This document shows, piece after piece, positions 1-64,000 of a DNA stretch of 64,000 nucleotides. The DNA lies in contig NZ_CP134398.1 in NCBI RefSeq assembly GCF_002968335.2, forward strand, positions 62,001 to 126,000, written 5' to 3'. Below the pieces are notes generated by a model. It made no database searches, was not told the DNA's origin, and saw only the letters and a list, made by a program, of their open reading frames with translations. The position numbers and the translations under genes were made by a program. Numbering within the stretch: the stretch's first letter is position 1; every line of letters starts with the position of its first letter. The stretch comes from Mycobacterium sp. ITM-2016-00316. GTDB lineage: Bacteria > Actinomycetota > Actinomycetes > Mycobacteriales > Mycobacteriaceae.

Positions 1-119
1 CCATCCGCCAGGTCCAGGAGCTCAACGACATCACCCAGAACATCCAGACCTCGGGTACGCAGTACACCACAGCAGATGACGACCAGGCCGCAAACCTGTC
101 GTCCGCGATGAACCTCTGA
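1..119 (+). CDS. esxB: EsxB (CFP-10), C-terminal fragment
   Basis: The window opens inside this gene; the last 38 codons and a TGA at 117-119 are visible in the frame beginning at base 3. The tail carries QYTTADDD, a match to the YxxxD/E export signal of CFP-10, and ends LSSAMNL. In the family EsxB pairs 1:1 with EsxA and is exported by ESX-1, with the YxxxD signal recognised by the secretion ATPase EccC. esxA follows after 29 bp, as in every ESX-1 locus. The start lies outside the window. Confidence 0.93.
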   Translation, partial: IRQVQELNDITQNIQTSGTQYTTADDDQAANLSSAMNL

Positions 120-148
120 TCCCGAGAAGCCACAGAAGGAGATAACAC

Positions 149-436
149 ATGAGCAACCAGGTTTGGGAATTCGGCGGGATCGAAGGATCCGCCGGCGAGA
201 TCGACGGTTATGTCGCACGCACTCAGGGTCTGCTGGACGAGGGCAAGGCCTCGCTCGCATCGTTGGCCGCAGTGTGGGGTGGTTCCGGCTCGGAGGCCTA
301 TCAGGCCGTACAGGCGCGATGGGACAGCACCTCGGCGGAACTGAACGCCGCGTTGCAGAACCTCGCAGCGACCATCCGGGATTCCGGCCAGAACATGTTC
401 CAGGTCGAGCAGGGTGTCACCGGGATGTTCATCTAG
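149..436 (+). CDS. esxA: EsxA (ESAT-6), ESX-1 secreted protein
   Basis: A 95-residue WXG100 protein with the W43-G44-G45 turn between two predicted helices, the usual length and motif placement of ESAT-6. It lies directly downstream of esxB and has a strong ribosome site (AAGGAG about 8 nt before the ATG). ESAT-6 forms a heterodimer with CFP-10 and is secreted through ESX-1; in M. tuberculosis it supports phagosome damage, while in fast-growing species ESX-1 has been tied to conjugal DNA transfer. The final residues VTGMFI resemble the ESAT-6 C-terminus. Identification as the ESX-1 paralogue rests mainly on the following espI-eccD1 context. Confidence 0.95.
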
Positions 437-524
437 CACGACGGCGCGAGGGGTGGGCGGACCAGCCTTCGGGCGTCCGCCCACCCCGTGCGTACCGGCA
501 ACAGAACGACTTTGAGAGGTGCCT

Positions 525-1946
525 ATGTCGGCCGACTATGACCGGCTGTTCCATTCCTCCGGTGCGTCCGACGCCGCCGACGAGGAAACCGCGGCCCACC
601 GCGAATCCACGCCCCCGATGCCGGTCAACGCATCCGGTTCCGGCGCAGGCGGTTCGGGCTATACCGGAGAGCACGCCGCCCCACCGATGCCGATCGCGCC
701 GACACAGACGTCGACGGCTCCGCCAACCGCGGCGCCACCGCCGCGGCCGAGCGAGGTCACCAGCCAGATTCCGGTGACGCCCTCGACCGGGCCGCAGCGG
801 GTACAGAACGGGTTGTTGCGCACCCCGCAGGCCAACCCCGGCGCCGGGGCGCGGTTCGAGCAGCAGTACGCCGCTCCCGCGCCGCAGCAGCGCTCGGCTC
901 CCGCACCCGCCCCCAGCCAGCACTTCAACGAGGCGCCGGAAACTGCGTGGTCCCAGGCCAATGCCCCGGCTCCGACCGGGCAGCCCGCACCCACGTCGGC
1001 GGCCACCATCGGCAACCATCGCGCGATCGACGCGCTGTCCCACGTCGGGGTGCGCTCCGCGGTGAAGATGCCGTCGCAACGTGGATGGCGGCACTGGCTC
1101 TACATGTTCACCCGCATCAACATGGGCCCGTCACCGGACGAGATCTACGAGATGGACCTGCAGGCCCGTGTCCGCCGGAATGCCAGGGACTCCTACCAGA
1201 TCGGCGTGTTCGGCCTCAAGGGCGGAGTCGGAAAGACCGCCGTCACGGTGGCGCTGGGTTCGGCGCTCAGCCGGGTCCGCGGTGACCGTATCCTGGCCAT
1301 CGACGCCGACCCGGACGGCGGTAACCTCGCCGATCGCGCCGGCAGGCAGTCGGCGGCCACGGTATCGGATCTGCTGTCGGACAAGGAGTTGTCCCGGTAC
1401 AACGATATCCGCGCCTACACCAGCATGAACGCGGCGAATCTCGAGGTGCTGTCCTCCGAGGAGTACAGCGCCGCCCGGCGCGAGTTCAACGACGACGACT
1501 GGAGAGCTGCCGTCGGTGTGGTGTCCCGGTACTACAACCTGGTGTTGGCGGATTGCGGCGCGGGTCTGTTCACCCCGTCCTCGCGCGGGGTGCTGTCCAC
1601 GGTGTCGGGCATGGTGATCGTGGCCAGCGCATCGATCGACGGGGCCCGCCAGGCCGCGGTGACGATGGACTGGTTGCGCCAGAACGGATATCAGGATCTG
1701 CTGGGCCGGTCCTGTGTGGTCATCAACCACGTCACCCCGGGTAAGACCAATATCGACGTCGATGATCTGGTGCAGCAGTTCGAGCGCCACATCGCGCCCG
1801 GCCGGGTGGTGGTGCTGCCCTGGGACAAGCACATCGCCGCGGGCACCGAGATCCAGCTGGACCTGCTCGGCCAGACCTTCCAGCGCCGAATCCTGGAACT
1901 GGCAGCCTCGCTGTCCGATGACTTCGACCGGCTCGAACGGCGTTGA
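525..1946 (+). CDS. espI: EspI, ESX-1 associated MinD/ParA-like ATPase
   Basis: A 473-residue protein. Residues 1-160 are rich in Pro/Ala/Ser; from about residue 220 there is a MinD/ParA-type nucleotide domain with a deviant Walker A motif, KGGVGKT (232-238), then IDADPDGG. The opening MSADYDRLF matches EspI. ATG 525 is preferred over the in-frame GTG at 519 because GAGAGG at 514-519 is well placed for it. At 473 residues it is shorter than M. tuberculosis EspI (about 666), the difference lying in the proline-rich arm. In M. tuberculosis EspI lowers ESX-1 secretion when ATP is scarce. Its end overlaps the eccD1 start. Confidence 0.9.
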   Translation: MSADYDRLFHSSGASDAADEETAAHRESTPPMPVNASGSGAGGSGYTGEHAAPPMPIAPTQTSTAPPTAAPPPRPSEVTSQIPVTPSTGPQRVQNGLLRTPQANPGAGARFEQQYAAPAPQQRSAPAPAPSQHFNEAPETAWSQANAPAPTGQPAPTSAATIGNHRAIDALSHVGVRSAVKMPSQRGWRHWLYMFTRINMGPSPDEIYEMDLQARVRRNARDSYQIGVFGLKGGVGKTAVTVALGSALSRVRGDRILAIDADPDGGNLADRAGRQSAATVSDLLSDKELSRYNDIRAYTSMNAANLEVLSSEEYSAARREFNDDDWRAAVGVVSRYYNLVLADCGAGLFTPSSRGVLSTVSGMVIVASASIDGARQAAVTMDWLRQNGYQDLLGRSCVVINHVTPGKTNIDVDDLVQQFERHIAPGRVVVLPWDKHIAAGTEIQLDLLGQTFQRRILELAASLSDDFDRLERR

Positions 1947-3472
1947 CCGCCACCGCCATGTCGTCGGGGCCGTCGGCCGTCACTCCGGGCCGGCCGTCGA
2001 CAACCCGGGTCACCATCCTCACCGGCCGACGGATGACCGATCTGGTGCTGCCGGCGTCGGCGCCGATCGAGACCTATATCGACGAGACGGTCGCGGTGCT
2101 GGCCGAACTGCTGGACGACGCACCCGCGGATGTGTTGGCGGGCTTCGACTTCAAGGCGCAGGGCGTCTGGGCCTTCGCCCGTCCGGGCGCACCCCCGCTG
2201 AAGGCCAGCGAATCGCTGGATGACGCCGGTGTCGTGGACGGTGCACTGCTGACGCTGGTGTCGGTCAGCCGCACCGAGAGGTACCGGCCGTTGGTCGAGG
2301 ACGTCATCGACGCCATCGCGGTGCTCGACGAATCCCCGGAGTTCGACCGCAGCGCGTTGAACCGGTTCGTCGGTCTGGCCATCCCGACGGTCTCGGTGGT
2401 CGGCACCGTCACCGCTCTGGTGGCCTGGACGCAGTCCGGGCAGTCCTGGTGGTGGGCGGTCGCTCTCGCGGTGCTGGGGCTGGGGTTGCTCGGTGGCGCC
2501 ATGCTGTCGCAGAGCCGTTACCAGAGCATCGATTTGGCCGAGAGCCTGATGCTGTCCGCACTCCCACCTCTGGCCGCGGCCGCGGCGCTGGCGGTGCCGT
2601 TACCGCGGGAGGCCGACGGGCTGGGCGCCCCGCAGCTGGCGGCCGCGGCCGCGCTCACGCTGCTGTTCACGCTGTCCACCCGCGGCGGACCACGAAAACG
2701 GGCCAGCGTGGCGTCGTTCTTCGCGGTACTCACGGTGGCCATCACCGCGGCCGCCGTCACCTACGGATATGGCGGCCAGGAATGGGTGCCCGCCGGCGCC
2801 ATCGCCTTCGGTCTGATCGTGGTGACCAACGCCGCCAAGCTGACCGTCGCCGTCGCGCGCATCGCCCTGCCGCCCATCCCGGCCCCGGGCGAGGCGGTGA
2901 CCAATGACGAACTGCTGGACCCGGTTTCGCGGCCCGACATCGCCGACGACGAGTCTCCCACCTGGCAGGCGATCATTGCCTCGGTGCCGGATTCGGCGGC
3001 CCGCCTGACCGAGCGCAGCCAGCTCTCCAAACAGCTGCTGATCGGCTTCCTGACCGCCGGCGCAGTGGTCCTTGCCGCCGGTGCGATCTCGGTGGTGGTG
3101 CAGGGACACTTCTTCCTGCACAGCATGATCGTGGCCGCACTGGTCACCGTCATCTGCGGATTCCGGTCCCGGCTGTACGCCGAAAGATGGTGTGCCTGGG
3201 CGTTGATGGCGGTGAGCGTCGCGGTGCCGACCGGGGTGGCTGTCCGGTTGTGTCAGTGGTACCCGGATCGGGCCTGGCTCGTGTTGGCGATCTACCTGCT
3301 GGTGGCGCTCGTCGCGTTGATCACGGTGGCGGCCACCGACAACGTCAACCGGCTCTCACCGGTCACCAAGCGGATCTTCGAGTTGTTCGACGGTGCATCG
3401 ATCGCCGCGGTGATACCGCTGCTGCTGTGGATATCCGGCGTGTACGACCTGCTGCGCAACCTGCGATTCTAG
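1943..3472 (+). CDS. eccD1: EccD1, ESX-1 membrane channel component
   Basis: A 509-residue protein with an N-terminal ubiquitin-like domain (about residues 25-110, including TRVTILTGRRMTDLVLP) followed by some eleven hydrophobic segments. EccD lines the inner-membrane pore of type VII systems. The similarity to M. tuberculosis EccD1 is recognisable along its length, including RTERYRPLVEDVIDAIAVLD. The start is uncertain: TTG 1943 overlaps the espI stop (TTGA) and suggests translational coupling, while ATG 1958 is the alternative; neither has a clear Shine-Dalgarno. The last 4 bp overlap the end of the convergent espL. Confidence 0.93.
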   Translation: MTATAMSSGPSAVTPGRPSTTRVTILTGRRMTDLVLPASAPIETYIDETVAVLAELLDDAPADVLAGFDFKAQGVWAFARPGAPPLKASESLDDAGVVDGALLTLVSVSRTERYRPLVEDVIDAIAVLDESPEFDRSALNRFVGLAIPTVSVVGTVTALVAWTQSGQSWWWAVALAVLGLGLLGGAMLSQSRYQSIDLAESLMLSALPPLAAAAALAVPLPREADGLGAPQLAAAAALTLLFTLSTRGGPRKRASVASFFAVLTVAITAAAVTYGYGGQEWVPAGAIAFGLIVVTNAAKLTVAVARIALPPIPAPGEAVTNDELLDPVSRPDIADDESPTWQAIIASVPDSAARLTERSQLSKQLLIGFLTAGAVVLAAGAISVVVQGHFFLHSMIVAALVTVICGFRSRLYAERWCAWALMAVSVAVPTGVAVRLCQWYPDRAWLVLAIYLLVALVALITVAATDNVNRLSPVTKRIFELFDGASIAAVIPLLLWISGVYDLLRNLRF

Positions 3473-3813
3473 GGAGTCGTCCCGGTGATCTCGGCGACCG
3501 CCTCGTTGAGGCGGTCCTGGTCGGCGGCGATCGATTCCGCGGCCTCGGCGGTCGCATTGAGCAGGGCCTCGTTCAGCCGCTGCTCCACCGTGCCGGCACC
3601 CAGCCGCAGCGTGCCGTCGGCGATGAACACATCGACGAGGTGGTGGTGACCGTTCAGCGTCACCTCGACGGTCTCGGTTTCGTCTGTCGCGGTGAAGGAT
3701 TCGCTGGCCATCTTGTGCAGCTGCTGGTCCATCAGGTCCTGGAGGCGGCCGGCCTGGCGCAGCACTGCCGCCACCTCCGGGTGCATCTGCGCGCCGCCGT
3801 GATCGGTGCTCAT
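3469..3813 (-). CDS. espL: EspL, YbaB/EbfC-like ESX-1 protein
   Basis: A 114-residue protein of the YbaB/EbfC nucleoid-associated fold, close in size to M. tuberculosis EspL (115). The stretch ATDETETVEVTLNGH closely matches the EspL core, and the C-terminus is a predicted helix (VEQRLNEALLNATAEAAES). In M. tuberculosis EspL supports stability of EspE, EspF and EspH. It is the last gene of the minus-strand chain mycP1-eccE1-espB-espL and its ATG overlaps the espB stop. It ends against eccD1, so no room is left for espJ or espK. Confidence 0.9.
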   Translation of the reverse strand: MSTDHGGAQMHPEVAAVLRQAGRLQDLMDQQLHKMASESFTATDETETVEVTLNGHHHLVDVFIADGTLRLGAGTVEQRLNEALLNATAEAAESIAADQDRLNEAVAEITGTTP

Positions 3814-5363
3814 TTGGGCTCCTTGTCCGGCACGTCCTTGCGCCTGCGGTTACCGATCACGGGCTCGGTGTAGGCGCGCTCTTCGACGTAGAGCTCCTCG
3901 TCCGGCGCGAAGCGGGGGTCACGGCGCTTCTCCTTGCCCTGCTGGCCGCCGCCGTGACCCATACCGCCCATGCCGCCGCCCATGGCGCCCATCCCGCCAC
4001 CCATGGCCGACGCCGGGATGGCCCCGGACCCACCGCCCCGCGCGCCACCGCCGGGGCTGGGTGCAACCGTTTCGGCACCGACGTTGGGCTGCAACGGCAG
4101 TGCCGGGGCGCCACCGCCACCAGCCCCGGATCCGCCGCCCGAGCCACCACCACCGACACCGGCCGGCGATATCCCGGGATCGTCGAGGCCCGGTTCGGGC
4201 AGGCCGGTGCCCGGAGTTCCACCGCCCCCGGGCAGGCCGCCGCTCGGGAGACCGCCGCCTCCGCCGGGTTTGCCCGCCCCGGAGGGGGATCCGCCACCTG
4301 AAGGGGAACCACCGCTCGACGGTGCACCCCCCGAGGGCGGGGAACCGGCGGGCTGACCGGACTGCGTGGACATGGGTGTCGATGGGGGTTGCTGTGGGGC
4401 GGCCTGCGCCGGTGCGCCGCCCTCCGAGCCGCCGCCGCCCGCCGGGTTCCCGGTGCCGGTGGGAGGTGGCGCAGTAGGCCGGGTCGTCGTCTTGTTCTTG
4501 CCCCTGTCCCAACCGGTCTGCAGCGCCTGCCGAATCGGCGGGGTCGGCGGTGTGACCGGGGTGACGGCCGCAGCCGCAGCGTAGTCGGCGAGCACCTCTT
4601 CGGACTTGGCTTGCAGCTTCTGGTACTCCGCAAGCAGCAGCGACATCTGTGTCGCGTCGGTGGTCGTACCGAGCTGTGCGGTGATCGCCTGCACCTCGGC
4701 GACGGTGGGGTGTGACGCGGCCGCCCATCGGTGGATGCGGGCGAGTTCTTTGGCGTGGTCAGCCATCTTCACTGCGGCGCGGGCCATTTCCTGCAGCCAG
4801 GTCTTGTGGCGCCGCAGCGCCGTGCCCGCAACTTCGGCAGCGGAGCCGTCCCAATCGACCGCGTCGAGGTCGAATTCCTCGGCTCGCGAGGCCAATTGGG
4901 CCGCATAGTCGCCCCAGTTCGCCGCGAAGCTGTCGAGCGTCGCGGCCTGGTCGGGTTGTGCGATCTGTTCTGCGGCAACCTCGACGGCCAGGTAGCCGGG
5001 TGGGGCAGGACAGGCGGCGACGGGCATCTGCGGCGCCGATACCGGCACGTCCATCTCGGGAACCGGAATCCCCGCGATCTCGCCGACGGTGCCGTCGATC
5101 GCCGCGGCGCCGGCCCGATCGGTCGACTCGTAGGTGCTGGCCGCGGCCTTCAACGCCCCGGAGAGCAGGGCGGCTTCCTCCTGCCCGGCCGCGATGAAGG
5201 ATCTCATCCCCTCGCCCTCAGCACTGATCTGTCCCACCGCGATCCCCGCGAGCTCCAGACCGCACGGCGCCTGCGGCTGCTCGGGCGTGGGCGGCAGTGG
5301 CACGTCAAGGCTTGCGGCCTTGCCGCGCAGGTCTGCCGGTTCAACCTTCAGCGGTGATGTCAT
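3810..5363 (-). CDS. espB: EspB, MycP1-processed ESX-1 substrate
   Basis: A 517-residue protein with a PE/PPE-like helical N-terminal domain carrying YxxxD at residues 78-82 (YESTD) and WxG at 171-173 (WDG), the paired export motif of EspB. Residues about 280-470 are a Gly/Pro/Ser low-complexity region, longer than in M. tuberculosis EspB (460 in total), which accounts for the extra length. The tail, ERAYTEPVIGNRRR, matches EspB. In the family it is secreted, forms ring oligomers and is cleaved by MycP1 in its C-terminal part. It overlaps eccE1 and espL by 4 bp each, implying coupled translation. The GC-rich repeats create long antisense open frames with no other support. Confidence 0.93.
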   Translation of the reverse strand: MTSPLKVEPADLRGKAASLDVPLPPTPEQPQAPCGLELAGIAVGQISAEGEGMRSFIAAGQEEAALLSGALKAAASTYESTDRAGAAAIDGTVGEIAGIPVPEMDVPVSAPQMPVAACPAPPGYLAVEVAAEQIAQPDQAATLDSFAANWGDYAAQLASRAEEFDLDAVDWDGSAAEVAGTALRRHKTWLQEMARAAVKMADHAKELARIHRWAAASHPTVAEVQAITAQLGTTTDATQMSLLLAEYQKLQAKSEEVLADYAAAAAVTPVTPPTPPIRQALQTGWDRGKNKTTTRPTAPPPTGTGNPAGGGGSEGGAPAQAAPQQPPSTPMSTQSGQPAGSPPSGGAPSSGGSPSGGGSPSGAGKPGGGGGLPSGGLPGGGGTPGTGLPEPGLDDPGISPAGVGGGGSGGGSGAGGGGAPALPLQPNVGAETVAPSPGGGARGGGSGAIPASAMGGGMGAMGGGMGGMGHGGGQQGKEKRRDPRFAPDEELYVEERAYTEPVIGNRRRKDVPDKEPK

Positions 5364-6763
5364 GACGCCCCCTCCAGCGCCATCTGGTAGCGGCTCTCCT
5401 CGCGCGGATTGATCAGCCGGATGGGCAACTGACTGTGCCGCGGGGTCTCGATGAAGTTGCTGCGCAGCACAACTCGGCCGACCCCCGGGTGCGGTCCGAG
5501 GTAGGTGGTGGAATTCGGCCAGGACACCTTGGCGACCGGTCCGATCCGGCCGTTGACGAACCCGGCGAACTCGCGGAACTGCGGGCCCAGTGTCACCATC
5601 CCGCCGGCGGCCGCCGAGCGGATCACGAACTGGGTGAACAGCCGGGCATCGCCGAGGTTGACGCTCACGTCGACATCGTCGAACGGCATGTAGACCGGGT
5701 AGCGGTCCGCGGTCTCACCGATGAGCACTCCGGCCGAACCGATGGGCAGTTCGTAGTGCCGGTCGGTGACCGGGCTCTCGCCGAGCAGGGCCGCACGCTG
5801 GCCACCGAACAGGCACGAGAATCCGCGCGGCGTCGAAGGATTGGCGAGCGTGGTCAGCAGCACCGTCGTGGTCGGCGCCGCGCCGGGGCGGATGCGCACC
5901 CGGGTGATGGTGTGGTCGGCGCGCGCCGACCACCACATGTCGGGACCGCCCGGGGCGACGTAGGCGGTGGTGAACGTGCTGCGGCCCTTGATCGACGACC
6001 AGGATTCTCGTTCGAAGCTGATCTCGGTGGCATGGTCGAAATCGTCGAAGCTGCGGCTGCAGCGCGCGTCGATTCCGTTGCTGGCCAACTGATCCGCGAT
6101 CCGGGTGGCCGAGGCGACCAGATAGCGGGCCAGCCCCGACACCCCGGTGTCACGGCGCTGTGCGGGCCGTCGCGTCACCTCGGGATCGGCACGCAGCACG
6201 ATCCAGGTACGCCGGTTCGCCGGCGCCGGGTAGGGGCCCACCACCTGTTCGTAGAGGGCGACCAGACCGGCCGGTGCCGACTTCCCGACCCGGTATCCGG
6301 CCGCCACCACGTCGGCCTCGAGCTCGGGGCAGTGCGCCCTGATCAGCTGCTCCACCACGCGGGTGTCGATCACGTCATCGGTGAAGGCCTCGCCGTCGAC
6401 GAGGACAGTCGGGGTGAACGGCCGCGGGATGAGTTCGATGATCGCGACCAGGAAATCGTCCTGCCAGCGCACCGCGACGTGGTCGCCGGGCAACACGGTG
6501 GCCCCCACGGCGGGTGCCGAGGGCGCGGCGGGCGGTGTGGTGAGCCTGCGGCGCCACGAGAACAGGGCCGCGACCCAGCCCGTGATGCGGCGTCCACGCA
6601 CGGTCAGCGTGACGGAGATCGCGAGCAGCACGGCCAGCGTGATGCCGAGCCACAACAGGTCCAGCGCGCTGAATACCGCGATACCGGCCGGAATGAGGAC
6701 CGCCGCCCACAGCAGGTGACCGGTGGTGAACCGGAACCCGAACTGGCCGAGGAACTCCTTCAT
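5360..6763 (-). CDS. eccE1: EccE1, ESX-1 membrane component
   Basis: A 467-residue protein, close to the usual EccE1 length (about 462). Two adjacent membrane segments lie at about residues 15-55 and are followed by a soluble domain with no catalytic motif that I recognise. EccE sits at the edge of the ESX inner-membrane complex built from EccB, C, D and E. Identification rests on size, the two-helix N-terminus and position between mycP1 and espB, exactly as in M. tuberculosis (Rv3882c). Both ends overlap neighbouring genes by 4 bp. Confidence 0.92.
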   Translation of the reverse strand: MKEFLGQFGFRFTTGHLLWAAVLIPAGIAVFSALDLLWLGITLAVLLAISVTLTVRGRRITGWVAALFSWRRRLTTPPAAPSAPAVGATVLPGDHVAVRWQDDFLVAIIELIPRPFTPTVLVDGEAFTDDVIDTRVVEQLIRAHCPELEADVVAAGYRVGKSAPAGLVALYEQVVGPYPAPANRRTWIVLRADPEVTRRPAQRRDTGVSGLARYLVASATRIADQLASNGIDARCSRSFDDFDHATEISFERESWSSIKGRSTFTTAYVAPGGPDMWWSARADHTITRVRIRPGAAPTTTVLLTTLANPSTPRGFSCLFGGQRAALLGESPVTDRHYELPIGSAGVLIGETADRYPVYMPFDDVDVSVNLGDARLFTQFVIRSAAAGGMVTLGPQFREFAGFVNGRIGPVAKVSWPNSTTYLGPHPGVGRVVLRSNFIETPRHSQLPIRLINPREESRYQMALEGAS

Positions 6764-8106
6764 CGGCGCCTCATGGCCCGCCGGGCCAGCGCCGCGATGC
6801 CCAGTACCAGCGCCAGCCCGGCGCCGGTCAGGACCACGATGGTGATCGGGCCGCGGTCGGGCGGTTCGATGACCACCGGCGGCGGCAGCTGCTTGACGCG
6901 GTAGGGAGCCGCCTTGGGGCCGGGCGGTACATCCCAGGTCAGAGCCGCAACCGGATCGATGACGCCGGCGCCGACATAGTTGTCCACGCCGCCCCCGGGA
7001 TGGCGGGCGGTGGCGGTGATGCGGTTCATGACCTGTGCGGCCGTCAGGTCGGGGAACCGTTGCTTGAGCAGCGCGGCCAGCCCCGAAACATAGGCCGCGG
7101 CAAAGGATGTGCCGGCGATCGGGATGGGTCCCTCGGCGCCGTTGAGCGCATTGACCGGCTCGCTCCCATAGCCGAGCGCCGTGATGTTCTCGGCAGGCGC
7201 GGCGGCGTCGACCCAGGGGCCCGACATCGAGAAGGTGCTGGGCTGACCGGTCTGCCCGATGCCGCCGACGGTGAGCACCAGCGGCGAATACCAGGCGGGG
7301 GACACGATCGTCTGCACCTGTTTCCAGCCGCGCGGATCGTTGGGCACGTCGGCCTCGGGCGGCGGGTTCTGGGTGCAGTCCTGGCCGGTGTTGCCGGCCG
7401 CCACCACCACGATCGCGCCCTTGATGTTGACGGCGAAGTTGATCGCCGCGCCGACGGTGGCCTCGTCGATCGGCCGCGTCGACTTGTAGCAGGCGGCCTC
7501 GCTGATGTTGATGACCTGTGCCCCCAGGTTGGCGGCATGCACGATCGAGCGCGCCAGGCTGCGCAACGAGCCCGCCGTCTGGGTGGTGTTCGGGTCATTG
7601 GGGTCGCTGCGTGAACCGACGGGCTGGAAGTTGTCCGAGGTCTGGCGCAACGACAAAATGCGCGCCTGCGGGGCAACGCCGATGAACCCGTCGGTGGGAG
7701 CGGGCCTGCCCGCGATGATTGCCGCGGTCAGTGTCCCGTGCGCGTCGCAGTCGGACATTCCGTTGCCGGCCTTGTCCACGAAGTCGCCGCCGGGTTCGGC
7801 AGGGACCCGGGCAGAGCCGTTGACCCCGGTGTCGATGACCGCGACGGTCACCCCGGCCCCGGTGGCGAATTTCTGCGCATCGGCAAGGCGCAGGTACTCG
7901 TTGGCCCACGGTTTGTCGATGAAATTCGAATCCGGGAAGCTGATCGGCGCCGAGCACTGCCGGCGTTGCTCGGTCGGCTGGTCAGGACCTGTTTCGTCGG
8001 GCGGGACGGCGGCCGGATCGATGACGGGCGGTTCGATCGCGACGGCCGGCGGCGCCGTCAGCAGGACGAGTGCCAAAGCGGCCAGCAGCGCACCGATGCG
8101 TCGCAC
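6760..8106 (-). CDS. mycP1: MycP1 mycosin, membrane-anchored subtilisin
   Basis: A 448-residue S8 protease with the triad D92 (VIDTG), H123 (DAHGT) and S334 (GTSFAAAYV), and oxyanion N239 (AAGNT); these positions are nearly identical to M. tuberculosis MycP1. It has a Sec signal peptide (residues 1-23), a Pro-rich N-terminal extension with conserved cysteines, and a C-terminal transmembrane anchor (about 422-442) followed by Arg residues. MycP1 cleaves EspB after export and is needed for stability of the ESX-1 membrane complex. It is the first gene of the minus-strand chain; the 178 bp upstream of it separates it from the fructose PTS genes. Confidence 0.95.
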   Translation of the reverse strand: MRRIGALLAALALVLLTAPPAVAIEPPVIDPAAVPPDETGPDQPTEQRRQCSAPISFPDSNFIDKPWANEYLRLADAQKFATGAGVTVAVIDTGVNGSARVPAEPGGDFVDKAGNGMSDCDAHGTLTAAIIAGRPAPTDGFIGVAPQARILSLRQTSDNFQPVGSRSDPNDPNTTQTAGSLRSLARSIVHAANLGAQVINISEAACYKSTRPIDEATVGAAINFAVNIKGAIVVVAAGNTGQDCTQNPPPEADVPNDPRGWKQVQTIVSPAWYSPLVLTVGGIGQTGQPSTFSMSGPWVDAAAPAENITALGYGSEPVNALNGAEGPIPIAGTSFAAAYVSGLAALLKQRFPDLTAAQVMNRITATARHPGGGVDNYVGAGVIDPVAALTWDVPPGPKAAPYRVKQLPPPVVIEPPDRGPITIVVLTGAGLALVLGIAALARRAMRRR

Positions 8107-8284
8107 GGTTGTTCACTCCCCCTTGCAGTCCCCGGATGCGGGTTGCGCCGGCACACCCCGCAGCAAAGTGGAGGCCGCCTACCGGCGGCGCATCCTGTCA
8201 CGACAGCCTAGGTGTGGACTTCCCATCCAGCTTTGCCAGAGTCATTTTACGGGGGTGCAGATGGGCCTCGTTCCGCTTTCTGGA

Positions 8285-8542
8285 TCAGGCGTCGAGATCC
8301 TTGGTCACCAGCTCGGCGATGGTGGCCAGCGCCGCGGCATCCTCCGATGCCACCGTCACCTGCGCGCCGTTTCCGGCGCCCAGCGTCATGATCATCAGTG
8401 CGGAGCCGGCATCCACGGGTTCGCCACCGTCGACGGCGAGGGTCACCTCGACACCGGCATTGACGACGGCCTCGGCGATGATCGCGGCGGGCCGGGCGTG
8501 CAGGCCGATGGAGGATCCGACGGTGACGGTCTTCTCGGGCAT
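8285..8542 (-). CDS. ptsH: HPr phosphocarrier protein
   Basis: An 85-residue HPr with the phosphorylated histidine H15 in SIGLHARPAA and the regulatory-serine region around S47 (AGSALMIMTLGAG). HPr carries phosphate from PtsI to the EIIA domain of FruA. The ATG has AAGGAG 6 nt upstream. It lies 38 bp downstream of fruA and closes the fruR-fruK-fruA-ptsH unit. A separate ptsH within a fructose cluster, with ptsI next door, matches the arrangement known in M. smegmatis. Confidence 0.95.
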   Translation of the reverse strand: MPEKTVTVGSSIGLHARPAAIIAEAVVNAGVEVTLAVDGGEPVDAGSALMIMTLGAGNGAQVTVASEDAAALATIAELVTKDLDA

Positions 8543-8580
8543 GTGTTTCTCCTTGTGTGTTGGGGTTGTGGTCGAGAATG

Positions 8581-10554
8581 TCAGACGGACACAGCTTGGC
8601 GGGGCTTGATGAACTGCTTGGCCGCGACGACCGCCAAGGCGGAGACGACGGTGCCGGCAGCCAAGGCGATGACGAACCACAACAGGTTGCCGATCGCGAA
8701 GAAGACGAAGATGCCGCCGTGCGGCGCCCGCAGCGTCACACCGAACGCCATGCACAGTGCGCCGGTGATGGCCCCGCCGAACATCATCGACGGGATGACG
8801 CGCAGCGGGTCGGCCGCGGCGAACGGGATGGCTCCCTCGGAGATGAACGAGGCGCCGAGAAGCCAAGCCGCGCGGCCGTTTTCTTTCTCGGGTTCGCTGA
8901 ACAGGCCGGGGCGGATGGTCGTGGCGAGAGCCATGGCCAGCGGCGGGACCATGCCGGCCGCCATCACCGTCGCCATGATTTCGAAGGATGCGGTGGTGGC
9001 CGCGGCGAGGCCGGCGGTGGCGAAGGCGTAGGCGGCCTTGTTGACCGGGCCGCCGAGGTCGAAGCACATCATCAGGCCGAGAATGACGCCGAGGAACACC
9101 GCCGAGGTGCCGGTCAGCCCGTTGAGCCAATCGGTGAGGCTGGTGTTGACCCAGGCCAGCGGGCGGCCGATCAGGAAGAACATGATCAGACCCACCGACA
9201 GTGATGCGATGAGCGGGATGATCACCACCGGCATGAGGCCGCGTAACCATTGCGGGACTTTGAGGTTGCTGATCCACAGTGCGGTGAAGCCGGCGATCAC
9301 GCCGCCGACGATGCCGCCGATGAAGCCGCCGCCGACGAACACCGCGAGCGCGCCCGCGGTGAAGCCCGGCGCGATACCGGGCCGATCGGCGATGGCGAAG
9401 GATATGTAGCCGGCCAGCGCGGGCACCAGGAAGCTGAAGGCCAGCCCGCCCAGGGTGAACAGGATGGCACCGAGGTACTGCATCATGCCGCCGTCGGGCA
9501 GGTTGGTCAGCGAGTTGTTGAGCGCGATGTCCTGGCCGTTGTCGGCGATCTCGTAGCCGCCGAACAGGAAGCCCAGCGCGATCAGCAGACCACCGGCCGC
9601 GACGAACGGGATCATGTAGCTCACACCGGTGAGCAGGATCTGCCGGGTCCGGGTGCCCCAGCCGACGTTGGAGGAACCCTCGGTACCGCTGTCGGCGCCG
9701 GCGGTGCCCTCCACCCGGGCGGCCCTCGGGTTATCCGCGGCGGCAACGGCTTCGGCGATCATGGTGTCGGGTTCATTGATGGCGCGTTTCACGCCGGAGG
9801 CGATCACCGGCTTGCCCGCGAACCGGCTGCGGTCCTTGACACCCACATCGGTGGCGAAGATGACGGCGTCGGCGGCGGCGATGGTCGAACCGGGCAGCGG
9901 TGTGCTGCCCGAGGAGCCCTGAGTCTCCACCACGAACTCGACGTCGGCGCGTTCGGCGGCCAGTTTCAGCGCATCGGCCGCCATGTAGGTGTGCGCGATT
10001 CCGGTGGGGCAGGCGGTGATCGCCACGATCTTCTTCTTGGCGGCAGGTGCTGCGGAGGCGGCCGGCGCGGCGGCGGGTGCGTCGGGCGCGGGGGCGGGGT
10101 TCACCACGCCCTCGACCAGCGCGACCAGTTCACCGGCCGTGCCTGCGGACCGCAGCGACTCGACGAAGTCCTTGCGTACCAGCGCGCGGGCCAGGCTGGA
10201 GAGCAGCTTCATGTGTTCGGCGCCGCCGGAATCCGGTGCGGCGATGAGGAACACCAGATCGGCCGGACCGTCTGGGGCGCCGAAGTCGACTTTGGGGGAC
10301 AGCCGGGCGAAACCGATGGTCGGGGTGTCGACATACGGTGACCGGCAGTGCGGGATGGCGATCCCGCCGGGCAGGCCGGTCGCGGACTGGGCCTCGCGCG
10401 CCATCGCGGCGGCGATCAGCCCGTCGGCGTCGGTGGTGCGGCCCGCGCCGACCAGTAGCCCGGCGATGCGGGAGATGACGGACTGCTTGTCGGCGCCGGC
10501 ATCGGCGTCGAGCAGGACCAGGTCGGTGGTGATCACCGAGGGTGAACTGGACAT
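8581..10554 (-). CDS. fruA: Fructose-specific PTS enzyme EIIABC
   Basis: A 657-residue fusion of three PTS domains. The EIIA domain (about 1-150) has phospho-histidine H69 in IAIPHC; an Ala/Pro linker follows (152-172); the EIIB-Fru domain (about 174-275) has the phospho-cysteine C182 in TACPTGIAHTYMAA; the EIIC-Fru domain (about 300-650) has multiple membrane helices. It imports fructose with phosphorylation to fructose 1-phosphate, the substrate of the adjacent fruK. The order A-B-C is typical of actinobacterial FruA. It sits 17 bp downstream of fruK and is probably controlled with it by FruR. Confidence 0.95.
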   Translation of the reverse strand: MSSSPSVITTDLVLLDADAGADKQSVISRIAGLLVGAGRTTDADGLIAAAMAREAQSATGLPGGIAIPHCRSPYVDTPTIGFARLSPKVDFGAPDGPADLVFLIAAPDSGGAEHMKLLSSLARALVRKDFVESLRSAGTAGELVALVEGVVNPAPAPDAPAAAPAASAAPAAKKKIVAITACPTGIAHTYMAADALKLAAERADVEFVVETQGSSGSTPLPGSTIAAADAVIFATDVGVKDRSRFAGKPVIASGVKRAINEPDTMIAEAVAAADNPRAARVEGTAGADSGTEGSSNVGWGTRTRQILLTGVSYMIPFVAAGGLLIALGFLFGGYEIADNGQDIALNNSLTNLPDGGMMQYLGAILFTLGGLAFSFLVPALAGYISFAIADRPGIAPGFTAGALAVFVGGGFIGGIVGGVIAGFTALWISNLKVPQWLRGLMPVVIIPLIASLSVGLIMFFLIGRPLAWVNTSLTDWLNGLTGTSAVFLGVILGLMMCFDLGGPVNKAAYAFATAGLAAATTASFEIMATVMAAGMVPPLAMALATTIRPGLFSEPEKENGRAAWLLGASFISEGAIPFAAADPLRVIPSMMFGGAITGALCMAFGVTLRAPHGGIFVFFAIGNLLWFVIALAAGTVVSALAVVAAKQFIKPRQAVSV

Positions 10555-10571
10555 GGAGTGACCTTCTGTTG

Positions 10572-11549
10572 TCAGGACTCGGAACGGGACAGTGAAATGG
10601 CCTTCACTGGTACGGCTTTCAGATCGATGAGGTCCGGCGTCGGCAGCGCGGACCCGGGCAGCGAGGCGGCGGCACTGCCATAGGCGACAGCCATCCGCAG
10701 CCGGTCGGGGGCGTCCGCCCCGGACAGCGCCGCCCGTACGTAGCCGGCGAGTGCGGAATCACCGGCCCCGACCGTGCTGCGCGGGGTGATCGGCGGAGAG
10801 CCGGCCAACCAGGCGCCGGTCGGGTCGACGAGCACCGCGCCGGCCGCGCCGAGGGTGACCAGGATGGTGCGGGCGCCGCGGTCGACCAATCGGCGGGCCG
10901 CGGCGATCACCGGCATCGGATCACCGGCGGCGGCAGCATCTTCCAGCTCCTGGGCGGAGGTGCCGGTCAGGCCGGCGAGTTCCTCGGCGTTGGGTTTGAT
11001 GAGATCGGGGGCCGCGCGGCCGAAGGACGCGGCCAGCGCGGACAGCGGTGCGTCCGAGGTGTCCACCGCGACGAGGCAGTCCTTGTCGGACAACTGGGCG
11101 ACCACGTCGGCGTACCAGCTCACCGGTACGCCCGGTGGCAGCGACCCGGACATCACGATCCACTCCGCCCGGTGCCCGGCTTCCACCACGGTGCGGGTCA
11201 GCGCTTCCAGGGCGTCGGCGTCCAGCGTCGCACCCGGCTCATTGAGTTTGGTGGTGGTGCCGTCATTTTCGGTGATGGCCACGTTGGTGCGGATCGTTCC
11301 GCGGATGGGCACCGTGGCGTAGGGGACCCCGGCGGCCCGCAGCGCGGTGAGCATCGGGTCGGCGTCGGCCGAGGGCAGCACGGCCAACGCATCCAGACCT
11401 GCCAGGCCGAGGGCGCGCGCAACGTTGACGCCCTTGCCGCCGGGTTCGTCGGTCACCGAACTGATCCGGTGTACCGCACCTCGGGTCAGGGTGCCGGGCA
11501 GCGTGACGGTGCGGTCGATGCTGGGGTTGGGCGTGACGGTGACGATCAT
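10572..11549 (-). CDS. fruK: 1-phosphofructokinase
   Basis: A 325-residue PfkB-family kinase. Visible motifs are PGGKGVNVARALG near residue 40 and the anion-hole motif TVGAGDSALAGYV near residue 252, whose Asp is the catalytic base. It converts fructose 1-phosphate to fructose 1,6-bisphosphate. The frame stays open upstream, but the start was set at ATG 11549 because MIVTVTPNPSIDRTV is the usual PfkB N-terminus and the ATG overlaps the fruR stop by 4 bp (ATGA), indicating coupled translation. Confidence 0.94.
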   Translation of the reverse strand: MIVTVTPNPSIDRTVTLPGTLTRGAVHRISSVTDEPGGKGVNVARALGLAGLDALAVLPSADADPMLTALRAAGVPYATVPIRGTIRTNVAITENDGTTTKLNEPGATLDADALEALTRTVVEAGHRAEWIVMSGSLPPGVPVSWYADVVAQLSDKDCLVAVDTSDAPLSALAASFGRAAPDLIKPNAEELAGLTGTSAQELEDAAAAGDPMPVIAAARRLVDRGARTILVTLGAAGAVLVDPTGAWLAGSPPITPRSTVGAGDSALAGYVRAALSGADAPDRLRMAVAYGSAAASLPGSALPTPDLIDLKAVPVKAISLSRSES

Positions 11550-12325
11550 GCGGATGCTCCTGCACAGGTGACTTCGATTCCGAGGCCGATGAGCTCCTCG
11601 CGGGCGGTGTCGGCGATCTCGGTATCGGTGATGAGAGCGTCGACGGCGGAGATCGGCGCGAAGCTGTGGAGTTCTTCCCGGCCGATCTTCGAGGAATCGG
11701 CGACCACGACGACATAATTCGCACACTTGACCATGGCGCGTTTGATGGCTGCCTCCTCGGTGTCCGGTGTGGACAGGCCGTGCCGCACGGTGATCCCGTT
11801 GGTGCCGATGAAGGCGATGTCCACCCGCAGCTGCTCGAGGGTCTGCAGGGCCTGCTCGCCGACGGTGGCCTGGGTCAGCCCGCGGACCCGTCCGCCGAGC
11901 AACTGCAGCGATACCGATGGCACCGCGGACAGCCGGGCGGCCACCGGTACCGAATTGGTCACCACCACGAGCTCGCGGTCGGTCGGGATGAGTGCGGCGA
12001 CCCGGCTGGTGGTGGTGCCGGCGTCCAGCAGCACACTGGCACCACCGGCCGGGAAGACGTCGGTGGCGGCCGCGGCGATGGCGTCCTTGTGCGCGGCCCG
12101 GGTGGCGTCCCGCTCGCCGACATCCTGTTCGACCAGGTGCAGCGCCCGCGCCGGGACGGCGCCGCCGTGGACCCGGCGCAGCAGGCCGGCCTTGTGCAGC
12201 ACGGCGAGGTCGCGGCGCACCGTTTCGGTGGTGACGTCGTAGGTCTGGGCCAGTTCGGTGACCGACGCGCGCCCCTGCTGCATCACCAGGGTGGCGATGG
12301 CGTTCTGGCGTTCCTCGGCGTACAT
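11546..12325 (-). CDS. fruR: DeoR-family regulator of the fructose operon
   Basis: A 259-residue DeoR regulator with an N-terminal helix-turn-helix (about 18-55, RASVTELAQTYDVTTETVRRDL) and a DeoR sugar-phosphate sensor domain containing LDAGTTTSRVAALI. In this family a phosphorylated sugar, here probably fructose 1-phosphate or fructose 1,6-bisphosphate, relieves repression. It is the first gene of fruR-fruK-fruA-ptsH and is divergent from ptsI. Dyads in the 100-bp gap are plausible targets. The gene name follows context; binding has not been shown here. Confidence 0.88.
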   Translation of the reverse strand: MYAEERQNAIATLVMQQGRASVTELAQTYDVTTETVRRDLAVLHKAGLLRRVHGGAVPARALHLVEQDVGERDATRAAHKDAIAAAATDVFPAGGASVLLDAGTTTSRVAALIPTDRELVVVTNSVPVAARLSAVPSVSLQLLGGRVRGLTQATVGEQALQTLEQLRVDIAFIGTNGITVRHGLSTPDTEEAAIKRAMVKCANYVVVVADSSKIGREELHSFAPISAVDALITDTEIADTAREELIGLGIEVTCAGASA

Positions 12326-12390
12326 CCGTCTCCGTTCGGGTGAGCTGACCGGCTCAAATGTTGATATATGTGGTTTTACGCTTGAATCTG

Positions 12391-12418
12391 TTGACTTGTC
12401 AATGCTTTCTTGTAATCT
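12391..12418 (+). promoter_or_regulatory. Promoter of ptsI with overlapping dyad
   Basis: TTGACT (12391-12396) and TAATCT (12413-12418), spaced 16 bp apart, form a good sigma-70 type promoter. The ptsI ATG begins only 7 nt after the -10 box, so transcription probably starts at or very near the A of the ATG and the mRNA would be leaderless. The perfect dyad TTGACTTGTCAA (12391-12402) covers the -35 box and is a candidate FruR operator. Confidence 0.6.
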
Positions 12419-12425
12419 GAATCAC

Positions 12426-14105
12426 ATGAGCACTTCATCCGTGACTGAGACACAGGTTCTGACCGGCGTTCCGGTGGTGGCCGGAGTGGCCTACGCCCCG
12501 GTGATCCGGCCGGGAGCGCGACCGACCGCCCCGGTGTCGGCCGCCGATGTGCCCGAGGCGGACCGGCCGGGCGAGGTGGACCGGCTCAAAGCCGCGGCGG
12601 CCGCAGTCGCCGAGCGGCTGCGCGATCGGGCGGCCCACGCGACCGGCGTGGCTTCGGAGGTGCTGGCCACCACCGCCGCACTGGCCCAGGACCGGGCCTG
12701 GCTGCTGGACGCCGAAAAGCGGATCAAGGCGGGCAGTCCGGCCCATCATGCGGTGGGTGGGGCCATCGCCAAGATCTCTGACGCGCTGTCGAAGGCCGGC
12801 GACCTGATGGCCGAACGGGTGACCGACCTGCGGGACGTCCGTGACCGGGTGCTCGCTCAGCTGGCCGGGCTGCCCGAACCCGGCGTCCCGGTGCCGGATG
12901 TTCCCTCGGTGCTGTGCGCGGAGGACCTCGCGCCCGCCGACACCGCCGGCCTGGACCCGACCCTGGTGGTGGCGCTGGCCACCACTCTCGGCGGCCCGAC
13001 GAGCCACACCGCGATCATCGCCCGCCAGCTCGGCATTCCGTGCGTGGTGGCGGTGGGCGGGCTGGACGCGGTGCCGGCCGGTGTGAAGGTGATGGTCAAC
13101 GGTGCCCTCGGCACAGTGACGGTGTCCCCGGATGCCGAGCAGGCGCAGCGCGCCGTCGGGAAAGCACGCGAGGACGCCGCGCGCATCGCGCAATGGACCG
13201 GACCCGGCGCCACCGCCGACGGGCAGGCGGTGGCGGTACTGGCGAACGTCCAGGATGGTGCGGCGGCCCGGTCGGCGAGTCAGACTCCGGCCGAAGGCGT
13301 GGGGCTCTTCCGTACCGAACTGTGTTTCCTGAACCGCGATACCGAGCCGACGGTGGACGAGCAGGCGCGCATCTACGGTGAGGTGCTGACCGCGTTCGAG
13401 GGCCGCAAGGTTGTCATCCGCACCCTGGACGCCGGCTCGGACAAACCGCTGAAATTCGCCGGGCATGCGGATGAGGCCAACCCGGCACTGGGGGTGCGCG
13501 GCGTTCGCATCTCGTTCGGGAACCCGGGACTGCTCACCCGTCAGCTCGAGTCGATCGCCGCGGCGGCACAGGCCACCGGCAGCGATCCGTGGGTGATGGC
13601 GCCGATGATCGCCACTCCCGACGAAGCGAAAAACTTTGCCGCCCAAGCACGCTCCTTCGGGCTGACGCCTGGTGTGATGATCGAGATTCCGGCGGCTGCA
13701 CTGCTGGCCGACCGCATCCTGGAGCATGTCGACTTCTTGTCGATCGGCACCAACGATCTGGCGCAGTACACGATGGCCGCCGACCGGATGTCGGCCGAAC
13801 TGGCCACCCTGACCGATCCGTGGCAACCCGGCGTGCTGACCTTGGTCGCGATGACCGCCAAGGCCGGTGCGGCCGTGGGCAAGCCGGTCGGTGTGTGCGG
13901 TGAGGCGGCCGCGGACCCGCTACTGGCCTGCGTGCTGGTGGGGATGGGCGTGACGTCACTGTCGGCGGCCGCGACGGCGGTGCCGGGAGTGGGCGCCGCG
14001 CTGGCCGGGGTCACGCTGGAGCGGTGCCGTGCCGCGGCGCAGGCGGTGGTGCAGACGGCAAGTGCCGCGGACGCCAGGTCCGCGGCACTTGCCGTGTTGG
14101 GGTAA
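12426..14105 (+). CDS. ptsI: PTS enzyme I (phosphoenolpyruvate-protein phosphotransferase)
   Basis: A 559-residue enzyme I. Active-site H194 lies in GGPTSHTAIIARQLGIPCVV; the PEP-binding barrel shows GVGLFRTELCFL, TLDAGSDKPL, GVMIEIPAA and SIGTNDLAQYTMAADR. It takes phosphate from PEP and passes it to HPr. ATG 12426 was chosen over in-frame upstream codons because MSTSSVTETQVLTGVPVVAGVA fits the family N-terminus and the promoter lies just upstream. It is divergent from fruR and completes the PTS in this locus. Confidence 0.95.
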   Translation: MSTSSVTETQVLTGVPVVAGVAYAPVIRPGARPTAPVSAADVPEADRPGEVDRLKAAAAAVAERLRDRAAHATGVASEVLATTAALAQDRAWLLDAEKRIKAGSPAHHAVGGAIAKISDALSKAGDLMAERVTDLRDVRDRVLAQLAGLPEPGVPVPDVPSVLCAEDLAPADTAGLDPTLVVALATTLGGPTSHTAIIARQLGIPCVVAVGGLDAVPAGVKVMVNGALGTVTVSPDAEQAQRAVGKAREDAARIAQWTGPGATADGQAVAVLANVQDGAAARSASQTPAEGVGLFRTELCFLNRDTEPTVDEQARIYGEVLTAFEGRKVVIRTLDAGSDKPLKFAGHADEANPALGVRGVRISFGNPGLLTRQLESIAAAAQATGSDPWVMAPMIATPDEAKNFAAQARSFGLTPGVMIEIPAAALLADRILEHVDFLSIGTNDLAQYTMAADRMSAELATLTDPWQPGVLTLVAMTAKAGAAVGKPVGVCGEAAADPLLACVLVGMGVTSLSAAATAVPGVGAALAGVTLERCRAAAQAVVQTASAADARSAALAVLG

Positions 14106-14111
14106 AGCGGG

Positions 14112-14267
14112 CTAGAACCAGACTTTTCGACCACCGACCGGACGGCCGACGGCGCCCAGGATCCACAGCACGACGCCGACGACGACGAGAATCGCGCCGA
14201 TCGTGTAGAGGATCGAGAGGCTGGTGAAGTATCCGATCAGCAGGAGCACGATGCCGAGCACAATCAT
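14112..14267 (-). CDS. Small hydrophobic membrane protein (DUF6131-like)
   Basis: A 51-residue protein with two hydrophobic segments (MIVLGIVLLLIGYFTSL and ILYTIGAILVVVGVVLWILG) and a short basic tail, GRPVGGRKVWF. Very similar short proteins are common in actinobacteria; DUF6131 is my best guess and no function is known. The ATG at 14267 has GGATGG 8 nt upstream. The in-frame ATG at 14279 would add four residues but lacks room for a Shine-Dalgarno. It converges on ptsI, with 6 bp between the stops, and is divergent from the pirin gene. Confidence 0.75.
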   Translation of the reverse strand: MIVLGIVLLLIGYFTSLSILYTIGAILVVVGVVLWILGAVGRPVGGRKVWF

Positions 14268-14425
14268 GGTAATTCCCATCCTTGAGGTGATGCTGACGCG
14301 TTATCGCTCGAGAGGAATTTCCAAAACCGTCAAAATCCAAACCTGCCGGTCGTGATCGGGTCCCCGGTGTGGTTCGGACCGGGCGCGCCAGGAATGAATC
14401 GGACCACAGTCCGGTTAATCTGAAC

Positions 14426-15397
14426 ATGCCTGCCATCACAGCCGATACGCTCACCCTGCCCCGCATCGCGGCGGCCTCGCCCGCCGAGACCGAGCGCCGC
14501 GTGCGCTCCATCACCACCGGCCCCCGCGGCTACGAGGGCGAGGGGTTCCCCGTCGTCCGCGCCTTCGCCGGCGTCAGCGCCGCCGACCTCGACCCCTTTG
14601 TGCACATGGACCAGATGGGTGAGATCGAATACCAGCCCGGTGAACCCCGCGGGACCGACTGGCATCCGCACCGCGGCTTCGAGACCGTCACCTACATGAT
14701 CGACGGACGCTTCGCGCACCAGGACTCGCACGGCGGCGGAGGTCTGATCACCGACGGTGCCACCCAATGGATGACGGCGGGTGCCGGCATCCTGCACATC
14801 GAGACCCCGCCCGCCGAACTGGTCGAGAGCGGTGGTCTGTTCCACGGCGTCCAGCTCTGGGTGAACCTGCCGCGCAAGGACAAGTTCGCCGCGCCGCGCT
14901 ACCAATCCATCGAGGGCGGTGCCGTGGAGCTGTTGTCCTCGGACGACGGTGGCGCGTTGGTCCGCGTCATCGCCGGGTCCATCGGCGAGCATGCCGGACC
15001 GGGCCAGACCCACACCCCGATCGCGTTGGCCCACGCCACCATCGAGCCCGGCGCGCGGCTGAACCTGCCCTGGGATCGGCAGTTCAACGCACTGGTCTAT
15101 GTGCTGTCCGGGCGGGGCAGCGTGGGGTCAGAGGGCCGGCCGATCCAGCAGGGTCAGCTGGCCGTGCTCGGCTCCGGTGACCGCATCGACATCGCCGCGG
15201 ACTCCGGACAGGACGGCAACCGGCCGGCGCTGGAGGTGCTGCTGCTGGGCGGACGCCCGATCCGCGAGCCGGTGGTGCAGTACGGGCCGTTCGTGATGAA
15301 TTCCAAATCGGAGGTGCTGCAGGCGATGGAGGACTTCAACGCCGGCCGGTTCGGGTCACTGCCGCCGAACGCTCTCACTCCGCACCGGGTGCGCTGA
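14426..15397 (+). CDS. Pirin family bicupin protein
   Basis: A 323-residue pirin. The N-terminal cupin keeps the likely metal ligands H80, H82, H124 and E126 (DWHPHRGFETVTYMIDG and AGAGILHIETPPAE); a second, degenerate cupin follows with a Pirin_C region ending LLLGGRPIREPVVQYGPFVMN. Family members include quercetin dioxygenases and redox-responsive regulators, so the substrate cannot be stated. A TAATCT -10-like element at 14416-14421 ends 4 nt before the ATG, which would make the transcript nearly leaderless. Confidence 0.88.
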   Translation: MPAITADTLTLPRIAAASPAETERRVRSITTGPRGYEGEGFPVVRAFAGVSAADLDPFVHMDQMGEIEYQPGEPRGTDWHPHRGFETVTYMIDGRFAHQDSHGGGGLITDGATQWMTAGAGILHIETPPAELVESGGLFHGVQLWVNLPRKDKFAAPRYQSIEGGAVELLSSDDGGALVRVIAGSIGEHAGPGQTHTPIALAHATIEPGARLNLPWDRQFNALVYVLSGRGSVGSEGRPIQQGQLAVLGSGDRIDIAADSGQDGNRPALEVLLLGGRPIREPVVQYGPFVMNSKSEVLQAMEDFNAGRFGSLPPNALTPHRVR

Positions 15398-15475
15398 ACC
15401 CTGCTCCCAGCAGTTTGCTGAAAGGTCAATTCCGCCTGACTTCGCAATCATCCTCGAGTAGCGGGGCAGGTGATC

Positions 15476-15500
15476 TGTGGCACAATTTGACTGTGCCGCA
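15476..15500. promoter_or_regulatory. Inverted repeat at the TetR start codon
   Basis: TGTGGCAC (15476-15483) and GTGCCGCA (15493-15500) form a 7-of-8 inverted repeat with a 9-bp spacer, and the right arm contains the GTG start of the TetR gene. The size suits a TetR-dimer operator for autorepression. This is inferred from symmetry and position alone. Confidence 0.45.
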
Positions 15501-16128
15501 TATAGCCAGCAGAGGTCCGGGTCGTCCGCCTGCCGCCAAGGCAGCGGAGACCCGGGAGCGCATCCTGCAGGCCGCACGCGAGGTATTCAGCGAACTCGGC
15601 TACGACGCAGCAACATTCCAGGCCATCGCGGTTCGTTCGGATCTGACCCGCCCGGCCATCAACCATTACTTCCAGAGCAAGCACCTGCTCTACCGGGAAG
15701 TGGTCGAGCACACCAACGCCGTCGTGGTGCGTGCCGGCATCGAAAAAGCCAAGGCCGAGCCGACACTTTTGAAGAGGCTGTCGGCGTTTTACGCGGTGGC
15801 GATGCAGGCCGACAGCAAGGACCGCTCGGTCGCGGCCTTCCTGGTGACCTCGGTGCTGGAGGCGCAGCGCCATCCCGAGCTCAGCCAGGACGAGCACGAC
15901 CCGCTCGCGAACTCGCGGGCGTTCGTTCAGTGGGCCGTCGGCGATGCCATCGAGCGCGGCGAACTGACCACCGACACCGACGTCGCAACGTTGGTCGAGA
16001 TGCTGGTCGCGGTGATGTGGGGGATGGGTTTCTACGCCGGTTACGTCGGGACGCATGACGAAGCCGCCGCGGTGGTCGAGCAATTGGAACTGCTGATGGC
16101 TAACAAGCTGTGGACGCTCACGAAGTAG
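15493..16128 (+). CDS. TetR family regulator (Rv0144-like)
   Basis: A 211-residue TetR regulator with the N-terminal DNA-binding domain at about residues 15-62 (TRERILQAAREVFSELGYDAATFQAIAVRSDLTRPAINHYFQSKHLLY) and a helical ligand domain with no identifiable effector. GTG 15493 is taken as the start: it leaves the usual short basic arm (SRGPGRPPAAKAAETRERI), whereas earlier in-frame codons would add unusual sequence. Its position upstream of the methyltransferase, aldehyde dehydrogenase and SDR genes matches Rv0144 in M. tuberculosis. Confidence 0.87.
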   Translation: MPHIASRGPGRPPAAKAAETRERILQAAREVFSELGYDAATFQAIAVRSDLTRPAINHYFQSKHLLYREVVEHTNAVVVRAGIEKAKAEPTLLKRLSAFYAVAMQADSKDRSVAAFLVTSVLEAQRHPELSQDEHDPLANSRAFVQWAVGDAIERGELTTDTDVATLVEMLVAVMWGMGFYAGYVGTHDEAAAVVEQLELLMANKLWTLTK

Positions 16129-16171
16129 CTGCGCACCGGCGAAGACGGATAGATCACCTAACTATCGGTAG

Positions 16172-17122
<951 letters not shown>

Positions 17123-17198
17123 GAGCGGAACTGAGGTCTTATGGACCGACCGACCGGATGGTTAGTATCAGATTTCCTCGGTCTGGAAGGACGCTCCA

Positions 17199-18602
17199 AT
17201 GACCATGCATGCAGACGCACCCACTTCACCAGCGGTGACCGACATCCCGGCGGTCGTCGCCGGACTCCGCGCGGCCTACGCCACCGGCCGCACCCGCGAC
17301 ATCGAATGGCGTAAACAGCAGCTCCGCGCGCTGGAACGGATGGTCGTCGACAACGAGTCCGCCATCGCCGACGCGCTGGCATCGGACCTGGGCCGCAAGC
17401 CGTTCGAGGCGTGGCTGGCCGATATCGCCAGCACCGCCGCCGAGGCCCGCGACGCCGCCAAGCATCTGGGCAAGTGGGCCAAGCGCCGGTACCGGCTCCT
17501 GGAGCTGTCCCAGCTGCCGGCCCGCGGCTGGGTCGAGTACGAGCCCTTCGGCACCGTGCTCGTCATCGGCGCCTGGAACTTCCCGTTCGCGCTGACCCTC
17601 GGCCCCGCGGTGGGTGCCATCGCCGCCGGTAACACCGTCGCGCTCAAACCCTCCGAGCTGGCGCCCGCGTCCTCGGCGTTGATGGCCGAGCTGGTCCCTC
17701 GATACCTGGACCCCGAGGCCGTCGCGGTCATCGAGGGTGACGGTTCGGTCAGCCAGCTGCTCATCGACCAGGGGTTCGACAAGATCTGCTTCACCGGTGG
17801 CACCGAGATCGGCCGCAAGGTCTATCAAGCCGCCGCCGCGCATCTGACCCCGGTGACCCTGGAGCTGGGCGGCAAGAGCCCGGTCATCGTGGCCGCCGAC
17901 GCCGACCTGGACGTCGCCGCCAAACGGATCGCCTGGACCAAGCTGATCAACTCCGGTCAGATCTGCATCGCCCCGGACTACGTGCTCGTCGACGCCGCGG
18001 TGCGTGACGAGCTGGTCGCCAAGGTCAAGGCCGCGGTACAGGTGTTCGAGGCCGACGCGACCGGCGGCAAGCGCATCGTGAACCGGCGCCACTTCGACCG
18101 GCTCGCCGCGGCGGTGGCCGCCACCGAGGGCGAGGTGGCGATCGGCGGCGGCACGAATGCCGCCGAGCTGGCGATCGAGCCGACCGTCGTGGTCGACCCG
18201 TCGCTGGACGAGCCACTGATGACCGATGAGATCTTCGGACCGGTCCTGCCGATCGTCACGGTCCAGAACCTGGACGAGGCAATCGCTTTCGTCAACGCGA
18301 GGCCCAAGCCGTTGGCCGCCTACCTGTTCACCAAGAGCAAGGCCACCCGAGAACGGGTGATCCGTGAGGTGCCCGCCGGCGGCATGGTGGTCAACCACCT
18401 GATCTTCCACTTCGCGACCACCAAGCTGCCGTTCGGTGGTGTCGGCCCGTCCGGGATGGGCGCCTATCACGGCCGGTACGGATTCGAGGAGTTCAGCCAC
18501 CGCAAATCGGTGCTGACCAAGACCACCCGCCCCGACTTGGGGGCGATGATCTACCCGCCGTATACAGAGAAGGCGTGGAAACTGGCCCGGCGGCTTTTCT
18601 AG
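17199..18602 (+). CDS. NAD(P)+-dependent aldehyde dehydrogenase (Rv0147-like)
   Basis: A 467-residue aldehyde dehydrogenase of the class 3 / fatty-aldehyde type, with catalytic C256 (SGQICIAPD), general base E222 (LELGGKSP) and N127 (GAWNFPF). The C-terminal hydrophobic tail (MIYPPYTEKAWKLARRLF) suggests membrane association, as in fatty aldehyde dehydrogenases. It oxidises aldehydes to acids; a lipid-derived aldehyde is likely but unproven. A good ribosome site (GGAAGG) precedes the ATG, with a TAGTAT -10 box at 17163-17168. It is syntenic with Rv0147 and lies 47 bp before the SDR gene. Confidence 0.92.
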   Translation: MTMHADAPTSPAVTDIPAVVAGLRAAYATGRTRDIEWRKQQLRALERMVVDNESAIADALASDLGRKPFEAWLADIASTAAEARDAAKHLGKWAKRRYRLLELSQLPARGWVEYEPFGTVLVIGAWNFPFALTLGPAVGAIAAGNTVALKPSELAPASSALMAELVPRYLDPEAVAVIEGDGSVSQLLIDQGFDKICFTGGTEIGRKVYQAAAAHLTPVTLELGGKSPVIVAADADLDVAAKRIAWTKLINSGQICIAPDYVLVDAAVRDELVAKVKAAVQVFEADATGGKRIVNRRHFDRLAAAVAATEGEVAIGGGTNAAELAIEPTVVVDPSLDEPLMTDEIFGPVLPIVTVQNLDEAIAFVNARPKPLAAYLFTKSKATRERVIREVPAGGMVVNHLIFHFATTKLPFGGVGPSGMGAYHGRYGFEEFSHRKSVLTKTTRPDLGAMIYPPYTEKAWKLARRLF

Positions 18603-18607
18603 CCGGC

Positions 18608-18637
18608 GGATCGGCCCAAACAGGATCGACCCAAACA
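18608..18637 (+). repeat. Tandem 15-bp duplication before the SDR gene
   Basis: Two copies of GGATCGRCCCAAACA stand head to tail (18608-18622 and 18623-18637), differing at one base, between the aldehyde dehydrogenase stop and the SDR ribosome site. Because the second copy ends just before AGGAGAGG, the duplication changes the spacing of the leader but not the ribosome site itself. Confidence 0.9.
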
Positions 18638-18649
18638 GGAGAGGTAGCA

Positions 18650-19513
18650 ATGCCCGGAGTGCAGGATCGCGTTGTCGTCATCACCGGAGCCGGCGGTGGC
18701 CTCGGCCGCGAATACGCCCTGACCCTGGCCCGCGAGGGTGCCAGTGTCGTCGTCAACGACCTCGGCGGTGCCCGCGACGGGTCCGGCGCCGGACACAACA
18801 TGGCCGACGAGGTGGTCGCGGAGATCAAGGCCGCCGGTGGCCGCGCCGTTGCCAACTACGACAGCGTTGCCGAACCCGAGGGTGCGGAGAACATCATCAA
18901 GACCGCCGTCGACGAGTTCGGCAAGGTCGACGGTGTGGTGAGCAATGCCGGCATCCTGCGTGACGGCACGTTCCACAAGATGACCTTCGAGCAGTGGGAT
19001 GCCGTGCTCAAGGTGCACCTGTACGGGGGGTACAACGTCATCCGGGCGGCGTGGCCGCACTTCCGTGAGCAAAGCTTCGGCCGCGTCGTCGTCGCCACCT
19101 CCACCAGCGGTCTGTTCGGCAACTTCGGTCAGGCCAACTACGGCGCCGCCAAGCTGGGCCTGGTCGGACTGATCAATACGCTGGCCCAGGAAGGCGCCAA
19201 GTACAACATCAAGACCAATGCCGTCGCTCCGATCGCCGCGACCCGCATGACCCAGGACATCCTGCCGCCCGAGGTGTTCGAGAAGCTGACCCCGGAATAC
19301 GTTGCGCCCGTGGTCGCGTACCTGATGACCGAGGAACTGCCCGACACCGATTCGGTGTTCATCGTCGGCGGCGGCAAGGTGCAGCGCACCGCACTGTTCC
19401 AGAACGAGGGCGTCACCTTCACCGAGGTGCCGACCGTGGACGACATCGCCGGCAAATGGGGCGAGATCACCGACCTGTCGGCAGCGCAGGCCGCCAGCTT
19501 CAAACTCGGATGA
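18650..19513 (+). CDS. Short-chain dehydrogenase (Rv0148-like)
   Basis: A 287-residue SDR with the cofactor motif TGAGGGLGREYAL near residue 14, NAG (VSNAGILRD) and the active-site segment NYGAAKLGLVG containing the Tyr and Lys. The EYALTLAREGASVVVNDLGG pattern is that of the hydroxyacyl-CoA dehydrogenase module of peroxisomal-type multifunctional enzyme 2, so a 3-hydroxyacyl-CoA substrate is likely. The ATG at 18650 follows AGGAGAGG. It overlaps the next gene by 4 bp (ATGA), indicating a coupled operon, and matches Rv0148. Confidence 0.92.
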   Translation: MPGVQDRVVVITGAGGGLGREYALTLAREGASVVVNDLGGARDGSGAGHNMADEVVAEIKAAGGRAVANYDSVAEPEGAENIIKTAVDEFGKVDGVVSNAGILRDGTFHKMTFEQWDAVLKVHLYGGYNVIRAAWPHFREQSFGRVVVATSTSGLFGNFGQANYGAAKLGLVGLINTLAQEGAKYNIKTNAVAPIAATRMTQDILPPEVFEKLTPEYVAPVVAYLMTEELPDTDSVFIVGGGKVQRTALFQNEGVTFTEVPTVDDIAGKWGEITDLSAAQAASFKLG

Positions 19514-20475
19514 AAGCGCTTGTCGCACAGGCGCTGACCGGTACCGACGGGCTGGCCTACCTCGATGTCGCCGATCCGGAGTCAGCGGACTCGGTGATCA
19601 TCGACGTCGGCGCGGCCGGTGTCTGCTTCCCCGACCTGCTGTTGCTGCGCGGCGAGTACCAGCTGCGCTTGGAGCCACCGTTCACTCCGGGCATGGAGGT
19701 GGCCGGCACCGTCCGGTCGGCTCCGGAGGGTTCGGGTTTCACCGTAGGCCAGCGGGTTTCGGCGATGTCCATGCTCGGTGGCTACGCCGAGCAGGTGGCG
19801 GTCGCGCCGTCGAGCGTGGTGCCCACCCCCGACGGTATCGACGACGCAGCGGCGACCGCGCTGCTGGGCAACTACTACACGATGTACTTCGCCCTGCACC
19901 GCCGTGCGGCGTTGCGGGCCGGGGAGACGGTGCTGGTGCTCGGCTCGGCCGGCGGCATCGGGGTGGCGGCCATCCAGGTCGCGAAGGCGCTCGGCGCCCG
20001 GGTGGTGGCGCTGGTGCACCGCCCCGACGCACAGGAATTCGTGGCGAGCGTGGGTGCCGATGTGGTGCTCCCGCTGACCGAGGGCTGGAAGCAGGCGGTG
20101 CTCGATGCCACCGGTGGCCGCGGCGTGGATGTGGTGGTCGACCCGGTCGGTGGTGACGCGTTCGACGACGCCATCCGGGTGATGGCCCCCGAAGGGCGGC
20201 TGCTGGTCATCGGTTTCGCTGCCGGACAGGGGATTCCGACGGTCAAGGTGAACAGGCTGCTGCTGCGCAACGTCAGTGTGGTCGGTGTCGGCTGGGGCGA
20301 GTTCGTCCGGCACTCGCCGGCCGCACAAGCCGAGGTCGGCGCCGGGCTCGCCGACCTGGTCGCCGCCGGGCTGCGGCCGCCGGCGCCGGTGACCTACCGG
20401 CTCGCCGACGGTGCCGCAGGTCTGCAGGCGCTGGCCGAGGGCAAGATCCGGGGCAAGCTCGTCCTGGAGCCGTAG
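19510..20475 (+). CDS. NADPH:quinone reductase-like MDR oxidoreductase (Rv0149-like)
   Basis: A 321-residue zinc-free medium-chain dehydrogenase of the zeta-crystallin type. The cofactor site is VLVLGSAGGIGVAAIQVAKALGARVVAL (about residues 141-168); earlier it has GVCFPDLLLLRGEYQ and PFTPGMEVAGTV. It probably reduces quinones or enoyl-type substrates with NADPH. The ATG overlaps the SDR stop and the TAG shares one base with the GTG of the following HAD gene, so the three genes are likely cotranscribed. Its neighbour is the homologue of Rv0148, matching the M. tuberculosis order. Confidence 0.9.
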   Translation: MKALVAQALTGTDGLAYLDVADPESADSVIIDVGAAGVCFPDLLLLRGEYQLRLEPPFTPGMEVAGTVRSAPEGSGFTVGQRVSAMSMLGGYAEQVAVAPSSVVPTPDGIDDAAATALLGNYYTMYFALHRRAALRAGETVLVLGSAGGIGVAAIQVAKALGARVVALVHRPDAQEFVASVGADVVLPLTEGWKQAVLDATGGRGVDVVVDPVGGDAFDDAIRVMAPEGRLLVIGFAAGQGIPTVKVNRLLLRNVSVVGVGWGEFVRHSPAAQAEVGAGLADLVAAGLRPPAPVTYRLADGAAGLQALAEGKIRGKLVLEP

Positions 20476-21173
20476 TGGACGCTCCGCGCGCCTTGGCGTT
20501 CGACGTGTTCGGCACCGTGGTGGACTGGCGGTCCGGCATCATCGCCGAACTGCAATCCTTCGGGGCCCGCCATGGGCTGCAACGGGATTGGGCGTCCTTC
20601 GCCGATGCGTGGCGGGCCGGCTACGCCCCGGCCATGGACCGGGTGCGCCGGGGCGCGTTGCCCTGGACGCGCATCGACGATCTGCACCGCGAAATCCTGG
20701 CCGGTCTGCTCGAGGGTGTCCCGGTCGGCGAGGCCGAGCTCGACGACCTCAACCGGGCCTGGCACCGACTGCCCCCGTGGTCGGACGCGGTCTCCGGCCT
20801 GCACCGCCTGAAGCAGCGCTTCGTCATCACCACGCTGTCCAACGGCAACGTCTCGCTACTCACGCACATGGCCAAGAACGCCGGATTGCCATGGGACTGT
20901 GTCATCTCCGCCGAGCTGTTCGGCCATTACAAACCCGACCCCGAGGCCTATCTCGGCTGCGCCCGACTGCTCGATGTGGCACCTGAGGAGCTCATGCTCG
21001 TTGCCACCCACCCGAGCGATCTGCGGGCGGCGCGGGCCTGTGGCCTGCGCACCGGCTACGTCGTGCGCCCGCTCGAGCACGGCCCCGGCCATCGGCTGCC
21101 GAAAGTCACCGACGGTGAGTTCGAGCTTGTCGCGCAGGATTTCGTCGACCTGGCCCGACAGCTCGGCGCGTAG
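20475..21173 (+). CDS. Haloacid dehalogenase type II-like hydrolase
   Basis: A 232-residue HAD-superfamily protein with nucleophile D10 in FDVFGTVVDW, motif II in TTLSNGN, the lysine in HYKPDPEAY and an acidic late motif region (ATHPSDLRAAR). The pattern is that of L-2-haloacid dehalogenases, but many such proteins in actinobacteria have unproven substrates. The GTG start shares its G with the TAG stop of the quinone reductase gene, so translation is probably coupled. It takes a place not occupied by a HAD gene in the M. tuberculosis block, where PE genes lie instead. Confidence 0.85.
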   Translation: MDAPRALAFDVFGTVVDWRSGIIAELQSFGARHGLQRDWASFADAWRAGYAPAMDRVRRGALPWTRIDDLHREILAGLLEGVPVGEAELDDLNRAWHRLPPWSDAVSGLHRLKQRFVITTLSNGNVSLLTHMAKNAGLPWDCVISAELFGHYKPDPEAYLGCARLLDVAPEELMLVATHPSDLRAARACGLRTGYVVRPLEHGPGHRLPKVTDGEFELVAQDFVDLARQLGA

Positions 21174-21189
21174 ACCGTAGATTCAGGGG

Positions 21190-21672
21190 GTGAGCACCCT
21201 CGGGATCGTCCTGGTCGCGCTGGCCATCGCCGTCGGGCTGGCCGGCATCGTGATCCCGATCCTGCCCGGCGGACTGCTGGTGATGGCGTCGATCGGGGTG
21301 TGGGCCTACGTCGAGGGTTCGACCACGTCCTGGGTGACATTCGGTATCGCGGCGGCGTTCTTCGTCATCGCCGAGGTGATCAAGTACACCTGGCCCGTCC
21401 AGCGGATGCGCCGTGCAGAGGTCCGAACATCGGTGCTGGTGATCGGTGCAGTGGCCGGTATCGTCGGCTTCTTCGTCATTCCCGTCATCGGTCTGCTCAT
21501 CGGATTCGTGCTCGGGGTGTTCGCCGCCGAACTGGCAATGCGACGTGACACCACCCGCGCGTGGGCCTCGACGGTGCACGCACTCAAGGGTGTGGCGCTG
21601 TCGGTCGGTGTGGAGCTGACCGGCGCGCTGCTGGCCACGGTCACCTGGGTCGTCGGCGTCCTCGTCAGCTAG
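21190..21672 (+). CDS. DUF456 membrane protein
   Basis: A 160-residue hydrophobic protein with about four or five membrane segments and the DUF456 hallmark LAGIVIPILPGGLLVMASIGVWAY near the N-terminus, followed by a glycine-rich stretch (GFFVIPVIGLLIGFVLGVFAAEL). Function is unknown. The GTG start follows a GGGGG tract. It lies 16 bp after the HAD gene and its stop overlaps the end of convergent ptpB by 8 bp. Confidence 0.82.
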   Translation: MSTLGIVLVALAIAVGLAGIVIPILPGGLLVMASIGVWAYVEGSTTSWVTFGIAAAFFVIAEVIKYTWPVQRMRRAEVRTSVLVIGAVAGIVGFFVIPVIGLLIGFVLGVFAAELAMRRDTTRAWASTVHALKGVALSVGVELTGALLATVTWVVGVLVS

Positions 21673-22456
21673 TGAGGGACGTACGCAGCCGGGCCAGATC
21701 CGCCTCGGTCACCCCGGCGGCCTCCAGGAAACCGCCCACCGATCCGTAGAGCTCGTCGACCTTGCGGCCGGCCGCCTCAAGGTACTCCGCCCGAACACCG
21801 AGCACGGCATCGGTGAGCCGCGCCTCGGCGAAGGTCAGCACCTCGGGTGCCTCGCCGGCGCGGGCCCTCACCGATTCCATGATGCTCATCCGCAGCGGGT
21901 CGATCGCGTCATTGCTGCGCAGGAAGTCGGTCAGGATCGCATCCCGCGGCACGCCGACGGCCTCCAGCACGGTGGCGACGGTGAACCCGGTGCGGTCCTT
22001 GCCGGCGAAACAGTGCGCGATGACCGGCCTGCCGTCGGCCAGCAGCGAGATCACCTGGCGCACGGCCACCTGCGCGCCGGTCAGCGACGGGAACTCCTCG
22101 TACACCTCGGTCATGTACCGCTTGGCGGACTCGGCGACGTCCTCACCGTCGGGGGACTCCGACATCACCCGCTGGAACGTGGCCTCGTGCGGTGCGTCCT
22201 GCTCGGAGTCGTCCTCGAAGTGGAACGGCAAGTGGTGCAAGGAAATGCTCGCCGGCACCTGGCCGGGGCCGCGGCGTTCCAGCTCGCGCCGCGAGCGCAG
22301 GTCGGCGACATCGTTGATGCCGAGTGCGAGCAGCGCGGCCTGTCCCTCGTCGGTGAGGCGGCTCAGTTCGCTGGACCTGAACAGCAGGCCGGGCCGGATG
22401 CCGGCGGACTCGGCAACATCGCGAAAGTTCCACGCTCCCGCCAGCATCGCGGTCAT
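21665..22456 (-). CDS. ptpB: Tyrosine/triple-specificity protein phosphatase PtpB
   Basis: A 263-residue phosphatase with the P-loop HCFAGKDRTG, nucleophile C149 and R155. Other PtpB signatures are NFRDVAE near the start and FRSSELSRLTDEG. In M. tuberculosis PtpB (Rv0153c) is secreted and dephosphorylates host phosphoproteins and phosphoinositides; in a saprophyte the substrate is unclear. No signal peptide is visible. The ATG overlaps the fadE2 stop (ATGA), as expected for the Rv0154c-Rv0153c pair. ATG 22447 is an alternative start three codons in. Confidence 0.93.
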   Translation of the reverse strand: MTAMLAGAWNFRDVAESAGIRPGLLFRSSELSRLTDEGQAALLALGINDVADLRSRRELERRGPGQVPASISLHHLPFHFEDDSEQDAPHEATFQRVMSESPDGEDVAESAKRYMTEVYEEFPSLTGAQVAVRQVISLLADGRPVIAHCFAGKDRTGFTVATVLEAVGVPRDAILTDFLRSNDAIDPLRMSIMESVRARAGEAPEVLTFAEARLTDAVLGVRAEYLEAAGRKVDELYGSVGGFLEAAGVTEADLARLRTSLTS

Positions 22457-23691
22457 CGTCCGGTGACCGCCGCGGCGAAAGGGCTCTTTTCTTTGCCGAG
22501 TTCGGCGCGGGCGATGGTGCGCATGTGCACCTCGTCGGGCCCGTCGAACAGCCGCATCGCGCGGTGCCAGCCGTACAGGCGGGCCAGTGGGAAGTCGTCG
22601 GAGACCCCGGCGCCGCCGTGCACCTGGATGGCCCGGTCGATGACGTCGCACGCGATCTGCGGGGCGACGGACTTGATCTGGGAGACCAGCACGTGGGCTG
22701 CCTTGTTGCCCTCCTGGTCGATGGTCCAGGCGGCCTTCTCGCACAGCAGCCGGGCCTGGTCGATCTGGTTGCGCGACTTGGCGATCTGCTCGCGCACCAC
22801 ACCCTGCTCGGCCAGCGGCTTGCCGAACGCGATACGGGTCTGCACCCGGTCGATCATCAACGCCAGCGCCCGCTCGGCGGCCCCCAGGGCACGCATGCAG
22901 TGATGGATCCGGCCCGGGCCGAGGCGGGCTTGGGCGATCGCGAAGCCACTGCCCTCTTCGTGCAAGAGGTTCTCCGCGGGCACCCGGACGTTGTCGAAGG
23001 TGATCTCGCAGTGTCCGTGCTGGTCCTGCCACCCGAAGACCGGCAACGACCGCTCGATCGATACGCCGGGGGTGTCGGCGGGCACCAGGATCATCGACTG
23101 CTGCTGATGGCTCGCGGCGTCGGGGTTGGTGCGGCCCATCACGATCAGCAGCTTGCAGCGCGGGTCGGCGGCCCCGGTGATCCACCACTTGCGGCCGTTG
23201 ATCACGTAGTCGGCGCCGTCGCGCAGCATGGTGGTCTCGATATTGCGGGCATCGCTGGAGGCCACCGCGGGCTCGGTCATCGCGAACGCCGAGCGGATCT
23301 TCCCGGCCAGCAACGGCTCCAGCCACTGCTTGCTCTGCGCCTCGGTGGCGAACAGGTGCAGGGTCTCCATGTTGCCGGTGTCCGGTGCGGCGCAGTTGAG
23401 CACCTCGGGAGCGATCTCCATGCTCCACCCGGACAGCTCGGCAAGTGGTGCGTACTCCAGGTTGGTCAGCCCCGACTCCGAGGGCAGGAACAGATTCCAC
23501 AACCCGGCGGCTTTGGCCTTGGCCTTGAGCTCCTCGACCACCGGGGGCACCGTGTGATCCTTGGGCCCCTTTTCCTCGCGATAGGCGTGGTAGGAGGCCT
23601 CTGCCGGGAAGACGTTCTCGACCATGAAGTCGGAGAGCCGCTTGTGGTAATCAGCCGCCTTGGCAGACATCGCGAAGTCCATGACCGCCAC
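22453..23691 (-). CDS. fadE2: Acyl-CoA dehydrogenase FadE2
   Basis: A 412-residue acyl-CoA dehydrogenase of the ACAD10/11-like group. FAD-site landmarks are AFAMTEPAVASSDARN and NGRKWWITGAADPRC; the C-terminus has VHGGAGVSDDFPLARLYGWHRAMRLFDGPDEVH, where the region normally carrying the catalytic acid is Asp-rich, typical of this subgroup. It performs the alpha,beta-dehydrogenation of an acyl-CoA. It is cotranscribed with ptpB (4-bp overlap), the same pairing as Rv0154c-Rv0153c. Confidence 0.92.
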   Translation of the reverse strand: MAVMDFAMSAKAADYHKRLSDFMVENVFPAEASYHAYREEKGPKDHTVPPVVEELKAKAKAAGLWNLFLPSESGLTNLEYAPLAELSGWSMEIAPEVLNCAAPDTGNMETLHLFATEAQSKQWLEPLLAGKIRSAFAMTEPAVASSDARNIETTMLRDGADYVINGRKWWITGAADPRCKLLIVMGRTNPDAASHQQQSMILVPADTPGVSIERSLPVFGWQDQHGHCEITFDNVRVPAENLLHEEGSGFAIAQARLGPGRIHHCMRALGAAERALALMIDRVQTRIAFGKPLAEQGVVREQIAKSRNQIDQARLLCEKAAWTIDQEGNKAAHVLVSQIKSVAPQIACDVIDRAIQVHGGAGVSDDFPLARLYGWHRAMRLFDGPDEVHMRTIARAELGKEKSPFAAAVTGR

Positions 23692-23793
23692 GATATGTCA
23701 CATGGTTAGACAAGTGGAATGGGGGCGGTGGGAGCCGCCGGCCGCCCGACGGTGAATCGTCGTCGGGAAACCGGCCGGATCGCCGCCGAGGAT

Positions 23794-25014
23794 TCACACC
23801 CGGTGCTCGACGCAGACACGACTTCCCAGGGTGGTGAGGGCCAGCACGCCGGCCAGCACCGCAAGTCCGATGACCAGCCCGGCCACCGCCGTCCAGCCCG
23901 CGGCGTCGAATGCCAGCCCGCCGAACCAGCCGACGGCACTGGACCCGGCGTAATAGAAGAGGTTGTAGAGCGAGGACGCCTGGGTCTTGCCGGTCCCGGC
24001 GGCGTAGGCGACCCAACCCGACGCGATGGCGTGCGCACCGAAGAACCCGGCGGTCGCGATGACGAGTCCGAGCAGCACCACGGCGATGTGATCGCTCACG
24101 GTGAGGGCGGTGCCGACGATCATGGTGGCGATCGAACCCAGCAGGACCTTTCGGCGCCCGAAGCGTCCGGCCCCGGCGCCGGCGCGCGCGGAGGTGAACG
24201 TGCCCGCCAGATACGCCAGGAACACCAGGCTGACCAGCGTCTGCGGCAGGTGGAACGGCGCCGCGGTCAGGCGGAACCCCAGGAAGTTGTAGAGGGCGAC
24301 GAAGCCGCCCATCAGCAGGAAGGCCTGGCTGTAGAGCGCCAGCTGTCGTGGTGAGCGCAGGTTGTCGAGCAGCCGGCCGGCCAGGTCGCCGCCCGGGGCG
24401 GGCCGGAAACCCCTGGCCGCCGGCGCGAGGCGCACGAAGGCCACCGCAGACAACCCGCAGAGCACGGCCACCGCCAGCACGCCGACCCGCCAACCGGCGT
24501 GCTCGGCGAGCGGGCCGGTGACCAGCCGGCCGGCCAACCCGCCGATCGTGGTGCCCGCCACGTAGCTGCCCGCGGCACGAGCGGCGTTGCCGGCGTCGAC
24601 CTCCTCGGTCAGGTAGGCGATCGCGATGGCCGGCACGCCGCCGAGCATCAGACCTTCGATGAAACGCCCGGACAGCAACATTGCTGAGGTCGGCGCCAGT
24701 GGAACCAGTAGCCCCAGAACCGTTGCCGCCGTGATGGATAGCGTCATTGCCTGCACGCGGCCGATGCGGTCGGCCAGTGCGGCCCATGGGATGACGCCCA
24801 GCGCCAGACCGACGGTCGCGGCCGACACCGTCAGTGCGGCGTCGGCGGCGCCGGTGCCCAGGTCACGTGCGATCAGCGGAAGCACCGACTGCGGGGAGTA
24901 CAGCTGCGCGAAGGTGGCGACACCCCCGAAGAACAATGCGGCCAGCAAGCGCCGGTATTCGGCGGATCCACGTGAATGGCCCTGCCAGTCAACAGGGGTC
25001 ACCGTGGTCGCCAC
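23794..25014 (-). CDS. MFS transporter
   Basis: A 406-residue major facilitator with about twelve membrane segments. The opening RRLLAALFFGGVATFAQLYSPQSVLPLIARDLGTG and the loop PWAALADRIGR (motif A-like, between helices 2 and 3) resemble the YnfM/arabinose-efflux-like branch. The substrate is unknown. It lies 46 bp downstream of a LysR gene on the same strand, the reverse of the usual divergent arrangement, so the regulator and transporter may share a transcript. Confidence 0.85.
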   Translation of the reverse strand: MATTVTPVDWQGHSRGSAEYRRLLAALFFGGVATFAQLYSPQSVLPLIARDLGTGAADAALTVSAATVGLALGVIPWAALADRIGRVQAMTLSITAATVLGLLVPLAPTSAMLLSGRFIEGLMLGGVPAIAIAYLTEEVDAGNAARAAGSYVAGTTIGGLAGRLVTGPLAEHAGWRVGVLAVAVLCGLSAVAFVRLAPAARGFRPAPGGDLAGRLLDNLRSPRQLALYSQAFLLMGGFVALYNFLGFRLTAAPFHLPQTLVSLVFLAYLAGTFTSARAGAGAGRFGRRKVLLGSIATMIVGTALTVSDHIAVVLLGLVIATAGFFGAHAIASGWVAYAAGTGKTQASSLYNLFYYAGSSAVGWFGGLAFDAAGWTAVAGLVIGLAVLAGVLALTTLGSRVCVEHRV

Positions 25015-25060
25015 CCGGACGACGCTAGGGCGCTACCGGTGATGTGTCCAATGCATGATA

Positions 25061-25942
25061 CTAGTGCAGTTCATGACGAATTTGCATGAGAAAGTCCGCG
25101 AGGCGCCGCGCCGTCGGAGCCATCTCACGGTCCGTGCTCCAGGTCAGGCCGATCTGCCGTTTCGCCGTCGCCTCGGTCAGCGGGATGTACGCGGCGCCGG
25201 GTTCGGTGCGATCAGGCCGGGGAACCGGGACGACCGCGACACCGAACCCGGCCGCGACCAGGCCCTCCATCGTCGGGATCTCCATGGCCTCGAACACCAC
25301 CGGCGGGGAGATCCCGGCGTCGGCGCACAATTCGTCGGTGAGCAGCCGCAGGCCGAAGCCCGGCCGCAGTGCCACGAACGGCTCGTCGGCGGCATCGGCC
25401 AGCCGAATCCTGGATCGCCCGGCGAAGCGATGCCCCCGCGGCACCGCCAGACACAACCGTTCGACGTACAGCACTCGCCACGGGTGACCGGCGGGTCGCG
25501 GCGAGGTGATCGCGAGATCGGTCTGACCGTTGGCCAGCCGCTCCGCAATCGCGTGTGCCGGTCCCTGAAAGAGTTCGAACTGCACGCGCGGGGCTTCGGC
25601 GCGGAACCGGCGCAGCAGGTCGGGCACGAACCCGCCGGCCTGTGAATGCAGGAAGGCCAGCCGCACCGTGCCGGTCTCCGGGTCGCGCAGGGTAGCGATA
25701 CGTTCGGTGGCCGAGCGCATTTCGTCGATGCTGCGGCGAGCGTGCTCCAGCAGGATCCGGCCATAACCGTTGAGTTGCAGCCGGCGGTTGAGCCGGTCGA
25801 ACAGCGGTGCCCCGACCTGCAACTCCAACCGGGCCAGTGATCGCGACAGCGTCGGCTGGCTGATGCCCAGTTCGGCCGCCGCTTCGGTGACATGCTCGAC
25901 CTCGGCCAGCGTCACGAACCATTGCAGCTCTTCGATGTTCAC
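25061..25942 (-). CDS. LysR family regulator
   Basis: A 293-residue LysR regulator with the N-terminal winged helix (NIEELQWFVTLAEVEHVTEAAAELGISQPTLSRSLARLE) and a LysR substrate domain (about 90-290). GTG 25942 is chosen because VNIEELQWF is the family start; the longer open frame adds a non-homologous leader. It is upstream of and codirectional with the MFS gene, its probable target, and divergent from the two-component system. The inducer is unknown. Confidence 0.88.
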   Translation of the reverse strand: MNIEELQWFVTLAEVEHVTEAAAELGISQPTLSRSLARLELQVGAPLFDRLNRRLQLNGYGRILLEHARRSIDEMRSATERIATLRDPETGTVRLAFLHSQAGGFVPDLLRRFRAEAPRVQFELFQGPAHAIAERLANGQTDLAITSPRPAGHPWRVLYVERLCLAVPRGHRFAGRSRIRLADAADEPFVALRPGFGLRLLTDELCADAGISPPVVFEAMEIPTMEGLVAAGFGVAVVPVPRPDRTEPGAAYIPLTEATAKRQIGLTWSTDREMAPTARRLADFLMQIRHELH

Positions 25943-26007
25943 CGCCACCGCCTCTCCCGCACCGAATCTTGCCACCCGGAGCCGTCCCGCTGTGACAAGC
26001 TGCTCAC

Positions 26008-26655
26008 ATGCAGGATTCGGCCCAGAAGGTGCGTGTGGTGGTCGGCGACGACCACCCGATGTTCCGGGACGGTGTGGTCCGGGCGCTGGCCGCCAGTGGA
26101 TCGATCGACGTGGTCGCCGAGGCCGACGACGGGATCGCCGCGCTCGAACTGATCCGCACCCACCGACCGGCGGTCGCGCTGCTGGACTACCGGATGCCCG
26201 GCATGGACGGCTCCGAGGTGGCCGCCGCGGTGACCCGCGATGATCTGCCGACCCGGGTGCTGCTCATCTCGGCCCATGACGAGTCGGCCATCGTCTACAA
26301 GGCGTTGCAGGATGGTGCCGCGGGGTTCCTGTCCAAGGAGTCGACACGCAGCGAACTGGTCGATGCCGTGCTGGCGTGCGCGCGGGGCCGTGACGTCATC
26401 GCTCCCGCGCTGGCGGCGTCGTTGGCCGGCGAGATCCGCCGCCGCCATGAGCCCGATGTCCCCACACTGTCGGCACGGGAAGCCGAAGTGCTCGCGATGA
26501 TCGCGCGCGGGCTGACGATTCCGGCGATGGCCAAGGAACTCTATCTGGCGCCGTCGACGGTCAAGACCCATGTGCAACGGCTCTACGAGAAGCTCGGTGT
26601 CGGCGATCGGGGGGCTGCGGTGGCCGAGGCGATGCGCCGCAAGCTGCTCGACTGA
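26008..26655 (+). CDS. NarL/FixJ-type response regulator
   Basis: A 215-residue response regulator. The receiver domain (about 7-125) has acidic D14 and D15, phospho-acceptor D60 (VALLDYRMPGMDG) and K109-type loop residues (FLSKES). The LuxR-type helix-turn-helix (about 150-212) shows LSAREAEVLAMIARGLTIPAMAKELYLAPSTVKTHVQRLYEKLGV. It is followed after one base by the sensor kinase gene, so the two form one operon and a cognate pair. The signal is not deducible. Confidence 0.92.
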   Translation: MQDSAQKVRVVVGDDHPMFRDGVVRALAASGSIDVVAEADDGIAALELIRTHRPAVALLDYRMPGMDGSEVAAAVTRDDLPTRVLLISAHDESAIVYKALQDGAAGFLSKESTRSELVDAVLACARGRDVIAPALAASLAGEIRRRHEPDVPTLSAREAEVLAMIARGLTIPAMAKELYLAPSTVKTHVQRLYEKLGVGDRGAAVAEAMRRKLLD

Positions 26656-26656
26656 C

Positions 26657-27826
26657 GTGTCACGCCTGGTGGAGTTCTTCGCGGCCGAACCCGTTCGGGT
26701 GTCGGCGGTTCTGCGGCTGCCGTTGATCGCACTGATTGCCGTGCTGGTGTGGATCTGGGAGGTCGACCACTGGCTGCCCGGGCTGTATGCCGCGGTCCTC
26801 GGCGGCTACGCCATCGCTGCGGTGGTGTGGCTGCTGGCCGTGCTCAACGGACCGCTGCCGCGCTGGGCGGACTGGGCGTCGACCGGTGTCGACGTGCTGC
26901 TGATCGTGGTGTTGTGCGTGGTCTCGGGTGGCGCCACTGCCGCGCTGCTGCCGGTGTTCTTCCTGCTGCCCATCTCGGTGGCGTTCCAGGACCGGCCATT
27001 GCTGACGGCGATCATCGGCACGGTCACCGCCGGCGCCTATCTGTCGGTGTGGATCGTCTACTCCAAACGTGATGACCGAATCGGCCTGCCGGACATGGTC
27101 TACACGCATTTCGGGTTCCTGTTGTGGCTGGCGGTCGCCACCACTGCGCTGTGCCTGGTGCTGTCCCTGCGGGCCGCGCGGGTGCGGACCCTGCTGGAGG
27201 TGCGCCGCCAACTGGTCGCCGAGGCGATGCAGGCCGACGAGCGGCAGAACAGGGAGGTCGCCGAAACCCTGCATGACGGACCGCTGCAGACGCTGCTGGC
27301 GGCGCGGATGGAGGTCGACCTGCTCCGCGACACCCACCCCGACCCTGCCCTCGACATGGTGTATGACGCGCTGCAGGACACCGCCGCCCTGCTGCGTTCG
27401 ACCGTCACCGAGCTGCACCCGCAGGTACTCGCACAACTGGGCCTCGCCGCGGCCATCCGGGAACTGCTGCGCCAGTTCGAATCCCGCGGAGCGTACACAG
27501 TGTCGGCCGACCTGGAGGACGTCGGCAAGCCGGAATCCCAGACACTGCTACACCGGGCCGCTCGTGAACTGCTGGCCAATATCCACAAGCACGCTCGCGC
27601 CACGGAGGTCGCGGTCACACTGCGGCGGGTTGGTGACCGGGTCGTGCTGGTGGTCTCCGATGACGGCCCCGGATTCGACCCCGCCGTCATCGCGACGCGT
27701 CTGGAGGAGGGCCATATCGGGCTGGGCTCGCTGCTGGCGCGTTTCGAGGCGGTGGGCGGTGCGCTGGACATCGACTCGATGTCCAGTCGCGGCACCGTCA
27801 TCACGGTGACCTCACCGCCGGAGTAA
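26657..27826 (+). CDS. NarX-type sensor histidine kinase
   Basis: A 389-residue kinase with about six membrane helices in residues 15-172, then a HisKA_3 dimerisation domain with H206 (ETLHDGPLQTLLAARMEVDLL) and a HATPase_c domain (N box AARELLANIHKHARA, G1 box VVSDDGPGFDP). There is no periplasmic sensor domain, so the membrane part probably senses. GTG 26657 follows the regulator stop (26653-26655) by one base and begins SRLVEFFAAEP. It should phosphorylate the response regulator encoded just upstream. Confidence 0.9.
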   Translation: MSRLVEFFAAEPVRVSAVLRLPLIALIAVLVWIWEVDHWLPGLYAAVLGGYAIAAVVWLLAVLNGPLPRWADWASTGVDVLLIVVLCVVSGGATAALLPVFFLLPISVAFQDRPLLTAIIGTVTAGAYLSVWIVYSKRDDRIGLPDMVYTHFGFLLWLAVATTALCLVLSLRAARVRTLLEVRRQLVAEAMQADERQNREVAETLHDGPLQTLLAARMEVDLLRDTHPDPALDMVYDALQDTAALLRSTVTELHPQVLAQLGLAAAIRELLRQFESRGAYTVSADLEDVGKPESQTLLHRAARELLANIHKHARATEVAVTLRRVGDRVVLVVSDDGPGFDPAVIATRLEEGHIGLGSLLARFEAVGGALDIDSMSSRGTVITVTSPPE

Positions 27827-27868
27827 TTCCCTCGCGCCGGAAAGTAGGGTGACAGTAGCGTTCCACGG

Positions 27869-28771
27869 ATGAAACTCCGGATCGCCCTCGTGGCCGTCGC
27901 CGCAGTCGTGGTCGCGGCGCTGGTGAACGCATGTGTGGTGACCGGTGCGACGCGCGCCGCCGAATCGTTCGCCGGTGGGCATGTGCTGGAGCTCGACGGC
28001 CCTGACCTCAACGTCCGCGAGTACGGGCCGCCCGGTGAGCGCGCCATCGTGCTGCTGCACGGATACTCGGCCTCCATCGAGTGGTGGGAGGCGGTGGCGC
28101 CGCGGTTGGCGCATGACCGGCGGGTCGTTGCCATCGATCTCGTCGGGCACGGCGGTTCGGAGGCGCCGAGCGAGCCGAAACATTTTCAGGCCGCCGGGCA
28201 GGCACGCGCGGTGCGGAATGCGTTGTCGGCCTTGGGTATCAGGCAGGCGGTGCTGATCGGGCATTCGATGGGCGGAACCGTCGCATCGGTGTTGGCGGGC
28301 ACCCATCCCGACATGGTGGAGCGGGTGGTGGTCTCGGATACGCCCGCCGCCGGCGATCTGGTGTCCATGCCGCTGCTGGGAAAGATGGTGTGCTGGCCGG
28401 TGATCGGTCCCGCGATGGATCAGTTCCGTCGGGTGCCGGCGATCACCGAGGGCTCGTTGCAAACCGGCTTTGCCGCGGACTATCCGGTGCCGCAGTTCGC
28501 ATACCGGTCATTGGAACGGCTCACCTACCGGGGTGTCTGCGATTCCAAGAGTGGCGCGCCCCCTTCGGTCGCGGACATGCTGACCGATCTGGGCAAGCCG
28601 GTGCTGGTCGTCTGGGGTGAGACTGACGCGCTCACGCCGACGGACCCCAATGTCACGCGGTACTCCGCGGCGGGTCTGACCCCGCGCATCATCGCCGGTG
28701 CGGGGCATAGTCCAATGGTGGAGAAGCCCGATGAGTTCCTCTCGGCGATCGGCGAATTCGTCAGAGGGTGA
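27869..28771 (+). CDS. Alpha/beta hydrolase with N-terminal membrane anchor
   Basis: A 300-residue alpha/beta hydrolase. The nucleophile elbow is GHSMGG with S133, the oxyanion strand is VLLHGYSAS, the acid probably lies in VVWGETDALTP, and the base in AGAGHSP. The first 25 residues are hydrophobic and contain VNAC, a poor lipobox match, so a membrane anchor is more likely than lipidation. The substrate is unknown. It is 42 bp after the histidine kinase and overlaps convergent acyl-CoA dehydrogenase by 11 bp. Confidence 0.85.
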   Translation: MKLRIALVAVAAVVVAALVNACVVTGATRAAESFAGGHVLELDGPDLNVREYGPPGERAIVLLHGYSASIEWWEAVAPRLAHDRRVVAIDLVGHGGSEAPSEPKHFQAAGQARAVRNALSALGIRQAVLIGHSMGGTVASVLAGTHPDMVERVVVSDTPAAGDLVSMPLLGKMVCWPVIGPAMDQFRRVPAITEGSLQTGFAADYPVPQFAYRSLERLTYRGVCDSKSGAPPSVADMLTDLGKPVLVVWGETDALTPTDPNVTRYSAAGLTPRIIAGAGHSPMVEKPDEFLSAIGEFVRG

Positions 28772-29900
28772 GTCCGCGGGCGATGACCAAGCGTTGAATC
28801 TGATTGGTGCCCTCGAAAATCTGCGTGATCTTGGCTTCCCGCATGTACCGCTCGGCGCGGAAGTCACGGGTGTAGCCGACTCCGCCGAGCACCTGGACAG
28901 CATCGGTGGTGACTTTCATGGCGGCGTCGGTGGCGACCAGTTTCGCGACGCTGGCCTGCGCCGAATACGGCAGCCCCAGGTCCCGTCGGCGGGCCGCATC
29001 CAGGTACGTCGCGCGGGCGCTGATCACCGCGGCCGCCATATCGGCCAGCAGGAATCCCAGCCCCTGATGATCGATGATCTTGCGGCCGAACGTGGTTCGC
29101 TCATTGGCGTAGCGGGTCGCGTCGTCGAGGGCGGCCTGGGCGATGCCGACGGCGACCGCCGCGATGCCCAGTCGTCCCGAGTCCAGGGCGGAGAAGGCGA
29201 TCGAAAGGCCTTGTCCCTCAACGCCGATCAGCCGGTCGGCGTCGATGCGGGCATTGTCGTAGAACGCTGCGGTGGTGGGCACTGCGTGCAGGCCCATCTT
29301 CTCCTCGGGCTTGCCGAAGGTCAGACCGTCCAGGTCGCCGGGTACCAGGAAGCAACTGATTCCCTTGGAGCCTTCACCGGTGCGTGCGAACAGTGTGTAG
29401 AAGTCCGCGACGCCCCCGTGGGTGATCCAGGATTTCGATCCGTTCAGCACATAGCCGTCGCCATCGGGGACGGCCGCGCACCGCAGCGCCGCCGCATCGG
29501 AACCGGCCTGTGGTTCCGAGAGGCTGTACGCGCCGATCTGATCACCGGCGAGCATCCCCGGCAGCCAGCGCCGCCTCTGCTCATCGGTGCCGAAGGCCAG
29601 CAGCGGATGCGAGGACAGGCTGTGCACGCTGACCGCGACCGCGACGGCCGCCCACCGCGCCGCGATCTCCTCGAGCACCTGCAGGTACACCTCGAAGGGC
29701 TGGCCTCCGCCGCCCCACTCCTCGGGCTGGGGCAGGCTCAGCAGCCCGGCCGCACCGAGTTGCGCGAACACCCCGTCGGGATAGGTTTCGGCCTTCTCGT
29801 GGGCGTCGACGATGGGGTCGAGCAGCTTGTCGGCGATATCGCGGGTGAGCGCGATGAGTTCTTTCGCCTCGTCGGACGGGAGCAGGCGGTCGACGGGCAC
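28761..29900 (-). CDS. Acyl-CoA dehydrogenase
   Basis: A 379-residue acyl-CoA dehydrogenase of the short/medium-chain type. It has YSLSEPQAGSDAAA for FAD/substrate binding, NGSKSWITHGG, and the catalytic E363 in IFEGTNQIQRLV. GTG 29900 is preferred because GAGAGG lies 8 nt upstream; GTG 29909 overlaps that ribosome site and would add three residues. It carries out beta-oxidation or branched-chain acyl-CoA dehydrogenation. Paired repeats directly upstream (29922-29981) suggest dedicated local control. Confidence 0.9.
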   Translation of the reverse strand: MPVDRLLPSDEAKELIALTRDIADKLLDPIVDAHEKAETYPDGVFAQLGAAGLLSLPQPEEWGGGGQPFEVYLQVLEEIAARWAAVAVAVSVHSLSSHPLLAFGTDEQRRRWLPGMLAGDQIGAYSLSEPQAGSDAAALRCAAVPDGDGYVLNGSKSWITHGGVADFYTLFARTGEGSKGISCFLVPGDLDGLTFGKPEEKMGLHAVPTTAAFYDNARIDADRLIGVEGQGLSIAFSALDSGRLGIAAVAVGIAQAALDDATRYANERTTFGRKIIDHQGLGFLLADMAAAVISARATYLDAARRRDLGLPYSAQASVAKLVATDAAMKVTTDAVQVLGGVGYTRDFRAERYMREAKITQIFEGTNQIQRLVIARGLTL

Positions 29901-29921
29901 GGCAGTCACCTCTCGGAAAAC

Positions 29922-29981
29922 GGTACTCAGATCGATCGAACAGTACCATCCAGAGAGTACTGGAAGTTGGCGCTCAGTACT
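29922..29981. promoter_or_regulatory. Two copies of GTACT-N14-AGTAC operator
   Basis: Upstream of the acyl-CoA dehydrogenase there are two dyads with identical geometry: GTACT (29923-29927) with AGTAC (29942-29946), and GTACT (29957-29961) with AGTAC (29976-29980). Each has a 14-bp spacer, and the copies are 34 bp apart. The first dyad extends to GGTACT/AGTACC. The regularity points to two dimer binding sites for one regulator whose gene is not identifiable nearby. Confidence 0.6.
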
Positions 29982-30052
29982 ATTTAGGAATGTCCGACCT
30001 GCTGGGGGCGGTTCTGGGCGTCAGGCGAACGCGTGTCAGGACTTGTCGGTGA

Positions 30053-30068
30053 CCGAATGTATGTTCGA
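30053..30068 (+). promoter_or_regulatory. SOS box-like LexA site
   Basis: The sequence CCGAATGTATGTTCGA fits the mycobacterial SOS box TCGAAC-N4-GTTCGA in its whole right half and in four of six bases on the left. It ends 3 bp before the ATG of a 13E12-family HNH gene. Several 13E12-family genes in M. tuberculosis are known LexA targets, which supports the assignment. Confidence 0.55.
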
Positions 30069-30071
30069 AGT

Positions 30072-31466
30072 ATGAAGGCGGCGACGGAGGCGGTGACGGC
30101 ACTGGACGCCGCACGCGAGCAGCTGCGCGCCGAACGCACCGCGGTGGCCGCGAAGATACTGGCCGCGGGCACCTTCGCGGTCGCCCGGATGGCGGAGCTG
30201 GGCAATGCGTTCGAGGACCTGATCGTCGATGACTGGGAGCTGGTCGCCGCCGAACTCGGCGCCGAACTCGGGCTCAGCCGCGGCCGCGCTTGCACCATGA
30301 TCACCCAGGGCCGCACCCTGCTCGCCCACCTGCCCCGCTTCGCTGAGGTCTTCGCCACCGGTGTGGTGGATCTACGGGTGCTGCGGATCATCCTGCACCG
30401 CACCGGGCTGATCACCGACCCCGACATCATGTCCGTCATCGACGCCCTGCTCGCCAAGGCGGCGCCCTCGTGGAACGGGCTCTCCGATGACCGCGTCTCC
30501 GAACTCGTCGATTGGATGGTCATCGACGTCGATCCCGATGCGGTGCGCCGGGCCCGGGAATCCCGGCGTGCCCGCAGCATCACGGTGGAGCCGTGCGGTG
30601 ACGGGCTGGTCGAGATCTACGGCCGCCTCGATGCCACCGCCGGTGCGGTGCTCGATCAGCGCCTCGATGACCTGGTCCGCACGGTGTGCCCGGATGATCC
30701 ACGCACGACCGCCGAACGCCGCGCCGATGCTGTCGAGCCCCTCGCCCTGGGCGCGACCAGCTTGCCGTGTTTGTGCGGGAAGCAGGAATGCCCGGCTGCC
30801 GGCAACGAGGCTCCCCACGGGCACATCGTCCTCCATCTGCACGGCGACCGGGACACTGTCGAGGGCAGCTCGGACCACCCCGCGCTACTGCCCGGCTATG
30901 GACCGGTCCCCGCCGAAAAGGTCCGCGAGATGAGACCGCGCGCCACGATCCGGCCCGTACCTGAGGTAGCCGATCTGGGGGCCGAGCGCGGCTACCAACC
31001 GTCCCGCGCGCTCACCGAGTTCATCGGCTGCCGGGATCTGACCTGCCGCTGGCCCGGGTGCAATGTCCCGGTCACGCGCTGCGATATCGACCATACGACC
31101 CCGTGGCCCTACGGCCCGACACATCCGTCGAACACGAAGCTGTATTGCCGGATTCATCACCTAATCAAGACGTTTCACTCCGGACCGGGTGGCTGGAACG
31201 ACCAGCAGCACGCCGATGGCACGATCACGATCACCGCCCCCAACGGCCGTATGTACACCACCACACCAGGCGGGACGCTGTTCTTCCCGCAGATCGCGCA
31301 GCCGACCGCAGCCCTCGTGTTGCCACCGGCCCCACCTCCCGGCACGCACCGAGTATTCGCCGCTCCCAAGCGAAAACGCACCCGGGCGCAGAACCGGGCA
31401 TACCGAATAGCCCATGAACGTGGGCTCAACCGCGCCCACTACGAAGCGAACCCACCGCCCTTTTAG
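30072..31466 (+). CDS. 13E12-family DUF222/HNH endonuclease-domain protein
   Basis: A 464-residue protein. The N-terminal DUF222 region (about 10-320) contains FEDLIVDDWELVAAELGAELG and typical 13E12 features; the C-terminal HNH domain has CRDLTCRWPGCNVPVTRCDIDHT and LYCRIHHLIKTF, with Cys pairs for a structural zinc and the HNH histidines. ATG 30072 is preferred to earlier in-frame codons because it follows the SOS-box-like site and begins with the usual helical segment. Members are numerous and repeated in mycobacterial genomes; the biochemical role is not known, but DNA-damage induction of some is established. Confidence 0.88.
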   Translation: MKAATEAVTALDAAREQLRAERTAVAAKILAAGTFAVARMAELGNAFEDLIVDDWELVAAELGAELGLSRGRACTMITQGRTLLAHLPRFAEVFATGVVDLRVLRIILHRTGLITDPDIMSVIDALLAKAAPSWNGLSDDRVSELVDWMVIDVDPDAVRRARESRRARSITVEPCGDGLVEIYGRLDATAGAVLDQRLDDLVRTVCPDDPRTTAERRADAVEPLALGATSLPCLCGKQECPAAGNEAPHGHIVLHLHGDRDTVEGSSDHPALLPGYGPVPAEKVREMRPRATIRPVPEVADLGAERGYQPSRALTEFIGCRDLTCRWPGCNVPVTRCDIDHTTPWPYGPTHPSNTKLYCRIHHLIKTFHSGPGGWNDQQHADGTITITAPNGRMYTTTPGGTLFFPQIAQPTAALVLPPAPPPGTHRVFAAPKRKRTRAQNRAYRIAHERGLNRAHYEANPPPF

Positions 31467-31487
31467 GTGTGCGGGCGACGGGTGACA

Positions 31488-32360
31488 CTAGCCGCCGACC
31501 GGCCCCGTTACCGCGTCCTGCCCACCCGCGCTGATCACCAGAGCAGCCATCACCAGCGCAATGCCCGCCACCTCGGCCGCCGCCGGAATCTGGTGCAGCA
31601 GCAGGGCGCCGACCACGGCCGCGGTGGCCGGTAGCAACGCCAGCAGCAGCGCGAACCGTGCTCGGCCCACCCGGGTGAGCACCACCTGATCGAGCGCATA
31701 TGGCACCGCGGTGGACAGCACGCCGACACCGAGACCTAACAGCCAGGTGCGTGGCTCGGCGAACACGGCCGCGTCCTCGAGCAGTTGGCCGCTCACCAGA
31801 GGTGCGGCCAGCACCGCCGCGGCCACCGCCATCCCGACCGCCAGCGAGTCCAGCCCGCCGCCCGCGTCGGCCACCCGCTTGCCGAGCAGGATGTAGCCGG
31901 CCCACAGCGCGGCGGCGACGAGCGCGAAGATGATGCCCAGTGTGTCGGCCCCGGTCTGGACCCCGGCCAGCAATGCGACGCCGGCGGCCACCAGCACCAC
32001 CGCCAGCACGTCACGCGCGCGTCGCGAACCCAGCGTCGCGACCGCCACCGGCCCCAAAAACTCGATGGCGACGGCGGTGCCGAGCGGGATCCGGGCGATC
32101 GACTCGAAGAAGGCGACGTTCATGCCGACCGTCACGATGCCGAACCCACCGGCCACCGCGATACCGCGGCGCGTCCAGGCCCGCCGCCACGGCCGACGCC
32201 AGGCGATGAGCACCAGTGCGGCCGCCGCCGCGCGCAGCCAGGCGACCGCCGCGGGATCGGTCGTCTCGAACAGGAACACCCCGACCGCGGCACCGATGTA
32301 CTGCGAGATCGCACCGACGACGAAGAACGCGGGCACCGACCAGGCGGGCACCCGCGTCAC
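31488..32360 (-). CDS. EamA/RhtA-type drug-metabolite exporter
   Basis: A 290-residue membrane protein with ten predicted helices in two EamA repeats; the first includes LRAAAAALVLIAWRRPWRR and the second AGYILLGKRVADAGGG. The sequence resembles RhtA, the threonine/homoserine exporter, but the substrate cannot be deduced. GTG 32360 begins MTRVPAWSVPAFF and lies 4 bp beyond the pntB stop, so the gene probably shares the pnt transcript; longer readings of the frame run into pntB. Confidence 0.85.
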   Translation of the reverse strand: MTRVPAWSVPAFFVVGAISQYIGAAVGVFLFETTDPAAVAWLRAAAAALVLIAWRRPWRRAWTRRGIAVAGGFGIVTVGMNVAFFESIARIPLGTAVAIEFLGPVAVATLGSRRARDVLAVVLVAAGVALLAGVQTGADTLGIIFALVAAALWAGYILLGKRVADAGGGLDSLAVGMAVAAAVLAAPLVSGQLLEDAAVFAEPRTWLLGLGVGVLSTAVPYALDQVVLTRVGRARFALLLALLPATAAVVGALLLHQIPAAAEVAGIALVMAALVISAGGQDAVTGPVGG

Positions 32361-32364
32361 GGCA

Positions 32365-33786
32365 TCACAGCGCGGCGTTGATCGCGTCCACCCGGTCCTT
32401 GGCGTCACCGAAGAGCATCTGGGTGTTGTCGCGGAAGAACAGTGGGTTCTGCACGCCCGCATAGCCCGAGGCCATGGAGCGTTTGAAGACGATGACGTTG
32501 TCGGCGTTCCACACTGTGAGCACCGGCATACCGGCGATCGGGCTGGAGGGGTCCTCGGAGGCCGCCGGGTTGACGGTGTCGTTGGCGCCGATGACGAGCA
32601 CGACGCTGGTGCCGTCGAAGTCGTCGTTGATCTCGTCCATTTCCAGCACGATGTCGTAGGGCACCTTGGCCTCGGCCAGCAGCACGTTCATGTGGCCGGG
32701 CAGCCGGCCCGCGACGGGGTGGATGCCGAAGCGGACGTTGACACCGCGCTCGCGCAGCTTGCGGGTCAGATCGGCCACCCCGTACTGGGCCTGCGCCACG
32801 GCCATCCCGTAGCCGGGGGTGATGATCACCGAGGACGCCGAGGACAGCAGCTCGGCGGCGGCATCGGCGGTGATCTCGCGGTGCTCGCCGTAGTCCTTGT
32901 CCTCCGCCGGGCCGGCCTCGATGCCGAATCCGCCGGCGATGACCGAGATGAAGGAGCGGTTCATGGCCTTGCACATGATGTAGGACAGGTAGGCGCCCGA
33001 GGAGCCGACGAGTGCGCCGGTGACGATCAGCAGGTTGTTGCCCAGCAGGAAACCCGCCGCGGCCGCGGCCCAGCCCGAGTAGCTGTTGAGCATCGACACC
33101 ACCACGGGCATATCGCCGCCGCCGATGGAGGCGACCAGATGCCAGCCCAGCAGCAGGGCCAGCACGGTGACCGCGATCAGCAGCCACAGGCTGGGGTCGA
33201 TCACGAACCAGACGGTGAGCGCGGCGAATGCCACCAGCGACCCCAGGTTGAGGACGTTCTTGCCGGGCAGCATAAGCGGTGCGGACTTCATCCGGGCCGA
33301 CAGCTTGAGGTTGGCCACGATCGACCCGGTGAAGGTCACCGCGCCGATGAAGACGCCGATGAACACCTCGGCGGAATGGATGCCCAGCATGCCCTGCTCG
33401 GACATCGCGATGGCGTCCGGTCCTTCGGGGTGCGCCTCGATGTGCAGGTAGCCGTTCCAGCCGACCAGCACCGCGGCCAGGCCGACGAACGAGTGCAGCA
33501 GCGCGATCAGCTCGGGCATGCCCGTCATCTCGACGATCCGGGCTCGCCACAGGCCGATGGTCGCGCCGATCGCCATGGCGCCGAACAGCAGCCCCAGGCC
33601 CAGTGGCTCGATCTGGTGGTTGATCGCTAGGGCGATGGTCGCGATGAGCGCGATCGCCATGCCCACGATGCCGAAGCTGATGCCGGCGCGGGACGTCTCA
33701 TGCCTGGACAGTCCGGCCAGGGAGAGGACGAAGAGCAGTGCTGCCACGACGTAGGCCGCGGTCGCAGCGGTTTCCAGGGTCAACAT
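32365..33786 (-). CDS. pntB: NAD(P) transhydrogenase beta subunit
   Basis: A 473-residue PntB with about nine membrane helices (residues 1-270) and a soluble NADP(H) domain (dIII) near the C-terminus, including [39 protein letters not shown] and [12 protein letters not shown]. With PntA it uses the proton gradient to reduce NADP+ with NADH. It is 35 bp downstream of pntA, as in Rv0157. Confidence 0.95.
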
Positions 33787-33821
33787 GGGGAGATTGATTC
33801 CGATCGGGTAGGCAAGAGACG

Positions 33822-35345
33822 CTAGCTGCGGGAGAACATCGCGAGCATGCGGCGCGTGACCGCGAAGCCGCCGAAGATGTTGATACTGGCGAGCATGATG
33901 GCGACGGTGGCCAGGGCGGCGATGACAGCATCGGTTTCCCCGACCTGCAGCAGTGCGCCGACGACGATGATGCCCGAGATCGCGTTGGTCACCGACATCA
34001 GCGGTGTGTGCAACGCGTGGTGCACATTGCCGATCACGTAGTACCCGATGACGATGGCCAGGGCGAAGACCGTGAGGTGCATCTGCAGTGCGGCCGGCGA
34101 CAGTGCCAACAGCACGAACAGGATGGCCGCCCCGGTCAGGGCGATGCCCAACCGGCGCCCGGTGGACATCGGCTCCTTGACCTTGGGCGCCTGCACCGGT
34201 TCGGCCTTGGCGGCTGCGGGTGCGGCCGATACCTGCACCGGCGGCGGCGGCCAGGTGGTCTGCCCGTCCCGTACGACGGTCACCGAACGCTGCACGACGT
34301 CCTCGAAGTCCAGGGTGAGTGCGCCGTCCTTGGCGGGGGTGAGAAGTTTGAGCAGGTTGACCAGGTTGGTGCCGTAGAGCTGGGACGCGGTCGCGGGCAG
34401 CCGGCCGGCCAGGTCGGTGTACCCGATGATCGTCACGCCGTTGTCGGTGATGACGGCCTGATCCTTCACGGTGCCCTCGACATTGCCGCCGTTGGCTGCG
34501 GCCATGTCCACCAGCACGCTGCCGGGCTTCATCGAGGCGACCATGTCGGCGGTGATGATGCGTGGGGCGGGACGGCCGGGGATCAGGGCGGTGGTGATGA
34601 TGATGTCGACCTCGCGGGCCAACTCGGCGTAGACGGCGGCCTCGCGGGCCTTGTAGTCGTCGCCCATCTCCTTGGCGTAGCCGGTGGCCGAGACCTCGGC
34701 GGCGGCCGGGTCGACCGAGACGTATTCCCCGCCCAGGGACTTGACCTGATCGGCGACCTCGGGCCGCGGGTCGGTGGCCTTCACGATCGCACCCAGACTG
34801 CCTGCCGCGCCGATCGCGGCCAGGCCGGCCACCCCGGCGCCCACGACGAGCACCTTGGCCGGGGGCACCTTGCCCGCGGCGGTGACCTGACCGGTGAAGA
34901 ACCGCCCGAACGCGTGCGCGGCCTCCACCACGGCGCGGTAGCCGGCGATGTTGGCCATCGAGGACAACACGTCCAGTGACTGGGCCCGTGAGATGCGCGG
35001 CACCGCGTCCATGGCCAGCACGGTGATCGGGCGGGTCGACAGCTTCTCGACGAGTTCGGGCCGCAGCGCCGGGGAGATCAGGCTGACCAGGGTCGCGCCG
35101 TCGTTCAACGCGTCGATCTCGGTGTCATCCGGTGCGTTGACCTTGAGTACCACCTCGGCGTCCCACGGCGAGCCGATGCTCGCTCCGGCCTCCTCATAGG
35201 CGGCGTCCGAGAAGCTCGAGGCCGCGCCGGCGCCGGATTCGACGACGACGGAGTAGCCGAGCTTGAGGATCTGGCCGACGGTCTGCGGCGTGGCGGCGAC
35301 GCGGGTCTCACCTGCTTGAGACTCGCGCGGTATCCCGATGATCAT
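33822..35345 (-). CDS. pntA: NAD(P) transhydrogenase alpha subunit, fused PntA
   Basis: A 507-residue PntA that joins the NAD(H)-binding domain I (about 1-380; [35 protein letters not shown]) to a linker and three to four membrane helices (about 400-505). M. tuberculosis encodes these as two proteins, PntAa and PntAb; here a single frame covers both, as in E. coli. ATG 35345 opens [17 protein letters not shown], the family N-terminus; the frame is open further upstream but that part is unlike the family. A strong hairpin in the upstream gap probably isolates it from corA. Confidence 0.95.
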
Positions 35346-35426
35346 CCGAAGAGTCTCGCATCCGCGCCCGGTTTGTGCGCACGCCCCTCGGGCGGTGAGC
35401 GGTCCGCTTAACTCGCCCAACGTGAA

Positions 35427-35463
35427 GAAATGCGCGATCTCCGGTCGGTGGGTCGCGCATTTC
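35427..35463 (-). terminator. Hairpin terminator after corA
   Basis: GAAATGCGCGA (35427-35437) and TCGCGCATTTC (35453-35463) are perfect 11-bp arms around a 15-bp loop. On the minus strand, in which corA is read, the hairpin ends in a weak U-rich tail (ATTTCTT). It fits a terminator between corA and pntA. Such hairpins also occur as dispersed intergenic elements in mycobacteria. Confidence 0.55.
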
Positions 35464-35547
35464 CGCACTTTCGGCACCGCAGTGGTTCAGGTGACGACCT
35501 GGTCGAAGTGGGCAGTACGCCGCGGATGCCTCGAATACGTGGAGCGC

Positions 35548-36555
35548 CTAGAGCCAGTCGCGCCGCTTGAACATCACGTACAGGATCAGCACGAGCACGA
35601 CGATCAGCGCCGAGCTGGTGAGGAAACCGCCGACGGTCTCCAGGCCCGGGTACATCACGTTCTGGCCGTAGAACCCCGTGATCGCGGTCGGCACGGCGAT
35701 GATCGCGGCCCAGCCGGTCAGCTTCTTCATCACGGTGTTCAGCCGGGCGTCCTGCAGGGACAGGTTCGTCTCGAACACGGTGGTGACCATGTCGCGCAGC
35801 GACTCGGTCCACTCCGAGGCCCGCAGCACGTGGTCGTACAGGTCGGCGTAGAGCGGGTCGAGCTCGGGTGAGGTCTTGGCGTCGAGGCGGCGGTGCTGGA
35901 TGGTGCTGACCACCTCACGCACCGGCAGCACGACCCGCCGCAGATCCACCAGATCCTTGCGGACCCGAAAGGTCCGCCGTTGCAAGCCGTGTGGTGGTCC
36001 GGCGTCGGCGAACAGTTCGTCCTCCAGGGATTCGATGGCATCGTCGAGGGCCTGGACGGCGTCGAAGTGTCCGTCCACCACCACGTCGAGCAGGCCGTGC
36101 ACCAGAGCGCCGACCCCGTGGGATTGCCCGCCGAGTTCATCGAAACGTCGCGACACCTCACCGATGTCGAAGGGCGGGCGCTCGCCGTTGATGCTCGGCA
36201 GCCGAACGGTGATGAGTCCGCGGGGCAGCACGAAGGCCGAGATGCGGTGCTTGACCAGCATGGAATCGCTGTCGGCGCCGGTATCGCGGACATCCAGTGC
36301 GTACACCGTGAAGAACGTATGTGTCTGGTAGACAGCAGCTTTGGTGCGCTCTTTCGGTGCGATCGCGTCCTCGACGGCCCACATGTTGAGGTGCAGTTCG
36401 TGGGCGAGCGCCAGCAGAGCGGCGTGGTCCGGGTCGTAGAGATCGGCCCACACCAGCTGATCGTCGGAGGCCAGACAGTCCGAGATGGCATCGAAGGTGA
36501 AGGCGTCGTCGCGCGGTTCGCCATCCCGCCATAGCCGGCCCGTCACTGTCGTCAC
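35548..36555 (-). CDS. CorA-like divalent cation transporter with GQN motif
   Basis: A 335-residue CorA/MIT-superfamily protein: a large cytosolic N-terminal domain, a long helix (about 200-270) and two C-terminal membrane helices. The selectivity loop reads YGQNVMYPG (296-304), so the diagnostic GMN is GQN. It ends with the basic tail MFKRRDWL typical of CorA. GMN variants occur in related ZntB and CorA-II proteins; the transported ion may be Mg2+, Zn2+ or other and is unproven. GTG 36555 gives MTTVTGRLWRDGE; GTG 36546 is an alternative. Confidence 0.85.
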   Translation of the reverse strand: MTTVTGRLWRDGEPRDDAFTFDAISDCLASDDQLVWADLYDPDHAALLALAHELHLNMWAVEDAIAPKERTKAAVYQTHTFFTVYALDVRDTGADSDSMLVKHRISAFVLPRGLITVRLPSINGERPPFDIGEVSRRFDELGGQSHGVGALVHGLLDVVVDGHFDAVQALDDAIESLEDELFADAGPPHGLQRRTFRVRKDLVDLRRVVLPVREVVSTIQHRRLDAKTSPELDPLYADLYDHVLRASEWTESLRDMVTTVFETNLSLQDARLNTVMKKLTGWAAIIAVPTAITGFYGQNVMYPGLETVGGFLTSSALIVVLVLILYVMFKRRDWL

Positions 36556-36664
36556 GCCGCCATCATTGCGCGTCGGAGAGTTTCGGCGCACCCACTGCGG
36601 GGAATGCACGTAATTGCCGGGCGCGTCGATAAGCGCGGCTCGTCCACCCTCCGAAGGAGCCGAG

Positions 36665-37096
36665 ATGTCTGACAACAACACCCTCTGGATCATTGTGGCG
36701 GCGGTGGTGGCCCTGGTGGTCGTCGTGGGCCTGGTCCTGCTGGCTCGCAACAAACGCACCCAGAGCAGGCGCGATGAAGCCCAGCGGCTGCGCACCGATC
36801 TCGAATCCGAGCGTGAGCAGGTCGCCAAGCGGCAGGCGCTGGCGGACGAGACCGATGCCAAGGCGCGTGCGGCCGCGGCCGAAGCCGAGGCCAAGGCCGC
36901 CGAGGCCCGGCGGCTCAGCGAGCGGGCCTCCACGCATCAGGAGACGGCCGCGACGCACCTGGAGGATCTCGATCAGCGCAGCAGGCACATCGACAAACTC
37001 GATCCCGATGTGAAGACCCGTGGGCGCGATGGTGATGATGCTCCCGACCGCCAGGTGATCACCGATCCGCCATCGCGCGTCGAGAACCCTCGCTAG
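36665..37096 (+). CDS. Membrane-anchored coiled-coil protein, unknown function
   Basis: A 143-residue protein with one N-terminal membrane helix (residues about 7-28, LWIIVAAVVALVVVVGLVLL), then a long Ala/Glu/Arg-rich coiled coil (about 33-115) and a charged tail. There is no catalytic motif. The ATG follows GGAGCCGAG and its TAG stop shares a base with the GTG of the next gene, so the two are coupled. I do not recognise the family; a cell-envelope scaffold role is possible but not shown. Confidence 0.75.
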   Translation: MSDNNTLWIIVAAVVALVVVVGLVLLARNKRTQSRRDEAQRLRTDLESEREQVAKRQALADETDAKARAAAAEAEAKAAEARRLSERASTHQETAATHLEDLDQRSRHIDKLDPDVKTRGRDGDDAPDRQVITDPPSRVENPR

Positions 37097-37548
37097 TGGA
37101 AACCCAGGCCGCATCTCGTTTGCGCTGCGAACGTGCATCGACATGGGACGGATTGGTCCGCACCGCCGCCGGTGACCCCACCATGTACTCCATGGAATTC
37201 GTGGTCGAACGCGGTAAGGCCCGCTGCCCGCGTTGTGTCGCGGTGGCCGAGTACTCCTTTGTCGAGTTGGGACCGAATCTGCTTCGCTACGAAGTGAACT
37301 GCACGGGTTGCGGCGAGGCCTACCGGGAGAAGCTGGGCCCGGTCGAGCCGAAGGCCGGTGCGCTCGCCACCCTCGACGATTGGCTGCCCGTCGTGCCGGA
37401 GCCCGGCCTCCCGCTGCGCGCGCGGATGGACGGCTGGGTGGGTATGGCCCGCCGCCGGGCCGCGTCGCTGTCCGCCGCGACGACATCGGCGTGGGCGGCT
37501 GCCCGCGCGCGGCGCCGGCCCGAAACCGTCGTGGAGCCCGTCGCTTAG
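37096..37548 (+). CDS. Zinc-ribbon protein, unknown function
   Basis: A 150-residue protein. C44/C47 (CPRC) and C69/C72 (CTGC) form a probable zinc ribbon at residues 40-78. The C-terminal third is Ala/Arg-rich. The GTG start overlaps the previous stop codon, giving coupled translation. Reading length and codon use fit a real gene, but I know no function. Confidence 0.7.
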   Translation: METQAASRLRCERASTWDGLVRTAAGDPTMYSMEFVVERGKARCPRCVAVAEYSFVELGPNLLRYEVNCTGCGEAYREKLGPVEPKAGALATLDDWLPVVPEPGLPLRARMDGWVGMARRRAASLSAATTSAWAAARARRRPETVVEPVA

Positions 37549-37571
37549 GACAGTCGGTACGCTCGGCGGGT

Positions 37572-38189
37572 GTGAGGGACGCACCGCTGGACGGGCTGCT
37601 GGAACGAGCGGGCGGAATCCGCGGGCTCATCTACTCCGCGCTGCCGGTCACCACCTACGCGGTGACGGCCGCCGCGCTGGGACGCATCCCCGCGATCATC
37701 GCGGCGCTGACCGTCGCCGCGCTGGTGCTGGCCTGGCAGCTGGCGCACCGGGAATCGTTGCGGCCGGCATTGTGGGGATTCGCCGGTGTCGCGTTGTGCG
37801 CCGGACTGGCGTTGGTCACCGGGCAGGCCAAGGACTTCTATCTCCCCGGTATCGGGATCGCCCTGGTGACGGCCGTCCTGCTCACCGGATCGATCCTGAT
37901 CCGGCGCCCGCTGGTCGGTGTCGTGTGGGCCTGGGTGACCGGGCGCGACGGCGTGTGGCGGCGTGCCCCGCGGGTGCGGCTGGCCTTCGACGTCGTCACC
38001 GCGGTGATGGCCGCGGTGTCCTGGTCGCGCTTCCTGGTGCAGTACCACCTTTACGACAGTGACCAGGCCGAACTGCTGGCGGTGGCGCGGCTGGCCATGG
38101 GCTGGCCGCTGTTCCTGGTCACCACCACGCTGATGGTGCTGGCGGTCCGGTACGCCATCCGTGTGCTGCCGCGCCCGGCCGCCGGATAA
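37572..38189 (+). CDS. DUF3159 family membrane protein
   Basis: A 205-residue membrane protein with five or six helices and the DUF3159-like opening LLERAGGIRGLIYSALPVTTYAVTAA and later FYLPGIGIALVTAVLLTGSILIRRPLVGVVWAW. GTG 37572 lies 23 bp after the zinc-ribbon gene stop, so the three unknown genes 36665-38189 probably form an operon. It ends 45 bp before the promoter of the sulfonate importer leader. Confidence 0.8.
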   Translation: MRDAPLDGLLERAGGIRGLIYSALPVTTYAVTAAALGRIPAIIAALTVAALVLAWQLAHRESLRPALWGFAGVALCAGLALVTGQAKDFYLPGIGIALVTAVLLTGSILIRRPLVGVVWAWVTGRDGVWRRAPRVRLAFDVVTAVMAAVSWSRFLVQYHLYDSDQAELLAVARLAMGWPLFLVTTTLMVLAVRYAIRVLPRPAAG

Positions 38190-38234
38190 AACTCACCCCG
38201 ATCCCAGATCTTCTCGCCGCATCGCCCGCGCGGT

Positions 38235-38240
38235 TCTAAT
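38235..38240 (+). promoter_or_regulatory. -10 box of the leaderless sulfonate operon transcript
   Basis: TCTAAT differs from the TATAAT consensus at one base and ends 6 nt before the GTG at 38247. This spacing places the transcription start at the GTG itself, so the transcript would begin directly with the small cysteine ORF. Confidence 0.55.
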
Positions 38241-38246
38241 ACGCGG

Positions 38247-38288
38247 GTGACGATGTCGCTGACTGCCGCCCCTTGCTGTTGCCGCTGA
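38247..38288 (+). CDS. Leaderless polycysteine uORF (attenuator leader peptide)
   Basis: A 13-codon open frame, GTG-start peptide MTMSLTAAPCCCR, with three consecutive cysteine codons TGC-TGT-TGC (38274-38282) right before CGC and TGA. The -10 box lies 6 nt before the GTG, so translation is probably leaderless; ATG 38253 in frame is an alternative start. Leaderless polycysteine ORFs upstream of sulfur-assimilation operons are a described mycobacterial attenuator class, in which ribosome stalling at Cys codons during cysteine shortage switches on the downstream genes. The downstream genes here encode a sulfonate/taurine importer, which fits this class. Confidence 0.85.
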   Translation: MTMSLTAAPCCCR

Positions 38289-38337
38289 GGCCCCTCGCCC
38301 CAGCGCTTGTCTTCCAACAGTTCTCACAGCAAGAGAG
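38272..38337 (+). promoter_or_regulatory. Cysteine attenuator: Cys-codon tract pairs beside the permease ribosome site
   Basis: CTTGCTGT (38272-38279), which spans the cysteine codons, is exactly complementary to ACAGCAAG (38326-38333), which abuts and partly covers the AAGAGAG ribosome site (38331-38337) of the permease gene. When translation of the leader runs freely the duplex could mask the ribosome site; a ribosome stalled on the Cys codons would keep the tract single-stranded and open it. Confidence 0.6.
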
Positions 38338-38347
38338 TCGGCCAACA

Positions 38348-39211
38348 GTGTCTGTCTTCGTGGATATCGTGCCCGGCGAGCCGAAAGTCGACTCGTCCCG
38401 TACGGTCCCGCCGTCTCAGCGGTGGCGCGGCGTGCTCACCAGAACCGCCTTGCCGCTGCTCTCGGTGCTGGTGTTCTTCGCCGTCTGGCAAACCGTTGCG
38501 GCCCTGGGTATTTGGAACCAGACCTTCGTGCCCTACCCCGGCACGGTGTGGCGCGCGTTCGTCGATGTCTCCACCACCCAGGACGGCACCCGCGGTTACG
38601 CCGGCTACCTGCTCTACGAGCACCTCTACATGACGCTGCGCCGGGTGCTCGCCGGCGTCGCGATCGGTGTGGTGCTCGGTGTCCTACTCGGCCTGTTGAT
38701 GGGGTCGGTCGGGTGGCTGCGCAGCGTGCTGGAGCCGTGGCTGACGTTCCTGCGCGCGCTGCCACCGCTGGCCTACTTTTTCCTGCTGGTGATCTGGCTC
38801 GGCATCGACGAGGCCCCGAAGATCACCTTGCTGGCGCTGGCCGCACTGCCGCCCGCCGCGGTGGCCACCACGGCTGCCGTCGTCGCCGCGCCCGTGGGTC
38901 TGCAAGAAGCGGCCCGAGCGCTGGGCGCCACCCGGATCCAGGTGATCCGCGATGTGGTGGTGCCCTCGGCGCTGCCGGAGACCTTCACCGGGATCCGGCT
39001 GGCGGTCGGCATGGCCTACTCGTCGGTGGTCGCCGCGGAACTGTTCAACGGCATCCCCGGCATCGGCGGATTGGTCAAGGACGCCAGCAATTACAACAAC
39101 ACCCCGGTCGTGCTGGTCGGCATTTTCGCCATCGGTTTCTCGGGCCTGATCATCGACGGTCTACTTCGCGCCGCCGAACGGCGCGCCGTCCCCTGGAGAG
39201 GAAAAATCTAG
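38348..39211 (+). CDS. Sulfonate/taurine ABC permease (SsuC/TauC-like)
   Basis: A 287-residue permease with about six membrane helices and the BPD inner-membrane EAA loop (EAARALGATRIQVIRDVVVPSALPETFTGI). GTG 38348 is the start of choice: AAGAGAG lies 10 nt upstream, and longer readings of the frame overlap the cysteine leader. It adjoins a TauA-like binding lipoprotein gene and a SsuB/TauB-like ATPase gene, forming a three-gene importer. The cysteine leader upstream links it to sulfur supply, and alkanesulfonate or taurine is the likely cargo. Confidence 0.88.
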   Translation: MSVFVDIVPGEPKVDSSRTVPPSQRWRGVLTRTALPLLSVLVFFAVWQTVAALGIWNQTFVPYPGTVWRAFVDVSTTQDGTRGYAGYLLYEHLYMTLRRVLAGVAIGVVLGVLLGLLMGSVGWLRSVLEPWLTFLRALPPLAYFFLLVIWLGIDEAPKITLLALAALPPAAVATTAAVVAAPVGLQEAARALGATRIQVIRDVVVPSALPETFTGIRLAVGMAYSSVVAAELFNGIPGIGGLVKDASNYNNTPVVLVGIFAIGFSGLIIDGLLRAAERRAVPWRGKI

Positions 39212-40237
39212 ATGAGGTTCACATCCCTACTGGCAGTGGCCGTCAGCGCTCTCGCGCTGGCCGGATGCGCGGTGGACAACTCCGGAAGCGACGACAGCAA
39301 GGAGACCGTCCGCATCGGCTACCAGTCCTTCCCCAGCGGTGACCTGATCGTCAAGAACAACAGGTGGCTCGAAGAGGCACTGCCCGAGTTCAACATCAAG
39401 TGGATCAAATTCGACTCCGGCGCCGACGTCAACACCGCGTTCATCGCCAAGGAACTCGATTTCGGAGCGCTGGGTTCCAGTCCGGTGGCGCGCGGACTGT
39501 CGGCCCCGCTGAACATCCCCTACAAGGTGGCGTTCGTCCTCGACGTCGCCGGTGACAACGAGGCCCTGGTGGTGCGCAACGAGTCGGGTGTCAACACCAT
39601 CCCCGAGCTGAAGGGCAAGCGGATCGCGACGCCGTTCGCGTCCACGGCCCACTACAGTCTGCTCGCCGCTCTCGCGCAGAATGGCTTGTCCGCCAATGAT
39701 GTTCAACTGATCGATCTGCAGCCCCAGGCCATCCTGGCGGCGTGGGATCGCGGTGACATCGACGCCGCCTACACCTGGCTGCCCACCCTGGACGATCTGC
39801 GCAAGTCCGGCAAGGACCTGATCACCAGCCGCCAGCTGGCCGCCGACGGCAAGCCGACCCTGGATCTCGGCGCGGTGCGTACCGAGTTCGCCGACGCGCA
39901 CCCCGAGGTCGTCGACATCTGGCGCCGGCAGCAAGCCCGCGCGCTCGACGTCATCGCCGGCGACCCGGAGGCCGCCGCCAAGGCGATCGCCGCCGAGGTC
40001 GGTCTGACGCCGGAAGAGCTTGCCGGACAGCTCAAGCAGGGCGTCTACCTGACACCGGCGCAGGTGGCCTCCCCGGAGTGGCTGGGTTCCGACGGTGCAC
40101 CGGGCAACATCGCGGCCAACCTGCAGAGCGCCTCGGAGTTCCTCGCCGAGCAGAAGCAGATCCCGGAGGCCGCGCCGCTGCAGACGTTCCAGGACGCCAT
40201 CTACACCAAGGGTCTTCCCGGTGCCCTCGACCAGTGA
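39212..40237 (+). CDS. Sulfonate/taurine-binding lipoprotein (TauA/SsuA-like)
   Basis: A 341-residue type II periplasmic binding protein with a lipobox LAGC and C19 as the lipidated residue. Landmarks are ETVRIGYQSFPSGDLIVKNNRWLEEALP and the TauA-type stretch FGALGSSPVARGLSAPLNIPYKV. It would deliver a sulfonate to the permease encoded just upstream. The ATG directly follows the permease stop. The protein ends inside the ATPase gene start (17-bp overlap). Confidence 0.88.
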   Translation: MRFTSLLAVAVSALALAGCAVDNSGSDDSKETVRIGYQSFPSGDLIVKNNRWLEEALPEFNIKWIKFDSGADVNTAFIAKELDFGALGSSPVARGLSAPLNIPYKVAFVLDVAGDNEALVVRNESGVNTIPELKGKRIATPFASTAHYSLLAALAQNGLSANDVQLIDLQPQAILAAWDRGDIDAAYTWLPTLDDLRKSGKDLITSRQLAADGKPTLDLGAVRTEFADAHPEVVDIWRRQQARALDVIAGDPEAAAKAIAAEVGLTPEELAGQLKQGVYLTPAQVASPEWLGSDGAPGNIAANLQSASEFLAEQKQIPEAAPLQTFQDAIYTKGLPGALDQ

Positions 40238-41000
40238 CATCGCCACCCGCGGCGGGTTGCGGATCGCGAACGTCGCGCACCGCTACGGTGACGTCACCGC
40301 CCTGGGCCCGGTCGATCTCGATGTCGAGCCGGGGGCGTTCCTGGTGCTGGTCGGCGCCTCGGGCTGCGGGAAGAGCACGCTGCTGCGGCTGATCGCCGGC
40401 TTCGAGGAACCCACCGCGGGCGAGGTGCGCGTCGAAGGCGCCTCACCCACACCGGGTGTCACCTCGGGCGTGGTGTTCCAGCAGCCGCGGCTGTTCCCGT
40501 GGCGCACCGTCGGTGGCAACGTCGACCTGGCGCTCAAGTACGCGAAGGTGCCCCGCGAGCGGCGCGCCGAGCGGCGCGATCAGCTGCTGGAGCGGGTCGG
40601 GTTGGAGGGCACCGGTGACCGCAAGATCTGGGAGATCAGCGGCGGGCAGCAGCAGCGCGTGGCGATCGCGCGGGCACTCGCGGCCGAGACCCCGCTGTTC
40701 CTGCTCGACGAACCGTTCGCCGCGCTGGACGCGCTGACCCGCGAACGGCTGCAGGACGACGTGCGTCAGGTCAGCGCCGAGTCGGGGCGCACCACGGTGT
40801 TCGTCACGCACAGCGCCGACGAGGCGGCCTTCCTGGGATCGCGGATCGTGGTCCTGACCCGGCGCCCCGGCACGGTTGCGCTGGACCTGCCCTCGGAGCT
40901 GCCACGCGCCGGGGTGGGGGCCGATGAGTTGCGGCGCTCCCCGGAGTTCCTGAGGCTGCGCAATGAGGTCAGCGATGCGGTGAAGACGGCCGCCGCGTAG
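40221..41000 (+). CDS. Sulfonate/taurine ABC ATPase (SsuB/TauB-like)
   Basis: A 259-residue ABC ATPase: Walker A GASGCGKST near residue 50, Q-loop VVFQQPRLFPW, signature ISGGQQQRVAIARAL, Walker B LFLLDEPFAALD and H-loop VFVTHSADEAAFL. GTG 40221 was chosen from the position of the lipoprotein stop at 40237, which it precedes, and the N-terminal length of the family. An intrinsic terminator follows at 41020. Together the three genes and the leader form a cysteine-linked import unit. Confidence 0.9.
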   Translation: MPSTSDIATRGGLRIANVAHRYGDVTALGPVDLDVEPGAFLVLVGASGCGKSTLLRLIAGFEEPTAGEVRVEGASPTPGVTSGVVFQQPRLFPWRTVGGNVDLALKYAKVPRERRAERRDQLLERVGLEGTGDRKIWEISGGQQQRVAIARALAAETPLFLLDEPFAALDALTRERLQDDVRQVSAESGRTTVFVTHSADEAAFLGSRIVVLTRRPGTVALDLPSELPRAGVGADELRRSPEFLRLRNEVSDAVKTAAA

Positions 41001-41019
41001 CCGGACCACCTGAATGCAG

Positions 41020-41056
41020 AAAAGCACCCGTCACGCCAAGGCGTGCGGGTGCTTTT
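41020..41056 (+). terminator. Intrinsic terminator of the sulfonate importer operon
   Basis: AAAAGCACCCG (41020-41030) pairs with CGGGTGCTTTT (41046-41056), and CACGCC (41032-41037) pairs with GGCGTG (41040-41045), with one bulged T at 41031. The result is a 17-bp stem around an AA loop, ending in TTTT. Because the left arm starts with AAAA the hairpin can also stop transcription coming from the minus strand. Confidence 0.85.
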
Positions 41057-41068
41057 GCGTCGGACTGT

Positions 41069-41179
41069 CTAGACCGGCGGGTAGGCCGGGGGCGGGTAGA
41101 CGCCGCGCAGACCCCAGGCCAGCCAGCTGAAGAAGAACTCGCCTTCATCGCTGATGTCGTAATCAGGATTCGGATCCAT
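41069..41179 (-). CDS. 36-residue conserved-looking protein, unknown
   Basis: A 36-codon gene with ATG 41179 preceded by GGGAGG at 6 nt, and a TAG stop beside the importer terminator. The peptide has an acidic N-terminus (MDPNPDYDISDEGE), an aromatic core (FFFSWLAWGLRG) and a proline-rich tail (VYPPPAYPPV). Strong ribosome site, a clean frame and biased composition favour a real gene. It is divergent from the TetR gene. I cannot name a family; membrane association through the aromatic core is possible. Confidence 0.7.
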   Translation of the reverse strand: MDPNPDYDISDEGEFFFSWLAWGLRGVYPPPAYPPV

Positions 41180-41220
41180 CGGTACCTCCCAGGCACGGCC
41201 ACTTTCTCAGGAGTTTAGAC

Positions 41221-41284
41221 CTACTGGTAGATGTCGGGACACCGTAACCGCGTTAATGCCTACACTGGCCAACCAGTTGATTGG
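41221..41284. promoter_or_regulatory. Palindromes upstream of the TetR-SDR operon
   Basis: Two symmetric elements lie in the gap between the small gene and the TetR gene: CTACTGGTAG (41221-41230; arms CTAC/GTAG) and CCAACCAGTTGATTGG (41269-41284; arms CCAA/TTGG), the latter with a nested CAACCAGTTG. Either could be the operator of the adjacent TetR regulator. No binding evidence exists. Confidence 0.4.
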
Positions 41285-41324
41285 TACACCCCGGGTCACC
41301 CCGGTCTGCAGATAGTGAGTAGTC

Positions 41325-41966
41325 ATGTCCACCGAGTCCGCACCCAACGGGTCGTCCCGCCGCGACGAGTTGCTGGCGGTCGCCGCCAAGCTGTTCGCCG
41401 CCCGGGGGTACCACGGCACCCGGATGGACGATGTCGCCGACGCGGTCGGCCTCAACAAGGCCACTGTCTACCACTATTACGCCAGCAAGTCGCTGATCCT
41501 GTGGGACATCTACAAGCGCACCGCCGACTTCACCGTCGACGCCCTGCACGATGATCCCACCGCCACGGCCCGGGAGACGATCTACCACTTCACCCGGCGG
41601 CTGCTCACCGGCATCGCCAACGACCTGGAAGCGGCCGCCGTCTACTTCCAGGAGGGCCCCTACATCTCGGAGTGGTTCACCGAGGAGCAGGTCGCCTATA
41701 TCCGCAAGGCCGAATCCACCGTCTACGAGCATGTCCGCGATGTCATCGACCGCGGCATCGCCAGCGGCGAGTTCTACGACTGCGATTCGCATGTGCTCGC
41801 ACTCGGCTACATCGGGATGACGCTGGGCGCCTACCGCTGGCTGCGTCCGCACGGCCGCCGCACCGCCCAGGAGATCGCGGTGGAGTTCAGCACCGCGCTG
41901 CTGCGGGGGCTGATCCGCGATGAGACGGTCCGCAACGAACAGCCCCTCGGCGGTGCGCAGAAATGA
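41325..41966 (+). CDS. TetR family regulator, KstR2-like
   Basis: A 213-residue TetR protein. The helix-turn-helix lies at about residues 12-55 (DELLAVAAKLFAARGYHGTRMDDVADAVGLNKATVYHYYASKSLIL) and the C-terminal domain contains the aromatic RWLRPHGRRTAQEIA. The whole resembles the KstR2 group that senses acyl-CoA thioesters, but no ligand is established. It overlaps the following SDR by 4 bp (ATGA), so both are expressed together. Confidence 0.88.
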   Translation: MSTESAPNGSSRRDELLAVAAKLFAARGYHGTRMDDVADAVGLNKATVYHYYASKSLILWDIYKRTADFTVDALHDDPTATARETIYHFTRRLLTGIANDLEAAAVYFQEGPYISEWFTEEQVAYIRKAESTVYEHVRDVIDRGIASGEFYDCDSHVLALGYIGMTLGAYRWLRPHGRRTAQEIAVEFSTALLRGLIRDETVRNEQPLGGAQK

Positions 41967-42739
41967 CCGGCCTGTTCGCCCTCGACGGCAAGGTCGCCGT
42001 GGTCACCGGTGGCGGCCGGGGCATCGGCGTGATGATCGCCCGCGGGCTGCTGGAGGCCGGCGCTGCCAAGGTCTACCTGGCGGCCCGCAAGGAGGCCGAG
42101 CTGGACGCCGTCGTGGCCGAGCTGTCCCCGCTGGGTGCCGTCGAGGGCATACCGGCCGATCTCGGCACCGCCGAGGGTGTGCAGACCCTGGCCGACGCGG
42201 TGGCGGCACGTGAGGACGCCGTGCACGTGCTGTTCAACAACGCCGGTGCGGCCTGGGGTGCGCCGTTCGGCGAGTTCCCGGAGTCGGGCTTCGACAAGGT
42301 CTTCGACGTCAACGTCAAGGGCGTGTTCCTGCTGACCCGGGCGCTGGTGCCGCTGCTGGAGGCCGCCGCCACCGAACAGGACCCGGCCCGGGTGATCAAC
42401 ACCGGCAGCATCGACGGGTTCTTCGTGCCGGAGATCGGGCGCGACAACTTCTCCTACAGCGCCAGCAAGGCCGCCGTGCACATGCTGACCCGGCATCTGT
42501 CCGGCGAGCTGGCGCCCAAGATCCTGGTGAACGCGATCGCGCCGGGGCTCTTCCCGTCGAAGATGACCAAGGTGCTGATGTCGGCCGGGGAGGAGGCCGT
42601 CGGCGCGGCGCTGCCGCTGAAGCGCGTCGGGCAGCCCGATGACATGGCCGGTATCGCGGTGTTCCTGGCCAGCCGGGCCAGCAGTTACATCACCGGGACC
42701 ATCATTCCGGTCGACGGCGGGCTCAGCACCATCCGCTGA
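41963..42739 (+). CDS. Short-chain dehydrogenase/reductase (RhlG-like)
   Basis: A 258-residue classical SDR with cofactor motif TGGGRGIGVMIA, NNAG (LFNNAGAAWG), active-site Ser/Tyr/Lys in NTGSIDGFF and FSYSASKAAVHML, and the C-terminal SYITGTIIPVDGG. It probably acts on a 3-oxoacyl or related substrate with NAD(P)H, but this is inferred only from the family. The ATG overlaps the TetR stop. Confidence 0.9.
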   Translation: MTGLFALDGKVAVVTGGGRGIGVMIARGLLEAGAAKVYLAARKEAELDAVVAELSPLGAVEGIPADLGTAEGVQTLADAVAAREDAVHVLFNNAGAAWGAPFGEFPESGFDKVFDVNVKGVFLLTRALVPLLEAAATEQDPARVINTGSIDGFFVPEIGRDNFSYSASKAAVHMLTRHLSGELAPKILVNAIAPGLFPSKMTKVLMSAGEEAVGAALPLKRVGQPDDMAGIAVFLASRASSYITGTIIPVDGGLSTIR

Positions 42740-42789
42740 CGCACACCTCTTGGGCGGCGATGTGTGAACCGGGCCGCCGCGGGGTAGAC

Positions 42790-42809
42790 CGGTGTACATG
42801 TGTTCACCG
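42790..42809. promoter_or_regulatory. 20-bp palindrome upstream of the desaturase operon
   Basis: The sequence CGGTGTACATGTGTTCACCG is symmetric at 16 of 20 bases (pattern CGGTGNACANNTGTNCACCG) and ends 23 bp before the reductase ATG. It is a strong candidate operator for a dimeric regulator of the two-gene desA3 operon. The regulator is unknown. Confidence 0.55.
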
Positions 42810-42832
42810 AAAACCGTCCCGAGGGGTGTGCC

Positions 42833-43966
42833 ATGGTGCTGAATCTGAAGGGTCTGACGCGGTGGAGTGCGGCCCCCGCGCGCGACGTGGCCACGGCCAC
42901 CACGCCGAAGATCAACATGGTCCGAGGCCTGGCAGCGCGCATGACGACGCCGTTGCTGCCCGACGACTACCTGAAGATGCTCAACCCGCTGTGGACCGCG
43001 CGCGAACTGCGCGGCGAGGTGGTGGATGTGCGCAGGGAGACCGAGGACTCCGCCACGGTGATCATCAAACCGGGATGGGGATTCGCGGCCGACTACCAGC
43101 CCGGCCAGTACGTCGGGATCGGTCTGCGGATCAACGGCCGGTGGCACTGGCGGTCCTACTCGTTGACCTCGGTGCCCAAGCGCGACAACAAGCTCATCTC
43201 GATCACCGTCAAGGCCACGCCGGAGGGCTTCCTGTCGACACACCTGGTGAACGGGGTGGAACCCGGAACGATCGTTCGCCTGGCGGCGCCGAAGGGCGAC
43301 TTCGCGATGCCCGACCCGCCGCCGGCCAAAGCGCTGTTCGTCACCGCGGGTAGCGGTATCACGCCGGTGATGGCGATGCTGCGGTCGATCGCCGCGCGTG
43401 GCCAGTCGGCCGACATCGTGCACGTGCACTCCGCCCCGTCCGCGGACGACGTGATCTTTCACGACGAGTTGCAGCAACTCCACGACGGCCGGACCGACTA
43501 CCGGCTGCACCTGCAGCTGACCGACGAGGCGGGGCACCTCGATTTCGGCAACCTCGAACACATCGTCGCGGACTGGAAGGAACGCCCCACCTGGGCGTGT
43601 GGCCCGCCCGCGATGCTCGACACGATCGAGAAGGTCTGGGCCGATGCCGGCGTGCCCGAGGACCGACTGCACATGGAGCGCTTCGTCATCGCCCGTACCG
43701 ACAAGGGCGGTGAGGGCGGCACCGTGACGTTCGCGCTGTCGGACAAGACCGTCGACGTCGACGGTGCCACCTCGCTGCTGGAAGCCGGCGAGAAGGTGGG
43801 TATCCAGATGCCGTTCGGCTGCCGGATGGGTATCTGCCAAACCTGTGTGCTGCCTTTGGAATCCGGCCACGTCCGGGATTTCCGGTCGGGTACCGAGCAC
43901 GGCGAGGGCGACCGCATTCAGACCTGTATCTCGGCAGTGTCCGGCAACTGCACACTCAACGTCTAG
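42833..43966 (+). CDS. NADPH-dependent oxidoreductase partner of DesA3 (Rv3230c-like)
   Basis: A 377-residue reductase with an FAD-binding domain ([10 protein letters not shown]), a nucleotide-binding region ([15 protein letters not shown]) and a C-terminal plant-type [2Fe-2S] domain with cysteines in [11 protein letters not shown] (C-x4-C-x2-C) and a fourth C in RIQTCIS. It passes electrons from NADPH to the desaturase. It matches the Rv3230c-desA3 pair of M. tuberculosis. ATG 42833 was chosen for a family-like N-terminus; it follows GAGGGG. It lies 10 bp before desA3. Confidence 0.9.
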
Positions 43967-43976
43967 GAGGCTCAGC

Positions 43977-45215
43977 ATGGCCATCACCGATATCAAGGAA
44001 TATGCACACCTGACACCCGAGGACGTCGCCGAACTCGAACGCGAGCTGGATGCGATCCGGGCCGACATCGAGGAATCCCGCGGCGAGCGCGATGCCCGCT
44101 ACATCCGCAGGGCCATCCAGTTGCAGCGTGGACTGGCGGTGGGCGGGCGTATCGCTTTGTTCAAGAGCCGCAACAAGTTCGCGTGGGTGGCGGGAACCGG
44201 GATGCTCGCTGCGGCCAAGATCATCGAGAACATGGAACTCGGGCACAACATCACCCATGGCCAGTGGGACTGGATGAACGACCCGGAGATCCACTCCACG
44301 GAATGGGAATGGGACACCACCTCACCGACGGTGCACTGGAAGAAGTCGCACAACTTCATTCACCACAAGTACACCAACGTGGTCGGCCTCGACGACGATA
44401 TCGGTTACGGCATCATGCGGCTCACCCGCGACCAGAAATGGGAGCGGTGGATGATCGGCAACCCTGTCTACAACTTCCTGCTCGGCACCCTGTTCGAGTG
44501 GGGTGTCGCGCTGCACGGTGTCGAGACGACCAAGTGGCGAAAGGGCGAGAAGTCGCTGCGGGAGGTGGGCAAGGACCTGCGCATCATCGGTAAGAAGGTC
44601 GGCAAGCAGGTCGGCAAGGACTACATCGTCTTCCCGGCCCTGGCCGGACGGAACTGGAAGCACACCCTGGGCGCCAACGCGGTGGCAAATCTCATTCGTA
44701 ACTACTGGTCCTACATGGTCATCTTTTGCGGCCACTTCCCCGACGGTGCAGAGAAATTCACGAAGGAGGAGTTCGAGCAGGAGACCCACGCCGAGTGGTA
44801 CCTGCGGCAGATGCTCGGCTCGGCCAACTTCCATGCGGGCCCGACCATGGCCTTCATGAGCGGCAACCTCTGCTACCAGATCGAGCACCACCTCTTCCCC
44901 GACCTACCGAGCAACCGGTACGCCGAGATCGCGCAGCGGGTCCAGGCGCTGTGCGAGAAGTACGATCTGCCGTACACGACGGGTTCGCTTGTGCGGCAAT
45001 ATAGTCAGTCCTGGTGGACGATCGCCAAGCTGGCCCTGCCGAACCGGTTCCTCAAGGCGACCGTCGATGACGCACCGGAGACCAACTCCGAACTCAAGTT
45101 CCGGATCCGCGGTGGTGTGCGTGACACCTTCGGTGTGGACCCCCGCACCGGCAAGCGTCGCGGGCTGCGCACCGCGATTCGCGAGCTCAAGAACGAGGAA
45201 ATCGCCGTCGCCTGA
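43977..45215 (+). CDS. desA3: Stearoyl-CoA delta-9 desaturase DesA3
   Basis: A 412-residue acyl-CoA desaturase with three histidine boxes: H90/H94 (GHNITHGQW), H125/H129/H130 (HNFIHH) and H304/H305 (QIEHH). It introduces the delta-9 double bond into stearoyl-CoA to make oleoyl-CoA, at the membrane and with a di-iron centre. ATG 43977 follows AGGAGG. It lies directly after its electron donor, and the sequence resembles Rv3229c throughout. A short Lys-rich helical segment (EVGKDLRIIGKKVGKQVGKD) lies between boxes 2 and 3. Confidence 0.94.
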   Translation: MAITDIKEYAHLTPEDVAELERELDAIRADIEESRGERDARYIRRAIQLQRGLAVGGRIALFKSRNKFAWVAGTGMLAAAKIIENMELGHNITHGQWDWMNDPEIHSTEWEWDTTSPTVHWKKSHNFIHHKYTNVVGLDDDIGYGIMRLTRDQKWERWMIGNPVYNFLLGTLFEWGVALHGVETTKWRKGEKSLREVGKDLRIIGKKVGKQVGKDYIVFPALAGRNWKHTLGANAVANLIRNYWSYMVIFCGHFPDGAEKFTKEEFEQETHAEWYLRQMLGSANFHAGPTMAFMSGNLCYQIEHHLFPDLPSNRYAEIAQRVQALCEKYDLPYTTGSLVRQYSQSWWTIAKLALPNRFLKATVDDAPETNSELKFRIRGGVRDTFGVDPRTGKRRGLRTAIRELKNEEIAVA

Positions 45216-45256
45216 GCATCGGTGCGGTGCCGGAAGCCGAGGGCTAACCTGGCGGC

Positions 45257-46954
45257 ATGAAGTCGACCATCCTGTCCCGCCGCGACCTCGACTTTCTGCT
45301 CTATGAGTGGCTGCGCGTGGAGGAGTTGACGACGCGGCCGCGGTTCGCCGAGCATTCCCGGGAAACCTTCGACGGGGTGCTGGATCTGTGTGAACAGCTG
45401 GCCGAGCGCTATTTCGCCCCGCACAACAAGCTCAGCGACGCTCACGAGCCCCAGTTCGACGGCACCACGGTCACCGTCATCCCCGAGGTCAAGGCGGCGA
45501 TCGAGGCCTTCGCCAAGGCCGACCTGATCGGCATGAGCTTCGACGCCGAACTCGGTGGCGCGCAGCTGCCGGCGACCGTCGCGCAGGCCGGCTTCGCGTG
45601 GATCTCGGCGGCCAACACCAGCACCTCCGGGTACCTGATGCTCACCATCGCCAACGCGAACCTGATCGCCAAGTTCGGCAGTCCCGAACAGATCGAGACG
45701 TTCGTCGAGCCGATGCTGGCCGGGCGCTTCACCGGCACCATGGCGCTGTCGGAAACCCAGGCCGGCTCCTCACTGGCCGATATCACCACCCGCGCCGAAC
45801 CCCACGATGACGGCAGCTACCGGCTGTTCGGCACCAAGATGTGGATCTCCGGCGCCGAGCACGAACTTTCGGAGAACATCGTCAACCTGGTGCTGGCCAA
45901 GATCCCGGGCGGACCGGTGGGCACCAAGGGCATCTCGCTGTTCATCGTGCCGAAGTTCCTGGAAGACGGCACCCGCAACGGCGTGGCGATCTCCGGGCTC
46001 AATCACAAGATGGGCCAACGCGGTATCACCAACACCGTGCTCAACTTCGATGGCGCGGTCGGGTATCTGGTCGGGGAACCGCACCGCGGCCTGGTCTACA
46101 TGTTCCACATGATGAACGAAGCCCGACTCGGCGTCGGGATGGGCGCGGTCGCGCTCGGCTACACCGGGTACCTCAAGTCGCTGGAGTACGCCAGGGAACG
46201 TCCGCAGGGCCGGCTGGTCAAGGATCCGGCGAGCCCGCAGGTCCCGATCATCGCGCACGCCGACGTCAAGCGGATGTTGTTGGCGCAGAAGGCCTATGTC
46301 GAAGGCGCGCTCGGACTCGCGCTGTACTGCGCGCGGCTGGCCGATGAAGAGGACACCGCCCTGCTGGACATCCTGACTCCGATCGCCAAGAGCTGGCCGT
46401 CGCAGTGGTGCCTGGAAGCCAACAGCCTGGCCATCCAGGTGCTCGGCGGCTACGGCTACACCCGCGAATACGACGTGGAGCAGCACTACCGGGACAACCG
46501 GCTCAACCCCATCCACGAGGGCACCCACGGCATACAGAGCCTGGACCTGTTGGGCCGCAAGGTCACCCAGAATGGTGGCGCCAGCCTGGCGGCGTTGTCG
46601 GAGCGGGTTTCCGCGACCATCGCCGAGGCCGGTGACGACCCGATGGCCGCCCAACTGCAGGCCTCCTGGCAGCGGCTGGTGACGGTGACCGCGGGCATGT
46701 TCGCCTCCGGCGACGTCGAGGCCGCGATGGCCAACAGCGCGATCTATCTGGAGGCGTTCGGTCATATCGTCATCGCCTGGATCTGGCTGGAGCAGTACCT
46801 GGTTGCCGGCGACCAGGGCGGCGATTTCTACGAGGGCAAGCGCCAGGCTGCCCGCTTCTTCTTCCGCTACGAACTGCCCAAGACCGCAGCACAATTGGAT
46901 CTGCTGGAGAGCCTGGACCGCACCACGCTGGAGATGGCCGACTCCTGGTTCTGA
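45257..46954 (+). CDS. Large acyl-CoA dehydrogenase with C-terminal extension
   Basis: A 565-residue acyl-CoA dehydrogenase of the long type (FadE5 / DmdC-like) with a C-terminal extension of roughly 130 residues. Motifs are GTMALSETQAGSSLADITT (FAD/substrate) and the catalytic Glu in NPIHEGTHGIQSLDLLGRK. The substrate is not deducible; FadE5-type enzymes act on medium to long acyl-CoAs. ATG 45257 lies 41 bp after desA3, so it could belong to the same transcript. Confidence 0.88.
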   Translation: MKSTILSRRDLDFLLYEWLRVEELTTRPRFAEHSRETFDGVLDLCEQLAERYFAPHNKLSDAHEPQFDGTTVTVIPEVKAAIEAFAKADLIGMSFDAELGGAQLPATVAQAGFAWISAANTSTSGYLMLTIANANLIAKFGSPEQIETFVEPMLAGRFTGTMALSETQAGSSLADITTRAEPHDDGSYRLFGTKMWISGAEHELSENIVNLVLAKIPGGPVGTKGISLFIVPKFLEDGTRNGVAISGLNHKMGQRGITNTVLNFDGAVGYLVGEPHRGLVYMFHMMNEARLGVGMGAVALGYTGYLKSLEYARERPQGRLVKDPASPQVPIIAHADVKRMLLAQKAYVEGALGLALYCARLADEEDTALLDILTPIAKSWPSQWCLEANSLAIQVLGGYGYTREYDVEQHYRDNRLNPIHEGTHGIQSLDLLGRKVTQNGGASLAALSERVSATIAEAGDDPMAAQLQASWQRLVTVTAGMFASGDVEAAMANSAIYLEAFGHIVIAWIWLEQYLVAGDQGGDFYEGKRQAARFFFRYELPKTAAQLDLLESLDRTTLEMADSWF

Positions 46955-47008
46955 GGTTGCCCGATAGTCCCGTGCGGCAGCGGCGCGACGTGTAGCGTTT
47001 CTTGCGTA

Positions 47009-47040
47009 GCCGTCAAAGCCGACGGCAGGCCGGGGGGCCT
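47009..47040 (+). promoter_or_regulatory. Two stacked hairpins in the TctC1 leader
   Basis: GCCGTC (47009-47014) pairs with GACGGC (47021-47026) and, directly after, AGGCC (47027-47031) pairs with GGCCT (47036-47040). The pair sits 22 bp before the ATG of the first binding protein. It could be an RNA leader structure; I cannot assign a riboswitch class. Confidence 0.3.
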
Positions 47041-47062
47041 ACCGCACTGGGGGAATGCTCTT

Positions 47063-48070
47063 ATGGCGATTGCCACCGCCCGACTCCGTTCGGCGGTCGC
47101 GCCGGCGCTCGCCGCCATCATGGTCACGGCGTGCAGCAGCGCCATCGAGCCCCAGGGCGCGGACGATGGCGGCGGCACCTGGCCGTCGGGCACCGTCGAT
47201 ATGTACGTCGGCTACGCCGCGGGTGGATCCAGCGATCTGATCAGCCGAGCGGTCGCCGATGGCCTCTCCGGTGCTGGGGCGACGCCGTTCCGGATCATCA
47301 ACCGGGAGGGCGGCAACGGCGCGATCGCCGCGGCGGAGGTCGCCGCCGCCCCTGCCGACGGTTCGGTGATCGCGATCCAGAATGGCTCGCTGTACACCAT
47401 TACTCCGCTCGCGGTCGCCCCCGATGAGGCCGCCGACATCGGGAGATTCGACGTGGTCTACGGCATATCCCGGGACCATTACGTCGTGGTGGCCAACCCC
47501 GCCAGCGGTTTCCGCGCGATCCAGGACATCCTGCGCGCGAATCACGCTGTCCGTTACGGCACCACCGGCGTCGGCACCGGTGCGCAGCTGTCCGCCGCGC
47601 TGCTGTTCAAGAATGCCGAAGTGCCGGCGCTGCCGGTGCCGTTCGACAGCGGCGCACCCGCGCTGGCCGCGGTGCTCGCCGGTGAGGTCGACATCGCCGT
47701 CATCCACGTGGGCGAGGCGATCGAGAGTATCCGCTCCGAACGGTTGGTGCCGTTGGCGGTATTCGGCTCGGACCGCAACAGCTACCTGCCCGATGTGCCC
47801 ACGGCCCAGGAACAGGGTGTCGACGCCGAGGTGACCCAGTACCGGTTCATGACGGTGCGCAAGGGGACCCCGCAGTACATCAAGGACGCCCTGGTCGAGG
47901 GCCTCAAGGCGACATTCGACACCGGGGCCTACCGCAACTTCAACGAACAGCACAGCTTCACCCCGATGGAGATACCCGGGGACGAGGTACTGGGCCAACT
48001 CGCCGAGGACAAACAGCGCTACGCGCAGGTGGTGCAGCAGAACGGCATCGATCTGCACGACGGCGGTTGA
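47063..48070 (+). CDS. tctC: TTT transporter binding lipoprotein 1 (TctC)
   Basis: A 335-residue tripartite tricarboxylate transporter solute-binding protein with a lipobox VTAC (C24) and a Bug-type fold. Landmarks are WPSGTVDMYVGYAAGGSSDLISRAVADGL and GTTGVGTGAQLSAALLFKN. It captures a carboxylated substrate for TctAB. A close paralogue follows 142 bp downstream. An aldarate is a plausible substrate because the locus also has an aldarate dehydratase-like enzyme; this is inference. Confidence 0.9.
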   Translation: MAIATARLRSAVAPALAAIMVTACSSAIEPQGADDGGGTWPSGTVDMYVGYAAGGSSDLISRAVADGLSGAGATPFRIINREGGNGAIAAAEVAAAPADGSVIAIQNGSLYTITPLAVAPDEAADIGRFDVVYGISRDHYVVVANPASGFRAIQDILRANHAVRYGTTGVGTGAQLSAALLFKNAEVPALPVPFDSGAPALAAVLAGEVDIAVIHVGEAIESIRSERLVPLAVFGSDRNSYLPDVPTAQEQGVDAEVTQYRFMTVRKGTPQYIKDALVEGLKATFDTGAYRNFNEQHSFTPMEIPGDEVLGQLAEDKQRYAQVVQQNGIDLHDGG

Positions 48071-48109
48071 TCGGCGACGAGGACTGTGTCGATGCACTAT
48101 CGGCATGAA

Positions 48110-48156
48110 GCGATACCAATTATGCCTTGGACAGGTATCGCCGAGCTTCCTAAGTT
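48110..48156 (+). promoter_or_regulatory. Internal promoter and inverted repeat before TctC2
   Basis: TTGGAC (48127-48132) and TAAGTT (48151-48156), spaced by 18 bp, look like a promoter for the second binding protein gene. An 8-bp perfect inverted repeat, GCGATACC (48110-48117) and GGTATCGC (48134-48141), brackets its -35 box. The second gene may therefore be controlled apart from the first. Confidence 0.45.
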
Positions 48157-48212
48157 AAGTGATGGCCACCACACCGGTGGCAATCTGAGACTTGACCAAC
48201 AGGAGGTGCCCG

Positions 48213-49226
48213 ATGGCGATCGAAGCCACCCGCCGACGTCCCCGCGCCGCGCTGGCCGCCGCAGCCGCCGCAGGCCTGCTGCTCACCGCCTGCGGCGGAG
48301 TGCAGACCAGCACAGGAAGCGGATCCGGTGACGGCTGGCCGTCCGGCACCGTCGAGATGTACGTCGGCGCCTCGGCCGGAGGATCCAGCGACCTGATCAG
48401 CCGTGCCGTCTCCAAGGGCCTCAGCGATGACCTGGGTGCCTCGTTCCCGGTCATCAACCGCGAGGGTGCCAACGGAGCCCTGGCCGCGGCCGAGGTCGCG
48501 AACGCCGCGCCGGACGGCTCGAAGATCGCCATCCAGAACGCGTCGCTGTTCACCATCACCCCGCTCGCCGTGAGCCCCGACGAGGTCACCGACATCGACG
48601 CCTTCGACGTGGTCTACGGCATATCCCGCGACGACTACGTGCTGGTCGCGAGCCCCGGTAGCGGGTTCAGGACCATCCAGGACATGCAGAACGCCGATAG
48701 CACGGTGCGCTACGGCACCACCGGCGTCGGGACCGGCGCGCAGCTGTCTGCCGCGTTGCTGTTCAAGAGCAGCAGTGTGCCGTCGGCGGCCGTTCCGTTC
48801 GACGGTGGCGCACCGGCGCTGGCCGCCGTCCTCGGCAACCAGGTCGAGGTCGCCTCCATCCAGGTGGGGGAGGCGATCGAGAACATCCAGTCCGGGAAGC
48901 TGGTGCCGCTGGCGGTGTTCGGCCCGGACCGGATCAGCTACCTGCCCGATGTGCCGACGGCCAAGGAGCAGGGACTGGACGTCGAGGTGACGCAGTACCG
49001 GTTCATGACGGTTCCCAAGGGCACCCCGCAGGAGGTCAAGGACAAGCTCGTCGAGGGCCTGAAGGCGACGTTCGCCACCGAGGACTACAAGAAGTTCAAC
49101 GAGCAGAACAGCCTCACGCCCATGGAGCTGTCCGGTGCGGACGTGCTGACCCAGCTCAACGAGGACAAGCAGCGCTACGCCGAGCTGGTCGGCCAGTACG
49201 ACCTCGACCTGCGGAACGCGGGCTGA
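48213..49226 (+). CDS. tctC: TTT transporter binding lipoprotein 2 (TctC paralogue)
   Basis: A 337-residue paralogue of the preceding protein, more than half identical by eye and aligned without large gaps. Lipobox LTAC with C27. Shared blocks include YGTTGVGTGAQLSAALLFK and EVTQYRFMTV. ATG 48213 follows AGGAGG. It overlaps tctB by one base. Retention of both paralogues could reflect different ligands. Confidence 0.9.
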   Translation: MAIEATRRRPRAALAAAAAAGLLLTACGGVQTSTGSGSGDGWPSGTVEMYVGASAGGSSDLISRAVSKGLSDDLGASFPVINREGANGALAAAEVANAAPDGSKIAIQNASLFTITPLAVSPDEVTDIDAFDVVYGISRDDYVLVASPGSGFRTIQDMQNADSTVRYGTTGVGTGAQLSAALLFKSSSVPSAAVPFDGGAPALAAVLGNQVEVASIQVGEAIENIQSGKLVPLAVFGPDRISYLPDVPTAKEQGLDVEVTQYRFMTVPKGTPQEVKDKLVEGLKATFATEDYKKFNEQNSLTPMELSGADVLTQLNEDKQRYAELVGQYDLDLRNAG

Positions 49227-49768
49227 TGACCGCCGTGGGGGAGCCACACGCTCCGCACGCACACGACATCCTCGCCGAGATCGAGGCCGAGGTCGCCCAC
49301 GAACTGCACGAGGAGCGCCCGCCCGCGGGCGGTCCCGGCTATCAGATCGCGGGTGCGCTGGCCGGTCTGGTGATCGGAGTCGCCGGCGCCGCGCTGGCCT
49401 CCGGCTACGGTCTGGGCTCGCTGCGCGAGCCCGGTCCCGGACTGTGGCCCTTCGTGGTCAGCGTGCTCATCGCCGCACTGTCGCTGCTGCTGCTGGTGGT
49501 CGGACGACGGCTCGACGACGCCGAAAAGTTCACCCGCAGCAGCCTTCTGGTGGCCATCGGCGCCGTCACATTCGCGGGCTTCGGTCTGCTGATGCCGTTG
49601 ATCGGATTCGAGATTCCCGCGGTGGTGCTGTGTGTGATCTGGCTGCGGTTCCTGGGTGGTGAAAGCTGGCGTAGCACTGCGGTGATCAGCGTCGCCACCA
49701 CAGCAGTGTTCTACGTCCTGTTCATCTACGGGCTGCGGATTCCGCTTCCCCACCTCATCGCCTTCTGA
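49226..49768 (+). CDS. tctB: TTT transporter small membrane subunit TctB
   Basis: A 180-residue membrane protein with a charged N-terminus (residues 1-40) and four helices, the size of TctB. The helices contain LREPGPGLWPFVVSVLIAALSLLLLVVG and PLIGFEIPAVVLCVIWLRFLGG. It works with TctA to move the substrate captured by TctC. The ATG shares a base with the previous stop; the following tctA starts 16 bp on. Confidence 0.88.
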   Translation: MTAVGEPHAPHAHDILAEIEAEVAHELHEERPPAGGPGYQIAGALAGLVIGVAGAALASGYGLGSLREPGPGLWPFVVSVLIAALSLLLLVVGRRLDDAEKFTRSSLLVAIGAVTFAGFGLLMPLIGFEIPAVVLCVIWLRFLGGESWRSTAVISVATTAVFYVLFIYGLRIPLPHLIAF

Positions 49769-49784
49769 GCGAAGCCGAAACATC

Positions 49785-51314
49785 ATGGACTTCAACGCAT
49801 TCCTGGATGGATTCGCTCTGGTTGCCGAACCCCAGAACCTGCTGTACTGCCTGATGGGTGTGCTCATCGGCATGATCATCGGTGTGCTGCCCGGCCTCGG
49901 CCCCGCCGCCACCATCGCGATCCTGCTGCCGATCACCTACACCATCGACCCGGTGGCCGCGATCATCATGCTGGCCGGTATCTACTACGGCGCCCAGTAC
50001 GGCGGCACCATCACCTCGGTGCTGCTGCGGCTCCCCGGCGAAGCATCCTCGGTGGTCACCGTCTTCGACGGCTTCGCGCTGGCCAAACAGGGCAAGGCCG
50101 GCACCGCCCTGGGCATTGCGGCCATCGGATCCTTTGTCGGCGCGACGATCTCGATCATCGGCCTGACGCTGCTGGCCCCCGTCGTGGCAGAGATCGCGCT
50201 CGACTTCGGTCCGCCCGAGTACGCCGCCCTGGCCTTGCTCGGTGTGCTCCTGGTCGCCACCATCGGCAGCGGTAACAAGCTCAAGGCGCTGATCGCCGGC
50301 GCGGTCGGCCTGCTGCTCGCCACGGTGGGCCGGGACAGCTTCAGCGGTGCCTCCCGCTTCACCTTCGACAGCCTGCAACTGGCCGACGGTATCGACTTCG
50401 TCGTCGTGGCGATGGGCCTGTTCGGTGTCGGGGAGATTCTGTACAACCTGGAGCAGCGCCACGGAAAGACGCATGTCCCGGCCAAGGTCGGCAATGTGTG
50501 GCCGTCGCGCAAGGATCTCCGGCAGTCCTCGGGTGCCATCGGGCGCGGTTCGATCATCGGCTTCGTGTTGGGTGTGCTGCCCGGCGGTGGTGCCACCCTG
50601 TCGTCGATCGTGGCCTACGCCACCGAGAAACGGCGCTCCAAGACCCCCGAGCGTTTCGGTCGCGGCGCCATCGAGGGCGTCGCCGCACCGGAGACGGCCA
50701 ACAACGCGGCCGCCACCTCCTCGTTCATCCCGCTGCTCACCATCGGCCTGCCCGCCAACGCGTCGATGGCGATGCTGTTCGGGGCGCTGCTGATCCTGGG
50801 CATCTCGCCCGGACCGCAACTCGTCGACGAACATCCCGACGTGTTCTGGGGTGTCATCAACTCGATGTACATCGGCAACATCCTGCTGCTGATCCTGTCG
50901 ATTCCGTTGGTGGGCTTGTTCGTCCGGATCTTGCGGGTGCGCCCGGCGATCCTCGCGCCGATCACCGCGCTCATCACCATCCTGGGTGTCTACACCATCA
51001 ACAACTCGACCTTCGACATCTTCGTCATGCTGGCCTTCGGCATCGTCGGCTACCTGATGAAGAAGGCCGGCTTCGACCCCGGGCCGATGGTGCTGGCGTT
51101 CGTGCTGGGCACCATCATCGAGGCCAGCACCCGGCGCTCCCTGCTGATCTTCGACGGCGACCCCACCGGATTCATCACCCGGCCGATCTCGGGTGGCATC
51201 CTGGCGGTCTTCCTGCTGCTGGTGCTGCTGCCGGTGATCCAGTACGTGCGCCACAAGCGTGCCGCAGCGTCCGTGCCGGCCACGGCCGATGACGCCGAAA
51301 CCGTGGGGCGCTAA
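49785..51314 (+). CDS. tctA: TTT transporter large membrane subunit TctA
   Basis: A 509-residue TctA with about twelve membrane helices and the family signature GVLPGLGPAATIAILLPITYTIDPVAAIIMLAGIYYGAQYGGTITSVLLRLPGEASS. A second signature half, GVLPGGGATLSSIVAYATEKR, lies at about 265-285. It forms the secondary transport pathway for tricarboxylates or related acids. It ends 4 bp into the convergent GntR gene. Confidence 0.92.
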   Translation: MDFNAFLDGFALVAEPQNLLYCLMGVLIGMIIGVLPGLGPAATIAILLPITYTIDPVAAIIMLAGIYYGAQYGGTITSVLLRLPGEASSVVTVFDGFALAKQGKAGTALGIAAIGSFVGATISIIGLTLLAPVVAEIALDFGPPEYAALALLGVLLVATIGSGNKLKALIAGAVGLLLATVGRDSFSGASRFTFDSLQLADGIDFVVVAMGLFGVGEILYNLEQRHGKTHVPAKVGNVWPSRKDLRQSSGAIGRGSIIGFVLGVLPGGGATLSSIVAYATEKRRSKTPERFGRGAIEGVAAPETANNAAATSSFIPLLTIGLPANASMAMLFGALLILGISPGPQLVDEHPDVFWGVINSMYIGNILLLILSIPLVGLFVRILRVRPAILAPITALITILGVYTINNSTFDIFVMLAFGIVGYLMKKAGFDPGPMVLAFVLGTIIEASTRRSLLIFDGDPTGFITRPISGGILAVFLLLVLLPVIQYVRHKRAAASVPATADDAETVGR

Positions 51315-51997
51315 CGCCTGCCGGCGTCAAGCCGGCGCCGGGTGTTGCCCAGGTGCAGTCGCATGGCGGCCCGGGCGAGCTCCGGGTCGCCGTCGATGAC
51401 GGCGGCGGCCACCTGGTCGTGTTCGCGCCGGACCCGATCGGCATGGCCGGCGTCGGTGATGGAGTGCTCGGAACCCAATCGGGTGCGGGGCAGCATGATC
51501 ATCATCGGTCCCAGTGAATCCAGCAGTTCGACATAGAACCGGTTGCCGCTGGCGGCGGCAAGCGCGCGGTGAAAACGGAAGTCGGCCTCCACCGCATCGC
51601 TCGCTGCGGCCCCGGTGAATTCGTCGAGCGCGTCCCGGACGGTCTCCCGGCCGCGAGCATCGATGCGTGCGGCCGCCAGCGCGGCGGCCTCGCACTCGAT
51701 GCCCAACCGGAAGTCGATCATGTCCAGCACATCGCGATGGGACCGGATGGCCGACGACTCGACGGTGAAGGCCGTCGACTCGGGCACGGCGAGCACGAAT
51801 GATCCGCGGCCCTGGAAGGTTTCGACGAGGCCTTCGGCGCGAAGCCGGGTGACGGCTTCGCGCACCACGGTGCGCGACACCCCGAACTCCTCGACCAGTT
51901 CGGTTTCCGAGGGCAGCTTGTGCCCGGGCGGGAGATCGCCGGCGAAGATCTTGTCCTTCAGGCCGGCGACCACCCGCTGGGCCAACGAGGTTGTCAT
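51311..51997 (-). CDS. GntR/FadR-subfamily regulator
   Basis: A 228-residue GntR regulator with an N-terminal winged helix (about 5-70, LKDKIFAGDLPPGHKLPSETELVEEFGVSRTVVREAVTRLRAEG) and a C-terminal FCD domain with metal-site residues in DFRFHRAL. ATG 51997 begins MTTSLAQRVV. It is read just after the enolase-superfamily gene on the same strand and converges on the TTT operon, so it likely controls both. The 25-bp palindrome at 53126 is its best candidate operator. Confidence 0.88.
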   Translation of the reverse strand: MTTSLAQRVVAGLKDKIFAGDLPPGHKLPSETELVEEFGVSRTVVREAVTRLRAEGLVETFQGRGSFVLAVPESTAFTVESSAIRSHRDVLDMIDFRLGIECEAAALAAARIDARGRETVRDALDEFTGAAASDAVEADFRFHRALAAASGNRFYVELLDSLGPMMIMLPRTRLGSEHSITDAGHADRVRREHDQVAAAVIDGDPELARAAMRLHLGNTRRRLDAGRR

Positions 51998-52004
51998 CGC
52001 AACA

Positions 52005-53126
52005 TCATGACTGACCGAAACTCGCGCTCTCTTTCGTGAGGGCCCGCATCTGATCGCTGAGCGTGAAGCCGAGTCCCGCGCGCTCGGGCAGCCACATCCG
52101 CCCGTCATGGATGTCGATGCGCTCGTTGAACAGCGGATTGAGCCATTCGAAATGCTCGACCCACGGCTCGGTCGGGTACGCGGCGGCCAGGTGCAGGTGG
52201 ATTTCCATGGCGTAATGCGGGGCCAGGGCCAACCCGGCGTGTGAGGCGAGCGTGGCGAAGCGCAGGAACGGGGTGATGCCACCGATCCGCGGTGCGTCGG
52301 GTTGCACGATGCCGCGGTAGCCGGCGTCGATCAGCGCCATGTGTTCGGGAACGGAGGTGAGCATCTCGCCGGTCGCGATCGGGGTGTCGAAGGCGCGCGA
52401 CAGGTCGGCGTGGCCGACAGCGTCCCAGGCATCCAGGGGTTCCTCGATCCAGATCAGGTCGTGCTGTTCGAGTTCGCGGCACATCCGTCGGGCCCGTGCC
52501 CGGTCCCACTGCTGGTTGGCGTCCACCATGAGCGGGGTATCTCCGAGATGCTCACGGATTGCGGCGACCCGGTCCAGATCGATCCGCCAATCCGGCTGTC
52601 CCACCTTGATCTTGATCCCGCCGATACCGGATTCCAGTGAGGCGGTCGCCTTCTCCTTGATCTCGCTGACGGAGGCCTGCAGGAATCCGCCGGATGTGTT
52701 GTACACCCGGCATGAGTCGCGATGTGCGCCGAGGAGTTTGGCCAGCGGCAGTCCGGCACGTCGAGCCTTCAGATCCCACAGTGCGACGTCGAGTGCGGCG
52801 ATGGCCTGGGTGGCCACACCGGATCGTCCCACCGAGGCGCCGGCCCACAGCAGGGACTGGTAGATGCGGTCGATATCGGAGGGGTCTTGACCGAGCGCGA
52901 CGTCGGCGATCTCGGCAAGGTGGGTGTACTGAGCCGGCCCGCCGGCCCGCTTGGAGTAGCTGAAGCCCATGCCCTCGAAGCCCTGCTCGGTGCTGACCTC
53001 GGCGAACAGCAACACCGTTTCGGTCAGCGGCTTCTGACGGCCGGTGAGGACCTTGGCATCGCTGACCGGATTGGGCAGTGGCAGCACGACATGGGACAGG
53101 CGGAGATGGCGAATGGCGTCAGTCAT
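52005..53126 (-). CDS. Enolase-superfamily aldarate dehydratase (talarate/galactarate-like)
   Basis: A 373-residue mandelate racemase-subgroup enzyme with the KxK motif (K172, K174 in IKIKVG), Mg2+ ligands D202, E228 and E254 (VDANQQW, WIEEP, TGE), and a D277-H304 dyad (PDAPRIGG, APHYAMEIH). This set matches L-talarate/galactarate dehydratases, so dehydration of a C6 aldarate is likely. It lies on the minus strand upstream of the GntR gene. The adjacent TTT transporter would supply a diacid substrate. Function is inferred. Confidence 0.82.
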   Translation of the reverse strand: MTDAIRHLRLSHVVLPLPNPVSDAKVLTGRQKPLTETVLLFAEVSTEQGFEGMGFSYSKRAGGPAQYTHLAEIADVALGQDPSDIDRIYQSLLWAGASVGRSGVATQAIAALDVALWDLKARRAGLPLAKLLGAHRDSCRVYNTSGGFLQASVSEIKEKATASLESGIGGIKIKVGQPDWRIDLDRVAAIREHLGDTPLMVDANQQWDRARARRMCRELEQHDLIWIEEPLDAWDAVGHADLSRAFDTPIATGEMLTSVPEHMALIDAGYRGIVQPDAPRIGGITPFLRFATLASHAGLALAPHYAMEIHLHLAAAYPTEPWVEHFEWLNPLFNERIDIHDGRMWLPERAGLGFTLSDQMRALTKESASFGQS

Positions 53127-53150
53127 ATGATGAGTCTATAACTCATCATA
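53126..53150. promoter_or_regulatory. Perfect 25-bp palindrome at the dehydratase start
   Basis: TATGATGAGT (53126-53135) and ACTCATCATA (53141-53150) are perfect 10-bp arms around a 5-bp loop. The left arm overlaps the ATG of the aldarate dehydratase gene and the right arm lies in its upstream region. Size and position fit an operator for the GntR regulator. ACAAGTTGT follows at 53150-53158 as a further half-palindrome. Confidence 0.7.
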
Positions 53151-53276
53151 CAAGTTGTGAAGGGCGCTGTGCGGGACGATTGTGGGGTGCATCTCGTTCG
53201 CGTGCGTGGTGCACACTGGTGCGCGACTCAGTAGATGAGTCCGCGCGGCTGATCGCCCGGAGCGAAGGAGGCGCTG

Positions 53277-54806
53277 ATGACCATGGTCAAGGATCCGCTG
53301 CTGTCACCCGGCGAGACGTGCTGGCGTACCGCGGAGGCGGGTCGCTACGCCCCGATCATCGACGGTGCGGACTATCTCAGGCACGTGAAATCCGCGATGC
53401 TGGGCGCCGAAAGCCGGATTCTTCTGGTGGGATGGGACTTCGACTCCCGCACGACGTTCGAACCCGAGGGCGCGACGATGCCCGGCCCGAACCAGCTGGG
53501 TCCGTTTCTGTTCTGGCTGCTGTGGCGGCGACCGCACCTCAAGGTCTACGTGCTGAAGTCGAATCTCCGTCTGCTTGCCGCGTTCGAACGTTATTGGTAC
53601 AGCATCGTCCCGGTGCAGTGGCTCAACCGGATCACTTCGCAGCGCATGCATCTGGCCGTCGACGGGGCACATCCACTCGGCGCGGTGCATCACCAGAAGA
53701 TCGTCGCGATCGACGACGCGGTGGCGTTCTGCGGTGGTATCGACCTGACGCTCGGGCGGTGGGACACCCGCGCGCACACACCGAACGATCCCGGCCGGCA
53801 CGCCGGGGGCGAGCCGTACGGCCCGCGTCATGAAGTGGCCACGGTGGTCGACGGGGAGGCCGCATCGTGTCTGGCCGAACTGGCCCGCGACCGGTGGCAC
53901 ACGGCGACTGGGCAGACGCTACCGCCGGTCAGAGCGGGCGCGGCGGCATGGCCGCGGCACTGCGAGCCGGCGTTACGTCAGGTCGAGGTCGGCATTGCGC
54001 GCACACTGCCGCCACTGCCGGATCGCGACGAGGTCCGCGAGGTGGAGGCACTGAACCTCGCCGCCATCGGAGCAGCCCGTGACTTCATTTATCTGGAGAA
54101 CCAGTACCTGGCCGCGCGGGGGATCTGCGAGGCGCTGGCGGAGCGGTTGCGTGAGCCGGACGGACCCGAAGTGGTGATCGTGCTGCCGCGGACGTCGGAG
54201 AGCCCGCTGGAAACCGCGTCGATGGACAGCGCCCGCGAGCGCATGGTGCGGCTGCTCTGGGAGGCCGATGAACACGGCCGGTTCGGCGTCTACTGGCCTG
54301 CGGTACCCGGCGGCACGTCGCTGTACATTCATTCCAAGGTCATGATCGTCGATGACCGGTTCCTGCGCATCGGATCGTCCAACCTGAACAATCGCTCACT
54401 GGGATTCGACAGCGAATGTGATCTCGCACTTGATGATTCGTCGGACCGCGATGATGTGCGAGCCGTGGTCGCCTCCGTGCGGGACGGTCTGCTGGCCGAA
54501 CATCTGGGGGTGTCCGTCGAGGACCTCCGCGCCGAGATCTCGCGCCGGGAATCGTTTCTGGGCGCCGTCGACGGTCTGCGCGGCGCCGGTCGCTCGCTGC
54601 GCAAGTTCACCGAGCTCATGGTGTCGGCCGATGAGGGGCCGTTCGCCGAGAACGACCTGATGGATCCGGTCCGCGTCCCGGCCTCCCTGGCGCAGAGTGT
54701 GTGCTCGGTGGTCACCGCAGCCGTCACCTGGCCGCTGATGAAGGGCGCACCCGGTGTGTGGTCGGTGGTGCGTGGAATCGGTGACCGGATCGGCTTGTCC
54801 ATCTGA
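53277..54806 (+). CDS. Phospholipase D/cardiolipin synthase-like protein
   Basis: A 509-residue PLD-superfamily protein with two HKD motifs: HQKIVAIDD (near residue 140) and HSKVMIVDDRFLRIGSSNLNNRS (near 346). A WDFDSRTTFEPEG segment lies near the start. It may transfer or hydrolyse phosphatidyl groups; a cardiolipin synthase function is one option. There is no signal peptide, so the protein is probably cytosolic or membrane-peripheral. It is read divergently from the aldarate dehydratase and its ATG follows GGAGG. Confidence 0.87.
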   Translation: MTMVKDPLLSPGETCWRTAEAGRYAPIIDGADYLRHVKSAMLGAESRILLVGWDFDSRTTFEPEGATMPGPNQLGPFLFWLLWRRPHLKVYVLKSNLRLLAAFERYWYSIVPVQWLNRITSQRMHLAVDGAHPLGAVHHQKIVAIDDAVAFCGGIDLTLGRWDTRAHTPNDPGRHAGGEPYGPRHEVATVVDGEAASCLAELARDRWHTATGQTLPPVRAGAAAWPRHCEPALRQVEVGIARTLPPLPDRDEVREVEALNLAAIGAARDFIYLENQYLAARGICEALAERLREPDGPEVVIVLPRTSESPLETASMDSARERMVRLLWEADEHGRFGVYWPAVPGGTSLYIHSKVMIVDDRFLRIGSSNLNNRSLGFDSECDLALDDSSDRDDVRAVVASVRDGLLAEHLGVSVEDLRAEISRRESFLGAVDGLRGAGRSLRKFTELMVSADEGPFAENDLMDPVRVPASLAQSVCSVVTAAVTWPLMKGAPGVWSVVRGIGDRIGLSI

Positions 54807-54821
54807 TCGCGCGGTGCGCGT

Positions 54822-55904
54822 TCAGAACTCGATGATCTGCCGGACCGCCCGTCCGTCGGCCAGTTCGTCCATGCCGCTGTTGATCTCGTCGAGGGCCAGT
54901 GTCGCCGACACCAGTTTCTCCACCGGCAGCTTTCCGTCCCGCCACAACTCGACGAAGCGGGGGATGTCGCGGGCGGGCACCGCGGACCCGAGATAGCTGC
55001 CGATCAGCGTTCGGCCCTCAGCCACCAAACTCAACGGCGACAACGAGATCCGCGCATCCGGTGCCGGTAGCCCGACGGTGATGGTGCGCCCGCCGGGCGC
55101 GGTCAACGCGATCGCACTTTCCAGTGCGGCGGCGTGCCCGACGGCCTCGATCACCACCTCGGCCTTCTCGGTGACCTCCTCGGGGGTGTAGGTGGCGTGC
55201 GCGCCGAGATCGCGTGCCAGCGCCAGCTTGTCCGGCAGCCTGTCGACGGCGATGACCCGGACATCCTCGTGCGCCAGCGCGGTCAGCATCGCGGCCATCC
55301 CGACCCCACCCATCCCGACGATGGCGACCGTCTGTCCGGCCCTGGGCCGACCGGCGTTGAGCACCGCACCGCCACCGGTGAGCACCGCGCACCCCAATAG
55401 GGAGGCGACGACAGCCGGCACATCAGGGTCGACCGGCACCACCGAACGCCGGTCCACCACCGCGTGGGTGGCGAACCCGGATACCCCGAGGTGGTGCAGC
55501 ACACCACCGCTCAACCGAACCGCACCGCTGAGCAGCGTGCCCGCACCGTTGGCGGCGCTACCGGGGATGCACGGCGCCAGCCCGTCGGTGGCGCACGCCG
55601 AACACTGCCCGCAGCGCGGCAGGAAGGTCATCACCACCCGTTGTCCGAGCGCGAGATCTGAAGCGCCAACTACCTTTTCGATGATGCCGGCGGCCTCATG
55701 GCCGAGCAGCATCGGCACCGGCCGCACCCGGTTGCCGTCGACCACCGACAGATCGGAGTGGCACAACCCGGCCGCCTCGATCCGCACCAGCAGCTCACCG
55801 TCGCCCGGATCGTCGAGTTCCAGCTCGGTCACCGACAGCGGCCGAGACGCCGCGTACGGCCGGGGAGCTCCGATCGTTTCCAGTACCGCACCACGGATCA
55901 ACAT
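54822..55904 (-). CDS. Zinc-dependent alcohol dehydrogenase (Rv0162c/AdhE1-like)
   Basis: A 360-residue class III-like alcohol dehydrogenase. Catalytic zinc ligands are C48 and H69/E70 (GLCHSDL, LLGHEAAG), structural zinc cysteines C98, C101, C104 and C112 (CGQCSACATDGLAPC) and the Rossmann motif IVGMGGVGMAAM. It oxidises a primary or secondary alcohol with NAD+; a lipid alcohol is possible. It is divergent from the thioesterase gene, as Rv0162c is from Rv0163. Confidence 0.9.
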   Translation of the reverse strand: MLIRGAVLETIGAPRPYAASRPLSVTELELDDPGDGELLVRIEAAGLCHSDLSVVDGNRVRPVPMLLGHEAAGIIEKVVGASDLALGQRVVMTFLPRCGQCSACATDGLAPCIPGSAANGAGTLLSGAVRLSGGVLHHLGVSGFATHAVVDRRSVVPVDPDVPAVVASLLGCAVLTGGGAVLNAGRPRAGQTVAIVGMGGVGMAAMLTALAHEDVRVIAVDRLPDKLALARDLGAHATYTPEEVTEKAEVVIEAVGHAAALESAIALTAPGGRTITVGLPAPDARISLSPLSLVAEGRTLIGSYLGSAVPARDIPRFVELWRDGKLPVEKLVSATLALDEINSGMDELADGRAVRQIIEF

Positions 55905-55918
55905 GTCACCAGCCTGAC

Positions 55919-56353
55919 ATGCTTGCCCACATGGAGTACTCGGACGCGGACTTCCCGCTGCACTGGCCGGTGCAGACGCGCTGGACCGACAACGACATGT
56001 TCGGCCATCTCAACAACGCGATCTACTACCAGCTGTTCGATACCGCCATCAACGCCTGGATCGGCACCCGGGCGGCCGTCGACGCGGTGACCGCACCCTG
56101 GCTGGGTGTGGTGGCCGAGTCGAGCTGCCGCTACTTCGCCGAATTGAAGTTCCCGTCCGATCTGGTGGTCGGGCTCGCGGTGACCAGGCTGGGCACCAGC
56201 AGCGTCACCTACCGGACCGGACTGTGGGCCGACGGCGGGCCGGTCGCTGCCGTCGGCTCCTGGGTACACGTCTACGTCGACCGCCAGACGCGTCGGCCCG
56301 TCCCGATCCCCGATGACATCCGCGCACTGATGGTGGGCATCACGGCGGACTGA
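55919..56353 (+). CDS. 4-hydroxybenzoyl-CoA-type thioesterase (Rv0163-like)
   Basis: A 144-residue hotdog-fold thioesterase. RWTDNDMFGHLNNAIYYQLFDTA contains the expected Asp and His/Asn active-site block. It would hydrolyse an acyl-CoA. ATG 55919 is a working start; ATG 55931 (MEYSDAD) is equally plausible. It is 14 bp from the divergent alcohol dehydrogenase gene and is followed after 22 bp by the SRPBCC gene. Confidence 0.88.
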   Translation: MLAHMEYSDADFPLHWPVQTRWTDNDMFGHLNNAIYYQLFDTAINAWIGTRAAVDAVTAPWLGVVAESSCRYFAELKFPSDLVVGLAVTRLGTSSVTYRTGLWADGGPVAAVGSWVHVYVDRQTRRPVPIPDDIRALMVGITAD

Positions 56354-56375
56354 GCCCCGGCGATATGCTCGGCCG

Positions 56376-56816
56376 ATGCCAGTCGTCAGCAAGACCGTCG
56401 AGGTTGTCGCCCCCGCTGCCGCGATCATGGCGATCGTCGCCGATTTCGAGGCCTACCCGCAGTGGAACGAAGAGGTCACCGGCGCCTGGGTGCTGGCCAG
56501 GTACGACGACGGCCGGCCCAGCCAGCTACGGCTGGACACCAAGGTCCAGGGCATGGAGGGCACCTACATCCAGGCCGTGTACTACCCGGGCGAGAGCCAG
56601 ATCCAGACGGTGATGCAGCAGGGCAACCTGTTCTCCAAGCAGGAGCAGCTGTTCGCCGTCGTGGACATGGGCGCGACGAGCCTGCTCACCGTCGACATGG
56701 ATGTCGAGGTGTCCATGCCCGGCGTGCCCGCGATGATGGTGAAGAAGGTCGCGGGCGATGCGCTCGAACACCTGGCGGGCAATCTGAAGAAGCGCGCCGA
56801 AGAACTGGCCGGCTAG
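56376..56816 (+). CDS. SRPBCC/polyketide cyclase-like protein (Rv0164-like)
   Basis: A 146-residue START/SRPBCC fold protein with the opening VSKTVEVVAPAAAIMAIVADFEAYPQWNEEV, typical of the mycobacterial family to which Rv0164 (TB18.5) belongs. It may bind a lipid-like ligand; no reaction is known. It ends where convergent mce1R begins. With the thioesterase it precedes the mce1 region as in M. tuberculosis. Confidence 0.86.
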   Translation: MPVVSKTVEVVAPAAAIMAIVADFEAYPQWNEEVTGAWVLARYDDGRPSQLRLDTKVQGMEGTYIQAVYYPGESQIQTVMQQGNLFSKQEQLFAVVDMGATSLLTVDMDVEVSMPGVPAMMVKKVAGDALEHLAGNLKKRAEELAG

Positions 56817-57587
56817 CTAGGTCCACAGCCCCAGATCGTCGAGCAGGCTGGTCAGCCGGCGCGCACCGTCGTCGAACTGGCTGCGGGTCAGCCGGACCAC
56901 CTCGCCGACATCGCGTCGTCGCAGCGCCGCCACCAGTTCCCGATGGTTGGCCACCGCCTCCACACCCCACTGGGGATCGGAGGCGTAGATGTGCGGCGGC
57001 AGATAGCGCGCGGCGTTCAGCAGGAACCAGGCCAGCTTCATCCGGTTCGTGGTGCGGTTGAACGTGCGGTGAAAGTTGAACTCCGCCAGCGCGATCGCGT
57101 CGACATCGCCACCCCGCACCGCATCGTCGAGCGCGCCGGTCAGCCGTTCCAGCTCGTCGATATCGGCGTCGTCGGCACGCCGAGCAGCGGTCGAGGCGAG
57201 TTCGGCGGCGATCATTCCCTGCAGCCAGAAGATATCGGCGATGTCATCGCGGGTGAAGGGGGCCACCACATGTCCGCGGTGGGGCTCCAGCTGCACCAGC
57301 CCTTCACCGCGCAGGGTGCGCAGCGCCTCGCGTACCGGGGTGATACTCACGCCGAGCTGCGCGGCGGTCTCGTCGAGGCGCACGAACGTGCCGGGCCGCA
57401 GGGCCCCGGACATGATCGCGACCCGCAGATGGCCGGCCACCTCATCGGAGAGTTGTTCGCGACGACGGGCAGGCCGCAGTTTCGCGGGTGCGTCCACGGG
57501 CTGCCGTCCTCTCAACGAGCGATGGTGACCTATCGCGGACGGCTTGTTCACGTCGGCAGTGTCGTCATAGTGTGACCGCGACGACAC
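56817..57587 (-). CDS. mce1R: Mce1R, GntR/FadR-type regulator of mce1
   Basis: A 256-residue FCD GntR regulator. Winged helix at about residues 45-110 (EVAGHLRVAIMSGALRPGTFVRLDETAAQLGVSITPVREALRTLRGEGLVQLEPHRGHVV), FCD effector domain after it. The position divergent from fadD5 matches Mce1R (Rv0165c), the repressor of the mce1 operon. The GTG start at 57587 is uncertain; GTG 57551 (MNKPSAIG) would remove 12 residues. An inverted repeat overlaps the 57587 start region. Confidence 0.9.
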   Translation of the reverse strand: MSSRSHYDDTADVNKPSAIGHHRSLRGRQPVDAPAKLRPARRREQLSDEVAGHLRVAIMSGALRPGTFVRLDETAAQLGVSITPVREALRTLRGEGLVQLEPHRGHVVAPFTRDDIADIFWLQGMIAAELASTAARRADDADIDELERLTGALDDAVRGGDVDAIALAEFNFHRTFNRTTNRMKLAWFLLNAARYLPPHIYASDPQWGVEAVANHRELVAALRRRDVGEVVRLTRSQFDDGARRLTSLLDDLGLWT

Positions 57588-57612
57588 AATGTTTGATCAA
57601 ATATCAACATTG
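57587..57612. promoter_or_regulatory. Inverted repeat between mce1R and fadD5
   Basis: CAATGTT (57587-57593) and AACATTG (57606-57612) form perfect 7-bp arms with a 12-bp spacer; TTGAT (57593-57597) and ATCAA (57603-57607) form a nested repeat with a 5-bp spacer. The element overlaps the mce1R start region and lies upstream of fadD5. It is a candidate Mce1R operator controlling both directions. Confidence 0.55.
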
Positions 57613-57653
57613 CGCAAGCCCGGTTGCGCATCCCTGACGAAAGAGCCTTCGCG

Positions 57654-59282
57654 TTGACTGCTCAGAGCACCGAACAGCCCTATCTCGCCCGTCAGCAGAA
57701 CTGGTCCAACCAGCTGACCCGACACGCCTTGATGCAGCCGGAAAAGACGGCGCTGCGCTTTCTCGGCCACACCACCACGTGGGCCGAACTCGACGAGCGG
57801 GTCACCAAGCTGGCCGGGGCGCTGCAGCGACGCGGCGTCGGGTCCGGGGACCGGGTGCTCATCCTGATGCTCAACCGCACCGAGTTCATCGAGTCGTTCC
57901 TGGCCGCCAACCGGCTCGGCGCCATCGCGGTCCCGGTCAACTTCCGGATGACCCCGCCGGAGATCGCCTTCCTGGTCGCCGACTGCGCCGCCGCGGTGGT
58001 CATCACCGAAGCAGTGCTGGCGCCGGTGGCCACCGCTGTGCGTGCGCTGGACGCGACCCTGTCGACGGTGATCGTCGCCGGGACCGCCGGCGATGACGAT
58101 GTCCTGGGCTATGACGACCTGCTGGCCGAACCCGGTCCGGCACCCGCCCCTGTCGACATCCCGAACGATTCACCGGCGCTGATCATGTACACCTCGGGCA
58201 CCACGGGCCGGCCCAAGGGCGCGGTGCTCACCCACACCAACATCACCGGACAGGCGCTGACCTTCCTGTTCACCAATGGTGCCGACCTGAACCACGATGT
58301 CGGCTTCATCGGCGTTCCGCTGTTCCACATCGCCGGAATCGGCAACATGATCCCGGGCCTGCTGCTGGGCCGCCCGACGGTGCTCTATCCGCTCGGCGCC
58401 TTCGACCCCGGTGCCCTGCTCGACGTGCTGGCGGCCGAGCAGGTGACGGGCATTTTCCTGGTGCCCGCGCAGTGGCAGGCGGTCTGTGCGGCCCAGCGGG
58501 CCCAGCCGCGCAACCTCCGGCTGCGGGTGCTGTCCTGGGGTGCCGCGCCGGCATCGGACACGTTGCTGAAGGACATGGCCGAAACCTTCCCCGGCGCCAA
58601 TATCCTCGCCGCGTTCGGTCAGACCGAGATGTCCCCGGTGACTTGTATGTTGTTGGGGGAAGATGCAATCCGCAAGCTGGGCTCGGTCGGACGGGTCATC
58701 CCCACGGTGTCGGCCCGCATCGTCGACGAGGATATGAACGATGTCGCGGTCGGCCAGGTCGGCGAGATCGTCTACCGGGCGCCGACGCTGATGTCGGGCT
58801 ACTGGAACAACCCGAAGGCCACCGCCGAGTCGTTCGCGGGCGGCTGGTTCCACTCCGGGGACCTCGTTCGCCAGGACGAGGAGGGTTACATCTGGGTCGT
58901 CGACCGTAAGAAGGACATGATCATCTCCGGCGGCGAGAACATCTACTGCGCGGAAGTGGAGAACGTTCTGGCCGCTCACCCGGCAATTGCGGAGGTTGCG
59001 GTGATCGGGCGTCCACACCGGAAATGGGGCGAGGTTCCGGTCGCTGTTGTAGCTTTGTCCGCGACGAGTCTCACGCTCGCCGAACTCGACGATTTCCTCA
59101 CCGAGAGGTTAGCCAGATACAAGCATCCCAAGGCGCTGGAGATCGTCGACGCACTGCCCCGAAATCCGTCGGGCAAGGTTCTCAAAACGGAACTGCGCTC
59201 GGCCTTCGGTGCGGAGAGCTCCATTGACGCCGACGAAAGTTCCACTGCGGCAAGGGTTTCTGAAACAGCTTCGGAGAGGTAA
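57654..59282 (+). CDS. fadD5: Fatty acyl-CoA synthetase FadD5
   Basis: A 542-residue acyl-activating enzyme with the ATP motif MYTSGTTGRPKGAVL, the adenylate-binding FHSGDLV and the C-terminal lysine motif PRNPSGKVLKTEL. Long blocks such as GVPLFHIAGIGNM and AFGQTEMSPVTCMLLGEDAI match FadD5 of M. tuberculosis. It activates fatty acids to acyl-CoA and is the first gene of the mce1 operon. TTG 57654 is preferred as the start because it opens with TAQSTEQPYLARQQNW like Rv0166; TTG 57624 is an alternative. Confidence 0.93.
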   Translation: MTAQSTEQPYLARQQNWSNQLTRHALMQPEKTALRFLGHTTTWAELDERVTKLAGALQRRGVGSGDRVLILMLNRTEFIESFLAANRLGAIAVPVNFRMTPPEIAFLVADCAAAVVITEAVLAPVATAVRALDATLSTVIVAGTAGDDDVLGYDDLLAEPGPAPAPVDIPNDSPALIMYTSGTTGRPKGAVLTHTNITGQALTFLFTNGADLNHDVGFIGVPLFHIAGIGNMIPGLLLGRPTVLYPLGAFDPGALLDVLAAEQVTGIFLVPAQWQAVCAAQRAQPRNLRLRVLSWGAAPASDTLLKDMAETFPGANILAAFGQTEMSPVTCMLLGEDAIRKLGSVGRVIPTVSARIVDEDMNDVAVGQVGEIVYRAPTLMSGYWNNPKATAESFAGGWFHSGDLVRQDEEGYIWVVDRKKDMIISGGENIYCAEVENVLAAHPAIAEVAVIGRPHRKWGEVPVAVVALSATSLTLAELDDFLTERLARYKHPKALEIVDALPRNPSGKVLKTELRSAFGAESSIDADESSTAARVSETASER

Positions 59283-59499
59283 CCGGACGGGATGTCTTTG
59301 CTAACAGTTGCGGTGTGAATAAAGCCGATGTGCGACACCGCCGGTATCGGATCGGGTACAGTCCTGTGGTCTGTCTTACTACCGACCAGTAGGTAGACCG
59401 GCATCACAGGCCAACGGACGCGGGGTTCCGAGTAAGTGAAGGAGGGGGCGTGCGACAGGTGATGCCGCCACGCTGTGAACTCGGTTCCGAGGTGTGCCG
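59283..59499 (+). promoter_or_regulatory. fadD5-yrbE1A intergenic region with possible internal promoter
   Basis: The 217-bp gap contains an inverted repeat CTACC (59379-59383)/GGTAG (59392-59396) around GACCAGTA, and a TACAGT box at 59357-59362 that could be a -10. An internal promoter in the equivalent gap has been reported for M. tuberculosis. Whether transcription starts here is not shown; the repeat could also bind a TetR-type regulator. Confidence 0.4.
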
Positions 59500-60297
59500 G
59501 TGACGGCGGGCAACGGTCTGGTCGACTACGTCAAGGAACAGCTCGACAAACCGCTGACCATGGTCGGCGGCTTCTTCAAGATGAGCGTATTGACGGGCAA
59601 GGCGCTGCTCACCCGGCCCTTCCAGTTCAAGGAATTCGTCAACCAGAGCTGGTTCCTGATCCGGGTGGCGTTCCTGCCCACGCTGGCGGTGTCCATCCCG
59701 CTGACCGTGCTCATCATCTTCACGCTCAACATCCTGCTGGCCGAGTTCGGCGCGGCAGACGTCTCCGGTGCCGGCGCCGCGCTCGGCGCCGTCACCCAGC
59801 TCGGGCCGCTGGTCACGGTGCTCGTGGTCGCCGGCGCGGGATCCACGGCGATCTGCGCCGACCTCGGGGCCCGCACCGTCCGCGAAGAGATCGACGCGAT
59901 GGAGGTGCTCGGCATCGATCCCATCGAACGCCTCGTGGCACCCCGCGTCGTCGCCGCGACCTTCGTGGCCTTCCTGCTCAACGGCGCGGTGATCACCATC
60001 GGCCTCGTCGGCGGGTATTTCTTCGGTGTCTACATCCAGAACGTCAACGCCGGCGCGTACGTCTCCACGCTGACGCTGCTCACCGGTTTCCCCGAGGTGA
60101 TGATCTCGGTCATCAAGGCCACGCTGTTCGGACTCATCGCCGGGCTGGTCGGCTGCTACCGGGGCCTGACCGTCGCCGGTGGATCGAAGGGGGTCGGGAC
60201 CGCGGTGAACGAAACCCTGGTGCTCTGCGTGGTCGCGCTGTTCGCGGTCAACGTGGTGCTGACCACCATCGGCGTCCGCTTCGGAACGGGAGGCTGA
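59500..60297 (+). CDS. yrbE1A: YrbE1A, Mce1 permease subunit A
   Basis: A 265-residue MlaE/YrbE permease with about five or six helices and the conserved loop ICADLGARTVREEIDAMEVLGIDPIERLVAPRV. It forms the inner-membrane permease of the Mce1 importer with YrbE1B. GTG 59500 has GAGG 7 nt upstream and gives 265 residues, the length of M. tuberculosis YrbE1A; GTG 59494 lies directly over the ribosome site. yrbE1B starts one base after its stop. Confidence 0.94.
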   Translation: MTAGNGLVDYVKEQLDKPLTMVGGFFKMSVLTGKALLTRPFQFKEFVNQSWFLIRVAFLPTLAVSIPLTVLIIFTLNILLAEFGAADVSGAGAALGAVTQLGPLVTVLVVAGAGSTAICADLGARTVREEIDAMEVLGIDPIERLVAPRVVAATFVAFLLNGAVITIGLVGGYFFGVYIQNVNAGAYVSTLTLLTGFPEVMISVIKATLFGLIAGLVGCYRGLTVAGGSKGVGTAVNETLVLCVVALFAVNVVLTTIGVRFGTGG

Positions 60298-60298
60298 C

Positions 60299-61168
60299 GT
60301 GAGTACAGCTGCAGTCCTGCGGACACGCTTCCCCCGCGCGTTCGACCGCACCCGCGGCTTCGCCGGCGGGCCTGGCCGATTCCTCGACAGCATCGGCCAT
60401 GTCGCCTGGTTCGTGGTGCAGGCGGTCGGTTCACTTCCGCACGCGTTCAAGAACTACCGCCGCGAGGCGCTGCGCCTGGTCGCCGAGATCGGCATGGGCA
60501 CCGGCGCGATGGCCGTCATCGGCGGCACCGTGGCCATCATCGGCTTCGTCACCCTCTCGGCGGGCTCCCTGATCGCCATCCAGGGCTTCGCCTCCCTGGG
60601 CAACATCGGTGTCGAGGCCTTCACCGGATTCTTCGCCGCCCTGGCCAACATCCGGGTGGTTGCGCCCGTCGTCACCGGCCAGGCCATGGCCGCCACCGTC
60701 GGCGCCGGTGCGACCGCCGAACTCGGCGCCATGCGCATCAGCGAAGAGATCGACGCGCTGGAAGTGATGGGCATCAAGTCGATCTCGTACCTGGTGTCCA
60801 CCCGCCTGATGGCCGGCGCCATCGTGATCGTCCCGCTCTACGCGATGGCGATCCTGCTGTCCTTCCTGTCCGCTCAGCTGGTCACCACGGTGTTCTATTC
60901 ACAGTCGGTCGGTACCTACGAGCACTACTTCCACACGTTCCTCCGCGTCGACGACGTCATGTGGTCGTTCCTGGAGGTCATCATCATGTCGATCATCATC
61001 ATGTTGAACCACTGCTACTTCGGCTACTTCGCCAGTGGCGGCGCGGTGGGCGTGGGCGAGGCGGTGGGACGCTCGATGCGGACCTCGCTGATCGCCATCG
61101 TGTTGGTGGTGCTGTTGGCCTCGTTGGCGCTGTACGGCACCGACCCGAACTTCAACCTCACGGTGTAG
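60299..61168 (+). CDS. yrbE1B: YrbE1B, Mce1 permease subunit B
   Basis: A 289-residue MlaE-type permease, the partner of YrbE1A, with the characteristic ELGAMRISEEIDALEVMGIKSISYLVSTRLMAGAI loop. The length equals that of M. tuberculosis YrbE1B. Together with an ATPase encoded elsewhere (MceG) it energises Mce1 transport of fatty acids and related lipids. mce1A starts 4 bp downstream. Confidence 0.94.
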   Translation: MSTAAVLRTRFPRAFDRTRGFAGGPGRFLDSIGHVAWFVVQAVGSLPHAFKNYRREALRLVAEIGMGTGAMAVIGGTVAIIGFVTLSAGSLIAIQGFASLGNIGVEAFTGFFAALANIRVVAPVVTGQAMAATVGAGATAELGAMRISEEIDALEVMGIKSISYLVSTRLMAGAIVIVPLYAMAILLSFLSAQLVTTVFYSQSVGTYEHYFHTFLRVDDVMWSFLEVIIMSIIIMLNHCYFGYFASGGAVGVGEAVGRSMRTSLIAIVLVVLLASLALYGTDPNFNLTV

Positions 61169-61172
61169 CGCC

Positions 61173-62393
61173 ATGACGACTACGCATGCACCTCTGAACA
61201 AGCCCAAGACCCCGCCCTACAAGCTGGCCGGTCTGGTGCTGTTACTGATCAGTGCGCTCATCCTGAGCCTGACCTGGCTGCAGTTCCGCGGCTTCTTCGA
61301 GAAGCGGGTCCAGTTGACGGTGATGGCCGAACGTGCCGGTCTGGCAATGGACCCGGGTTCGAAGGTCACCTTCAACGGCGTCCCGATCGGGCGCCTCACC
61401 GAGGCCGGGGTGGTCACGGTCGGTGAGGTTCCCAAAGCCAAGCTCACCCTCGACGTGGACCCGAAGTACCTGTCGCTCATCCCGTCCAACGTGGAGGCCG
61501 AACTGCGGGCCACCACGGTGTTCGGCAACAAGTACATCTCCTTCCTGTCCCCGGACAACCCGGCAGCCACCCGGCTGGCGAGCGGGGCCACCATCGAGGC
61601 CTCGGGCACCACCACCGAGTTCAACACCCTGTTCGAGACGATCATGAAGATCGCCGAGCAGATCGACCCGGTGAAGCTGAACCAGACCCTGACCGCCGCC
61701 GCCCAGGCCCTCGACGGGCTCGGCGACAAGTTCGGTCAGTCGATCGTGGACGGCAATGACATTCTCGGCGAACTGAATCCGCGGATGCCGCAGATCCGCC
61801 GCGATATCGCCGGCCTGGCCGACCTGGGCGAGGTGTACTCCGATGCGGCGCCGGATCTGTTCGACGGCCTGAGCAATGCGGTGATCACCGCGCAGGCGCT
61901 CAACGACGAGCAGGGCAATATCGATGCGGCCCTGATGGCGGCCGTGGGCTTCGGCAACACCGGCGCCGACATCTTCGAGCGCGGCGGGCCGTACCTGGTG
62001 CGCGGTGCGCAAGACCTGCTGCCCACCTCGAAGCTGCTGGACTACTACAGCCCGCAGCTGTTCTGCACCATCCGCAACTACCACGATGCGGCGCCCAAAC
62101 TGGCCGGGGCGCTGGGCGGTAACGGCTATTCCCTGGTGACGCGTTCCTCGGTGCTCGGTGCCGGAAACCCGTACGTGTTCCCGGACAATCTGCCCCGCGT
62201 CAACGCCAAGGGTGGCCCCGGCGGGCGGCCCGGCTGCTGGCAGCCGATCACCCGCGACCTGTGGCCGATGCCGTATCTGGTGATGGACACCGGCGCGAGC
62301 CTCGCCCCGTACAACCACTTCGAACTCGGCCAGCCGATCATGACTGAGTACGTCTGGGGACGCCAAGTGGGGGAGAACACGATCAACCCATGA
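61173..62393 (+). CDS. mce1A: Mce1A, MCE-domain lipid import protein
   Basis: A 406-residue Mce protein. An N-terminal membrane segment (about 15-40) is followed by the MCE domain (about 45-125; VMAERAGLAMDPGSKVTFNGVPIGRLTEAGVV) and a helical needle-forming region. Mce1A-F proteins form a tunnel for lipids across the envelope. It is shorter than M. tuberculosis Mce1A (about 454), the C-terminus being less extended. mce1B follows after 61 bp. Confidence 0.94.
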   Translation: MTTTHAPLNKPKTPPYKLAGLVLLLISALILSLTWLQFRGFFEKRVQLTVMAERAGLAMDPGSKVTFNGVPIGRLTEAGVVTVGEVPKAKLTLDVDPKYLSLIPSNVEAELRATTVFGNKYISFLSPDNPAATRLASGATIEASGTTTEFNTLFETIMKIAEQIDPVKLNQTLTAAAQALDGLGDKFGQSIVDGNDILGELNPRMPQIRRDIAGLADLGEVYSDAAPDLFDGLSNAVITAQALNDEQGNIDAALMAAVGFGNTGADIFERGGPYLVRGAQDLLPTSKLLDYYSPQLFCTIRNYHDAAPKLAGALGGNGYSLVTRSSVLGAGNPYVFPDNLPRVNAKGGPGGRPGCWQPITRDLWPMPYLVMDTGASLAPYNHFELGQPIMTEYVWGRQVGENTINP

Positions 62394-62454
62394 GAGACGC
62401 TTGCGGAACGAATAGACAACTGGCATGCGGGACCCGAGCCTGCGAGGGAGCCGC

Positions 62455-63486
62455 ATGAGTATCAAGGGAACTCTTTTCAAACTCGGTGCAATATCGGCGG
62501 TGCTGCTCACCTTCACCGCGATCATCTTCGTGGTGTTCGCGCAGCTCCGATTCGACCGCACCACCGGCTATTCGGCGATTTTCGAGAACGCCAGCGGCCT
62601 GCGTGCCGGACAGTTCGTGCGCGCCTACGGCGTCGAGGTCGGCAAGGTCGAGGACGTCGTCCTCATCGACGGCGGCAACCAGGTCCGGGTCGACTTCGCG
62701 GTGGAACGCAATCTCCAGCTGTTCCAGGAGACCACCGCCGCGATCCGCTACCTCGATCTGATCGGTAACCGCTACGTGGAACTGCGCCGCGGCGACAGCG
62801 ACGCGGTGCTCCCCGGCGGCAGCACCATTCCGGTGGAACGCACCGAACCCGCGCTCGACCTCGACGCGCTGGTCGGCGGATTCCGCCCGCTGTTCAAATC
62901 CCTTGACGCGGACAAGGTCAACAACATCGCGACCTCGATCATCACGATCTTCCAAGGCCAGGGCGGGACGATCAACAACATCCTGGACCAGACCGCCGAG
63001 CTCACGTCCGCGCTGGCCGATCGCGACCAGGCGATCGGCGAGGTCATCACCAACCTCAATACGGTCCTGGACACCACCGTCAAGCACCAGAAGCAGTTCG
63101 ATGACACGTTGAAGAACTTCGAGACGCTGATCACCGGGCTGAAGGACCGCGCCGACCCGATCGGAGCCTCGGTCGCCGACATCAGCAACGCCGCCGGGTC
63201 GCTGTCGGATCTGCTGGCCGACAACCGGCCGCTGCTGCGGGACACGTTCGGTTACCTGGAGACCATCCAGCAGCCGCTGATCGATCAGCTCGATCAGGTC
63301 AACGACATCGTCGCGAAGATCCCGGCATCGTTGCGGGTCATCGGACGCGCCGGTGGCATCTACGGTGACTTCTTCAACTTCTACGCCTGCGATCTCTCGC
63401 TGCGGCTCAACGGCCTTCAGCCGGGAGGCCCGACCCGCGTCGTGAAGGTGACCACCCAGCCGACGGGGAGGTGCACACCGCAATGA
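62455..63486 (+). CDS. mce1B: Mce1B, MCE-domain lipid import protein
   Basis: A 343-residue Mce protein with one N-terminal membrane helix (about 8-35) and an MCE domain (about 38-118; YSAIFENASGLRAGQFVRAYGVEVGKVEDV). The rest is largely helical. ATG 62455 follows GAGGGAG; an upstream in-frame ATG 62425 would add ten residues unlike the family. Its stop overlaps the mce1C start by 4 bp (ATGA). Confidence 0.93.
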   Translation: MSIKGTLFKLGAISAVLLTFTAIIFVVFAQLRFDRTTGYSAIFENASGLRAGQFVRAYGVEVGKVEDVVLIDGGNQVRVDFAVERNLQLFQETTAAIRYLDLIGNRYVELRRGDSDAVLPGGSTIPVERTEPALDLDALVGGFRPLFKSLDADKVNNIATSIITIFQGQGGTINNILDQTAELTSALADRDQAIGEVITNLNTVLDTTVKHQKQFDDTLKNFETLITGLKDRADPIGASVADISNAAGSLSDLLADNRPLLRDTFGYLETIQQPLIDQLDQVNDIVAKIPASLRVIGRAGGIYGDFFNFYACDLSLRLNGLQPGGPTRVVKVTTQPTGRCTPQ

Positions 63487-64000
63487 GGACGATCCAGGGT
63501 TCGGACCGCATCCGTAAGGGTGTGATGGGCGTGCTGACGGTGGCACTGGTCATCGGTGTCGGTTCCAGCATCACCAGCGTGCCGATGTTGTTCGCGGTGC
63601 CGACCTACTACGCACAGTTCAATGACACCGGAGGTCTGAGCGTCGCCGACAAGGTGCGCATCGCCGGCGTCGACGTCGGCACCGTGCAGAGCATGGAGAT
63701 CAAGGGCGACAAGGTCGAGATCGGCTACACCCTCGGCGGTCGCCAGATCGGCACCGAGAGCCGTGCCGCGATCCGCACCGATACCGTGCTGGGCCGCAAG
63801 AACATCGAGGTCGAGCCGCGCGGTGACACGGTGCTGAAACCGCGTGGCTTCCTGCCGGTGGAACAGACCCAGACGCCGTACCAGATCTACGACGCGTTCC
63901 TGGACGTCACCGAGGCGGCGTCCGGTTGGGACACCCAGGCCATCAAGCAGTCGCTGAATGTGTTGTCCGAGACCGTCGATCAGACCTACCCGCACCTGCA
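63483..64000 (+). CDS. mce1C: Mce1C, N-terminal part (window end)
   Basis: The first 172 codons of Mce1C are present; the gene runs off the window. An N-terminal membrane helix (about 12-32) is followed by an MCE domain with YYAQFNDTGGLSVADKVRIAGVDVGTV and DTVLGRKNIEVEP. The ATG overlaps the mce1B stop, so translation is coupled. In the family mce1D-F follow. Confidence 0.93.
   Translation, partial: MRTIQGSDRIRKGVMGVLTVALVIGVGSSITSVPMLFAVPTYYAQFNDTGGLSVADKVRIAGVDVGTVQSMEIKGDKVEIGYTLGGRQIGTESRAAIRTDTVLGRKNIEVEPRGDTVLKPRGFLPVEQTQTPYQIYDAFLDVTEAASGWDTQAIKQSLNVLSETVDQTYPHL

Follow-up and report, generated by a model that had tools for sequence, protein, structure and literature searches.

A conserved cysteine-codon leader ORF as a candidate translational attenuator of a TauABC-type importer operon in mycobacteria

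The importer operon and its leader

We analysed a window of 64,000 nucleotides (G000:C1:62001-126000) from a single-contig genome of 5.99 Mb. In this window a short upstream frame (uORF) is followed by the genes for a permease, a binding protein and an ATPase, in that order (Table 1). The permease start was taken as the GTG at 38348, with an AGAGAG at 38332-38337 ten bases upstream. No clear ATG start is seen for the ATPase gene. Its frame continues without a stop in the upstream direction, across the end of the binding-protein gene, and translation must begin either at a TTG near 40257 or at a start codon that overlaps the preceding gene. An Rfam scan at the gathering score (riboswitches and T-boxes included) and a tRNA scan returned no matches in the window.

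Table 1. Coordinates of the leader and operon features within the window.
Feature	Coordinates	Strand	Remarks
Upstream block GATCCCAGATCTTC	38200..38213	+	position of a conserved element of the TGANCNNAG or GATNNCAG type, some 47 nt upstream of the start
-10-like hexamer TCTAAT	38235..38240	+	6 nt before uORF start
uORF MTMSLTAAPCCCR*	38247..38288	+	GTG start; second in-frame ATG at 38253
5' arm to permease start codon (predicted)	38257..38261	+	partner 38346-38350; pair probabilities 0.98-1.0
5' arm to SD end and SD-start spacer (predicted)	38265..38269	+	partner 38337-38342; pair probabilities 0.71-1.0
5' arm over Pro/Cys codons (predicted)	38272..38279	+	partner 38326-38333; pair probabilities 0.85-1.0
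Three consecutive Cys codons TGC TGT TGC	38274..38282	+	direct reading of the sequence
Permease ribosome site	38326..38350	+	SD AGAGAG 38332-38337, GTG 38348-38350; predicted pairing partner of the uORF
Permease	38348..39211	+	PF00528; nearest NCBIfam model TauC
Substrate-binding protein, TauA-like	39212..40237	+	profile and alignment similarity
ABC ATPase, TauB-like	40236..41000	+	frame open from 40095

A sequence-only reading of this DNA had pointed to a 13-codon frame that ends in three Cys codons and Arg and begins 6 nt after a -10 box. This can be read directly from the letters (GTG ACG ATG TCG CTG ACT GCC GCC CCT TGC TGT TGC CGC TGA), which give 13 codons and a stop at 38286-38288. The 8-base complement described in the same reading is also there, 38272-38279 (CTTGCTGT) being the exact reverse complement of 38326-38333 (ACAGCAAG). 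Its designation as the Cys-codon stretch needs a small correction: the segment is mostly Cys, but 38272-38273 belong to the preceding Pro codon and the Cys codons occupy 38274-38282.

Taken singly, such features are weak. The 8-nt match alone is not rare: when the uORF was dinucleotide-shuffled 5000 times, complements of at least 8 nt to 38289-38350 arose in 418 cases, and the Cys segment set against the ribosome-site region alone gave them in 200 of 5000. The Cys-Cys-Cys-X-stop pattern occurs 20 times in the organism's own genome versus 18 times for the reversed pattern, and Cys-Cys-Cys-stop occurs 25 times versus 14. Together the two patterns, which would miss leaders with two Cys codons, gave 45 matches with three places common to both. 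Three remain once a -10-like hexamer and a short frame are required, namely the present locus, L125 (the leader of a sulfate-binding-protein gene) and L140; the last was set aside by eye because its Cys run lies inside an 84-codon open frame. The case for the feature rests on conservation and on the combination of features rather than on any one of them.

The -10 box had been called near-consensus, which is right for the window, where it matches TATAAT at 5 of 6 positions, but does not carry over to the relatives described below, where it is mostly poor. Among 66 leaders with a uORF, the best hexamer matched TATAAT at 3 of 6 positions in 47, while 8 leaders reached 4 or 5 matches and 11 had fewer than 3; a hexamer ending in AAT at the 6-nt spacing was found in 39 of the 66. 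A scan of 38050-38500 with a sigma-70 pattern that includes the -35 element found no promoter. In 43 of these 66 leaders the upstream block stands 46-49 nt ahead of the RTG; 2 have it at other distances, and in 21 it was not matched by pattern. It is perhaps a -35 region or the site of a sulfur regulator.

Substrate of the importer

The importer had been described as a TauA/SsuC/SsuB type for alkanesulfonate or taurine. Sequence similarity agrees with a sulfonate type, and the description can be narrowed. The nearest NCBIfam models are those for TauABC, all with scores below the equivalog cut-offs (220.3 against 304.25, 175.9 against 342 and 219.1 against 357 bits), and for this reason we call the importer TauABC-type and not TauABC. 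For the binding protein the highest scores come from taurine models, and its alignment to E. coli TauA has an E value of 2e-47. Taurine-contacting residues are kept: aligned by eye at an offset of 21, the equivalents of TauA Ser60, Gly61, Gly79, Glu106, Thr132, Trp176 and Asp205 are identical, and Gln30 falls outside the aligned stretch. The portion of PMC6906117 that treats these residues reports mutation of TauA at Gln30, Glu106, Thr132 and Asp205, and the absence of Asp205 from SsuA. On residues and scores we prefer the TauA type to a general alkanesulfonate (Ssu) importer, and from sequence the operon probably serves taurine uptake.

Elsewhere in the genome there are three matches to the TauD family (PF02668), which make the release of sulfite from taurine possible. 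Members of this family also have other substrates. As for related systems, PMC8557817 lists two TauA/TauB pairs of Rhodococcus qingshengii IGTS8 among the proteins upregulated when dibenzothiophene replaces sulfate; orthology with the present genes is not implied.

Conservation of the uORF in relatives

Relatives were found by way of the permease and were mostly Mycolicibacterium and Mycobacterium, with some Mycobacteroides, Rhodococcus, Gordonia and Nocardia. The sample comprised L001 and 110 related loci, of which 80 were the best among 154 confirmed and 30 came from genomes of the genus. Leaders identical over the last 110 nt were collapsed and loci with less than 250 nt upstream were dropped, leaving 87 distinct leaders. 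A uORF was counted when an ORF of 8-30 codons with two adjacent Cys in its last eight residues lay within 250 nt before the permease, and 3176 equal stretches elsewhere in the same loci, on both strands, served as controls. Such a frame was found in 63 of the 87 leaders versus 80 of the 3176 controls, bearing in mind that the relatives are not independent. When a -10-like hexamer at the right spacing was also required, the counts became 54 of 87 and 18 of 3176.

The 24 leaders outside this count were inspected. Four hold a Cys run by eye (L027, L061, L064, L066), 13 are without a uORF, and another four have a uORF or a trace of one without adjacent Cys codons (L054, L063, L097, L108). Upstream of the permease in L065, L079 and L081, no such leader was seen. 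Loss of the pairing and of the Cys run in close relatives had been named in the sequence-only reading as a finding that would refute its proposal; the run is kept in most leaders, but those two groups of 13 and four are exceptions to it.

Two adjacent Cys codons are present in 63 of the 66 uORF leaders, and both codons are used across the 66 uORFs (TGC 88 times, TGT 70 times). The Cys run is kept while the remaining peptide varies, as in MNGTLPGCCCR, MSATLPADCCCR and MTTALSDDSCCR, and the Rhodococcus uORFs are longer, for example MPTTPLTRRIAVDLCRLGANCCCC. For a test of frame, the uORF start was chosen from the promoter motif without regard to Cys, and 50 of 52 TGYTGY runs were then in the frame of the chosen start. 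This test left aside 35 of the 87 leaders, 31 without the motif by pattern and 4 without a run. An earlier phase count (63, 0, 0) was discarded as biased by the way in which starts had been picked.

A wider genus sample gave a permease match in 75 of 198 genomes, and the script found a uORF with adjacent Cys in 47 of the 75 loci. Revision by eye showed one of these to be spurious (L160), recovered five real uORFs that had been missed (L165, L168, L179, L187, L189) and removed two distant homologues (L202, L203). In the revised sample, 51 of 73 loci have the uORF, 17 have the permease directly at the promoter and 5 are degenerate or unclear (L097, L108, L162, L195, L199). The two samples share genomes, and their counts take kin loci as they stand. 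Across Mycobacteriaceae and Rhodococcus, these sequences show that the Cys run is conserved in position and in frame.

Two leaders of the genus sample have unusual forms. In L162 the promoter and uORF start remain while the Cys codons and stop are gone, and the frame crosses the permease start out of frame. The uORF recovered by eye in L187 reads MPGTTVIDCRCC, in which an Arg interrupts the Cys run.

Predicted folding of the leader and the ribosome site

Pairing that borders the ribosome site of the permease had been claimed for this leader. It is indeed predicted, but it extends far beyond 8 nt and takes in the start codon (Table 1). The folding energy of 38247-38360 has a z of -2.7, and that of a slightly shorter piece -1.9. 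We used single-sequence ensembles, shuffles and arm swaps on 61 of the 66 uORF leaders (L061, L063, L064, L066 and L027 were left out). The z of the whole leader averaged -2.4, with 50 of the 61 below -1 and 2 above 0. The predicted pairing of the start codon to the uORF has a mean probability of 0.92 and exceeds 0.5 in 57 of the 61 leaders; for the SD stretch, 0.5 is exceeded in 47 of 61. At the letter level, an AGAAAG lies within 20 nt before the permease start in 41 of the 66 uORF leaders, and in 38 of 61 leaders the Cys-stop segment has an exact complement of at least 6 nt within the bases that precede the start, versus 10.7% of shuffles.

The predicted cost of opening the region from SD to start averaged 14.7 kcal/mol for the free RNA of the 61 leaders. 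A ribosome footprint placed on the first Cys codon brought the mean to 6.4 kcal/mol, and letter-shuffled uORFs gave 7.6 kcal/mol. The footprint lowers the cost by more than 2 kcal/mol in 58 of the 61 leaders and raises it by more than 2 in none. In the window the cost falls from 15.3 to 8.7 kcal/mol, and in four Rhodococcus leaders, for which the permease start was placed roughly, from 11.1-16.5 to 6.6-9.5 kcal/mol. The optimum for the footprint is broad, from about five codons before the first Cys codon to two after it. For the window, a ribosome placed at the stop codon is no less effective in opening the site than one at the first Cys codon (7.4 vs 8.7 kcal/mol). A switch built on this fold must therefore rest on dwell time.

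Compared with arm swaps, cognate duplexes of uORF and ribosome site had a mean predicted advantage of 3.7 kcal/mol, but the fraction of swaps that equalled or exceeded the cognate pair in strength had a median of 0.23 (0.30 for the window). Covariation is weak. For one pair flanking the start it was counted in 26 of 61 leaders against 19.4 in shuffled sets, with 25 of 2000 shuffles as high, and the neighbouring pair had no excess (49 vs 48.6 shuffled). When 42 of the 66 uORF leaders were aligned with MAFFT, RNAalifold returned no pairs, a result we attribute to codon-sized indels that misalign the arms. A scan of 38050-38500 for intrinsic terminators (hairpin and U run) found none. The attenuation proposed in the sequence-only reading is favoured by the conserved in-frame Cys run together with a predicted fold that would shut the ribosome site unless the uORF is occupied.

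Leaders without the uORF

Of the 13 leaders in which the uORF is absent, 12 have a block of type TGANCNNAG positioned 46-47 nt upstream of the permease GTG. The permease GTG of L053 follows directly on a -10 region (GGTACCAATACGCG) that resembles the one in the uORF leaders. The block thus stands at an equal distance from the uORF GTG and from the permease GTG of leaders without a uORF, which supports a leaderless start; on the plainest reading, each of the two GTGs would be the first codon of its transcript. In several relatives the block is GCTGAGCGCAGC, a short palindrome, and it is present in both leader types.

A permease tree of the 87 rows, with midpoint rooting only, holds 67 rows with a uORF (63 by the search criterion and four by eye). 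The state without the leader needs at least 5 changes on this tree. The uORF label needs 10, of which 8 are forced by strongly supported branches. Four Rhodococcus rows, which lie outside the mycobacteria, carry the uORF, and loss of the uORF is on this midpoint-rooted tree likelier than gain.

Proposed regulation and alternative explanations

We consider it quite likely that the leader is a cysteine-responsive, ribosome-mediated translational attenuator of the TauABC-type importer. Transcription would start at or next to the GTG at 38247, and the 13-codon uORF would be translated leaderless. With plentiful Cys-tRNA, ribosomes would pass quickly and leave the uORF, whose free RNA is predicted to fold onto the permease ribosome site, covering its start codon, the SD spacer and the bases immediately upstream of the SD, and the closed site would keep permease translation low. 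When cysteine is short, a ribosome would stall on the Cys codons, hold the 5' arm and free the ribosome site. Permease, binding protein and ATPase would then be made, and taurine or a close sulfonate would be imported as a sulfur source.

The uORF could instead act on transcription, with Rho ending the transcript before or within the permease gene if the uORF is untranslated or ribosomes leave at its stop. Rho was suggested for mycobacterial cys-operon leaders with Cys runs and no terminator hairpin in the part of Seliverstov et al. (PMC1262725) that discusses them, where the prediction is itself called weak, and the stretch 38050-38500 has no intrinsic terminator either. Rho, however, needs no fold of the kind predicted here, which shuts the ribosome site itself and pairs the start codon at a probability above 0.5 in 57 of 61 leaders. 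We regard this as an unlikely primary mechanism, and a translational block could still recruit Rho afterwards. A shade less probable again is that the uORF is a first cistron that keeps the downstream site open by coupling, with no sensing of cysteine and with the Cys letters kept for pairing. Part of the Cys segment does lie in the predicted helix, and a footprint at any of several codons opens the site. Pairing alone, however, would not call for Cys codons that fall in frame in 50 of 52 cases when the start is chosen without them, for the use of both TGC and TGT, or for two adjacent Cys codons in 63 of 66 leaders whose other residues vary.

It is very improbable that the uORF arose by chance as a short frame within an unremarkable 5' leader. 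Three-Cys runs ahead of a stop occur in this genome at close to the frequency of the reversed control, and an 8-nt complement appears in 4 to 8% of shuffles, both of which fit such a reading, but the position, the frame and the predicted fold are conserved over Mycobacteriaceae and Rhodococcus.

Beyond the single locus, we lean slightly towards a wider interpretation. Taurine import in mycobacteria and rhodococci would belong to a ribosome-controlled cysteine-starvation set, and the uORF would be doubly coded, as a Cys sensor and, over most of the frame, as antisense to the ribosome site of the next gene. Several lineages would have escaped by deletion of the leader, so that the same promoter starts the permease leaderless and the operon is unattenuated. 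If attenuation by the uORF is true, cysteine shortage would turn on organic-sulfur import without a protein regulator. The natural series of leaders present or absent at one promoter would be a direct test of the cost and gain of an attenuator, and a function is suggested for one family of unannotated mycobacterial mini-ORFs.

Comparison with known leader systems

In the trp and his attenuators of enterobacteria, the leader peptide contains codons for the sensed amino acid and ribosome stalling selects the RNA fold. The candidate attenuator described here is like them in its leader codons for the amino acid that would be sensed and in a fold that would be picked by stalling. Unlike them, it lacks a terminator in the scanned stretch, the ribosome site would be its target, and the uORF itself would be the sequestering strand.

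Closer in kind are the leader peptides with Cys runs that were predicted before mycobacterial cys operons, the text naming cys and cbs operons (Seliverstov et al., 2005, PMC1262725). As the relevant passages describe them, these leaders share with ours a short ORF, a Cys run near the stop, sulfur genes 3' of it and no terminator, and differ in their longer peptide. A second uORF of leaderless type with a Cys run, MRAATGNKSGHILALIAVGFSAVADVCCCR, lies in our genome at L125 (G000:C1 near 3846875, minus strand) before a gene for a sulfate-binding protein, and resembles the cys-operon leader type. A short ORF with adjacent Cys codons precedes this gene in 18 of 19 loci (the L204-L222 set), drawn from 17 of 25 genomes searched. 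In the L125 leader, the only one of its type that was folded, a stalled ribosome leaves the predicted opening cost at 10.5 kcal/mol, the same as in the free RNA. Since no opening is predicted there, its mechanism may differ from that of the taurine-importer leader.

Leaderless polycysteine short ORFs are reportedly a class of attenuators in mycobacteria, said to have been described by Canestrari and colleagues in 2020. Shell et al. (2015, PMC4633059) described leaderless Cys-rich uORFs upstream of cysA2 and further genes, and excerpts of PMC9031893 and PMC13236596 describe Cys-codon uORFs and cysteine-responsive translational attenuation of cysteine genes in M. smegmatis. As far as such passages characterize the class, the present leader agrees with it in a promoter-adjacent RTG, a short ORF and consecutive Cys codons next to the stop, and likewise in the sulfur operon that follows, the predicted base pairing between uORF and ribosome site, and the lack of a terminator in the scanned stretch. 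It differs in that its target is a TauABC-type importer, and in that several lineages appear to have lost the uORF, the permease taking its place at the promoter. Our literature search, made without the locus list of Canestrari et al. 2020, returned no report of a Cys-run leader before a taurine importer. By the features that can be read from sequence, the uORF would be a member of the leaderless polycysteine-ORF class, and what looks new here is that its target is of TauABC type, that the antisense arm is so long and that the uORF has apparently been lost more than once.
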